Part shown: one piece after another, positions 1 to 40,724 of the stretch
Position numbering within the stretch: the stretch's first letter is position 1
Layout of the letters: each line of letters opens with the position of its first letter
Assembly: GCA_014338185.1 (NCBI GenBank)
Contig: QUBV01000023.1
Span: 1 to 40,724, forward strand
Length of the DNA: 40,724 nucleotides
From: Lysobacterales bacterium
GTDB taxonomy: Bacteria; Pseudomonadota; Gammaproteobacteria; Xanthomonadales; Rhodanobacteraceae
Direction of reading: 5' to 3'
Notes under the pieces: generated by a model
The model's database searches: none
Told to the model about the DNA's origin: nothing
What the model saw: only the letters and a program-made list of their open reading frames with translations
Translations under genes and position numbers: made by a program

Positions 1-82
1 CGAGCCGAGTTCCTTGGCGATCTGGGCTACGATTGGGGCCGCGCCCGTGCCGGTGCCGCTGCTGCGCTGGCTGCCCGGCTGA
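1..82 (+). CDS. possible 3' end of an unidentified gene entering from the left
   Basis: One plus-strand frame (codons starting at base 2) is open from the window edge to a TGA at 80-82. It stops four bases before the stop of the convergent cdd gene. The 26 codons are rich in G or C at the third position and encode a hydrophobic stretch (SLAIWATIGAAPVPVPLLRW) that could be a C-terminal membrane segment. Only about 80 bases are visible, so no family can be named, and chance is a real alternative in DNA this GC-rich. Confidence 0.25.
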   Translation, partial: EPSSLAIWATIGAAPVPVPLLRWLPG

Positions 83-86
83 GGCG

Positions 87-506
87 TCAGCGCTCGGGCA
101 GCACGAAGCGCCACGGCAGCAGCGCGTCGGCCTCGACTTCGACCCAGCTGCCGTCGGGTTGGCGAAAGCTCACCTGCGCGGCCGGGCCGAACTCCACCAG
201 CGCCTGACGGCAGGCGCCGCACGGCGACACCGGCAACGCCTCCGCGTCGCGCGCGAAGGCCGCGACCGCGATCGCGGCGAGCCGGAACGCGGCGCCCTCG
301 GCCTGCACCGCGCTCGCGATCGCCGCACGCTCGGCGCAACCGCCGATCGGGTAGGCCGCGTTCTCGACGTTGCAACCGGTGTACACCGCGCCGCTGGCCG
401 ATTGCAGCGCGGCGCCGACCTTGAGGCTCGAATACGGCGCGTACGCACGCTGCGCCGCGTCGATCGCGCGCCGGCGCAGGGCCGCGAGGTCGGGCGCGGT
501 GCTCAC
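87..506 (-). CDS. cdd: cytidine deaminase
   Basis: A 139-residue protein of the small homotetrameric cytidine deaminase type, which converts cytidine or deoxycytidine to uridine or deoxyuridine in pyrimidine salvage. The zinc site is clear: CNVENAAYP near residues 45-53, then the CAER motif (Cys57, catalytic Glu59) and PCGACRQAL (Cys96 and Cys99). These supply the proton-shuttling Glu and three Cys ligands. The start is GTG at 504-506 (reverse strand); it overlaps the ilvE stop as GTGA, so translation is probably coupled to ilvE. Length matches the bacterial tetrameric class (about 130-140 residues). Confidence 0.95.
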   Translation of the reverse strand: MSTAPDLAALRRRAIDAAQRAYAPYSSLKVGAALQSASGAVYTGCNVENAAYPIGGCAERAAIASAVQAEGAAFRLAAIAVAAFARDAEALPVSPCGACRQALVEFGPAAQVSFRQPDGSWVEVEADALLPWRFVLPER

Positions 507-1420
507 AGCGCCTCGAGCCAGCCCCAACGGTCGGCGGTGCTGCCGTCGAACAGGCCGAAGAACAGCTGCTGCATCCGCTGCGTGACCGGCCCCGGCTTGC
601 CGGCGCCGACCGGCTTGCCGTCGACCGAGCGGATCGGGGTGATCTCGGCCGCGGTGCCGCACATGAACAGCTCGTCGCACAGGTACAGGTATTCGCGCGG
701 GATGTCGCGCTCGACGACGTCGATGCCATGCGTGCGCGCGAGCGTGATGAGCGTGTTGCGCGTGATGCCGTTGAGCAGCGCCGCACTCACCGGCGTGGTG
801 TGCAGCGCGCCGTCGAACACGAGGAACAGGTTCTCGCCCGCACCCTCGCTGAGCAGGCCGGTGGACGCGAGCGCGATGCCTTCGCCGAAGCCGAGCCGCC
901 GCGCCTCGCGCGCGATGAGCTGGCCCGACAGGTAGTTGCCGCCGGCCTTGGCGCCGGCCGGGATGGTGTTGGGCGCGAACCGCTGCCAGCTCGACACGCA
1001 GGCGTCGATGCCCTGTTCGAGCACGCCCGCGCCCAGGTACGCGCCCATGTCCCAGCACGCCACCGCGACATCGGTCGGCGTCTGCGCCGACAGGCCGAAG
1101 CCGCCGAGCCCGCGGAACGCGACCGGGCGCAGGTAGCACTGTTTGAACGCATTGGCCTTGACCACCGCGCGGCAGGCGGCGTTGATGTCGTCGAGCGAGT
1201 ACGGCAGCGCGATGTCGTAGATCTTGGCCGAATGCAGCAGGCGCTTGTTGTGGTCGGTCAGGCGGAAGATCGCCGGGCCCTTGTCGGTCTCGTAGCAGCG
1301 GATGCCCTCGAACACCGACGAGCCGTAATGCAGTGCGTGCGCCATCACGTGCACGGTGGCGTCGGCCCACGGCTTGATCGCGCCGTTGTGCCAGATGTAT
1401 GGGGGATACTGCTGGGCCAT
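503..1420 (-). CDS. ilvE: branched-chain amino acid aminotransferase
   Basis: A 305-residue class IV aminotransferase, a PLP enzyme that interconverts Leu, Ile and Val with their 2-oxo acids using glutamate/2-oxoglutarate. The N-terminus (YPPYIWHNG, then HALHYGSSVFEGIR) is typical of IlvE. The PLP Schiff-base lysine lies in GAKAGGNYL (about Lys158), and the conserved Glu is in SEGAGENLF (about Glu192). A GGAG seven bases upstream supports the ATG at 1418-1420; an in-frame start eight codons further up lacks such a site. It is followed by cdd with a four-base GTGA overlap. This pairing is not metabolically obvious. Confidence 0.96.
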   Translation of the reverse strand: MAQQYPPYIWHNGAIKPWADATVHVMAHALHYGSSVFEGIRCYETDKGPAIFRLTDHNKRLLHSAKIYDIALPYSLDDINAACRAVVKANAFKQCYLRPVAFRGLGGFGLSAQTPTDVAVACWDMGAYLGAGVLEQGIDACVSSWQRFAPNTIPAGAKAGGNYLSGQLIAREARRLGFGEGIALASTGLLSEGAGENLFLVFDGALHTTPVSAALLNGITRNTLITLARTHGIDVVERDIPREYLYLCDELFMCGTAAEITPIRSVDGKPVGAGKPGPVTQRMQQLFFGLFDGSTADRWGWLEAL

Positions 1421-1475
1421 GGCGATGCTCCGGTGCGGGACCACGCATGATAGCAGCGCGCCATGCGCGGCCGGT

Positions 1476-2012
1476 TCACCACTCGAGCCAGTGGCAGGCG
1501 CCGTCGGCGTACACGCCGAAGTGGACCACGCCGGCAGCCGTGCCGCCGCTGCGCAGGCTCAGTCCGTCGGCGCCCGCATCGAGCGACAGCAGCGGCTCGG
1601 CCACGAGTGCGCGCAGCTCGGCCATGCGCTGCCTCGCGGCGGCGCCGCCGACGCCGCCCCAGTGCATCATCGCGGCGATCGCGTTGGCATCGTGGCGCGC
1701 GATCGCCGCGAGCATGCGCTCGCGCAGTTCGGCGCCGCTGCGCGCGCATTCGTCGGCGCGCGGCAGGTCGGCGGCCGCAGCCGCGGCCGCTGCCGTGACC
1801 GCACTGGCTTCCTCGCTGCAGCGCAGGCCGCTGAACACGATCTCGCCGTTGTGGCCGACGCAGCGATGCACGCGCTGGCCGGTGTCACCGGCCGGCGCTG
1901 CGCCAGGCAGCAGCAGCGCGAGCAGCAGCAGGCCCGCCGCAGGCGGGCGCCGGCGCCCGGCGCCGCCCGGGTGGCTTGCACGGCGCGCGCCGACGTGTTC
2001 TAGTTGGCCCAT
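1476..2012 (-). CDS. small secreted protein with DUF4124-like N-terminus
   Basis: About 178 residues. A basic stretch rich in Arg is followed by a hydrophobic core (AAGLLLLALLLPGAAPA), as in a signal peptide, so the product is probably periplasmic. The mature N-terminus (RVHRCVGHNGEIVFSGLRC) resembles the DUF4124 pattern: an aromatic or basic residue, Cys, a short hairpin, then a second Cys. The rest is Ala-rich and helical and ends in HWLEW. The start is uncertain: ATG at 2012 or 2024 (reverse strand), neither with a good ribosome site. The 5' end abuts or overlaps the candidate leader frame that starts at 2011 on the other strand. Function unknown. Confidence 0.6.
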   Translation of the reverse strand: MGQLEHVGARRASHPGGAGRRRPPAAGLLLLALLLPGAAPAGDTGQRVHRCVGHNGEIVFSGLRCSEEASAVTAAAAAAAADLPRADECARSGAELRERMLAAIARHDANAIAAMMHWGGVGGAAARQRMAELRALVAEPLLSLDAGADGLSLRSGGTAAGVVHFGVYADGACHWLEW

Positions 2013-2124
2013 GACTTCGCCCATGCGCCCGATTGTGCCCAGCCTCGCCGCCGCTGTCGCGGGCGTCGCGCTGCGCAATCGCCGCAACAATAATCCGTGG
2101 CCGCTAAGCGGGGCTCGCGTGTAG
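2011..2124 (+). CDS. candidate asparagine leader peptide upstream of asnB
   Basis: An open frame of up to 37 codons (ATG at 2011, or 2023) ends at TAG 2122-2124. It carries four Asn codons close together: AAT 2077-2079, then AAC AAT AAT at 2086-2094 (peptide ...LRNRRNNNPWPL...). It lies just upstream of a terminator hairpin (2149-2176) and the asparagine synthetase gene (2272). This is the layout of an attenuation leader peptide whose ribosome stalls when charged tRNA-Asn is scarce. The segment 2107-2115, just past the Asn codons, can pair with the 5' arm of the terminator. Weak points: no strong ribosome site before either ATG, and no clear promoter. No protein evidence can be claimed. Confidence 0.5.
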   Translation: MTSPMRPIVPSLAAAVAGVALRNRRNNNPWPLSGARV

Positions 2125-2160
2125 GCGAAAGTTGCAACCGACACGATACGAAGGCCCGCT
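2107..2160 (+). promoter_or_regulatory. candidate antiterminator of the asnB leader
   Basis: Bases 2107-2112 (AGCGGG) pair perfectly with 2155-2160 (CCCGCT). After one mismatch, CT at 2114-2115 pairs with AG at 2152-2153. The downstream strand is also the 5' arm of the terminator, so the two hairpins exclude each other. A ribosome halted at Asn codons 2086-2094 would leave 2107-2115 free; one that reached the stop at 2122 would cover it. This is pairing read by eye; no folding energy was calculated. Confidence 0.45.
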
Positions 2161-2183
2161 CGAATGCGGGCCTTCGGCGTTTT
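2149..2183 (+). terminator. Rho-independent terminator/attenuator before asnB
   Basis: A perfect 11-bp stem (CGAAGGCCCGC at 2149-2159 with its complement at 2166-2176) has a six-base loop. Three bases later comes a run of four T (2180-2183). It lies about 90 bases before the asnB start and after the Asn-rich leader frame. No other plus-strand gene upstream needs a terminator here, which favours an attenuator role. The T run is short, as is common in such GC-rich genomes. Confidence 0.65.
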
Positions 2184-2271
2184 GGGGTCCGCGACACGGG
2201 ATTCGTCGCCGCGGCTGGAACGGAACTCCAGCCGCGTTTGCGCGATGCAGGGAGGCTGCTGGAGTACCCCC

Positions 2272-3969
2272 ATGTGTTCGATCTTTGGAATGTTTGACCT
2301 GCAGCCGGGCGACGACCTCGCCGCGCTGCGCCGGCAGGCGCTGGAATGCTCGCAGCGCCAGCGCCACCGCGGCCCTGACTGGAGCGGCGTGCATGTCGAT
2401 GCCGGCGTGATCCTCGTGCACGAGCGCCTGGCCATCGTCGATCCGGCCAGCGGCGCGCAGCCGCTGCGCTCGCGCGACGGCGCGCTCGCGCTCGCGGTCA
2501 ACGGCGAGATCTACAACCACGCCGCGCTGCGCGCGGACAGCGGCTACGACTTCACCAGCGGCTCGGACTGCGAGGTCGTCAACGCGCTGTACCGCGACGC
2601 GGGCGCGACGCCGCCCGCGCACTGGCTGGCGCGGCTCAACGGCATCTTCGCCTTCGCCCTGTGGGATGGCGCGAGCGGCCGCTATCTCGTTGCACGCGAT
2701 CCCATCGGCGTGTGCCCGCTGTACTGGGGCCACGACACGCAGGGCCGGCTGTGCGTGGCCTCGGAGATGAAGGCGCTGGTCGATCTGTGTGCCGACGTGT
2801 GCGAGTTCCCGCCCGGCCACGTCTACGACAGCGCCGACGGCTCGCTCACGCGCTGGTACGCGCGACCGTGGCGCGAGCATGCGCACACGCGCGGGGTGCG
2901 GATCGAGCCGGCCGCGCTGCGCGGCGCGTTCGAGGCCGCGGTGCATCGCCAGCTCATGACCGACGTGCCCTACGGCGTGCTGCTGTCGGGCGGACTGGAC
3001 TCGTCGCTGGTCGCCGCCTGCGCGGCGCGCTATGCGCGTGCGCGCATCGAGGACGGCGACCGCAGCGAGGCCTGGTGGCCGCGCCTGCACTCGTTCGCGA
3101 TCGGCCTGGACGGCTCGCCCGACCTCGCCGCCGCGCGCGTGGCCGCCACGGCGCTGGGCACGGTGCACCACGAGTTCGTGTACAGCTTCGCCGAGGGACT
3201 GGACGCACTGCCCGAGGTGATCCGCCACATCGAGACCTACGACGTCACCACCATCCGTGCCTCCACGCCGATGTTCCTGCTGGCGCGCCGCATCAAGGCG
3301 ATGGGCGTGAAGATGGTGCTGTCGGGCGAAGGCTCCGACGAGATCTTCGGTGGCTACCTGTACTTCCACAAGGCGCCGTCGGCGCAGGCCTTCCACGACG
3401 AAACCGTGCGCAAGCTCGACGCGCTGCATGCGTATGACTGCCTGCGCGCGAACAAGGCGATGATGGCCTGGGGCGTGGAGGCGCGCGTGCCGTTCCTCGA
3501 CCTGGAGTTCCTCGACGTGGCGATGGCGATGGATGCCACGCACAAGATGGCCGGGGTGCAGGCCGACGGCACGCGCCGCATCGAGAAGGCGGTGCTGCGC
3601 GAGGCGTTCGCGGGCGTGCTGCCCGAGTCGATCCTGTGGCGGCAGAAGGAGCAGTTCAGCGACGGCGTCGGCTACGGCTGGATCGACGGCCTCAAGGCGC
3701 ACGCCGCGCAGGTGGTGGGCGACCGCGAGTTCGCGGCGGCCGCCGCGCGCTTCCCGTTCAACACGCCCGCGACCAAGGAGGCCTACCTGTACCGCTCGAT
3801 CTTCGAGCGCCACTTTCCGGGCCCGGCCTGCGCGGCGACGGTGCCCGGCGGAAAGTCGATCGCGTGTTCGTCACCGGCGGCGCTGGAATGGGACCCGGCC
3901 TTTGCCCACGCGGCCGATCCGTCCGGCCGCTCGGTCACCGGCGTGCATGCAGCCGCGGTGGCGGCGTGA
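2272..3969 (+). CDS. asnB: glutamine-hydrolysing asparagine synthetase
   Basis: A 565-residue class II glutamine amidotransferase that makes asparagine from aspartate, ATP and glutamine; E. coli AsnB is about 554 residues. The start (ATG 2272, GGAG eight bases upstream) places the nucleophile as Cys2 in MCSIFGMFD. The glutaminase domain shows the RHRGPD motif (about residues 31-36) and NGEIYNH (about 78-84). The synthetase domain has the PP-loop SGGLDS (239-244) and a conserved GEGSDEIFGGYLYF stretch. The last 30 or so residues are less conserved. A possible Asn-codon leader and terminator lie directly upstream, suggesting transcription attenuation in response to charged tRNA-Asn. The gene converges on metF. 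Confidence 0.95.
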   Translation: MCSIFGMFDLQPGDDLAALRRQALECSQRQRHRGPDWSGVHVDAGVILVHERLAIVDPASGAQPLRSRDGALALAVNGEIYNHAALRADSGYDFTSGSDCEVVNALYRDAGATPPAHWLARLNGIFAFALWDGASGRYLVARDPIGVCPLYWGHDTQGRLCVASEMKALVDLCADVCEFPPGHVYDSADGSLTRWYARPWREHAHTRGVRIEPAALRGAFEAAVHRQLMTDVPYGVLLSGGLDSSLVAACAARYARARIEDGDRSEAWWPRLHSFAIGLDGSPDLAAARVAATALGTVHHEFVYSFAEGLDALPEVIRHIETYDVTTIRASTPMFLLARRIKAMGVKMVLSGEGSDEIFGGYLYFHKAPSAQAFHDETVRKLDALHAYDCLRANKAMMAWGVEARVPFLDLEFLDVAMAMDATHKMAGVQADGTRRIEKAVLREAFAGVLPESILWRQKEQFSDGVGYGWIDGLKAHAAQVVGDREFAAAAARFPFNTPATKEAYLYRSIFERHFPGPACAATVPGGKSIACSSPAALEWDPAFAHAADPSGRSVTGVHAAAVAA

Positions 3970-4014
3970 GGCGGTGCGGCGCCGGGTGTGCGCCACGCGC
4001 GCGTGGCCGCGCGC

Positions 4015-4854
4015 TCAGGCGCGGCTGCGCATGCGCTCGATCACCGCGAGCGTGGGCTTGCTGCGGTTGAGCGTGTAGAAGTGCAGGCCGGGCGCACCGC
4101 CGGCGACGAGGCGGTCGCACAGGTCGGCCACCACCTCGGCGGCGAACTCGCGGATCGCCTCGACATCGTCGCCCAACGCATGCAGGCGCTTGCCGAGCCA
4201 ACGCGGGATCTCGGCGCCGCACATGTCCGAGAAGCGCTTGAGCTGGGTGAAGTTGGCGATCGGCATGATGCCGGGCGTGATCGGGATGTCGATACCGAAC
4301 CGGCGCACCGCGTCGACGAACCGGAAATAGCCGTCCGCGTTGTAGAAGTACTGGGTGATCGCGCCATCGGCGCCCGCCTCGACCTTGGCCTTGAAGTGGC
4401 GCAGGTCGGCGTGGGCGTCGTCGGCCTGCGGATGCACTTCGGGATAGCACGCCACCTCGATGTGGAAATGGCCGTCGTGCTCGCGGCGGATGAACTCGAC
4501 GAGGTCGCTGGCGTGGCGGAAGTCGCCATGGCTGGCCATGCCCGAGGGCAGGTCGCCGCGCAGGGCGACGATGCGGCGGCAACCCAGTTCGCGGTAGCGC
4601 GCCAGCAGACTGGCGATCTCGGCGCGCGTGCCGCCCATGCACGACAGGTGCGGCGCGGCATCGAGCCCATGCACCTCGCGCAGGTGGCGGATCGTCTCGG
4701 GCGTGTAGCTGAGCGTGGAGCCGCCTGCACCGAAGGTGCAGCTCACGTACTCGGGCTGTTGCGCCTTGAGCCGCGGCAAGGACGCCTCGAGCGCCTCGCG
4801 CTGCTCGTCGGTCTTGGGCGGGAAGAATTCGAAGGAAACCGGAACGTGGGCCAT
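4015..4854 (-). CDS. metF: 5,10-methylenetetrahydrofolate reductase
   Basis: A 279-residue FAD enzyme that reduces 5,10-methylene-THF to 5-methyl-THF, the methyl donor for methionine synthesis. The N-terminal VSFEFFPPKT carries the conserved catalytic Glu region. GAGGSTLSYT, the ALRGDLPSG strand and ITQYFYNADGYFRFVD follow, all typical of MetF. Start choice: ATG 4852-4854 gives the usual short N-terminus before SFEFFPP; another ATG four codons upstream (4866) is possible, and neither has a clear ribosome site. It stands alone after a 150-bp gap holding a candidate -10 box and inverted repeat. Confidence 0.95.
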   Translation of the reverse strand: MAHVPVSFEFFPPKTDEQREALEASLPRLKAQQPEYVSCTFGAGGSTLSYTPETIRHLREVHGLDAAPHLSCMGGTRAEIASLLARYRELGCRRIVALRGDLPSGMASHGDFRHASDLVEFIRREHDGHFHIEVACYPEVHPQADDAHADLRHFKAKVEAGADGAITQYFYNADGYFRFVDAVRRFGIDIPITPGIMPIANFTQLKRFSDMCGAEIPRWLGKRLHALGDDVEAIREFAAEVVADLCDRLVAGGAPGLHFYTLNRSKPTLAVIERMRSRA

Positions 4855-4882
4855 CGGCGGGTCCATGGTGCGACAGGCGCGC

Positions 4883-4912
4883 ACTATATCTCTTTGTGCG
4901 GATAGAGAGATA
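4883..4912 (-). promoter_or_regulatory. candidate metF promoter -10 and operator-like inverted repeat
   Basis: On the minus strand TATAGT (4883-4888) is a good -10 candidate, about 30 bases before the metF ATG. No matching -35 box is seen. An AT-rich inverted repeat, TATCTCT (4887-4893) and AGAGATA (4906-4912) 12 bases apart, covers the -35 area and stands out in GC-rich DNA. This suggests a regulator site, perhaps for methionine-cycle control. Which regulator binds cannot be told from the sequence. Confidence 0.4.
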
Positions 4913-5004
4913 GATGGCCGGATGCGGCACCGACTGCATGGGCGCAGCCGCGAGCCGCAGTCAGCCGATGCCGGCGACCGCGCGCGCCTGCTGTGCGACG
5001 CGGG

Positions 5005-5193
5005 CTAGAACCACGCCACCAGCGCCAGGCTCAGCAGCGCGTACAGCGCGATGATGGTCCAGAAGTCGACGGGCGTGTCGTCGCGCTCGAGTTCGCGCAT
5101 GCGCCAGCCGTCCTTCGCATGCACGCGTCCACGCGCGACCGCCAGCAGCGTGTACAGCGCCAGCAGCACGCCGAGGAAGTCGAACAGGCTCAT
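5005..5193 (-). CDS. small inner-membrane protein, 62 residues
   Basis: A short protein with two predicted membrane helices, one at each end (about residues 3-20, FDFLGVLLALYTLLAVA, and 44-62, FWTIIALYALLSLALVAWF). A charged loop between them carries KDGWRMRELERDD. Its ATG overlaps the stop of the upstream 88-residue gene as ATGA, a sign of translational coupling. No family is recognised. The charged loop probably faces the cytoplasm. Confidence 0.65.
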   Translation of the reverse strand: MSLFDFLGVLLALYTLLAVARGRVHAKDGWRMRELERDDTPVDFWTIIALYALLSLALVAWF

Positions 5194-5456
5194 GGGCGCG
5201 GCGCCACCAGCCAGGCGATGACCAGCCGCAGCAGGCCGAACCCGGCGAGGATGAGCCCGCTCGGCACCGCCACGATCATGAGCAGGCCCAGGCCGATCGG
5301 GTTGGCGTCGCGCGGCCCGAACCAGATCTCCAGCTGCAACGGCAGCCAGCCGACCAGGGCGAGCGCGAGCCCGCCCGCGATCAGCCAGCCCGCCTCGCGC
5401 AGGCTCGCGCCGCGCGTGGCGGGCGCGCGGGTCCTGTTGCCACGCCAGTCGTGCAT
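5190..5456 (-). CDS. small inner-membrane protein, 88 residues
   Basis: A basic N-terminus (MHDWRGNRTR) precedes two hydrophobic helices, about residues 22-42 (EAGWLIAGGLALALVGWLP) and 54-84 (IGLGLLMIVAVPSGLILAGF). It is the first gene of a two-gene unit with the 62-residue protein; the reading frames overlap by four bases (ATGA). The ATG at 5454-5456 is the best start, although no strong ribosome site is seen. No family recognised. The coupled pair may form one small membrane complex, which is inference from arrangement only. Confidence 0.65.
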   Translation of the reverse strand: MHDWRGNRTRAPATRGASLREAGWLIAGGLALALVGWLPLQLEIWFGPRDANPIGLGLLMIVAVPSGLILAGFGLLRLVIAWLVAPRP

Positions 5457-5537
5457 GCGCTTGCCCCGGCCATGGGCAGCGGCGCGCAGCGCCGTGCCGT
5501 TATGCTCGCGGCCTGATTGTCTGCCACGTGCGTGCCC

Positions 5538-6092
5538 ATGTCGATCGTACTCACCGGTTTTGCCCGTGCGCGGCTGTTTCCGCGCGAACCGCGCGCGAGC
5601 GCGATCCAGGACTGCGATGCCGATGCCTTCGTGGCGCGCCTCAACGCCGAGGCGCCGGTCGCGGTGCTGGCCGGCTATGCCCCGTTCTGCCGCCTGCACG
5701 TGCATCGCAACTGGACCTCGACGCGCTGCTCGGTGATCGCGATCGACGACAGCAACCGCCAGCACCTGCGCAGCGGCTACGAGGCGCGCACGCGCGAGGA
5801 ACTGCCGGTGCTGGTGCGCTGGTTCGAAGGCTGCACGCCGCCGCGCGCGCGCTACCTCATCCCGATCCTGTACGACCGCGCGCAACTGGCGCGCGAAGGC
5901 ACGCCGATCGATGCCGACTGGGGCATCGTCGGCTGCCTGTACACGCTCGAACCCGCGGAAATCCCCATGGCACCGATCACGATGCTGCGCAACGCGCTGG
6001 GCGTGGACGAGGGCGGCTCGGGCGTGGCGCTGGACCGCGCCGCCTACCTGCGCAGCGTGGAGTTCTGGGACCGCCACGCCAACTGGCGCTGA
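5538..6092 (+). CDS. DUF3228 family protein
   Basis: A 184-residue soluble protein. From memory of the family it matches DUF3228 along its whole length: a start like MSIVLTGFARARLFP, GYAPFCRLHVHRNWT in the middle, REELPVLVRWFEGC, the block DWGIVGCLYTLEPAEIPM, and a C-terminus GVALDRAAYLRSVEFWDRHANWR-like (residues about 160-184). The function of the family is not established. The ATG at 5538 is preferred over one seven codons upstream because the family begins here. It reads divergently from the 88-residue membrane protein, with 81 bases between them. Confidence 0.85.
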   Translation: MSIVLTGFARARLFPREPRASAIQDCDADAFVARLNAEAPVAVLAGYAPFCRLHVHRNWTSTRCSVIAIDDSNRQHLRSGYEARTREELPVLVRWFEGCTPPRARYLIPILYDRAQLAREGTPIDADWGIVGCLYTLEPAEIPMAPITMLRNALGVDEGGSGVALDRAAYLRSVEFWDRHANWR

Positions 6093-6121
6093 GCCGCGCC
6101 GACTGGCCCGGGACGCCGGCT

Positions 6122-7765
6122 TCAGTCCTCTTCCTCGAACTCGGCCTCGACCACGTGCGACACGTTTGGGTCCACACCCGCGGCCAGCGCCGCCTGCGCC
6201 TGCCACAGTGACACCTCGACGCCGCGGAACGGCTGCGTGAACACCGGCGTGGCGCGGAAGCGGAACTGGCGGAAGAACGTCACCACGTAGCCGTCGGGGT
6301 GCTGCCCCACCCATGCCTTGAAGTCGTCCAGCGTGTAGAACGCCGGGATCGGCTCGGGCAGGCGCGCGGCGAACTCGTACACACCGTGGTGCCAGCCCAT
6401 GCTCGCCACCGCGTGGCCCTGTGCCTGCAGCGCGGCGATGCGCTGCGCGATCGGCGTGATGTCGTAGCGCACGCCCGGCCCCCACAGCACCACGAGCTTG
6501 GCCACCAGCGTGAGCGCGAGGATCGCCAGCGCCGGCACCGCCACCGGCACGGGTCCGCGCCAGCGCAGCAGCCACGCGCCCAGCACGATCACCGGCACGC
6601 TCCACCAAGGCGACACCAGATCCACCCACTCGGCGCTGGCGCGCGCCAGCGGCAGCTGGTGCAGCACCACCAGGCCCACGCCCAGCAGCACCAGCACCGC
6701 GCCGAGCAGGCCACCGCGCAGCTGCAGGATCGAGGCGTCCAGCCCGAGCGCGAGCAGCAAGGCGAGCGCGGGGATGAGCGGCAGCAGGTAGTGCGGCTGC
6801 TTGCCGCTGACCAGCGAGAACACGATGAAGGTCGGCACCAGCCACGCCAGTGCGCAACGCAGCGCCGGCTGCGCCATCAGCCCGCGCAGGCGCGCGAGCC
6901 GGCCGCGCACCACCAGCGGCCATGGCAGCAGCAGCAACGGGAACACCGCCAGGTACCACCACAACGGGCGCCGGTGCGCGCTGGTGCCGACCACGCCATG
7001 GATGCGGTCGAAGGTCTGCTTGAGGAAGATCGCACGCGCATAGTCCTCGCCGCCGTGCAGCGCCGCCGGAATCGCCCATGCGAGCGCGATGGCGGCGCCG
7101 AGCAGCACGGCCAGCGCGAGCGCGCCGAAGTAGGCGGCGCTGCGGCCCGCGAGCCGGCCCGCGCTCCACCACGGCGCGAGCAGGGCCACGAAACCGATGT
7201 CGAGCAGCATCACCGGGCCCTTGACGAGGATGCCCAGTCCGATCGCGACGCCGGTCACCAGCACCCCGCGCCGCAGCCGGCCGGCCACGAGGTCGCAAAC
7301 ACCCAGCAGCGCCGCGAGCACGCAGGTGGTGAGCGGCACGTCGAACATGATCGCGTTGGCGAACAATGCGAAGTAGATCGTGCCGGCCAGCAGCCAGGTG
7401 GCCAGGCGCGCCACCTGCACCGATCCGCTCAGGCGCCATGCGAGGCGGTGCATGAGCGCGAGGCTGGCCAGCGAGCAGGCCAGCGTCATCAGGCGCGCGG
7501 TCCATGCATGCACGCCCGTGACCAGCCAACCCGCGTTGATGAGCCAGAACAGCAGCGGCGGCTTGTGCGCGTAGGTGGCGCCGTTGAGGTGCGGCACGAG
7601 GAACTCGCCGCCCTGGCGCATTTCCCAGGCCACCGCGAGGTAGCGCGTCTCGTCGATCGGCAGCGGCGGCAGCAGCAGCACCATCGGCAACAACAGCGCA
7701 AAGGCCGCCAGCAGCGGCAAGGCGTCAGCGCGTTGCCACGCGGGGGCCGGAACAGACGGGAACAT
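6122..7765 (-). CDS. ArnT/PMT-like membrane glycosyltransferase
   Basis: About 547 residues with many hydrophobic helices (roughly ten to twelve) and a C-terminal soluble part. The first periplasmic loop has PLPIDETRYLAVAWEMRQ, the Asp-Glu-Thr-Arg-Tyr motif of the ArnT/GT83-PMT class. YAHKPPLLFWLIN follows, also typical. Such enzymes move a sugar from a polyprenyl-phosphate carrier to an envelope acceptor such as lipid A. The acceptor here cannot be told; no arn operon genes are nearby. It ends in an acidic tail (EAEFEEED). An ATG 13 codons upstream (7804) is also possible; neither start has a clear ribosome site. Confidence 0.85.
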   Translation of the reverse strand: MFPSVPAPAWQRADALPLLAAFALLLPMVLLLPPLPIDETRYLAVAWEMRQGGEFLVPHLNGATYAHKPPLLFWLINAGWLVTGVHAWTARLMTLACSLASLALMHRLAWRLSGSVQVARLATWLLAGTIYFALFANAIMFDVPLTTCVLAALLGVCDLVAGRLRRGVLVTGVAIGLGILVKGPVMLLDIGFVALLAPWWSAGRLAGRSAAYFGALALAVLLGAAIALAWAIPAALHGGEDYARAIFLKQTFDRIHGVVGTSAHRRPLWWYLAVFPLLLLPWPLVVRGRLARLRGLMAQPALRCALAWLVPTFIVFSLVSGKQPHYLLPLIPALALLLALGLDASILQLRGGLLGAVLVLLGVGLVVLHQLPLARASAEWVDLVSPWWSVPVIVLGAWLLRWRGPVPVAVPALAILALTLVAKLVVLWGPGVRYDITPIAQRIAALQAQGHAVASMGWHHGVYEFAARLPEPIPAFYTLDDFKAWVGQHPDGYVVTFFRQFRFRATPVFTQPFRGVEVSLWQAQAALAAGVDPNVSHVVEAEFEEED

Positions 7766-7841
7766 CAAGCACGCACGCAGGCACGAAAGCGCGCATCTTG
7801 GCATGCCGCGGCCGGCTTGTCGCGACCGCGGCGGGGCCTGC

Positions 7842-8840
7842 TCAGCCGCGCTTGAGCAGCTCGCGCAGGTCGATGATCGCGGCGTTGGCGCGCGAAATGT
7901 AGTTGGCCATCACCAGCGAATGGTTGGCGAAGAAACCGAACGGGCGGCCATTGAGCACCACCGGGCTGCCGAGCGCGCGCTGCGCCTCCTCCAGCTCGCG
8001 GATGATCTGCTCCAGGCTCACGGCCGCGTTCTTGCTGCCCAGGATCGGCGCGAAGTCGATGCGGATCGCCTCGAGCTGTTCGCGCAATGCCCAGCTGTAG
8101 CCGCGTGCTTCATAGAAGTTGTCGTCGATGCGGGTCCACGGCGTGCGCACCAGCTGCTCGCTCGGCGTCGCGCTGGCCTGCTGCGCATGCGGGTCGCCCG
8201 CGAGCGTGGTGTCGAGCCGCACCTGCCCGGCCGCGGCCGACAGCCGCTGCGACAGCGAGCCGAGCCGCGTCGACACCACCTGCAGGTAGTCGGCGAGATT
8301 GTCGGCGCGCGCATAGAACTGCGCGCTGGCCTCGCCGCCACCGACCAGCCGCGCCAGGTAGGCCCGCATGTGGGTGATCGCCTTGCGGTACTGGCTCTCC
8401 GAGCTTGGCAACAGCCAGCGGTCGTTGGGCGAGCTGAACAACGGATCGGCCTCGCGCAGGTCGGGATCCTCGACCGACTGCGTCTGCGAGCGGCTGAAGT
8501 CGTTGCGCAGCGCGCGGGCGAGGTCGCGCGTGGCGGTGAGCACGCCAAACTCCCAGTTCGGCACGTTGTCCATGAGCACGCCCGGCGGCAGGCGGTCGTT
8601 GCTGAGGTAGCCGCCGCGCTTGTCCAGCAGCGTCTGCGCGCTGGTGATGAGCGCCGCGGTGGTCACGCTGCCGGTCACGGTGCGCGCACTACCCGCCACC
8701 TGCGCGGTGACCTCGCGCCCGTTGGCGGCCACGTCGAAATGCGCCGGCTCGTAGTCCCACCACCACATGAGCACGAGCACGCCAAGCACATAGGCGAGCG
8801 CGACCACGCCCACACTCCGCCACAGCCACGACTTCAACAT
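7842..8840 (-). CDS. DUF2333 family membrane-anchored protein
   Basis: 332 residues. A single N-terminal helix (about residues 8-27, SVGVVALAYVLGVLVLMWWW) anchors a large, probably periplasmic, mostly helical domain. The pattern (GGYLSNDRLPPGVLMDNVPN, WEFGVL, ALRNDFSRSQTQS) matches what is known as DUF2333, a proteobacterial family of unknown function. GGGAG seven to eleven bases before the ATG at 8838-8840 fixes the start. It is 76 bases downstream of the ArnT-like gene on the same strand and could share a transcript with it. Confidence 0.8.
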   Translation of the reverse strand: MLKSWLWRSVGVVALAYVLGVLVLMWWWDYEPAHFDVAANGREVTAQVAGSARTVTGSVTTAALITSAQTLLDKRGGYLSNDRLPPGVLMDNVPNWEFGVLTATRDLARALRNDFSRSQTQSVEDPDLREADPLFSSPNDRWLLPSSESQYRKAITHMRAYLARLVGGGEASAQFYARADNLADYLQVVSTRLGSLSQRLSAAAGQVRLDTTLAGDPHAQQASATPSEQLVRTPWTRIDDNFYEARGYSWALREQLEAIRIDFAPILGSKNAAVSLEQIIRELEEAQRALGSPVVLNGRPFGFFANHSLVMANYISRANAAIIDLRELLKRG

Positions 8841-9015
8841 GGACCACTCCCGGTTGCCTGCGGCGCCAAGATAGCGCAGCGCGGGCGGTTCGGTGTTGCG
8901 CGAAGGTTGCCGCGCGTTGGCGACCTGCCCGCGGCCCGCGCCCACGGCAAGCGGGGCCGCCCGTGCAAGCGCATCGCGCCGCGCACGCAGTGCCGAGGGC
9001 GCCGGTCGCGACCGT

Positions 9016-10041
9016 TCAGTCCACCAGCGCGGTGTCGCGCAGGATCCGCCCGCTGGCGAGGTCGATGTCGAGCAGCCGCGAGGCATTGGCCACCAGCACG
9101 CGCCGTCCGCGACGGGCGAATTTTTCGCTGTCGAAACGGCCCGCCCAATCCCCGCGCGGCTGCGGCAGCGGCGCGCTCCAACGCGTCTTGAGCGTGGTCC
9201 GATCGAGCAGGGTGAGCAGCTTGTCCTGCGCGTCCTGGGTGCTGGTGCGCGAGAGCACGAGCAGGCCGCCGTCGATGTCGGTGGCCACGGCCAGCGAGTC
9301 GCGCTGGCCACTGTCCACGCACAGGAAGCGCGGATCGAGGAAATCGTCCTGCGAGCGCAGCGCCTTGTCGCGCTCGATGTGGCGCCGGGTGCCGCCACTC
9401 TCATGCAACCCGGCAGGCAGATGACAGGCCTGGTGGAAGCCGCTGATTCCCGATTGGAGCCGTACCAGCTCACCACTCGTGACGGTCGCCACACCGCTGC
9501 TCGGGTCGAGCCGGTAGTTGCGCCCGTCCTTGCCCTCGACGATGAGCGCCTCCGGCGCAGCCGGATCGCGGAAGGTCGAGTCGGCCCCACCGAGCAAGCC
9601 GCCGGGATTGCGCTCGGCCACGGTCCCGCTGTCCACGCGGACCTTGCCGGTGGCAAGGTCGAACACGAACGGCGCCGGCCTGTCCCTGGTGTCGCGCCCT
9701 GCCGCCATGCAGGTGACGAGCACGTACGATTCGTTGACATCGCCGATGCGCGGATAGCTGCAGTCGGGCCGGAGCGGCCGCTCCAGCAGTTTGTGCCCGC
9801 TGTCGGTATCGATCACCTGCAGGTACGGCCGGAACGTGCCGGTGGACACCGTCCTGCCGCCGGTGCGCTGGTAGCTGTGGATCCACCTCACCACGTAGAC
9901 GTAGGCGAAATACTTGCCGCCGGCACTGAACATGCCGCCACTGAGCGCCGGTGCCTGCCGGCAGCCGGCCAGCAGCAGCGCGCAGGCCGCCAGCACGAGC
10001 AGCCGCCACGGATGCCGATCATTCACGTTTGCCGCCGCCAT
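9016..10041 (-). CDS. predicted lipoprotein, beta-propeller-like
   Basis: About 341 residues from the ATG at 10039-10041; GTG and TTG codons directly upstream in frame are alternatives. The signal sequence ends in a lipobox, LLLAGCRQ, so the protein is probably a lipoprotein. The body has repeated short strands of the type YLQVIDTDSGHKLLERP, FVFDLATGKVRVDSG, YRLDPSSGVATVTSG, LLDIDLASGRILRD, as in PQQ- or WD-like propeller proteins that read 'value, D, x-x-S/T-G'. No defined family is recognised. Several Cys pairs suggest disulfides outside the cytoplasm. Confidence 0.7.
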   Translation of the reverse strand: MAAANVNDRHPWRLLVLAACALLLAGCRQAPALSGGMFSAGGKYFAYVYVVRWIHSYQRTGGRTVSTGTFRPYLQVIDTDSGHKLLERPLRPDCSYPRIGDVNESYVLVTCMAAGRDTRDRPAPFVFDLATGKVRVDSGTVAERNPGGLLGGADSTFRDPAAPEALIVEGKDGRNYRLDPSSGVATVTSGELVRLQSGISGFHQACHLPAGLHESGGTRRHIERDKALRSQDDFLDPRFLCVDSGQRDSLAVATDIDGGLLVLSRTSTQDAQDKLLTLLDRTTLKTRWSAPLPQPRGDWAGRFDSEKFARRGRRVLVANASRLLDIDLASGRILRDTALVD

Positions 10042-10389
10042 CACCAACCTGCCTTGTCATGCTCCGCAGGGACGGGACCGCCAGCCCTCCTGCGCCGGCA
10101 CCCGCCGCAGGCCCCGGACCACGCAGATTGCCGCACGCGCCCGGATCGGGCAACGTGCCCACCGTCCATGTTGGCCATGCCCGCTGCCGCCACCGCAGCG
10201 CCGTCCCATGACGTGCGGTGGCGCGTCAATGGCAGCAGCGGCGATTGGCGCCGCGCCGGCGGGACTGGAGCGCGTGATCGATGACGTTGCCGGCGACATC
10301 GGCTCCGGTGGCTTGCGGGATCGATGACCATTGCACGTAGGAGAGGCAACCACCGGTCCCCGATCGGCCACACGGCTGGGAACATCTCC
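10042..10389 (+). other. 348-bp intergenic gap between divergent genes
   Basis: The gap lies between the minus-strand lipoprotein and the Delta-60-repeat gene and must hold both promoters. No coding frame, RNA gene or terminator is convincing. The only pattern noted is a direct repeat of GATCGATGAC at 10276-10285 and 10319-10328, 43 bases apart, which could be two copies of a regulator site upstream of the secreted-protein gene. Confidence 0.4.
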
Positions 10390-11808
10390 ATGCACCGACT
10401 CCACACCGCCTGCGCAGGCCTGATACTGTCCATCCTGGCCACGCACGCCAGCGCAGGCGATGGCGTGTACGACGCCAGCTTCGGCAATCATGCACCCGGC
10501 GTCAGCATCATCGACGTCGTCAGCAACCCGGCAATATCGATCGACAGCGCCAATGCCGTATTGGCGTCGCCCGACGGCACCCTGCTCGTCGGTGGCACGA
10601 CGGTCCGCGCATCGGGCCAGCCGGGGGAGCTGTCGCTCGTGCGCCTCGACGCCAGCGGGCAGCGCGACGCCAGCTTCGGCGACGGCGGCAAGATCCTCAT
10701 CACACCCGCGCCCGGCATCACGTCGCTGCAGCTCGGCGCCCTGCTCGGTGATGCTGCCGGGGGTGTGCACGTGCTGGCCTCGGGAGTGGTCGACCACGTG
10801 AACCGGCTGCTGCTGTGCCATGTCGACGCCGCGGGCACGGTCGAAGGTGCCTGCGTGAACCTGCCCGCGCCTGCGGGTCTCACCTTCCGCTTCGGCCGGG
10901 CCGCCGCCACGCTCGATAGCCAGGGGCGCATCGTCACGCTCGCGCCGGTCGGCATCCCGACGTTTACCTGGGGCCAGGATCTTTCGGTTGCGCGCTGGTA
11001 CGCCGATGGCAGCAGTGATACCGGCTTCGGCAACAACGGCGCGACCACGATCAGGCGCTTCGATGAGCTTGCGGGCCAGACCACGTTCAACACCGTGGCC
11101 GGTGTCAGGGTCGACACACTGGGCCGCATCGTCGTTGCGGCGACATCGCGACCGCGCAGCGCGACCATCGATGGCGTGTCGACGTTTGGCGCAGCGCGCC
11201 TGCTCGCGTCGGGGCAACCCGACGCCGCGTTCGGCGACGGCGGCGCACGACTCCTGCCGACGCCGGCGATGCTCGAGGCCGCGGCACTGGCGCTGGATGC
11301 GGACGATGGCCTGATCATCGGTGGCAGCCACCTCGTGAACACACCCACGTCACCGCCGGTGCTGCAATCCGCATTTGCGCTCGCGCGCATCGACGCCGAT
11401 GGCGACATCGACGCCAGCTTCGGCAACGACGGCCTGCGCCGGATCGAGTTGCGCAGCGGCATGCAACCCGACGACGCCTGCGCGGCGCTCGCGATCCAGC
11501 CCGATGGCCGCATCGTCGCCGCGGGTTACTCGCGCGCGCCAGGCAGTACCGGCGGCTTCGATCTGGCCGCCACGCGCCTGTGGCCAGACGGCCGCCTCGA
11601 CAGCGGCTTCGGCGGCGCAGGCAACGGCCGCTTCATCGGCCCGATCGACCTCGCCGACGGCTTCGGCAACCTCGACACGATCGCCGCGATCCGCTGGCAC
11701 GACCAGCGCCTCATCGCGGTCGGCTCGGCTCGCAGCGGCTACGACCAGGACGAATTCGTCGCCATCCGCCTGCGTGCCGACGGCCTGCTCGATGCGGGAT
11801 TCGAGTAG
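10390..11808 (+). CDS. secreted Delta-60-repeat protein
   Basis: 472 residues from the ATG at 10390. A signal peptide (LHTACAGLILSILATHASA, cut near residue 23) indicates export. The rest is built of Delta-60 repeats, each marked by a motif like L-x-x-D-G-x-x-D-x-x-F-G. Seven occur, including ASGQRDASFGDGGK, DGSSDTGFGNNG, SGQPDAAFGDGG, DGDIDASFGNDG and DGRLDSGFGGAG. The last, DGLLDAGFE, is the very C-terminus. Such proteins are predicted propellers with unknown ligand. The first repeat starts right after the signal peptide, so the protein looks complete. It converges on the hydroxylase-sulfotransferase gene. Confidence 0.85.
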   Translation: MHRLHTACAGLILSILATHASAGDGVYDASFGNHAPGVSIIDVVSNPAISIDSANAVLASPDGTLLVGGTTVRASGQPGELSLVRLDASGQRDASFGDGGKILITPAPGITSLQLGALLGDAAGGVHVLASGVVDHVNRLLLCHVDAAGTVEGACVNLPAPAGLTFRFGRAAATLDSQGRIVTLAPVGIPTFTWGQDLSVARWYADGSSDTGFGNNGATTIRRFDELAGQTTFNTVAGVRVDTLGRIVVAATSRPRSATIDGVSTFGAARLLASGQPDAAFGDGGARLLPTPAMLEAAALALDADDGLIIGGSHLVNTPTSPPVLQSAFALARIDADGDIDASFGNDGLRRIELRSGMQPDDACAALAIQPDGRIVAAGYSRAPGSTGGFDLAATRLWPDGRLDSGFGGAGNGRFIGPIDLADGFGNLDTIAAIRWHDQRLIAVGSARSGYDQDEFVAIRLRADGLLDAGFE

Positions 11809-11867
11809 CGCGCCCACCCACCCGTGCGGCCGCGCACGGCGGCAGCGGTGCGGTGGCGGTGCGGTGG

Positions 11868-13682
11868 TCAGCGTTGCGCGAACGCGGTCGCGCGCTCGAG
11901 CGTGGCCTGCAGGCGCGGCAGCAGCGGCGCGATCACGTGCTCGCGCAGGCGCCACTTGTCCGCGTGCGGGTTCGACACCGTGTGGTTGGCGATCGGCAGG
12001 ACCTGCCCGAGCGGGCGATCCCAGTGCAGCCCGGCGAACCCGCACAGGCGCATGACCTCGGCCTGCGGGTCGGCGAGCAGCGCGTCATAGCGCGCCACCG
12101 CGACGCGCTCGCGCGGCAGCGCTTCGAGATCGTCGAGCAGAAGCTCGGTCGTGGTCTGCCACTGCGTGGCGACGATGTCGCCGAGCGCGGCCCCGTTGAG
12201 CTCGCGCCAGCCCGGCGTGAGCAGCAGCGACCACGGCGGGCCGTTCCAGCCCGGCAGTTCGCGGTAGGTGCGAAAGCCACCCGATTCCCACGCCTCGAGC
12301 ATGCTCGCCAGCACCTGGCGCGGATCGCGGTACAGGTAGACGAACAGTGCGTCGGGGAAGATGCGATTGAGGAACGGCACGCGCAGCGCATTCTTGGGGG
12401 TCTTCTCCAGCAGCCGGAACGCGGCGCCGGGCGGCTTGCGCTCGCGGTCGAACGCCGCCGCGCGGAAGCGCGCGCGCAACTGCTCGGCGATGAGCGGGCT
12501 CGCATCCTCGGCCGTGAGCCGGTTCGACTCGTAGCCGCGCTGGCGCGTGTCGAGCGCGGCCAGGCCCTCGATCAGGCCATGGCTCTCGCCGCCGATGGTG
12601 TACAGGCCCGGCGCCTGGGCGAGCGTTTCGAACAGCAGCGACGAGCCCGACCGCGGCGGCGAGACGATGAATACCGGCCGCTCGATCACGGCCGTGGTCG
12701 GCCGCGATGGCTGCTGGCGCGCGCGCTCCTCGCCCAGTTCCGCGTGCGCATCGGCCGGGCGCGCGGCGCGGCGCAGGATGCCGCTCATCGCCGCGACGAG
12801 GTCGGCGCCGTTGCGCAACGTGAGGCCGTGGCCCACCTGGGCGAGCCGGCCGAGGAAGCCGCCCAGGTGCGCCGCGTACTCGTCCATGCCCTCGGCGGCG
12901 CTGCCATGACGGAACCACAGTGTCTGCCAGTTGCGCACGAACACGCCGCACAGGTCGGCCACCTGGGCCATGCGCGGCTGCGGCTGGGCCTCGTTGAGGA
13001 TGAACTGCACGAGGTCACGCAGCTCCCAGTAGCTCATCGGCGACTGACTGTTGACCGACTCGAACATCAGCGGCGGCGCGTCACCGCCCGGCTCGATCCG
13101 GCGTGGCGCCCAGCCATCCCTGGGCGCGGTGTGTGGGCGACCCTGGTTGACCAGGTCCCAGAACGCGGCGCCACCGACCGTGTCGGCGACCAGGTGGATG
13201 CGCGCATGGTCCTGGTCGTTGAGCACGTGGTGCAGCAACCAGGTGTCGAAGATCCAGCACTCGCCCGCGGCCATGTTGATGGTGTGGTCGCCCGCGGTGA
13301 ACCGCACGGTCGGCTGGGTCAGGATCGGCACGTGCACGCGCACGCGCTCATGCCAGTAGTAGTCCGAGTCCACATGCAGGTCGACTTCGGCATGGCCCGA
13401 CAGGCGCATCAGACGGCAACGGCCCAGCACCGCGTTCAGGCTGCCCAGCACCTTGAGGAAGTACGGGCTGCGCTGCAGCACCGGCGTCGGCCGCATCGGC
13501 CCCTGCAACGCGTCGCCGCGCGCGGGATCGCCCTCGACCGTGATGAGCGGCAGCGCACTGTTGCCGGGAATGCCGTTGGGGTGTGGCTGCCACAGCGATT
13601 CGTCGAAAGCGGCCACTTCGGCGGCGAGCGCCGCGGCATCGAACTGCAGCGGCAACTGGATGAACGGAACCGGAAGCTTCAT
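11868..13682 (-). CDS. Asp/Asn beta-hydroxylase-sulfotransferase fusion
   Basis: 604 residues in two parts. Residues 1 to about 190 form an aspartyl/asparaginyl beta-hydroxylase-like cupin: HVDSDYYWHERVRVHVP supplies His103 and Asp105, WLLHHVLNDQDHARIHL supplies a His near 152 and the Arg161 that would hold 2-oxoglutarate. Residues about 335-604 are a sulfotransferase: SPPRSGSSLL (about 341-350) is the 5'-phosphosulfate loop of PAPS and YLYRDPRQVLASMLEAW the 3'-phosphate site. The middle is helical. No signal peptide, so cytoplasmic. The substrate is unknown. The ATG at 13680-13682 is favoured over one 14 codons upstream. A second hydroxylase gene starts 131 bases away on the other strand. 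Confidence 0.85.
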   Translation of the reverse strand: MKLPVPFIQLPLQFDAAALAAEVAAFDESLWQPHPNGIPGNSALPLITVEGDPARGDALQGPMRPTPVLQRSPYFLKVLGSLNAVLGRCRLMRLSGHAEVDLHVDSDYYWHERVRVHVPILTQPTVRFTAGDHTINMAAGECWIFDTWLLHHVLNDQDHARIHLVADTVGGAAFWDLVNQGRPHTAPRDGWAPRRIEPGGDAPPLMFESVNSQSPMSYWELRDLVQFILNEAQPQPRMAQVADLCGVFVRNWQTLWFRHGSAAEGMDEYAAHLGGFLGRLAQVGHGLTLRNGADLVAAMSGILRRAARPADAHAELGEERARQQPSRPTTAVIERPVFIVSPPRSGSSLLFETLAQAPGLYTIGGESHGLIEGLAALDTRQRGYESNRLTAEDASPLIAEQLRARFRAAAFDRERKPPGAAFRLLEKTPKNALRVPFLNRIFPDALFVYLYRDPRQVLASMLEAWESGGFRTYRELPGWNGPPWSLLLTPGWRELNGAALGDIVATQWQTTTELLLDDLEALPRERVAVARYDALLADPQAEVMRLCGFAGLHWDRPLGQVLPIANHTVSNPHADKWRLREHVIAPLLPRLQATLERATAFAQR

Positions 13683-13813
13683 GGTGCAGTGACACGTCGG
13701 CGAATGGCACGGAGCCGCCACCATAGCCGATGGGGCACGCGCCTTGGAACCGCACGCGGCGCCGGCATGGCGCAGCGCGTTACCATGACGGGGCGTCCAC
13801 CGTCGTTCCGTCC

Positions 13814-14467
13814 ATGCTCGCGATCCCCGGCCAGCCGTTCCTCGACAAGCAGCGCCTGATCGGTCGCTGCGTACGTCTGCCGCTGGCCTGCGACCTTGCG
13901 CGGCTGCAAGCCGAAGTGGCAGCGCTGCCCGAGCTCGCGCAGGCCACGCGAGCCGGCCGCATCCGCGTGCACAACCCGGCCAGCGCGGTGTTCCTGCGCG
14001 GCCATGCGCCGGCGGCCGGCGACCTGCCGATCGAGGACCGCGAGGCGCTCACCCACCTGCCCTACGTGCGTGAGCTCATCGGCTCGCTCATTCCCGCGCC
14101 GCCGATGCGCTGCCTGCTGGCGACGCTGCCAGGCGGCGCGGTGATCCTGCCGCACACCGACCGACCGGCCTATTTTGCGCAGACCCTGCGCATCCACGTG
14201 CCGGTGGTGACGCATGCGCGCGTATGGGTGTACTGCGACGGCCTGAGCTACCAGATGGCACCGGGTGAGGTATGGGCGCTCAACAACTCGGCGCTGCATG
14301 CGGTGTGGAATGCCGACCCGCAACTGCCGCGCACGCACCTGATCTGCGATTTCCTGCCCAGCCCCGCGCTGATCGAGCTGCTGCTCGCGGGTGAGCGCGA
14401 ACTGGGCGTCGACCGACCCGAGGTGTACCAGCACCTGGTCGCCGCATCCCAGGCCAGCGACCTGTAG
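13814..14467 (+). CDS. Asp/Asn beta-hydroxylase-like cupin protein
   Basis: 217 residues, single domain. The Fe(II) site is seen as LPHTDRPAYFAQTLRIHVP (His114, Asp116) and the distal His in NNSALHAVWN (about 162); RTHLICDFL with Arg173 follows as the likely 2-oxoglutarate ligand. The order is the same as in the N-terminal part of the divergent fusion protein, so the two are paralogues within one locus. The start is the ATG at 13814; an upstream in-frame extension reads as non-coding sequence. Predicted to hydroxylate a residue in a protein or peptide; the target is unknown. It converges on the TfoX-like gene with six bases between stops. Confidence 0.8.
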   Translation: MLAIPGQPFLDKQRLIGRCVRLPLACDLARLQAEVAALPELAQATRAGRIRVHNPASAVFLRGHAPAAGDLPIEDREALTHLPYVRELIGSLIPAPPMRCLLATLPGGAVILPHTDRPAYFAQTLRIHVPVVTHARVWVYCDGLSYQMAPGEVWALNNSALHAVWNADPQLPRTHLICDFLPSPALIELLLAGERELGVDRPEVYQHLVAASQASDL

Positions 14468-14473
14468 CCCGGC

Positions 14474-14830
14474 TCAGCGCCGCGGCCCGCGCGCGCCGCG
14501 CTGCCCCCGGGACGCGGCCCTGGGCACCGGCGGTGGCAGCCGCGCATGCAACGCGAGCAGCAGTTCGCGCAGCCGCTGCGGCTCGTCGAGCAGTTCGTCC
14601 AGCAACGCATGGGGCTTGCTGCCCGGATACAGCGGCTGGCGGGGCAGGCCTTCCAGCACCGCCGCGGTCTGTGGCACGTACTTGGCGTAGAGGCTGTTGT
14701 CGGCACAGTACCCAACCAGCGTTTCGTCCAGGTACAGGGCGTATTCACCAAACATCGAGCGCGCGGACAGACGCGCGGCCAGCCCCGACTGCTCGATCAC
14801 GTGGTCGACGAAATCACGCCCGGTAGCCAT
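14474..14830 (-). CDS. TfoX/Sxy N-terminal domain protein
   Basis: 118 residues. The fold-defining stretch is ARSMFGEYALYLDETLVGYCADNSLYAKY (residues about 23-51), typical of the TfoX N-terminal domain. The C-terminal TfoX domain found in full-length competence regulators is absent; instead there is a basic tail (RAASRGQRGARGPRR). Stand-alone N-domains are common in bacteria and their role is unclear; the link to competence is only by family name. GGAG seven bases before the ATG at 14828-14830 fixes the start. Confidence 0.85.
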   Translation of the reverse strand: MATGRDFVDHVIEQSGLAARLSARSMFGEYALYLDETLVGYCADNSLYAKYVPQTAAVLEGLPRQPLYPGSKPHALLDELLDEPQRLRELLLALHARLPPPVPRAASRGQRGARGPRR

Positions 14831-15009
14831 CGTGGATCTCCTCACCGCAGGCTGCCAGAGCATCGCGCCAAATCGGCCGCGCGGCCAGCGTTGGGCGCGG
14901 AGCTGCGCACATGAGCGGATCCTGTACGTCGCGCCCGCCGACCCGGCATCGACTTGCCAGTGCGACGTGGCCAAGCGCACGATGGCAGCACTGCACCAGG
15001 AGGCTAGCC

Positions 15010-15543
15010 ATGAAACGCCGCACCACGTTGTTGTACTGCCTGCTGGCCACCGCGCTGCTCTCCGCCTGCGCGGGTGCGCCGCCGGCCAAGCCCACCCATG
15101 TCACGGTCAAGGTCGACTGGACCGACCCGGCCAAGTTCACCGACACACGCACCGACCAGTGCCGCGACCCGGTCAAGCCCGAGGAATGGCTTGGCCAGCT
15201 TGCGCGCTACATCCAGGCCCGCGCGCCCGATCACCTGCTGTCGGACCAGACGCTCAAGGTCACCATCAACGACATCCAGCGCGCAGGCCAGTGCGAGCCG
15301 TGGCGCGGGCCGCGGCTGAGCCAGATCCGCATCATGACCTCGATCTACCCGCCGATGATCAACCTGCACTACCAGATCAGCAACGCCGACGGCACGATCG
15401 CGGCCGAGGGCGATCGCAAGCTCACCGACCTGGCTTACCTCGACCGCGGCATCGCGTTCGACCGCAACGATCCATTGCGCTACGAGAAGCGCCTCATCGA
15501 CGACTGGCTGCGTCGCGGCATCGACGGGCCCGCGCGCCGCTGA
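15010..15543 (+). CDS. DUF3016 family lipoprotein
   Basis: 177 residues. The leader MKRRTTLLYCLLATALLSAC ends in a lipobox (LLSAC), so a lipoprotein. The mature part begins THVTVKVDWTDPAKFTD and has PEEWLGQLARYIQARAP and YPPMINLHYQISNADG, a pattern I match to DUF3016. That family is periplasmic and of unknown function. An AGGAG seven bases before the ATG at 15010 makes the start certain. It is followed by pepQ after 83 bases on the same strand. Confidence 0.8.
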   Translation: MKRRTTLLYCLLATALLSACAGAPPAKPTHVTVKVDWTDPAKFTDTRTDQCRDPVKPEEWLGQLARYIQARAPDHLLSDQTLKVTINDIQRAGQCEPWRGPRLSQIRIMTSIYPPMINLHYQISNADGTIAAEGDRKLTDLAYLDRGIAFDRNDPLRYEKRLIDDWLRRGIDGPARR

Positions 15544-15626
15544 CCACCCAAACAGCCGCAGCGCCGCGCTTCGCCAAGCGCGGCGCGGCGCGGCACAATG
15601 CGCGCCCGTCTTCGCGAGCGATCCCC

Positions 15627-16961
15627 ATGGACAACCAGCACCCCGACCTGCGCGCGCTCTACGCCGAGCACCTGCGCGCGCTGCAGTCACGCGCCGACAC
15701 GATCCTGCAGCGCTGCGGGCTCGACCACCTGGTGATCGCGGCGGGCCAGCTGCATTACCAGTTCCTCGACGATCGCGACTATCCGTTCTGCACCAACCCG
15801 CACTTCAAGCACTGGCTGCCGGTCACGCGCGCACCGGGCTCGTGGCTGGTGGTCACGCCCGGGCGCAAGCCGCGCCTGGTCTACCTGCAGCCACACGACT
15901 ACTGGCACGTGGTGCCGGCGGCGCCGGCCGGCTACTGGGTGGAGCAGTTCGACATCGTGGTGATCCGCGAGGCCGCGCAGGCACGCGCGCAGCTGCCGGC
16001 CGACGCGACGCGCTGCGCGATCATCGGCGAAGCCGGCGCCGCGCTCGATGGCTGGGTGCCGGACAATCCGCGCGCGGTGCTCGACTACCTGCACTGGCAC
16101 CGCTCCTGCAAGAGCGCCTATGAGCTTGCGCTCATGCGCGTGGCCAGCCGCATCGGCGCGCGTGCGCATCGCGCGGCCGAGCAGGCCTTCCGCGCGGGCA
16201 AGTCCGAGTTCGACATCCACCTCGCCTACCTTGCCGCGGCACGCCAGACCGACAACGAACTGCCCTACGGCAACATCATCGCGCTCAACGAGCACGGTGC
16301 GATCCTGCACTACACCGACCTCGCGCACGCGCCGCCGGCGCAGCTGCACTCGTTCCTCATCGATGCGGGCGCGAGTTTCCACGGTTACGCCAGCGACATC
16401 ACGCGCACTCATGCCGGCGCGGGTGCCGACGAGTTCGCGGCGCTGGTCGCCGCGGTGGACACCGCGCAGCAGGGCCTGTGCAGCCAGGTGCGCGCCGGCC
16501 AGAGCTATCCGCAACTGCACCTGCATGCGCACCACGTGCTCGCCGAAGTGTTGCGCGAGCACGGCTTCATCCGCTGCAGCGCGCAGGCCGCGGTCGAGAC
16601 CGGCGTGTCGACCGCGTTCTTTCCGCACGGGCTGGGCCACCCGATCGGTGCGCAGGTGCACGATGTGGCGGGTTTCCAGGCCGGTGAACAAGGCGGCACG
16701 CTCGCGCGCCCGCCGGGTCATCCGTACCTGCGCATGACGCGCGTGCTCGAGCCGGGCATGGTGGTGACGATCGAGCCCGGGCTGTACTTCATCGACCTGT
16801 TGCTGGAACCGCTGCGCGCCACGTCCGCGGGCAAGGATGTGGACTGGGCGCGCGTGGATGCGTTCCGCCGCTATGGCGGCATCCGCATCGAGGACGATGT
16901 GGTGTGCACCAGCGGCGAGCCCGACAACCTCACGCGCGCGGCGTTCGCGCAGCTTGACTGA
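15627..16961 (+). CDS. pepQ: Xaa-Pro dipeptidase
   Basis: 444 residues, the same length as E. coli PepQ (443). It cuts dipeptides with Pro in the second place, freeing proline in the cytoplasm. The metal site of the M24 'pita-bread' fold is complete: SFLIDAGASFHGYASDITRT holds Asp246 and Asp257, PHGLGHPIG holds His338, TIEPGLYFI holds Glu383 and GGIRIEDDV holds Glu422. The N-terminal non-catalytic domain includes YPFCTNPHFKHWLPV, as in PepQ. The start is the ATG at 15627. A second M24 peptidase, pepP, lies about 5.7 kb downstream on the other strand. Confidence 0.95.
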   Translation: MDNQHPDLRALYAEHLRALQSRADTILQRCGLDHLVIAAGQLHYQFLDDRDYPFCTNPHFKHWLPVTRAPGSWLVVTPGRKPRLVYLQPHDYWHVVPAAPAGYWVEQFDIVVIREAAQARAQLPADATRCAIIGEAGAALDGWVPDNPRAVLDYLHWHRSCKSAYELALMRVASRIGARAHRAAEQAFRAGKSEFDIHLAYLAAARQTDNELPYGNIIALNEHGAILHYTDLAHAPPAQLHSFLIDAGASFHGYASDITRTHAGAGADEFAALVAAVDTAQQGLCSQVRAGQSYPQLHLHAHHVLAEVLREHGFIRCSAQAAVETGVSTAFFPHGLGHPIGAQVHDVAGFQAGEQGGTLARPPGHPYLRMTRVLEPGMVVTIEPGLYFIDLLLEPLRATSAGKDVDWARVDAFRRYGGIRIEDDVVCTSGEPDNLTRAAFAQLD

Positions 16962-17006
16962 GGCCCATACCGGCACCAGCGGCGCGCAGCGATCGCCGGC
17001 GATGCC

Positions 17007-19673
17007 ATGCCCGATGAGCTACCCCAGGCACCACTGCCGGCGATGCCCGCGATGAATGCCGCCACGCCCGAGGCATCGGCCAGGCCCGCACGCCGCTGGC
17101 GCCGCCATCTGCGCTGGTTCGTGCCGCTGGCATGCCTTGTGGTCGTGGGCGCATTGCTGTGGCGCGAGGCCGGGCAGTTCGACCTGCCGCAATTGCAGCG
17201 CGCCTTGCTCGGGGTGCCGACGCTGCCTGCGCTGGCCGTGGCGCTGCTTGCGCTGGGTGCGGTGGCGTTCACCGGCAGCATCGATTGGGTGATCGCACGC
17301 TGGCTCGGCTTGCCGATTGCCACGCGTGATCTGCTGCGGCTGAGCTTCGTCGCCAACGCACTGGCCAACACGCTCAACCTGTACGGCACGCTCGGCTCGG
17401 GCATACGCCTGCTCGGCTTCGCCGCGCGCGGCATCGAGCTCGGCCGTGGCGCGGCGCTGGTCGGCTTGCAGGTGCTGTCGTTGCCGCTGGGCCTGTCGCT
17501 GCTGGTCATCGTCACACTCGTGCTGGGCGCGCGGCCGGTCACGCCCAATGCGACGCTGGGCTGGCTCGCCTTGCTGGTGTTGCTGGCGGCGACCGCCTAC
17601 CTGCCCGCCTTTTTCGTGCTGACCGGTCGCCAGCGCCTGCTGCGCTGGCTGCCCACCGGCACGGCCTTGCCGCCGCTGCGGCTCAAGCTCACGCTCGCGG
17701 CACTGTCCCTGCTCGACTGGTTGCTCAGCGCCGCGGTGCTGTATGGCTGCCTGTACCTGTCGGGCGTGCCTGTGCGGCCCACGGCCCTGCTCGGCAGCTT
17801 CGCCGCGGCGCAGGCACTGGCCTTGCTCAGCCTCATCCCGGGCGGCCTGGGGGTGTTCGACGGACTCATGCTGTTGGCGCTCGGCGCGGGTGGTTACGCC
17901 AGCGCCGCGGTGCTGTCGGGACTGTTCCTGTTCCGCGTGGCGTACTACCTGTTGCCGCTGCTGGCCGGGCTGTACGTGGGCTCGGGCCTGTTGGTCGGAC
18001 AACTGCCCGGCGTGGGCCGCGCGGCGGCGCGCCTGCGCAGCCATCCGCTGTTCGCGCTGCTGGGCCTGCCGGTGAGCCTGCTGGCCGGACTGGGCGTGCA
18101 TGTGCTGGCGGCGCTGACCTTCGGTGCGGGCCTGTTGCTGCTCGCGTCGGCGGCGATACCCGCGGTGCACGAGCACGTGGTGGTGGTGCGCCAGTGGTTG
18201 CCACTGGCCGCGGTGGAAGGATCCTACTGGCTGTCGATCCTCACCGGCGTGCTGCTGCTGGGGCTGGGCCGCGGCATCGACGGGCGCCTGCGCGTGGCCT
18301 ACAACCTCGCCCAGCCGCTGTTGCTGCTCAGCGCGATCCTCGCGGTGACCAAGGGCCTGCATTTCGGCCAAGCGCTGTTCCTGCTCGCGATCGCGCTGCT
18401 GCTGCGCGCGCGCAAGCGCGAGTTCACCCGGCGCGCGATGAGCCTGTCGTCGATGACCACGCTCGCCTGGCTCGGCGGCCTCGTGCTCGTGGTGCTGGCG
18501 TTCTTCGCGATCGGCATCGCCCAGGTGCTCGGCGACGACAGTTTCGACCTGTGGTACTTCGGCCATGGCGAGCATGTCTCGCGCCTTGCGCGCGGACTGC
18601 TCGCGGCGGCGCTGGGCCTGTGCAGCTATCTGATCTGGCAATCCTTCGCGGTGCGGCGCCCGCTGCTGCGCCTGCCCGACCAGGCCGAGCTGGAACGCGC
18701 GCGCGCGCTCTACCTCGAACAGGGCGGCGGCGAATTCGGCCACCTGTCGTTCATGCGCGACAAGGCGCTGTTCTGGTCGGCCGATCATGGCGCGGTGGTG
18801 GCCTGCGCAGCGATCCGCGACCGTCTCGTCGCACTGGGTTCGCCGTGCGGACCCGAGCCGGCGATCCGGCGCGCGATCCTCGACTTCCGCCGCTTTGCCG
18901 ATGCGCAGGGCCGCAAGCCGGTGTTCTACGAGGTGCTGGAACCCGAGCTGTCGCTGTACCACGACCTCGGCTTCGACCTGTTCAAGCTCGGCGAGCTGGC
19001 CACGCTGCGGCTCGCCGAGTTCTCGCTCGCGGGCAAGCGCTGGGAGGACCTGCGCCAGGCGGTCAATCGCTCGACCCGCGAACGACTCCGCTTCGAATGG
19101 GTCGAACCGCCGTTCGACACCATGCTGCTGGCGCAGGTCGAGCAGGTGTCCGATGCATGGCTCGTGGCCAAGGGGGTAAGGGAGAAGGGCTACTCGCTCG
19201 GGCGCTTCGATGCGGACTACCTCGCGTGGAGTCCGCTCGCGCTGGTGCGCCGCGACGGCGAGCTCATCGCCTTCGCCAACGTGCTGCCGCCCTACGGACC
19301 CAACGGTACCGCCAGCATCGACCTCATGCGCCATGTCGACGACGCCCCGCGCGGCACCATGGACTTCCTGTTCGCGTGCATCCTGCAGCGCGCCCGCGAT
19401 GCGGGCCACGCGCGCTTCAGCCTCGGCATGGCCCCGCTGTCGGCGGTCGGCGACAACCCGTATGCCCGCCTCAACGAGCGCCTTGCCGCGCTTGCGTTCC
19501 GCTACGGCGGCCGCCTGTACAACTACCAGGGTCTGCGCCGCTACAAGGACAAGTTCCAGCCCGACTGGACCGGTGCCTACCTCGCCTACCCGCGCGGCGT
19601 ATGGGTGCCCGCGCTGCTGCTCGACATCGCGGCGCTGGTCGCGGGCGGCTACCGGCGCCTGTGGCGCGGCTGA
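17007..19673 (+). CDS. mprF: phosphatidylglycerol aminoacyltransferase/flippase MprF
   Basis: 888 residues, two parts. Residues about 30-550 hold some fourteen membrane helices: the flippase region, with NTLNLYGTLGSGIRL near residue 120 and LSLIPGGLGVFDG near 275, both typical. Residues about 555-870 are the cytoplasmic DUF2156 aminoacyl-transfer domain, with FGHLSFMRDKALFWS, YHDLGFDLFKLGE, WSPLALVRR and the hallmark ASIDLMRH. It moves an amino acid (Lys or Ala) from tRNA to phosphatidylglycerol and flips it outward, lowering negative surface charge and sensitivity to cationic peptides. Which amino acid is used cannot be read here. Later ATGs at 17043 and 17052 are possible starts. A likely hydrolase of its product is at 21288-22697. 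Confidence 0.95.
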   Translation: MPDELPQAPLPAMPAMNAATPEASARPARRWRRHLRWFVPLACLVVVGALLWREAGQFDLPQLQRALLGVPTLPALAVALLALGAVAFTGSIDWVIARWLGLPIATRDLLRLSFVANALANTLNLYGTLGSGIRLLGFAARGIELGRGAALVGLQVLSLPLGLSLLVIVTLVLGARPVTPNATLGWLALLVLLAATAYLPAFFVLTGRQRLLRWLPTGTALPPLRLKLTLAALSLLDWLLSAAVLYGCLYLSGVPVRPTALLGSFAAAQALALLSLIPGGLGVFDGLMLLALGAGGYASAAVLSGLFLFRVAYYLLPLLAGLYVGSGLLVGQLPGVGRAAARLRSHPLFALLGLPVSLLAGLGVHVLAALTFGAGLLLLASAAIPAVHEHVVVVRQWLPLAAVEGSYWLSILTGVLLLGLGRGIDGRLRVAYNLAQPLLLLSAILAVTKGLHFGQALFLLAIALLLRARKREFTRRAMSLSSMTTLAWLGGLVLVVLAFFAIGIAQVLGDDSFDLWYFGHGEHVSRLARGLLAAALGLCSYLIWQSFAVRRPLLRLPDQAELERARALYLEQGGGEFGHLSFMRDKALFWSADHGAVVACAAIRDRLVALGSPCGPEPAIRRAILDFRRFADAQGRKPVFYEVLEPELSLYHDLGFDLFKLGELATLRLAEFSLAGKRWEDLRQAVNRSTRERLRFEWVEPPFDTMLLAQVEQVSDAWLVAKGVREKGYSLGRFDADYLAWSPLALVRRDGELIAFANVLPPYGPNGTASIDLMRHVDDAPRGTMDFLFACILQRARDAGHARFSLGMAPLSAVGDNPYARLNERLAALAFRYGGRLYNYQGLRRYKDKFQPDWTGAYLAYPRGVWVPALLLDIAALVAGGYRRLWRG

Positions 19674-19705
19674 GGCATGCTGGAGCCGCCTCGCCCGCGG
19701 CAGGC

Positions 19706-20722
19706 TCAGGGCCCGGCCGCTTCGGCCTTCGCCGGGCCGTAGCGACCGGTGATGAGGTCGGCCAGGCCGTAGGGCGCGTTGCGATCGAGCATGCGCGAAT
19801 GATCGGTCCAGGACTGGCCGACGCCGAACTGCACGTGCGCGGCCAGCAGGCGCACGCTGCGCAGGCACAGTTCCTGGCGCGCGGCAGCCATGTCCTCGAT
19901 CGTGAACAGCACCACGCCCTTGCGTCCCAGCCGCGCGGCATGGCACTCCACGATCTGCACCTGGCTGCGCGGCCGCGCCAGCGTGAGCACCCAGGTCGCG
20001 CGCGCCGTGATCGGATCGAAGGTCGGCAGGTCGGCAAAGCCGAGCACCTGCGGCGGCTCCAGCGGATCGTCGGCGGCGGGCTGCCGCGCCTGTTGCAGTG
20101 CCGCCAGCAGTGCGGCGCTGTCGGTGGATCCGAGGCCGCGGTTGGCCACGTAGCCATCGCCGCGGTAGTCCACGCGCACGTGCCAGGCATTGGAGGTGGT
20201 GAGGTCCACGCGTTCATGCACGAGCCAGCCGACCGTGTCGTCGGCCGGTGCATCGGCGGTGCCGCCGAACGCACGCACGAGTTCGGTGCGCTCGATGAAG
20301 CGGAAATGCTGCGGCACCGCGATGCCGGCCACCGCATTGGGAATCTCCATGCTGCCGCTGCTGCGCACGAGGCTGGCCAGCGCGCGTGCGCGGCGCGCGC
20401 GTGCGCTGGCTGCGCGGCGCGCCTCGTCGGCGTCGTGTGAACGCAGCCAGTCGACGTCGTGGCTCACCGGGGTGTCGAGCAGATGCCCGCCCAGCACGGC
20501 CGCGCCAAAGCCGAGCAACACCAGTCCGGCGAGCAGATACCAGCGCGGGTTGGCCTCGCGCTCGCCCCAGTACTTGGCGATCGCGTACAGCGCGAGTGGT
20601 GGCAGCAGCAGTGTGAACACCGCGGTGAGCCGATCACGCCGCCACACCAGCGCGATGCCGAACAGGTACACGGCCAGGCCGGAGACGAGCAGCAGGATCA
20701 GCACGGGCAGGGACAGCACCAT
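19706..20722 (-). CDS. membrane protein with DUF2167-like domain
   Basis: 338 residues. Three N-terminal helices (about residues 3-26, 33-51 and 62-82) precede a soluble domain. Its segment from about residue 128 (AVAGIAVPQHFRFIERTEL, then a short acidic piece, VGWLVHERVDL, WHVRVDYRGDGYVAN) resembles the DUF2167 pattern of a beta-rich 'x-GFRF-x' start and a W-x-V-x-x-x-Y-x-x-x-G-Y-V strand. That match is by eye and moderate. Function unknown. Seven bases separate it from the upstream gene's stop, so the two are probably one operon. Confidence 0.65.
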   Translation of the reverse strand: MVLSLPVLILLLVSGLAVYLFGIALVWRRDRLTAVFTLLLPPLALYAIAKYWGEREANPRWYLLAGLVLLGFGAAVLGGHLLDTPVSHDVDWLRSHDADEARRAASARARRARALASLVRSSGSMEIPNAVAGIAVPQHFRFIERTELVRAFGGTADAPADDTVGWLVHERVDLTTSNAWHVRVDYRGDGYVANRGLGSTDSAALLAALQQARQPAADDPLEPPQVLGFADLPTFDPITARATWVLTLARPRSQVQIVECHAARLGRKGVVLFTIEDMAAARQELCLRSVRLLAAHVQFGVGQSWTDHSRMLDRNAPYGLADLITGRYGPAKAEAAGP

Positions 20723-20729
20723 GGTCGCC

Positions 20730-21179
20730 TCACAAGGGTTCGATGCGCTGGATCTGGTCGCGCGTCACGGCATAGGTCGCCGCGCCTCCCGCACGCCGTA
20801 CCGACAGCTGCACCTCGCGCGCATCGACCGCGATCACGGTGCCGCGGTGCTGGCGCTCGTTGACCGTGGTGATGGTGACGCGCTTGCCGATGCGTTCGCG
20901 CAGGTCGTCGAAGCTGAGCGTGTCGCTCTCCACCCGGGGCGTGGCGAGCCAGCCCGCCTCGGTGCTGGGCGCCGGTGGTGCCACCGCGGCGATCACCGGC
21001 ACGTCGGCGTCGGCGCTCGCGGCTGCCGCGTCCGCGTGCGTTCTGCGCGCGGCGATCGATTCGGCCAGCATGAGCTCTTCGATGCGCACCTCATCTTCCT
21101 GCGGCGTGGGTGGCAGCGCCCATGCCGCGGCACCGGCACACACCCCTGCCCACAGGCTCATCAACTGCAGCAACTTCAC
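20730..21179 (-). CDS. secreted protein of unknown function
   Basis: 149 residues with a GTG start at 21177-21179, chosen because AGGGGG lies upstream and a signal peptide follows at once (KLLQLMSLWAGVCAGAAAWA). The mature part has a low-complexity Ala-rich linker (about residues 45-80) and a C-terminal small beta-barrel-like stretch, RIGKRVTITTVNERQHRGTV then VQLSVRRAGGAATYAVTRDQ. That stretch is reminiscent of an Sm/SH3-like 'effects of modification' pattern seen in periplasmic envelope proteins, though no family is firmly recognised. First gene of a pair with the DUF2167-like protein. Confidence 0.6.
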   Translation of the reverse strand: MKLLQLMSLWAGVCAGAAAWALPPTPQEDEVRIEELMLAESIAARRTHADAAAASADADVPVIAAVAPPAPSTEAGWLATPRVESDTLSFDDLRERIGKRVTITTVNERQHRGTVIAVDAREVQLSVRRAGGAATYAVTRDQIQRIEPL

Positions 21180-21287
21180 GACCGCCCCCTTTGCGCCCCC
21201 TGCAAGCGCACAACCCGTGCGCCCGGCGCCTGTGTCGGTGGCCAATCCTAGCCCAGGATGCCGTGCGCCGGTGTGCGCGCGGGCACG

Positions 21288-22697
21288 CTATCGGCCATCG
21301 CCGCTCGCGGCCGCACGCGCGATCAGGGCGCCCAGGCCGGCATAGTCACCCGCGTAGTGGTGCCCACCCGGGCGGCTGGCCCGGCGCACGTTGGCCGGCA
21401 GCGGCTGCGTGCAGTAACTGTCGTCCTCGTCGGCGCCGTGGACGCACAGCAGCGGCGTGGTGTTGCGTTGGAGCTCGGGTCCCAGCGGCAGCGCGCCCTC
21501 GTGGCGGGTCGAGCCGAACCAGTCGCCGACGTGAATCTCGAACACCGCGTCGGCATCCGGCGAAACCATCACGCCCAGCTCGACCCGCGCCCGCAGCGCC
21601 GCGGGCAGGCGGTTGAGCACCACCGGCACGAGGCTGGCGCCGAAGGAATAGCCGACCAGCACGAAGCGCACCGCGGGATCGTGCTTGCCGTAATGGGTGA
21701 TCACGCGCGCGATCGCGTCGGCGCTCGCCTGCGGGGTCTGCGTGTGCCAGAAGAACTTGAGCGTGGAGAAACCGACCACGCGCAGGCCTCGCGCCGCGAG
21801 CGCCTGCGCCACGCCACGGTCGAGTCCAGCCCAGCCGCCATCGCCGGTGAGCAGGATCGCGATGCGCGCGGTGGCGGCGCCGGCCGGTTCGACCTCGGTG
21901 AGCGGCAGGTCGGCCACGTCGTCGGGCAGCTCGGGAGCGAGGGCGTCGGCACGCGCGCGCCAGCGCCGGTACAGCGCCTGCGCATCGGCCGCGGCATCGG
22001 CGCGCGGCGCCAGCGCGGGCCACAGCCGCATGAGCCAGCGCCATGCTTGCGCCAGCCGCGCGCCGAGGCCGTCGATCGCGGCCTCGGGCGCGAACGGGCG
22101 CGGCCACCACGGCAATGCCAGCCGGCCCACCGGCACGATGCGGTAGCCGGCCGCGCCGGCCGCCGCGGTCATCGCGCCCGCATCGCCCGCGCAGATCGGC
22201 TTGGGCAGGCGCAGCGCCTCGCTCCAGCCGAGCGTGATCAGTCCCTCGAAGGTACCGGCCGGCGCCTGCATCGCCAGCGCGTAGGCGAAGGTGGCGCCCA
22301 TGCCGTCGCCCACCACGAGCGGCGCACCATAGCTGGGCAAGGCCTGCTCGCGCGCGATCCAGTGCGCCACTTCCTCGACGTGGCCGGCCGGGTAGGAACA
22401 GCTGTCGGCGATCGACTCCATGCGCGCGAGGTAGGCATGCGTGTCGATCCCGACCACGAGCGCACCGGCCTGCGCCAACGCGTTGGCCAGCGCCTGCTCA
22501 CGCGCGCGCCAGCCACCGGCGTCGGAGAACAGCAGCAGCAGGTGCGACGGTGTCGCCGCCGCACGCACCAGGTGCAGCGTGCCGAACAGGCCGTAGTCGA
22601 CCTCAGCCGCGCGCGGGGCGCTGGTGGCGCCCGCGCCCGCAGCGGCGATGCCGGCCCACAGCGCGAGCGGCCACGCCAGCGCGCGCCAGGCCTTCAT
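21288..22697 (-). CDS. acvB: AcvB/VirJ-family aminoacyl-phosphatidylglycerol hydrolase
   Basis: 469 residues with a signal peptide (ALWAGIAAAGAGATSA). Two VirJ-like alpha/beta-hydrolase halves are visible. The C-terminal half (about 270-465) has the VirJ signature ILLTGDGGWAGLDRGVAQAL, VVGFSTLKFFW and the nucleophile elbow GYSFGAS (Ser351). The N-terminal half has GDGMGAT where the Ser would be, so it is probably inactive. In Agrobacterium AcvB is a periplasmic hydrolase that removes Lys from lysyl-phosphatidylglycerol and is encoded with the MprF homologue LpiA. Here mprF is 1.6 kb away on the other strand, which supports the same role. Its ATG overlaps the pepP stop (ATGA). Confidence 0.85.
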   Translation of the reverse strand: MKAWRALAWPLALWAGIAAAGAGATSAPRAAEVDYGLFGTLHLVRAAATPSHLLLLFSDAGGWRAREQALANALAQAGALVVGIDTHAYLARMESIADSCSYPAGHVEEVAHWIAREQALPSYGAPLVVGDGMGATFAYALAMQAPAGTFEGLITLGWSEALRLPKPICAGDAGAMTAAAGAAGYRIVPVGRLALPWWPRPFAPEAAIDGLGARLAQAWRWLMRLWPALAPRADAAADAQALYRRWRARADALAPELPDDVADLPLTEVEPAGAATARIAILLTGDGGWAGLDRGVAQALAARGLRVVGFSTLKFFWHTQTPQASADAIARVITHYGKHDPAVRFVLVGYSFGASLVPVVLNRLPAALRARVELGVMVSPDADAVFEIHVGDWFGSTRHEGALPLGPELQRNTTPLLCVHGADEDDSYCTQPLPANVRRASRPGGHHYAGDYAGLGALIARAAASGDGR

Positions 22698-24007
22698 CGC
22701 CCCGCGGCCATGAGCGCCTCGATCGCGGCCACCTCCTTGGGCACGTCCGCGGAGATCACGTTCGGCGCGGCGTCGGTCACGACCACATCGTCCTCGATGC
22801 GGATGCCGATGCCGCGGTATCGCGCGGGCACGCCCTTGGCATCGGGCGCGATGTACAGCCCCGGCTCGACGGTGACCACCATGCCGGCTTCGAGCTGGCG
22901 GAACTCACCATCGATGCGGTAGTCGCCCACGTCGTGCACATCCAGGCCGAGCCAGTGTCCGGTTTTGTGCATGTAGTACGCGCGGTAGGTTTCCTCGCGC
23001 AGGTTGCGCTCGAGCGAGCCCGACAACAGGCCCAGGCGCAGCAGGCCGCGCGTGAGCACGCGCACCGCGGCCTGGTGGTAGGCATCGAACGCCCGGCCCG
23101 CGCGCACCTCGTCGATCGCGGCATGCTGCGCGTCGAGCACGAGTTCGTACAGCGCGCGCTGCGGCGCCGAGAACCGGCCGTTGACCGGGAACGTGCGGGT
23201 GATGTCCGAGGCGTAGCACTGGTATTCGGCCCCGGCGTCGATGAGCAGCAGGTCGCCATCGCGCAGCGGCGCGTTGTTGGCGCGATAGTGCAGCACGCAG
23301 GCATTGGCACCGCCACCGACGATCGGCTCGTAGCTGGGCACCGCGCCGTGCTTGCGGAACACGTGCAGCAGTTCGGCCTCGACTTCGTGCTCGTTCTGGC
23401 CCGGCCGCGTCGCTTGCATCGCCCGCACATGGGCCGCGGCGGCGATGCGGGCCGACTGCTGCATGAGGCGCAGTTCGGCGCGTGACTTGTACAGGCGCAG
23501 GTCGTGCAGCAGGTGCGACAGCGCCACGAACTCGTGCGGCGGGCGCACCCCATGGCGCACCTGTGCGCGCAGACGGTTGACCCACGAGATCAGCCGCAGG
23601 TCGAAGTCGACATCGCGTCCGAAGTGGTAGTAGACGCGCTCGCGACCCTCGATGAGGCCGGGCAGGATGTCGTCGATGTCGTCGATCGGAAACGCATCAT
23701 CCATGCGGTACTGGGCGACCGCGCCTTCGGTGCCCGCGCGCGCGCCATCCCAGCGCTCGCGTTCGGCATCGCGCTCGCGGCAGAACAGGATCACCTCGCC
23801 CGCGGCGCGGCCGGGCACCAGCGCGAGCACGGCGTCGGCCTCCGGGAAGCCGGTCAGGTAGTGGAAGTCGCTGTCCTGGCGGTAGGGATAGTGCGCATCG
23901 TTGTTGCGCAGCCGCTCGGGTGCCGCCGCCACGATGATGATGGCATCGCCCCCGGCCATGCGCATGAGCTGCTTGCGGCGGCGGGCGAATTCGCTGGGCT
24001 GGATCAT
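22694..24007 (-). CDS. pepP: Xaa-Pro aminopeptidase
   Basis: 437 residues, the length of E. coli PepP (441). It releases N-terminal residues before Pro. Signature parts: the N-domain FHYLTGFPEADAVLALVPG; Mn ligands Asp257 and Asp268 in LLIDAGAEYQCYASDITRTF; His351 in HWLGLDVHDVG; Glu381 in VTVEPGLYIAP; Glu405 in GIGIRIEDDVVV. The start MIQPSEFARRRKQL fits PepP; upstream codons read as non-coding. It overlaps the next gene (acvB) by four bases, so the two are probably co-translated. In E. coli pepP lies near zapA; here they are 4.9 kb apart with a large sensor gene between. Confidence 0.95.
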   Translation of the reverse strand: MIQPSEFARRRKQLMRMAGGDAIIIVAAAPERLRNNDAHYPYRQDSDFHYLTGFPEADAVLALVPGRAAGEVILFCRERDAERERWDGARAGTEGAVAQYRMDDAFPIDDIDDILPGLIEGRERVYYHFGRDVDFDLRLISWVNRLRAQVRHGVRPPHEFVALSHLLHDLRLYKSRAELRLMQQSARIAAAAHVRAMQATRPGQNEHEVEAELLHVFRKHGAVPSYEPIVGGGANACVLHYRANNAPLRDGDLLLIDAGAEYQCYASDITRTFPVNGRFSAPQRALYELVLDAQHAAIDEVRAGRAFDAYHQAAVRVLTRGLLRLGLLSGSLERNLREETYRAYYMHKTGHWLGLDVHDVGDYRIDGEFRQLEAGMVVTVEPGLYIAPDAKGVPARYRGIGIRIEDDVVVTDAAPNVISADVPKEVAAIEALMAAGR

Positions 24008-24217
24008 GCGCGGACAGGTCGTGGTGGCAGGATGCGGCGCCCGGAGGCGCCGCGCGCAATCTAGCACCTGCGCCGGCTCGCGGTGCAGTCGCGACCCGGG
24101 TGGAGTGATTCGCGCCCGTGCCTTGGCGCAGCGCAACGCAGCCGGCCGCGACGACGCGCATGGCGCGACTGGCACCGTTTGCCTACACTCGGAGCCACTC
24201 CCGACCGCAGGCCAACC

Positions 24218-27200
24218 GTGCACGCGCCAGTTCCACAGCTTCCATCACGCTGGCCCGCACTGCGCCGGGCGTGGTGGAGCACGCTGGCGCTGCTGGCCGT
24301 GCTGCCGGCGCTTGCGGCCGCACCGCCCGCGGCGACGCCACCTGCCGCGGTGCCACTGCACGGCGCGGTACTGCGGCAGTTCCACTATCGCGCCGTGGGC
24401 ATCGAGCAAGGGTTGGCCGAAGGCACGGTCAACACGCTGCTGCAGGACCGCGATGGCTACCTGTGGATCGGTGGCGACAACCTGCTGCAGCGTTACGACG
24501 GCTACGGCTTCGTCGACTACCCGCGCATCACCGGTGAGAGCGAGCCACTGCGCACCGCGGTCACCGCGCTGGCCGAGGACGCACGGCGACGGATCTGGGT
24601 CGGGACCTATGATCGCGGCCTGCTGCGCCTGACCCAGGGCCGGACGACGCTCGATGTGGTCAATCGCGGGCAAGTGCCGCTGCAAACCGTCAGCACACTG
24701 TACGTGGATCCGTCCGACAGGCTCTGGGTCGGCGCCGATGGTGCGCTGCTGCGGATCGACGCCAGCGACGGCTCGCAGCAGCAGCGCTGGTCGCTGATGC
24801 GCGACCAGGTTGCGCCGCTGCTGCGCGAGATCGTGCGCGCGGCCGACGGCAGCCTCTGGATTGCCGCCAGCAATGGCCTGTGGCGCATGCGCGCCGGAGC
24901 CAGCGAACCGCAGCAGGTTGCGCACGACCAGATTCGCTCGGCGGGCAGCGTGCTCGTCGATGCCGACGGCAAGGTCGTCGTTGGCACCCGCGACGGCTTG
25001 TACGAGGTCGATGCGCAGGACCAGGCGCAGCGGCTGTGGCCGGCCAGCGGCAGCCACGCGATCAGTGCGCTCGCGATCGACCCGATGCGGCGCCTGTGGC
25101 TGGGCGTACCCGGGCAGGGCATCGCGATCTTCGACCGCGCACGCAACCACACCCACTGGTCGCGCCCCGACTCGATGCTCCCGGGTCGCCTGCCCGACGC
25201 CAACGTGACCGTGCTCATGCCCGACCGCTCGGGCCTGCTGTGGATCGGCACGCACACGCGCGGCCTGGTGCGCACGGACATGGCGGGGGCACCATTCCGC
25301 CATCTGTTCGATCCGGCCGCCAATATCGAGACTGCCGAGGGCAACGACGTACAGGCACTGGCCGCCGGCACGGACGGCACGCTGTGGATCGGCCAGCGCA
25401 GTGGCCTCAAGCGCTACCTGCCCGGGCACAACGCATTCCAGTACATCGAGCAGGTGCAGGTGGTCGATGCCAACGGCTCGCACAGCGCGCAGGCGATGCC
25501 GGCCGTGAGTGCGATCGCGCCGGCACCCGGCGAGCGGCTGTGGCTGGCCACGCCGCTCGGCCTGGGCCTGTACGATCCGGAGCGCTCCACCCTGTCGCTG
25601 CACGACGACGCTGCCGGCACGCCGCAGAGCCTGGCCAAGGCGCTGCCGTTCTGCCTGGCCACGGGCTCCCACGGCTGGCTGTGGATCGGCACGCTGCGTG
25701 GCGGGGTCGCACGCTATGACACCGGCAGCGGGCAGTGGACACGTTGGCGCCACGAGCGCGGGCGCCCTGCATCGAGCCGGGACCTGGGCAGCAACACCGT
25801 GTATGCGCTCCATGAGGACCGGCAAGGCCGGCTGTGGGTTGGCACCGTGACCGGACTCGCTCTGCTCGACCCGGCAAGCGGCGCGCTGCAGGTGTTCGCC
25901 AGTGTCACGGGTGATGCGAACTCGCTCGCGGCAAGCACGGTGCTGGCGATCCACGAGAGTGCGCGCGGCGACATTTGGCTGGGCACCGCCGCCGGACTCG
26001 ACCGCCTCGATTCACTCAGCGACGGACGCGCACGTTTCTCGCACTGGCCACAAGGCAGCGAACGCACCAACTCGGTGTACTCGATCGAGGAGGACGCGCA
26101 AGGCCGGTTGTGGCTGGGCACCAACCGTGGCATCGCCTCGCTCGATCCAGCCACCAACACCTGGCGTGACTACTCCACGAGCCAGGGCGTGCAAGGCACC
26201 ACGTTCAATCCCGGCGCGAGCGCCACGCTGCACGCGGGCGAGTTCGCGTTCGGCGGCAGCGATGGCATCAACCTGTTCCAGCCGGATGCGATCCGCAGCA
26301 GCCACAGCGCGGCGCCCGTGGTGGTGACGGCGGTACGCATCGGCGCCAATGCCACGCCCATGCTGCCGCTCGATGGCGTGGTGCGCATGCCGTCCAACGA
26401 GCGCGTGGTGCGCTTCGAATTCGCCTCGCTCGACTTCGCCGCGCCCGAGCACAACCGCTTTGCCTACCAGATGGAGGGCTTCGATCCGCGCTGGATCGAA
26501 GCCGGCACGCGCCACGATGCGACCTACACCAACCTGGCGCCCGGCCGTTACGTGTTCCACGTGCGTGGCACCAACCGTGACGGGCAGTGGAGCCCGCAGC
26601 TGGCGCAGATCGAACTGGATGTGCTGCCACCCTGGTGGGGCAGCGCACCGGCGCGGCTGAGCTACTTCCTGCTCGCACTCGGCCTGGTCGGCCTGGCCTG
26701 GCGCGCGCAGCGCCGGCGCCGGCAAGCGGAGCATTTGCACCACCGCGACCTGCGGGACCGCGAGGACCGCCTGCGTCTGGCGCTGTGGGGTTCGGGCGAT
26801 GATTTCTGGGATTGGGACATGAGCCGTGACCACATCGTGCTCACCGGCTCGCACCACCTGTTCAGTGGCGAGGGCACCCACAGCGGCAAACCATTCCGCG
26901 AGTGGTTCCGCGAGCGCGTGCACCCGGACGACCTGGCGATGACCGAGCAACGCCTGCTCACCCACGCCCATGGCGACAGCCAGAACTACGAGGCGGAGTA
27001 TCGCCTGCGTTCCCACCGCAAGGACACGGGCGAGAACGAGTGGCGCTGGATCCTCGCCCGTGGCCGCATCGTCGAACGCGACGCCAATGGGCGCCCGCTG
27101 CGCATGTGCGGCACCACGCGCGACATCACCTTCGAGCGCCTCGCGGCGCAGGAGCGCCGCATCGCCCACGAGGTGCTGCGCAGCATGGGCGAGGCGGTAG

Positions 27201-28861
27201 TGGTGAACGACCTGGAGTTTCGCGTCACCACGGTCAATCCCGCGTTCACGCGCATCACGGGCTGGACCCAGGCCGAGGTCGAGGGCCAATCGATCTCGGT
27301 GCTCGATTGCGCGCGCCATCCGGTCGAGATCTACCAGCAGTTGCGCACCAGCCTCGCGGCCACCGGCCAGTGGCGCGGCGAGCTGTGGCAGCGGCGCAAG
27401 AACGGCGAGGAATTCCTGAGCTGGTGCGAGGTCAGCGAGGTGCGCGACTCCAGCGGCGTGCGCACCCACTTCGTCGGCGTGATCAGCGACATCACCGACC
27501 GCAAGCGCGCCGAGCAGGAACTGCGCTACCTTGCCAACTACGATGCGCTGACCGGGTTGCCCAACCGCTCGCTGCTGCTGGAACGCATCCAACAGGGCAT
27601 CGGCCGCGTGCGCCGCAGCGGACGCAAGCTCGGCGTGCTGTTCCTCGACCTCGACCGCTTCAAGCACGTCAATGACTCGATGGGGCATGCCGCGGGTGAT
27701 TCGTTGCTGCGCGCGGCCGGCGCCCGCCTGCGCCACATCGTGCGCGGCAACGATTCGGTCGCGCGCATCGGCGGCGACGAGTTCACGGTCGTGCTCGAGG
27801 ACATCGAAAGCGGCGCCGATGCCGAGGTCGTGGCGAGCAAGATCATCGCCGCATTCGAGGAACCGCTCGAGCTCGACAACGGCCAGGAAGTGGTGATCTC
27901 GCCCTCGATCGGCATCAGCCTGCATCCCGACCACGGCCAGACCGCCAACGACCTGCTCAAGTATGCCGACACCGCGATGTACCAGGCCAAGGAACGCGGC
28001 CGCCGTACCTGGATGGTGTACGTCGAGGCGATGGACGCGGCGGCGCGGCTGCGCGCAATGACGGTGGCCGCGCTGCGCAAGGCGCTCGAACGCGGCGAGT
28101 TCCACCTGCGCTTCCAGCCCAAGATGTCGCTGCACGACGAGCGCATCAGCGGCTTCGAAGCGCTGCTGCGCTGGCACAGCAGCGAACTGGGCAGCATCGC
28201 GCCGGGCGTGTTCATTCCAATCGCCGAGGAAACCGGCCTGATCGTCGAAATCGGTGACTGGGTGATCGAACAGGCCTGCCGCCAGCTCGCGCATTGGCGC
28301 GCCGAAGGCCTGGTCGGCATCACGCTGTCGATCAACCTGTCGGTGGCCCAGCTCATGCACGTGGATCTCGTGCGCCGGCTCAGCGACATGCTGGCCGCCC
28401 ACGACATCGCGCCGGGCTCGCTCGAACTGGAGTTGACCGAAACCATCGTCATGGCCAATGCCGAGCAGTCGATCACGACTCTGCGTCGCCTCAAGGCCGT
28501 GGGCGTGAGCCTGGCCATCGACGACTTCGGCACCGGCTATTCGTCGCTGAGCTACCTCAAGCGCCTGCCGATCGACGCGCTCAAGATCGACAAGGAGTTC
28601 GTCGGCGACCTCACCACCGACCCCGACGACGAGGCCATCACCGCCACCGTGATCGCGATGGCGCACTCGCTCGCGCTCAACGTCATCGCCGAGGGGGTCG
28701 AACAACTCGAACAGGTGGAGTTCCTGCGCCGGCAGGACTGCGACGAGATCCAGGGGCACTGGCTGGCCGAACCGATGCTGCCCGAACAGTGCCTGCCGTT
28801 CGTGCGCGAGCATGAGCGGCGCCGCGCCGCGGGGGTCAGTGCCGACGCCGCCACCCGCTGA
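24218..28861 (+). CDS. sensor with beta-propeller, Y_Y_Y, PAS-PAS, GGDEF and EAL
   Basis: 1547 residues from GTG 24218, chosen because a signal-anchor helix follows (STLALLAVLPALAA). A periplasmic part holds about 14 Reg_prop blades (motifs like LWIGG, IWVGTYDRGLL, LWIGTHTRGL, LWLGTNRGIA), two seven-bladed propellers, then a Y_Y_Y domain (about 708-807, YQMEGFDPRWIEAGT). A membrane helix (about 812-830) leads to two PAS domains (850-975 and 984-1100), GGDEF (about 1110-1275) and EAL (about 1290-1530). GGDEF is intact (1185-1189) with an RxxD inhibitory site (Arg1176-Asp1179). The EAL motif (1314-1316) is intact. It may therefore make and/or degrade cyclic di-GMP; the ligand is unknown. An 8-bp hairpin (24034-24053) lies upstream. 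Confidence 0.9.
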   Translation: MHAPVPQLPSRWPALRRAWWSTLALLAVLPALAAAPPAATPPAAVPLHGAVLRQFHYRAVGIEQGLAEGTVNTLLQDRDGYLWIGGDNLLQRYDGYGFVDYPRITGESEPLRTAVTALAEDARRRIWVGTYDRGLLRLTQGRTTLDVVNRGQVPLQTVSTLYVDPSDRLWVGADGALLRIDASDGSQQQRWSLMRDQVAPLLREIVRAADGSLWIAASNGLWRMRAGASEPQQVAHDQIRSAGSVLVDADGKVVVGTRDGLYEVDAQDQAQRLWPASGSHAISALAIDPMRRLWLGVPGQGIAIFDRARNHTHWSRPDSMLPGRLPDANVTVLMPDRSGLLWIGTHTRGLVRTDMAGAPFRHLFDPAANIETAEGNDVQALAAGTDGTLWIGQRSGLKRYLPGHNAFQYIEQVQVVDANGSHSAQAMPAVSAIAPAPGERLWLATPLGLGLYDPERSTLSLHDDAAGTPQSLAKALPFCLATGSHGWLWIGTLRGGVARYDTGSGQWTRWRHERGRPASSRDLGSNTVYALHEDRQGRLWVGTVTGLALLDPASGALQVFASVTGDANSLAASTVLAIHESARGDIWLGTAAGLDRLDSLSDGRARFSHWPQGSERTNSVYSIEEDAQGRLWLGTNRGIASLDPATNTWRDYSTSQGVQGTTFNPGASATLHAGEFAFGGSDGINLFQPDAIRSSHSAAPVVVTAVRIGANATPMLPLDGVVRMPSNERVVRFEFASLDFAAPEHNRFAYQMEGFDPRWIEAGTRHDATYTNLAPGRYVFHVRGTNRDGQWSPQLAQIELDVLPPWWGSAPARLSYFLLALGLVGLAWRAQRRRRQAEHLHHRDLRDREDRLRLALWGSGDDFWDWDMSRDHIVLTGSHHLFSGEGTHSGKPFREWFRERVHPDDLAMTEQRLLTHAHGDSQNYEAEYRLRSHRKDTGENEWRWILARGRIVERDANGRPLRMCGTTRDITFERLAAQERRIAHEVLRSMGEAVVVNDLEFRVTTVNPAFTRITGWTQAEVEGQSISVLDCARHPVEIYQQLRTSLAATGQWRGELWQRRKNGEEFLSWCEVSEVRDSSGVRTHFVGVISDITDRKRAEQELRYLANYDALTGLPNRSLLLERIQQGIGRVRRSGRKLGVLFLDLDRFKHVNDSMGHAAGDSLLRAAGARLRHIVRGNDSVARIGGDEFTVVLEDIESGADAEVVASKIIAAFEEPLELDNGQEVVISPSIGISLHPDHGQTANDLLKYADTAMYQAKERGRRTWMVYVEAMDAAARLRAMTVAALRKALERGEFHLRFQPKMSLHDERISGFEALLRWHSSELGSIAPGVFIPIAEETGLIVEIGDWVIEQACRQLAHWRAEGLVGITLSINLSVAQLMHVDLVRRLSDMLAAHDIAPGSLELELTETIVMANAEQSITTLRRLKAVGVSLAIDDFGTGYSSLSYLKRLPIDALKIDKEFVGDLTTDPDDEAITATVIAMAHSLALNVIAEGVEQLEQVEFLRRQDCDEIQGHWLAEPMLPEQCLPFVREHERRRAAGVSADAATR

Positions 28862-28917
28862 CCCACCGTCCCGGCCACGGCTGTCTCCCGCGCCGGAATC
28901 CCGCTATATTGAGCCGC

Positions 28918-29136
28918 ATGTCCGCGTTCGACCACCACCTTGCATCCATCCAGGAGCGCGTCGACCGCCTGCTGCTGCTGTGCCGCACGCTGCAGGAAGA
29001 AAACCGCAGTCTGCGCGCGAGCCAGGAACAGCTCGCGAGCGAACGCGCCCAGTTGCTCGCACGCAACGAGCAGGCGCGTTCGCGGGTGGAGGCGATGATC
29101 GCGCGCCTCAAGTCGCTGGAGCAGAATCAGGCATGA
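28918..29136 (+). CDS. TIGR02449-like coiled-coil protein
   Basis: 72 residues, almost entirely one predicted coiled coil with heptad leucines (ERVDRLLLLCRTLQEENRSL, LASERAQLLARNEQAR). Proteins of this size directly before zapA are known in Pseudomonas and Lysobacterales as TIGR02449; by size and shape it is similar to ZapB, a Z-ring partner of ZapA, but homology to ZapB is not claimed. Its stop overlaps the zapA start (ATGA). A TATATT at 28905-28910 lies eight bases before the ATG, so the message may have almost no leader, though no -35 box is seen. Confidence 0.8.
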   Translation: MSAFDHHLASIQERVDRLLLLCRTLQEENRSLRASQEQLASERAQLLARNEQARSRVEAMIARLKSLEQNQA

Positions 29137-29435
29137 GCGCAGGCGAACCCGTCAAGGTGGTGATCCTCGATCGCGAGTTCCACGTCGCCTGCACCGATGC
29201 CGAGCGTCCCGGGCTGATGGCCGCGGCGCGGCACCTGGACGAGCGCATGCGCGAAATGCGCAACAACGCGCGCACCGCCGGCGTTGACCGCATCGCGATC
29301 CTCGCCGCGCTCAACATCTGCCACGAATTGCTCGAAACGCAAGCGCGCATGAGCAGCAGCGAACAGGCGTTGGCAGAGAAGCTGCATGCGCTCAATCTCA
29401 AGCTTGAAGGCGCGTTCGTGCCCTCACTACAATAG
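29133..29435 (+). CDS. zapA: cell division protein ZapA
   Basis: 100 residues. ZapA binds FtsZ and bundles its filaments at the division site. The N-terminal domain (VKVVILDREFHVACTDAERP, LMAAARHLDERMREMRNNA) matches ZapA. The central VDRIAILAALNICHELLET and the C-terminal helix form the tetramer coiled coil. E. coli ZapA is 109 residues. The ATG at 29133 overlaps the stop of the small coiled-coil gene. It is followed by 6S RNA five bases downstream, the same order as in E. coli. Confidence 0.93.
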   Translation: MSAGEPVKVVILDREFHVACTDAERPGLMAAARHLDERMREMRNNARTAGVDRIAILAALNICHELLETQARMSSSEQALAEKLHALNLKLEGAFVPSLQ

Positions 29436-29440
29436 GGCCG

Positions 29441-29630
29441 GGTGTCCTCTACGGTTCCCGGCAGCGCACTCTTACATATTGCCTTGTTCCTATGAACGAC
29501 CCGGGTCGGCTCCACGCCGCCATTGTGCAAGTCCGCCACGAGCGGAAAGCCTGCAGGCGACGTCGGCCCTCCCACCTGATCCTCAGGATCAAGGTCGTTT
29601 GATGCGCACCGGCTCCTGTGGAGGACATCT
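29441..29630 (+). ncRNA. ssrS: 6S RNA
   Basis: About 188 nt between zapA and fau, the conserved place for ssrS in gammaproteobacteria. The ends pair: TGTCCTC (29443-29449) with GAGGACA (29622-29628), forming the closing stem. The inside is GC-rich with a weakly paired centre (ACTCTTACATATTGCC on one side, ACCTGATCCTCAGGATCAAG on the other), as expected for the promoter-mimic bubble. 6S RNA binds the sigma-70 form of RNA polymerase in stationary phase. Exact ends are estimated from the closing stem. Confidence 0.85.
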
Positions 29631-29740
29631 TTCGTTTTCGCGCCCGTGGCCGACGGCCACCGCGCCAGCGCGCGGCGTCCGCGCCGCCCCTCAGATCCGC
29701 GGTTGACGCCGCTGCCATCCGGCGGCCCGAGTCCCTCCGC

Positions 29741-30367
29741 ATGTGTCCCGCGTCGCCGCCTGCGCCACCCTCCGAGTGTGAACGTCGTGCCTTGCGCCAA
29801 CGCCTGCGCGCGCAACGCCTGGCGCTGCCAGCGGCCACACGCGTGGCTGCCGCGCAGGCGCTGCTGGCGCAAGTCGAACAGATCCCCGAGTTCCTGACCG
29901 ACCGGCGCATCGCCGGCTACTGGGCCACGGCAGGCGAACTGCCGCTGGCCGCGCTGCTGGGCGGCATCCATGCGCGTGGCCAGACGTGGTACCTGCCGGT
30001 GGTGCAGCCCGGGCGCCTGCTGCGCTTCGCGCCGTGGCATATGGGTGCGGCGCTTGCGCCCAACCGCTACGGCATCCCCGAACCGGCGTGTATCACCGCC
30101 GACCTGCTGGCCGCGACCGAACTGGACGTGGTGTTGCTGCCGCTGCTCGGCTTCGACCGGCGCGGCCACCGGCTCGGCTTCGGTGGCGGTTACTACGACC
30201 GCAGCCTGGCCTTCCTGCGCGGGCGCCGCGAGCCGGCCCGGCCGCTGCTCGTCGGCATCGCCTATGCGCTGCAGGAAGTGCCCCGACTCGAGGCGCAAGC
30301 GTGGGACGTGCGACTGGACTACGTCGCCACCGAACGCGAACTCATCCATTGCATGGCGGACGGGTGA
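29741..30367 (+). CDS. fau: 5-formyltetrahydrofolate cyclo-ligase
   Basis: 208 residues; converts 5-formyl-THF to 5,10-methenyl-THF with ATP. Motifs: RRALRQRLRAQRLAL (folate-binding basic N-terminus), GYWATAGELPLAALL, LLPLLGFDRRGHRLGFGGGY with YYDRSL (the GFGGGYYDR signature, about residues 144-156) and the C-terminal AWDVRLDYVATERELI. E. coli Fau (YgfA) is about 182 residues, so the N-terminus here has a short Pro-rich extension; the ATG at 29741 has no clear ribosome site and a later start cannot be ruled out. It follows 6S RNA as in E. coli. Confidence 0.9.
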   Translation: MCPASPPAPPSECERRALRQRLRAQRLALPAATRVAAAQALLAQVEQIPEFLTDRRIAGYWATAGELPLAALLGGIHARGQTWYLPVVQPGRLLRFAPWHMGAALAPNRYGIPEPACITADLLAATELDVVLLPLLGFDRRGHRLGFGGGYYDRSLAFLRGRREPARPLLVGIAYALQEVPRLEAQAWDVRLDYVATERELIHCMADG

Positions 30368-30423
30368 AGGTGCCCGCGGCGCGCTGCTACAGTTCGCGTC
30401 TCGCCCGTCGCCCGCCGCCACCG

Positions 30424-30909
30424 ATGCGCCACTGGCTCATGAAAAGCGAACCCGATGTGTTCTCGATCGACGACCTCGCACGCGTCGGTCGCGAGCCGTG
30501 GACGGGCGTGCGCAACTACCAGGCGCGCAACCACATGCGCGACGACATGCGCGTTGGCGATGGCGTGCTGTTCTACCATTCCAGTTGCGCCGAACCCGGC
30601 GTCGCCGGCATCGCGCGCGTGGCCAGCGCGCCGTATCCCGACCCCACCCAGTTCGAACGCGGCAGCGAATACTTCGACGCGCGCAGCAGCCGCGCCCAGC
30701 CACGCTGGATGCTCGTGGACATCGGCTTTGAGCGCAAGTTCGCGCGTCCGGTCACGCTCGCGTGCCTGCGCGCCGAGCCGCGCCTGGCCGACTGCGCGCT
30801 GCTGCGGCGTGGCAACCGGTTGTCGGTGCTGCCGCTCACGCGTGCGCACTGGGATACCGTGCTCGCCCTCGCCCGATCCTCCAACAAGCCAGGAACCAGC
30901 CAGCCATGA
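30424..30909 (+). CDS. EVE domain protein
   Basis: 161 residues, all of it an EVE domain: the start [18 protein letters not shown] and W[10 protein letters not shown], [20 protein letters not shown] and [12 protein letters not shown] are family marks. EVE is a PUA-like fold that binds modified bases in DNA or RNA; the physiological role of this stand-alone type (E. coli YgjF-region relatives, Thy28-like) is not settled. Its stop overlaps the rpiA ATG (ATGA), so both proteins are probably made together. The pairing with zapA-fau-rpiA is common in Lysobacterales as far as I recall. Confidence 0.9.
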
Positions 30910-31550
30910 ACCAGGACGAGGAAAAGCGCAAGGCGGCACGCGCGGCGATGCGCCATGTCGAACCCGGCATGATCGTGGGCGTGGGCACCGGCTCGACGGT
31001 CGCGCACTTCATCGACGCGCTGGCCGAACGGCGGCATGACATCGCCGGGGCGGTGTCCAGTTCGGAGTGGTCGAGCCAGCGCCTGCGCGAACGTGGCATC
31101 GAGGTGCTCGATCTCAATGCGACCGGAGAATTGCCGCTGTACGTCGATGGCGCGGACGAATGCGACGGCAACAAGTGCCTGATCAAGGGCGGCGGTGCGG
31201 CGCTCACGCGCGAGAAGATCGTCGCGGCTGCGTCCAGGCGATTCGTATGCGTGATCGACCCGAGCAAACGGGTCGAGGTGCTCGGCCGCTTCCCGCTGCC
31301 GATCGAAGTGATCCCGATGGCACGCAGCCACGTGGCGCGCGAGCTGGTCAAGCTTGGCGGCCAGCCGGTATGGCGCGATGGCGTGGTCACCGACAACGGC
31401 AACTGGATCCTCGACGTGCACCACCTGCGCATCAGCGCGCCACTCGAACTCGAGCGCGAGCTCAACCAGATCGCAGGCGTGGTCACGGTGGGCCTGTTTG
31501 CGGCGCGCCGCGCCGACGTGGTGCTGATCGGTGACCGGGAGATGGCATGA
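30906..31550 (+). CDS. rpiA: ribose-5-phosphate isomerase A
   Basis: 214 residues (E. coli 219). It converts ribose-5-phosphate to ribulose-5-phosphate in the pentose phosphate pathway. Motifs: [15 protein letters not shown] (phosphate loop, about residues 25-39), [19 protein letters not shown] (catalytic Asp pair, about 80-88), [14 protein letters not shown] (catalytic Glu and Lys) and the C-terminal [18 protein letters not shown]. The ATG at 30906 overlaps the EVE stop, and the stop overlaps the next gene's ATG; three genes in a row are thus coupled. Confidence 0.96.
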
Positions 31551-33058
31551 GTCGCCGGGTGCCGCGCACGCGGCCACTGTGCCTGGCACTGCTGGCGGCT
31601 CTGGCCACCAGTGGCGTGCCGGCATCGGCGGCGGCGCCGCGGGACACCAGCTGGATCCGCCTGCGCCACGATGTCACTCACCGCATCTTCCCCCAACTCC
31701 CGGCCGCGCGCAGCGCGCCTGGCGCCATCGGCACGCCGCACGCAACGCACGTGGTTGCCAACTGCAACGACGCCGGCCCGGGCAGCCTGCGCGAGGCGGT
31801 TGCGGCGGCGGCCAGCGGCGACACGGTCGACCTGGGCGTGCTGCAGTGCTCGACGATCACGCTGCTCACGGGGGCGATCGAGGTCAAGCTTGACGATCTC
31901 GCCTTCATCGGCCCCGGGGCGCGCGATCTGGCGATTGACGGCCGGCGTGCCGATCGCCTGTTCATCCATCCACGTGGCGGCACGCTGCACTTCAAGGGCC
32001 TCACCTTGCGCAATGGCATTGCGCGCGCCGAAGGGTTCGATGTCTCCGGCGGCGGCTGCATCGCCTCGGCGGGCTACCTGCAGCTGTACGACAGCATGGT
32101 GCGCGACTGCTTCGCGAGCGGCATCGGCAGCTACGGCGGCGCGCTGTATGCGTACTCGCTCACGCTCGGCAACACCACGCTGGTCGGCAATCACGCCTAC
32201 GGCACGCATGCGGCAGCCGGCACCGCGGCTTTCGGCGGCGCAGCCTTCGTGTATGCGCTGCAGATGGACACGAGCACCGTCAGCCACAACCTCGCCGACC
32301 ACCGCATCAACGCGGGCTTCTCCAGCTACGACACCGGCGGCGGCATCGTGGCGGTGAGCGGCGGCACCATCAGCAGCTCGACCATCGACTCCAACATCAG
32401 CGACGGGCGTGCCGGTGGCATCGCAAGCTTCAACCCGCTGGTGGTGATCAACAGCACGCTGTCGGGCAACCTCGCTCGCCATGACATCGCGGGCGGGGTG
32501 TTCGTGCGCTGGCCCGCGGCGCTGCAGCTGGAGAACAGCACCGTGACGCGCAACCACGCCGCGCTGGACGGCGGCGGCGTGTGGATCAATGCGGCCGGCA
32601 GCAACTTCCGCAGCAGCATCGTGTTCGGCAATTCCAGTGATGTCGGCAATCGCGACAACCGCTATGGCCTGTTGCCACAGGCGATCACGATCGGCGGCGA
32701 ACGCAACGTGCTGGCAACGCTGTCACCGCTCCTGACCGGCCCGGGCGACACGCTCGCGCTCGACCCGCAGTTGCGACCGTTGGCGTTGAATGGCGGCAGC
32801 ACGCGCACCCATGCCCTGGCCGCGACGAGTCCCGTGATCGATGCGGGCAGCAATCCCCTGGGCCTGGCCAGCGACCAGCGTGGGGGCAATCACCCGCGCC
32901 GCTGGGGCAACGCGCCGGACATCGGCGCCTTCGAATGGCAAGGGCAGGCTGACTTCGGCGCCACCACCGCGGTGCCTGCCTCATCGCGCGGCACGCTGCT
33001 GCTGCTCGTGGCCACGCTGCTCGCCGCAATGGGCTGGCGCCGACGCAGACTGCATTGA
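31547..33058 (+). CDS. secreted right-handed beta-helix protein, choice-of-anchor Q type
   Basis: 503 residues. Signal peptide [20 protein letters not shown]. The start of the mature region has [17 protein letters not shown], typical of outer-surface beta-helix proteins. Repeats of the type [20 protein letters not shown] and [19 protein letters not shown] build a parallel helix. [19 protein letters not shown] and the terminal [10 protein letters not shown] match the choice-of-anchor Q domain. The C-terminus is [20 protein letters not shown] then WRRRR, resembling the IPTL-CTERM sorting tail (short motif, helix, basic cluster). Role unknown, likely surface or matrix. Its ATG overlaps the rpiA stop, an odd partner for a housekeeping enzyme. 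Confidence 0.8.
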
Positions 33059-33172
33059 AGCCCCAAGGTACCGGCAGCGTGGTCGGCACCGGCACCGGCA
33101 CCGCGCCGTGCGCCGATCGGCGCACCGGCACGATCGCCGGATCGCGACTGGTTCGCGTTACAGCCCGACCCG

Positions 33173-33201
33173 TTGACAGCAGCGTGCGATCGGCGTATCC
33201 G
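33173..33201 (+). promoter_or_regulatory. candidate sigma-70 promoter
   Basis: A perfect TTGACA -35 box (33173-33178) is followed after 17 bases by TATCCG (33196-33201), three of six matches to the -10 consensus with the first TAT. It lies 68 bases before the start of the secreted protein at 33269, giving an untranslated leader of about 60 bases. Predicted by eye. Confidence 0.4.
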
Positions 33202-33268
33202 CGCACCCGAGGGCGGCCATTCCGGCCGTCCACCGCGGCGGCCTGCAACGGGCCGCAGGGAGGGCGTC

Positions 33269-34303
33269 ATGTGCGCCACCGCAACCCGCTCGACCAGGCT
33301 GCTCACGCCACTGCTGCTCGCGTTGTGCGGCAGCGCCGGCGCAATCGACGAATATCGACTCGATGATGGCGTCAAGGAAAGCGGCATCGGCCTGCAACCC
33401 GCCAACGACTACTCGCTGGCATGGCTCAACCGCTTCGTGATCCAGCCGGGCCACGAAACGATCCATGCGGTCAACCTCGCATTCGGCGGCAGTCTCGCCG
33501 GCACCAACATCCCCAATGGCACGCCGCTCACGGTGTATGTGTGGTACGACGCCAACCAGGATGGCGTGCCCGACCACGACCCGGTCATCGCTTGGGGAAC
33601 CGGCGTGGTCGCCAACACCGGCGGCAATACGCTCACCAGTTATGCGCTGACCCAACCCGCCACCTTCCTGCCCGGAGACATCATTTTCGCCGGCGTCGTC
33701 ATCACCTATTCGGGCAACCCGCAGGTGGCGAGCATCGATACCGATGGCACCGACGACATCAATCCCTATCCGCCGGCGGACCACAGTTTCATCGCCAGCA
33801 ACTGGGCAACCACCTCCGCGCCCTTGTCACCCATCGACCCGGCTCACCTGGCATGGGCCCAACTTCCCGTCAACAGCGTGCGCAATGCGTTGTACGGCGG
33901 CAACGGTGACGGCAACTGGATGATACGCCTCAACGCCTCGACCCCAGGCGCACCGCTGCCCGTGGTCACGCCAACCGCGATCGACATGGGCAACATCGAC
34001 ATGGGCACAAGTTCGGTGGCCACGATCAACCTCGCCAACGTGGGCACCGCGACCTGGCAGGTCCTGCTGTACGTGCCCACGCCCAATCCGATGCCGGGCG
34101 CGTTCCAGCTGCTGCCGGGCACCTGCGGCCTGCCGCCGTTCCAGGTTGCACCCGGCACCAGCTGCGACATCGAGGCCACCTTCGCACCGGTGCGTCATGG
34201 CGACCACATGGTCTCGGTCGAGATCGCAGGCAACACGCCCCCGGGCACCGCGATGTTCACGCTCAAAGGCATAGGCAGCATCTTCGCGTCGGGCTTCGAA
34301 TAG
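33269..34303 (+). CDS. secreted protein with choice-of-anchor D-like domain
   Basis: 344 residues; start ATG 33269 with GGAGG five bases upstream. Signal peptide STRLLTPLLLALCGSAGA. The first 240 residues form a beta-rich part with a likely calcium loop, YDANQDGVPDHD (about 93-104). Residues about 240-335 look like a choice-of-anchor D / ASPM-SPD-2-Hydin domain: IDMGNIDMGTSSVATINLAN, CGLPPFQVAPGTSCDIEATF, HMVSVEIAGN. The last residues are IFASGFE, a short ending I associate with secreted proteins of this order. Function unknown; probably extracellular. Confidence 0.75.
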   Translation: MCATATRSTRLLTPLLLALCGSAGAIDEYRLDDGVKESGIGLQPANDYSLAWLNRFVIQPGHETIHAVNLAFGGSLAGTNIPNGTPLTVYVWYDANQDGVPDHDPVIAWGTGVVANTGGNTLTSYALTQPATFLPGDIIFAGVVITYSGNPQVASIDTDGTDDINPYPPADHSFIASNWATTSAPLSPIDPAHLAWAQLPVNSVRNALYGGNGDGNWMIRLNASTPGAPLPVVTPTAIDMGNIDMGTSSVATINLANVGTATWQVLLYVPTPNPMPGAFQLLPGTCGLPPFQVAPGTSCDIEATFAPVRHGDHMVSVEIAGNTPPGTAMFTLKGIGSIFASGFE

Positions 34304-34335
34304 GCGGGGCCGTGCGGTCGAGCGCGGCCGCCCCA

Positions 34336-34549
34336 CTCGTCAGTCGCCCCCATCAGTCGAAAAAGCGAACCTGACCCCTATTCGCGTTCCCTGGGGCTCA
34401 CCCCTGCACGCTGCGCGCTCCGGGGCCAGCGCTGCGCGAAAAAGCGAACCTGACTCCTATTCGCGCTCGTCAGTCGCCCCCATCAGCCGAAAAAGCGAAC
34501 CTGACCCCTATTCGTATTCGCGAAAAAGCGAACCTGACCCCTATTCGCG
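34336..34549 (+). repeat. four copies of a 27-29 bp repeat, two within a 49-bp unit
   Basis: The core CGAAAAAGCGAACCTGACCC plus CTATTCG occurs at 34358-34386, 34437-34465 (one base changed), 34488-34514 and 34521-34549, always in the same direction. Copies one and three are preceded by the same 21 bases (CTCGTCAGTCGCCCCCATCA and a G), making a 49-bp unit at 34336-34384 and 34466-34514 with one mismatch. Spacing is uneven (50, 22 and 6 bases), unlike a CRISPR array. Similar 'AACCTGACCCC' pieces are, as I recall, seen as dispersed repeats in proteobacteria, but the family is not identified here. Confidence 0.85.
34387..34438 (+). repeat. 52-bp direct repeat, copy 1
   Basis: Begins TTCCCTGGGGCTCACCCCTG and ends GCTGCGCG; rich in short inverted parts (CTGG...CCAG, CCCCGG-like), as in REP-type elements. 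The second copy is at 34606-34657, same direction, with one base different. Confidence 0.8.
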
Positions 34550-34605
34550 GGGCGGGGCTTGGTCGGGTTGGGGCGCGGTGGTTCGGGACCAGGATTGTTC
34601 GCCCC

Positions 34606-34657
34606 TTCCCTGGGGCTCACCCCTGCGCGCTGCGCGCTCCGGGGCCAGCGCTGCGCG
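34606..34657 (+). repeat. 52-bp direct repeat, copy 2
   Basis: Second copy of the 52-bp unit at 34387-34438, identical but for one base (CGCG in place of CACG near the middle). It is not followed by the AACCTGACCCC repeat, unlike copy 1, so the units move or duplicate separately. Confidence 0.8.
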
Positions 34658-34710
34658 CTGTCCCAGATCGTTCCGGACGATCTGGTCGAACACAGGCTCT
34701 GCATCGGGCC

Positions 34711-34775
34711 AGTCCCCCAGCCACGAATACAAAGCCCCGCTCGGGGCGGGGCTTTGTATTCGTGGCTGGGGGACT
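34711..34775 (-). terminator. perfect 30-bp palindrome; terminator of the rplM-rpsI-tRNA unit
   Basis: Bases 34711-34740 are the exact reverse complement of 34746-34775, with a five-base loop. On the minus strand the inner part reads AAAGCCCCGC, loop, GCGGGGCTTT, a normal Rho-independent terminator just after the tRNA. The outer 13 bases of the right arm are the 3' end of tRNA-Gln (AGTCCCCCAGCCA); the left arm is an inverted copy of it. So the palindrome reaches into the mature tRNA and could compete with its acceptor stem. Confidence 0.75.
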
Positions 34776-34836
34776 AGGATTCGAACCTAGATAAACGGAG
34801 TCAGAGTCCGTTGTCCTACCATTAGACGATCCCCCA
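34763..34836 (-). tRNA. tRNA-Gln (anticodon CTG)
   Basis: 74 nt with encoded CCA (34763-34765). All four arms fold: acceptor TGGGGGA with TCCCCCA; D stem GTC/GAC; anticodon stem ACGGA/TCCGT with loop CTCTGAC, anticodon CUG at 34802-34804; T arm CTAGG/CCTAG with loop TTCGAAT. The discriminator base is G and the first base U, as in E. coli tRNA-Gln. It starts only 15 bases after the rpsI stop, with no room for its own promoter, so it is likely cut from the ribosomal-protein transcript. Confidence 0.95.
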
Positions 34837-34851
34837 GTGGACGGGTGGGCG

Positions 34852-35244
34852 TCAGCGCTTGGAGTACTGGGTGGCGCGACGGGCCTTGTGCAGGCCGACC
34901 TTCTTGCGTTCGACTTCGCGCGCATCGCGGGTCATGAACCCGGCCTTGCGCAGCGGTGCCTTGAGCGTCTCGTCGTACTCGACCAGCGCGCGGGCGATGC
35001 CTAGGCGAATCGCGCCGGCCTGGCCGGTCATGCCGCCACCTTCGACGGTGACCAGCACGTCGAACTTGTCCTGGCTCTGGGTGAGCTCAAGCGGCTGGCG
35101 CACGATCATGCGCGAGGTCTCGCGACCGAAAAACTCGTCGAGCGCCTTGCCGTTGACCGTGATGGCGCCGCTGCCCTTGCGCAGGAACACGCGCGCTGCG
35201 GAGGACTTGCGACGGCCGGTGCCGTAGTTTTGCTGGGTAGCCAT
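34852..35244 (-). CDS. rpsI: 30S ribosomal protein S9
   Basis: 130 residues, the usual length. Shows [20 protein letters not shown] near the N-terminus, [19 protein letters not shown] in the middle and the basic tail ending YSKR that reaches the ribosomal P site. Follows rplM after 65 bases, the conserved order. Downstream, tRNA-Gln begins 15 bases after the stop. Confidence 0.98.
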
Positions 35245-35310
35245 AGTTCGGTTCGTCTGTATGGTCTGGGTTCCCGCGCGCCCCCGCCTGGGCGGGACGT
35301 GGGGCAGGCA

Positions 35311-35745
35311 TTACGCCTTGAGGTCGAGCACTTGCGGCTGCTGCGCGGCGTGCGGATGGTTCGGGCCCGCGTACACCTTGAGCTTGCGGTACATCGCGCG
35401 GCCGAGCGGATTCTTCGGCAACATGCCCTTGACCCCGATCTCGATCACACGCTCCGGATGGCTGGCGAGCATGTCCTTGAGCGAGGTGGTCTTGAGGTTG
35501 CCGATGTAGCCGGTGAAGCGATGGTAGTTCTTGTCATCGAGCTTGTTGCCGGTCACCGCGACCTTCTCGGCGTTGACCACAACGAGGTAGTCGCCGGTGT
35601 CGACGTGCGGGGTGTAGACGGTCTTGTGCTTGCCGCGCAGGCGATGGGCCAGCTCGGTGCACAGGCGACCCAAGGTCTTGCCGGTGGCGTCGACCACATA
35701 CCAATCGCGTTTGACGCCGTCTGCCTTGGCGCTGATCGTGTTCAT
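35311..35745 (-). CDS. rplM: 50S ribosomal protein L13
   Basis: 144 residues (E. coli 142). Typical L13 sequence: [60 protein letters not shown] and [14 protein letters not shown]. It is the first gene of the rplM-rpsI unit, with a strong candidate promoter 60-90 bases upstream. In E. coli L13 represses its own message; nothing in this leader confirms or excludes that here. Confidence 0.98.
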
Positions 35746-35804
35746 ATCCGTAAATACCCTGCTGGGCCCGGGCGCGCCGGGGCAGTCGAAATCGAGGGCG
35801 CGGG

Positions 35805-35833
35805 AGAATAGCCGAAGAGCCGGCGCGTGACAA
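35805..35833 (-). promoter_or_regulatory. candidate rplM-rpsI promoter
   Basis: On the minus strand TTGTCA (35828-35833) and TATTCT (35805-35810) are separated by exactly 17 bases; five and four of six bases match consensus. It would give a leader of about 50 bases before the rplM ATG. It is the only good pair in the 263-bp gap between rplM and speD. The rest of that gap shows no gene or RNA. Confidence 0.6.
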
Positions 35834-36008
35834 CCGCGTTACCTGTCGTGAGCCGCGCATGGTAGCACGAACCGGACCGGTCTTGGGCAAGTGCGCCATC
35901 GAAAGCCAGCGGCTGGGTCAGCCACGGCCCGCGGTGGGGCCGCCGGCCCTGCCACGGGGGCGCTTCGCGTCCGCCCCGACCGGGGTCGTGGACCGGGTCG
36001 TCGCCCGC

Positions 36009-36794
36009 TCAGGTCAGGTTGCGGCCGTGGAACAGTTCCTCGATCTCGCGCCGCAGCAGCTGCTCGATGCGCTGACGGTCCTTGAACGACAGGTCGTCGG
36101 CGTGGGCCTCGAACAGGTAGGTGTCGAGGTCGAAGTCCTTCACGTGCATCTTGGTGTGGAACATGTTCTCCTGATACACGTTGACGTCGAACATTTCGTA
36201 CTTCTGGCGGATGTGCTTGGCCAGGTAGTCCTGGATCGAGTTGATCTTGTGGTCGATGTAGTGCTTGCGCCCACGCACGTCGCGGGTGAAGCCGCGCACG
36301 CGGTAGTCCATCGTCACGATGTCGGATTCAAAGCTGTCGATGAGGTAGTTGAGTGCCTTGAGCGGTGAAATCACACCGCAGGTGGCCACATCGATGTCGG
36401 CGCGGAACGTCGCGATGCCGTTGTGCGGATGGGTCTCCGGATAGGTGTGCACCGTGATGTGGCTCTTGTCCAGGTGCGCCACCACCGCATCGGAGATCAT
36501 GTCCTTGCCGAGCTTCTCCACGATCGGGTGCTCGGAGATGAGGATCGTGACCGACGCGCCCTGCGGATCGTAGTCCTGGCGCGCGATGTTGAGGATGTTG
36601 GCACCGATGATCTCGGCCACGTCGGTGAGGATCTGGGTGAGGCGATCGGCGTCGTACTGCTCGTCGATGTACTCGATGTAGCGGCGGCGCTGGTCCTCCG
36701 ACACCGCGTAGCAGATGTCGTAGATGTTGAAGCTGAGTGCCTTGGTGAGGTTGTTGAAGCCCTGCAGTTGCAGGCGCGGAATCGGCTTGACCAC
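36009..36794 (-). CDS. speD: S-adenosylmethionine decarboxylase proenzyme
   Basis: 261 residues (E. coli SpeD 264), the long gammaproteobacterial type. It makes decarboxylated AdoMet, the aminopropyl donor for spermidine. Self-cleavage at Lys110-Ser111 in [20 protein letters not shown] would give the pyruvoyl group on Ser111; Cys139 in [11 protein letters not shown] is the conserved acid residue. The start is GTG at 36792-36794, supported by GAGGG seven bases upstream and by the family-type N-terminus [20 protein letters not shown]. It reads divergently from clp. No speE is seen in the window. Confidence 0.95.
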
Positions 36795-36849
36795 GGCAAA
36801 ACCCTCACGGACGACAGCGCAACCCCATGCCGGCGGCCGGGGGTCGCGG

Positions 36850-36855
36850 ATTATG
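36850..36855 (-). promoter_or_regulatory. candidate speD -10 box
   Basis: CATAAT on the minus strand, five of six bases matching the consensus, 55 bases before the speD GTG. No good -35 box lies 16-18 bases upstream (TTTCAT at 36873-36878 is the closest), so an activator might be needed. Confidence 0.3.
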
Positions 36856-36911
36856 GGGCATGCACCGCCACGATGAAACCGCGCATGGTCGGCCGGCCTC
36901 CCGCGTGCTGC

Positions 36912-36957
36912 TGCGACCCCGGTCGCAATTTGCAATACTAGGCGGTATCCGGTCGCA
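36912..36957. repeat. TGCGACC/GGTCGCA palindrome and extra half-site between speD and clp
   Basis: TGCGACC (36912-36918), two bases, then GGTCGCA (36921-36927) form a 16-bp perfect palindrome. A further GGTCGCA lies at 36951-36957, three turns of DNA (30 bases) from the first. An AT-richer patch (ATTTGCAATACTA) separates them. Position and helical spacing suggest a regulator site serving clp and/or speD. It does not resemble the CRP/Clp consensus (TGTGA-N6-TCACA). Confidence 0.45.
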
Positions 36958-37033
36958 GCGGGCTCGCACAGCGCGGCCCTGCCGCGTGTTCCGCGGCGAC
37001 CGCCCATCTGCGCACAATGCGGTAGAGGTCCCT

Positions 37034-37747
37034 GTGGAAGCACAAGGCAAGATCGCCGATTTCCGATACACGCTGCAGCGCGAGGTCAACCGCGTGCAGG
37101 CGCCATCGATCCTGGTGCCCGACCGTGCCGCGATGGAGCGCTTCCTGGGCGCCTGCCACCGGCGTCGCTACGCGAGCAAGACCGCGATCATCCGCCCGGG
37201 CGATTCGGCCAACATCCTGTACTACGTGATCGACGGCTCGCTCACGGTGTCGTCGGAGGACGAGGCCGGCAATGAGCTGATCCTGGCCTATCTCAACCGG
37301 GGCGAGTTCATCGGCGAGATGGGCCTGTTCGTGGAGACCCCGCGCCGCGAGGTGATGGTGCGCACGCGCACGCCGTGTGAACTGGCCGAGATCAGCTACG
37401 AACGCATGTTCGCGCTGTTCGAGGGGCCGCTGCGCGAGGAGTGTCCCAAGATCCTGTTCGCGATCGGCTCGCAGCTCACCAACCGCCTGCTGCACACCTC
37501 GCGCAAGGTGAGCCGGCTGGCATTCATGGACGTGACCGAACGCGTGGCCAAGACCCTGCTCGACCTCATCGACGAACCCGATGCGATGACCCATCCCAGC
37601 GGCAAGCAGATCCGCATCTCGCGCCAGGAAATCAGCCGCATCGTCGGCTGCTCGCGCGAGATGGTCGGCCGCGTGCTCAAGCAGCTGGAGGAACAGGGCA
37701 TGATCAGCGTGAGCGGCAAGACCATCGTGGTGCTCGGCTCGCACTGA
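37034..37747 (+). CDS. clp: CRP-like regulator Clp
   Basis: 237 residues from GTG 37034 (GAGG five bases upstream). The N-terminal cyclic-nucleotide fold (about residues 30-150) has FRPGD-like [40 protein letters not shown] and [17 protein letters not shown]. The C-terminal winged helix has [20 protein letters not shown] and [18 protein letters not shown]. It is closer, from memory, to Xanthomonas Clp than to E. coli CRP. Clp in that genus is released from DNA by cyclic di-GMP and controls secreted enzymes and virulence. Whether this protein binds cyclic di-GMP, cAMP or both is not shown by sequence alone. Divergent from speD, as in other Lysobacterales. Confidence 0.93.
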
Positions 37748-37834
37748 CCGCGCACAGGCCGATCCGGCCAAGCCAGCCTCGGTACAGCCACGCCCGGCCA
37801 CGATCGGCCGCGCCACCCGCCAGCCGCCGACCGC

Positions 37835-38473
37835 ATGCGCCGCCCCATTCCCGCCAGCCACGACCACGACCGCAGCCCTGATCCGGCGGCGCGCCTGACC
37901 CGCACGATCCTCGAGCTGGCCGCGCGCATTCCCGCAAGCGGCGAAACGGGCAGCACCGACCCGCGTGAACGCACACGCGCCCTCACGCGCATCGCGGCCG
38001 GCAAGGCCGCACTGGCCGCGGGCAGCCTTGCGCTGCCGGCCGGGCCACTGGGCTGGCTCACGCTCGCGCCCGAACTCGCGCTGGTCTGGCGCATCCAGCG
38101 CCAGCTCGTTGCGGACATCGCCGGCTGCTGGGGCGTGCAGGCCGACCTGGGTCGCTCACAGATGCTGTACTGCCTGTTCCGCCACACGGCCGCGCAGGCG
38201 TTGCGTGATGTGGGGGTGCAGGTGGGTGCGCGCGTGCTGGTGCAGGAGTTGCCGCTGCGCGCGATCGAACGTGTCGCCGCCGACATCGGCCTGCAGGTGT
38301 CCGGACGCGCGCTCGGGCAGGGGCTCGCGCGCTGGTTGCCGGTGGCCGGCAGCCTCGGCGTGGCCGGCTATGCCTGGTATGACACCACGCGCGTGGCCAA
38401 CACCGCGCTCGCGCTGTTCGCCGACCCGTCCGGCGACGCCCCGCGCCACCGGCGGCCGCTTCACGCGCACTGA
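37835..38473 (+). CDS. EcsC-family-like membrane-associated protein
   Basis: 212 residues. The pattern (TRIAAGKAALAAGSLALPAG, APELALVWRIQRQLVADIAG, RWLPVAGSLGVAGYAWYDTT then RVANTALALF) fits EcsC-type proteins: amphipathic or hydrophobic helices with a Gly-rich loop and a conserved Y-x-x-T-x-x-V end. The family name comes from an ABC-transport-linked Bacillus gene; the role here is unknown. It lies 87 bases after clp on the same strand and 35 before gspA. Start by ATG 37835; no clear ribosome site. Confidence 0.7.
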   Translation: MRRPIPASHDHDRSPDPAARLTRTILELAARIPASGETGSTDPRERTRALTRIAAGKAALAAGSLALPAGPLGWLTLAPELALVWRIQRQLVADIAGCWGVQADLGRSQMLYCLFRHTAAQALRDVGVQVGARVLVQELPLRAIERVAADIGLQVSGRALGQGLARWLPVAGSLGVAGYAWYDTTRVANTALALFADPSGDAPRHRRPLHAH

Positions 38474-38508
38474 ACAGGCGCCCGTATCCGGCCTGCTAAC
38501 ATGGCCGC

Positions 38509-40107
38509 ATGTATCTGGAGTACTACGGGCTGCGCGAGGCGCCGTTCTCGATCACGCCCGACCCGCGCTACGTATTCCTCTCGGATCGCCACCGGGATGC
38601 GCTCGCGCACCTGCTCTATGGCATCGGCAAGGGCGGCAGCGGCGGCTTCGTGCAGCTCACCGGCGAGGTCGGCACCGGCAAGACCACGCTGTGCCGCCTG
38701 CTGCTGGAGCAGTTGCCGGAGAACACCCGCGTCGCACTCGTGCTCAACCCCAAGCTGTCGCCGGTGGAACTGGTCGAGGCGGTGTGCGAGGAACTCAAGC
38801 TCGACATCGCCGGCAAGCACGGCAGCCTCAAGGCGCTCACCGACACGCTCAACGCCTTTCTGCTCGATGCCTACGCGCAGGGCCTGCGCGTGGTGCTCAT
38901 CGTCGACGAGGCGCAGAACCTGTCGACCGAGTCGCTGGAACAGGTGCGCCTGCTCACCAACCTGGAAACCCCCACCCAGAAGCTGCTGCAGATCATCCTG
39001 CTCGGCCAACCCGAACTGCGCGAACTCCTGGAGCGGCCCGAGCTGCGCCAGCTCGCGCAACGCATCACCGCGCGCTACCACCTCACCCCGCTCGATGCGG
39101 CCGAAACCGAGGCCTATGTGCGCCATCGCATGGCGGTGGCCGGCTGCACGCGCCAGCCGTTCTCGCGGCTTGGACTCAAGGCGCTGTATCGCCGCTCCGG
39201 CGGCATCCCGCGGCTCATCAACATCATTGCCGACCGTGCCCTGATGGCCGGCTATGCGCGCGAGCAGGCGAGCCTGGGCGAGCGCCTGGTCGACCGCGCC
39301 GCCGACGAGACCCTGCCCGGCCACGCGCGCTACTGGCTGCGCCGCCACGGTAGCTGGGCCGCGCTGCTGGTGCTGACACTGGCCGCAGCGGCCGGCACCT
39401 GGGCGTGGCAACAGCGCACGCCGCCCTCCGCGTTCGTGAGCGAACCGGCCCCGGCCACCGCCACGCCCGCACCGGCCGATGACGCCGCCCAGGCGCTGCG
39501 CGATGCGCTCGCCGCTGCTCCCGACACCGCGTTGTTCGCGTTCACCCAGTTGCTCGCGCGCTGGCATGTCGACGCCGAAACGGTGTCGGTACGCGATGCC
39601 GCGCGTTGTCCTGCATTGGTCGCACCCGGCCTGGCCTGCCTGCGTGGCCGCGCCTCGCTCGACCAGCTCGCGCGCTTCGATCGGCCACTGATCCTGCTGC
39701 TGGGCAAGGCGCCACGCGAAACCCACGCGTTGTTGCAAGGCGTGGGCAAGGATCGCGTGCGCATCGACCTGGCCGGCCAGCGCCATGAGCTGTCGCGCGC
39801 ATCGCTGGGCGAGCTGTGGGACGGCGGTTTCACCGTGCTGTGGCGCGTGCCCACCGACGTGCCCGCGCGGCTGGAACGCGGCGCGGTCGGGCCGGGCGTG
39901 GCATGGGCGCTGGATCGCCTCAAGGCCTTCGACGGCGGCACCGGCGCCACACCAGGCGCGAGCTTCGATGCCGCGATGCAGGCGCGCATCGAAAAGCTGC
40001 AGCAGGCCTTCGGTATTCGCGCCGATGGCATCATCGGACCGGAAACCCTGTTCGCACTGTCGGCACTCGACGACAGCGGTCCGCACCTGTCACGCACCAT
40101 GGACTGA
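38509..40107 (+). CDS. gspA: type II secretion accessory ATPase GspA/ExeA
   Basis: 532 residues. Begins MYLEYYGLREAPFSITPDPR, the standard start of the ExeA family. An AAA ATPase covers residues about 1-270: Walker A GEVGTGKTT (52-60), Walker B LIVDEAQNL (about 131-139) and sensor GGIPRLINIIAD. One membrane helix (about 281-302) leads to a periplasmic part ending in a peptidoglycan-binding domain (about 488-522, KLQQAFGIRADGIIGPETLF). With GspB it helps the secretin of type II secretion assemble through the cell wall. The gspB gene starts 134 bases later. Confidence 0.93.
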   Translation: MYLEYYGLREAPFSITPDPRYVFLSDRHRDALAHLLYGIGKGGSGGFVQLTGEVGTGKTTLCRLLLEQLPENTRVALVLNPKLSPVELVEAVCEELKLDIAGKHGSLKALTDTLNAFLLDAYAQGLRVVLIVDEAQNLSTESLEQVRLLTNLETPTQKLLQIILLGQPELRELLERPELRQLAQRITARYHLTPLDAAETEAYVRHRMAVAGCTRQPFSRLGLKALYRRSGGIPRLINIIADRALMAGYAREQASLGERLVDRAADETLPGHARYWLRRHGSWAALLVLTLAAAAGTWAWQQRTPPSAFVSEPAPATATPAPADDAAQALRDALAAAPDTALFAFTQLLARWHVDAETVSVRDAARCPALVAPGLACLRGRASLDQLARFDRPLILLLGKAPRETHALLQGVGKDRVRIDLAGQRHELSRASLGELWDGGFTVLWRVPTDVPARLERGAVGPGVAWALDRLKAFDGGTGATPGASFDAAMQARIEKLQQAFGIRADGIIGPETLFALSALDDSGPHLSRTMD

Positions 40108-40241
40108 GCACCCGTGAACGCGCCCCACTGTCACGACCGCCGCACCACGCCCGGGGCGGTCGCACCCGCCCAACCGGACGCCATGGCGCGCCCGCTTCCC
40201 GCGAACCCGCAGTGCTTGCGCCTGCCTGACCGGAACCCCGC

Positions 40242-40724
40242 ATGTCGCTGATCCTCGAAGCCCTCAAGAAGTCCGAGCAGCAGCGCCAGCTCGGCGAAGC
40301 ACCCCACCTGGGCACACCGATCATGCTCACACGCCGGCGGCGCAGCCTGTTGCCGCTGCTCATGCTCGCGATCCTCGCTGCACTTGGCGTGGGCTGGTGG
40401 CTCATGCGCAGCCCCACGCCCGGTCGCAACGCCGCAGTGGCACCGCCCGCAGCCGCCACGCCCCCCGTGGTTGCAGCCACCGCTCCGGCGGCCAAACCGG
40501 TGACGCCCCCGGCCGTGCGCCCGGGTCACGGCAAGATCGGCGGCGCGGTCGCGATCACGCCGCCCACGGCGGTTGCGCCCGTGGTGCCGGTGCCGCGCGC
40601 CGACGACCGCCCAGGCTCGGTCCAGCTGCCGGCCGCGCTGCCAGCCGGCGCACCCGTGGTCGAAGGCGGCGGCGCGCCACATGCACGGCCCGAACCGCCG
40701 GGCCCGGCCTCGCCGCTGGAGCAG
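40242..40724 (+). CDS. gspB: type II secretion protein GspB, 5' part (runs off the window)
   Basis: 161 codons visible, no stop before the window end. The start MSLILEALKKSEQQRQLGEA is the GspB/ExeB N-terminal signature. A membrane helix follows (about residues 37-55, LLPLLMLAILAALGVGWWLM), then a long Pro/Ala-rich periplasmic linker. The conserved C-terminal GspB domain would lie beyond base 40724. It partners GspA (ExeA-ExeB complex). The preceding 133 bases hold no convincing gene. Confidence 0.9.
   Translation, partial: MSLILEALKKSEQQRQLGEAPHLGTPIMLTRRRRSLLPLLMLAILAALGVGWWLMRSPTPGRNAAVAPPAAATPPVVAATAPAAKPVTPPAVRPGHGKIGGAVAITPPTAVAPVVPVPRADDRPGSVQLPAALPAGAPVVEGGGAPHARPEPPGPASPLEQ

Follow-up and report, generated by a model that had tools for sequence, protein, structure and literature searches.

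The window, by which we mean the whole stretch of 40,724 nucleotides of Dokdonella DNA analysed here, carries on its forward strand a gene for the glutamine-hydrolysing asparagine synthase B (asnB, 2272-3969; 824.6 bits against NF006949, cut-off 499), the single match of its kind in its own genome. The encoded AsnB (2272-3966) contains 6 Asn among 565 residues, all specified by AAC, and the enzyme seems poor in its own product. The same genome encodes an asparaginyl-tRNA synthetase (asnS, 623.8 bits, above the cut-off) and lacks gatB; AsnRS also scored above the cut-off in 114 of 121 genomes of the order. With asnS present and gatB absent, the charging of tRNA-Asn depends on free asparagine, and sensing of tRNA-Asn charging therefore makes sense. 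The region upstream of asnB contains the following elements, all on the plus strand:

1976-1981, plus strand: -35 element TTGCAC of the putative leader promoter, assigned from the TTGC found at a conserved distance before the leader ATG in relatives
1996-2004, plus strand: putative extended -10 element TGTTCTAGT, assigned from a TGnTCTAGT-like block in the ungapped profile of 76 upstream regions
2011-2124, plus strand: leader open reading frame MTSPMRPIVPSLAAAVAGVALRNRRNNNPWPLSGARV, 37 codons and stop, its start predicted to be the 5' end of the mRNA
2023, plus strand: alternative in-frame leader start ATG
2077-2094, plus strand: candidate regulatory Asn codons, AAT at 2077-2079 and AAC AAT AAT at 2086-2094, read directly and conserved
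2107-2115, plus strand: strand 2, AGCGGGGCT, 5' side of the candidate antiterminator, in which AGCGGG pairs with 2155-2160
2118-2122, plus strand: 5' side (CGTGT) of a candidate second antiterminator helix, reaching into the stop codon, from folding and a shuffled-spacer test
2122-2124, plus strand: leader stop codon TAG, read directly
2141-2145, plus strand: 3' side (ACACG) of the second antiterminator helix, from the same folding and shuffled-spacer test
2149-2160, plus strand: strand 3, comprising the terminator 5' arm (2149-2159, CGAAGGCCCGC) and shared with the antiterminator (2155-2160)
2166-2176, plus strand: strand 4, GCGGGCCTTCG, the terminator 3' arm, read directly and backed by compensatory changes
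2180-2183, plus strand: T run of the intrinsic terminator, four T and weak, read directly
2261-2264, plus strand: candidate asnB ribosome site GGAG
2272-3969, plus strand: asnB (NF006949)

A sequence-only reading of this DNA had proposed an asparagine-specific transcription attenuator, and direct reading confirmed the coordinates it gave for the Asn codons, the 2107-2115 strand and the 11-bp terminator. The terminator stem closes a 6-nt loop, and the competing helix comprises 6 bp between AGCGGG (2107-2112) and CCCGCT (2155-2160), with two pairs more from the remainder of strand 2 beyond a G-G mismatch. The leader stop codon lies 147 nt upstream of asnB. The weaknesses conceded in that reading are real: there is no clear Shine-Dalgarno site before the leader, and the T run is limited to four T. 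Strict consensus scans of 1900-2300 found neither a promoter nor a terminator. The leader region matched no Rfam family at the gathering score, the whole window yielding 6S RNA and tRNA alone. A density of at least 4 Asn per 12 stop-free codons occurs in the leader and at one other place in all six frames of the 40.7-kb window, namely at 39516-39566 on the minus strand, within a longer open frame.

Several other features were seen in passing. A perfect 10-bp inverted repeat (CGCGGCTGGA / TCCAGCCGCG) followed by TTT occupies 2210-2236, between the attenuator terminator and asnB, and in some relatives this gap holds other hairpins or repeats. The 6S RNA lies at 29443-29628 (plus strand), and a minus-strand tRNA gene at 34726-34836 adjoins a terminator-like hairpin that scores on both strands.

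We compared the leader with the best 80 of 462 asnB loci from a scan of genome contigs, a set that includes named Dokdonella, Rhodanobacter, Dyella, Frateuria and Fulvimonas strains. An open reading frame with at least 3 Asn per 12 codons was found in 77 of the 80 loci, its stop codon 86-444 nt upstream of asnB, and the remaining three have short upstream DNA (60, 123 and 250 nt). The 250-nt stretch of one of these, L105, which encodes a close AsnB, holds no Asn cluster, so its leader is further out or absent. Of 299 genomes surveyed across the order, 213 have asnB, and among 60 upstream regions taken from this survey the leader was present in 20 of 20 from the family of the window (f1), 29 of 29 from a second family (f2, probably Xanthomonadaceae), 3 of 3 from a third (f3) and 0 of 8 from a further family (f10). 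Altogether, the leader architecture precedes asnB in 130 of 130 usable f1-f3 regions, the window included, all with a close AsnB (at least 73% identity); these regions reduce to 117 distinct leaders (115-117 distinct rows), the surveyed f1 regions partly repeat genomes of the 80-locus set, and the counts are uncorrected for kinship between loci. At least 4 Asn per 12 codons occur in 126 of the 130 leaders, while the next-best forward-frame reading frame of the same regions attains a maximum of 3, reached in 12 of 130. As the sequence-only reading had anticipated for relatives, the Asn codons are kept while the remainder of the leader varies. The rarity of such Asn density in the window, together with the recurrence of the architecture in 130 of 130 regions, argues against chance.

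The f10 regions, which we excluded from the pairing tests, have a different gene arrangement without an Asn leader. In seven of the eight (L187-L191, L193 and L200) the top-scoring upstream frame stops 9-25 nt before asnB, and L192 has 3 Asn per 12 codons at a distance of 356 nt. From 21 divergent AsnB homologues (61-66% identity) 18 loci could be placed, L276, L277 and L287 not being placeable at the start codon. None of the 18 placed loci has such a leader, with one borderline case, L272, and six of the leader-free ones belong to f1 or f2 genomes, which indicates that the leader follows the type of AsnB and not the family as such. At L272 (f8) a short reading frame with 4 Asn per 12 codons (NTINTTNN) lies 78 nt before the divergent asnB and is possibly an independent leader.

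A covariance model of the leader gave, among the matches listed, a full-length match with E ≤1.5e-7 in 93 of 144 family genomes, one per genome; the other 51 had no match or weaker ones. All 30 full-length copies that were checked adjoin asnB, 17-158 nt upstream. The own genome of the window contains one strong match, the window leader itself (79.9 bits), followed by a match at 27.7 bits to the terminator alone. We rejected a second leader copy before another gene, since the next own-genome matches mostly cover the generic GGCCCGC terminator and the few others of full length have E values no better than 0.38. Searches of the class Gammaproteobacteria for the leader elsewhere returned few close AsnB homologues, and the one inspected by eye, L203, showed none.

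The codon usage points to the encoded residue. The 117 distinct leaders contain 433 AAC and 346 AAT codons (779 for Asn), compared with 7 AAA and 11 AAG (18 for Lys), counted over at most the last 40 leader codons. Asn takes up 16.9% of the codons in the leader frame and 0.3% in the other two frames. Selection thus acts on the residue Asn, rather than on a base string or on A-richness.

The missing ribosome site finds a likely explanation in the position of the promoter. In 119 of 129 related regions an in-frame leader ATG is preceded by TTGC at a distance of 29-40 nt, and in 120 of 123 instances this distance is 34-38 nt; as a background, 161 of the 1028 ATGs in the same regions, leader ATGs included, have TTGC at that distance. 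Of the remaining ten regions, seven carry TTGT in this position. L154 apparently starts with GTG; L087 and L092 lack an ATG where one is expected, and L092 probably starts with GTG as well. The TGnTCTAGT-like block ends at about -7, and of the 77 loci with a leader in the 80-locus set, 75 have an ATG that yields a leader of 35-45 residues. The window has the same order, TTGCAC (1976-1981), a 17-nt spacer, TCTAGT (1999-2004) and the ATG at 2011. At the usual spacing, this promoter position would have transcription begin with the A of the leader ATG. The leader mRNA is therefore probably leaderless and translated from its first base, and a ribosome site would be missing because the promoter puts the start of the mRNA on the ATG.

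About ten leaders, mainly from Rhodanobacter (L041, L047, L051, L054, L057, L063, L067, L069, L078 and L083), carry a ATGGACGTCCAATCTG-like block in the spacer between the -35 and -10 elements, often with a GGACGTCC palindrome. The block is possibly an operator or an element that has spread.

As for the RNA structures, the terminator is conserved with 99.4% of cells paired in 78 f1 sequences, and 3 of its 10 pairs have changed on both sides. The antiterminator of f1, formed by GGCGGGCC from the last leader codons and GGCCCGCC from the terminator 5' arm, pairs in 96.3% of cells; it is conserved with zero doubly changed pairs and exceeds shuffles on no measure. When windows were chosen for best pairing (115 rows, L032 being unscored), strand 2 ATGCGGG faced strand 3 CCCGCAT in 10 of 27 distinct f2 rows, and strands 2, 3 and 4 read GCAGG, CCTGC and GCAGG in L175 and L199. 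An unbiased cross-family MAFFT alignment of 37 sequences (32 from f2 and f3, 5 from f1) gave an antiterminator covariation of 0.182 as compared with 0.093 after shuffling, and 27 doubly changed cells as compared with 12.0, neither value being reached in 500 shuffles. Counted as whole pairs, the double changes (4 of 9) did not exceed the shuffles (mean 3.5, 271 of 500). In this alignment 76.4% of the antiterminator cells pair, the outermost positions being unpaired in 19 and 23 of the 37 rows, and the strand-3 columns that covary with strand 2 covary with strand 4 as well. The expectation that both pairings should covary among relatives was accordingly borne out for the terminator and, across families, for the antiterminator, but not for the antiterminator within f1.

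Swapping strands between loci gave a similar picture. In f2 and f3 (n=30) the own 2:3 pairing had a mean energy of -19.65 kcal/mol as opposed to -16.45 kcal/mol for swapped strands (0 of 5000 as good), an average cost of 3.2 kcal/mol, whereas in f1, where the strands are near-invariant, own strands had no advantage (2946 of 5000 permutations as good); relatedness is uncorrected in both cases. Across families, strands 2, 3 and 4 change in concert. The second helix, between the region of the stop codon and the spacer, has a mean energy of -9.1 kcal/mol versus -5.6 kcal/mol with shuffled spacers and reaches z < -1.64 in 42 of 76 sequences, but the helix of the window does not stand out from shuffles (z -0.66). 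In f1, two sequences have a doubly changed pair, one in number, in another register of this helix. On inspection by eye some leaders contain a 1:2 protector hairpin, which we rejected on a mean z of -0.67, with 13 of 115 below -1.64.

To relate these pairings to the position of the ribosome, we took a ribosome to cover 11 nt downstream of its A-site codon. On this assumption, stalling at Asn would keep the antiterminator strand accessible, and a ribosome that had reached the stop codon would cover it. When the ribosome was placed midway through the Asn cluster and the transcript extended as far as the terminator loop, strand 3 was paired with the leader in 129 of 130 sequences, the exception being L198, a count that discriminates weakly because shuffled leaders reach 5 paired nucleotides in 71% of trials. 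The energies of these partial transcripts are more telling, at -27.6 kcal/mol compared with -19.2 kcal/mol for shuffled leaders, and 130 of 130 lie below the mean of their own controls. Placing the ribosome at the stop codon masks the leader by construction; in 130 of 130 its footprint stops short of strand 3, so that the terminator can form. The window folds into the antiterminator in the stalled state (2106-2165, -23.0 kcal/mol) and into the terminator with the ribosome at the stop codon (2136-2185, -30.5 kcal/mol). The untranslated RNA folds to the terminator as well, and with strand 4 present the stalled RNA, too, has the terminator as its fold of lowest energy (2106-2185, -40.1 kcal/mol). 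Since the terminator wins at equilibrium even when the ribosome is stalled, the switch must be kinetic, with the antiterminator forming first.

We conclude that asnB is very likely controlled by an Asn-specific, ribosome-mediated transcription attenuator of the trp/his type (probability about 0.91), as the sequence-only reading suggested and as the conserved leader, its Asn codons, the promoter position and the two alternative pairings indicate. We infer the 5' end, translation, stalling, the kinetic choice of hairpin and the response to Asn from these patterns. Transcription would begin on the A of the leader ATG or on a neighbouring base, and a ribosome would start translating at the 5' end so produced. 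When charged Asn-tRNA is ample, the ribosome would reach the stop codon (2122) and cover strand 2, so that strands 3 and 4 form the terminator and asnB is left untranscribed. When it is scarce, the ribosome would stall at 2086-2094 and leave strand 2 (2107-2115) free to pair with strand 3 before strand 4 is made, which would permit read-through into asnB.

Other explanations account less well for the same observations. The Asn-rich reading frame might be real and act mainly on asnB translation or mRNA stability by upstream-ORF coupling, the hairpin being an ordinary terminator of a small RNA. The variable distance between the leader stop and asnB over the 77 loci may be counted in favour of this explanation, but coupling is unlikely across the 147 nt of the window, and the joint change of strands 2, 3 and 4 across families is well explained by alternative pairing at the terminator; we consider such coupling improbable. 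A terminator with a competing helix ahead of a gene also resembles a riboswitch, and a metabolite- or tRNA-binding RNA (riboswitch or T-box) could read asparagine directly. Yet no Rfam family reached its gathering score, and a main conserved feature outside the hairpins is a set of Asn codons in a single frame with the third base free, which makes direct reading of asparagine even less probable. Least credible of all is that Asn codons and hairpins came together by chance in GC-rich DNA and regulate nothing: the modest T run and antiterminator of the window and the empty strict scans for promoter and terminator would fit it, but it is contradicted by conservation in three families together with a conserved promoter position.

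Leader-peptide attenuators in Proteobacteria control the trp, his, thr, ilv, leu and phe operons. The asnB leader shares with them a short open reading frame rich in codons for the product, a biosynthetic target, the alternative 2:3 and 3:4 pairing and an intrinsic terminator. Unlike them, it would sense Asn, has no clear Shine-Dalgarno site, is predicted to be leaderless and lacks support for a 1:2 hairpin. We know of no leader-peptide attenuation in Proteobacteria that senses asparagine. The mechanism is a familiar one; what is new, to our knowledge, is its amino acid and its predicted leaderless form in this group. If correct, the attenuator fills the asparagine gap among the proteobacterial leader-peptide attenuators and explains asnB control in at least three bacterial families. 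The sequence-only reading knew of no established Asn case in this group, and our search of the open-access full-text literature likewise found no Asn leader-peptide attenuator, although a prediction in subscription papers or supplementary tables is possible. Asparagine is unmentioned in the main text of a survey of premature terminators (PMC2965389) and of a survey of 26 genomes (PMC8632094).

The closest proteobacterial parallel for the predicted start is the attenuator RNA rnTrpL of Sinorhizobium meliloti, in which the 5' end is reported to coincide with the ATG of the trpL leader ORF (PMC7298713). The asnB leader would share this 5' end on the leader ATG and, if so, would add to Sinorhizobium trpL a further proteobacterial leader peptide seemingly translated without a ribosome site. 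The trpL system differs in sensing Trp, in its 14-residue peptide, in belonging to an alphaproteobacterium and in the trans roles described for the rnTrpL RNA and the peTrpL peptide (PMC7298713). It is conceivable, though rather unlikely, that the terminated asnB leader RNA (~170 nt, released when Asn is plentiful) would by analogy serve as a leaderless mRNA and a trans-acting regulatory RNA besides its control in cis; if so, it would provide a dedicated asparagine-status signal in these bacteria. Among mycobacteria, candidate leaders of cys operons without conserved terminator hairpins are described (PMC1262725), and leaderless polycysteine short ORFs are reported to attenuate downstream genes (Canestrari et al., 2020, as cited in PMC9031893). 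These polycysteine ORFs resemble the asnB leader in their leaderless form, predicted in the case of asnB, and in the clustered codons of one amino acid, and differ from it in that this amino acid is cysteine.
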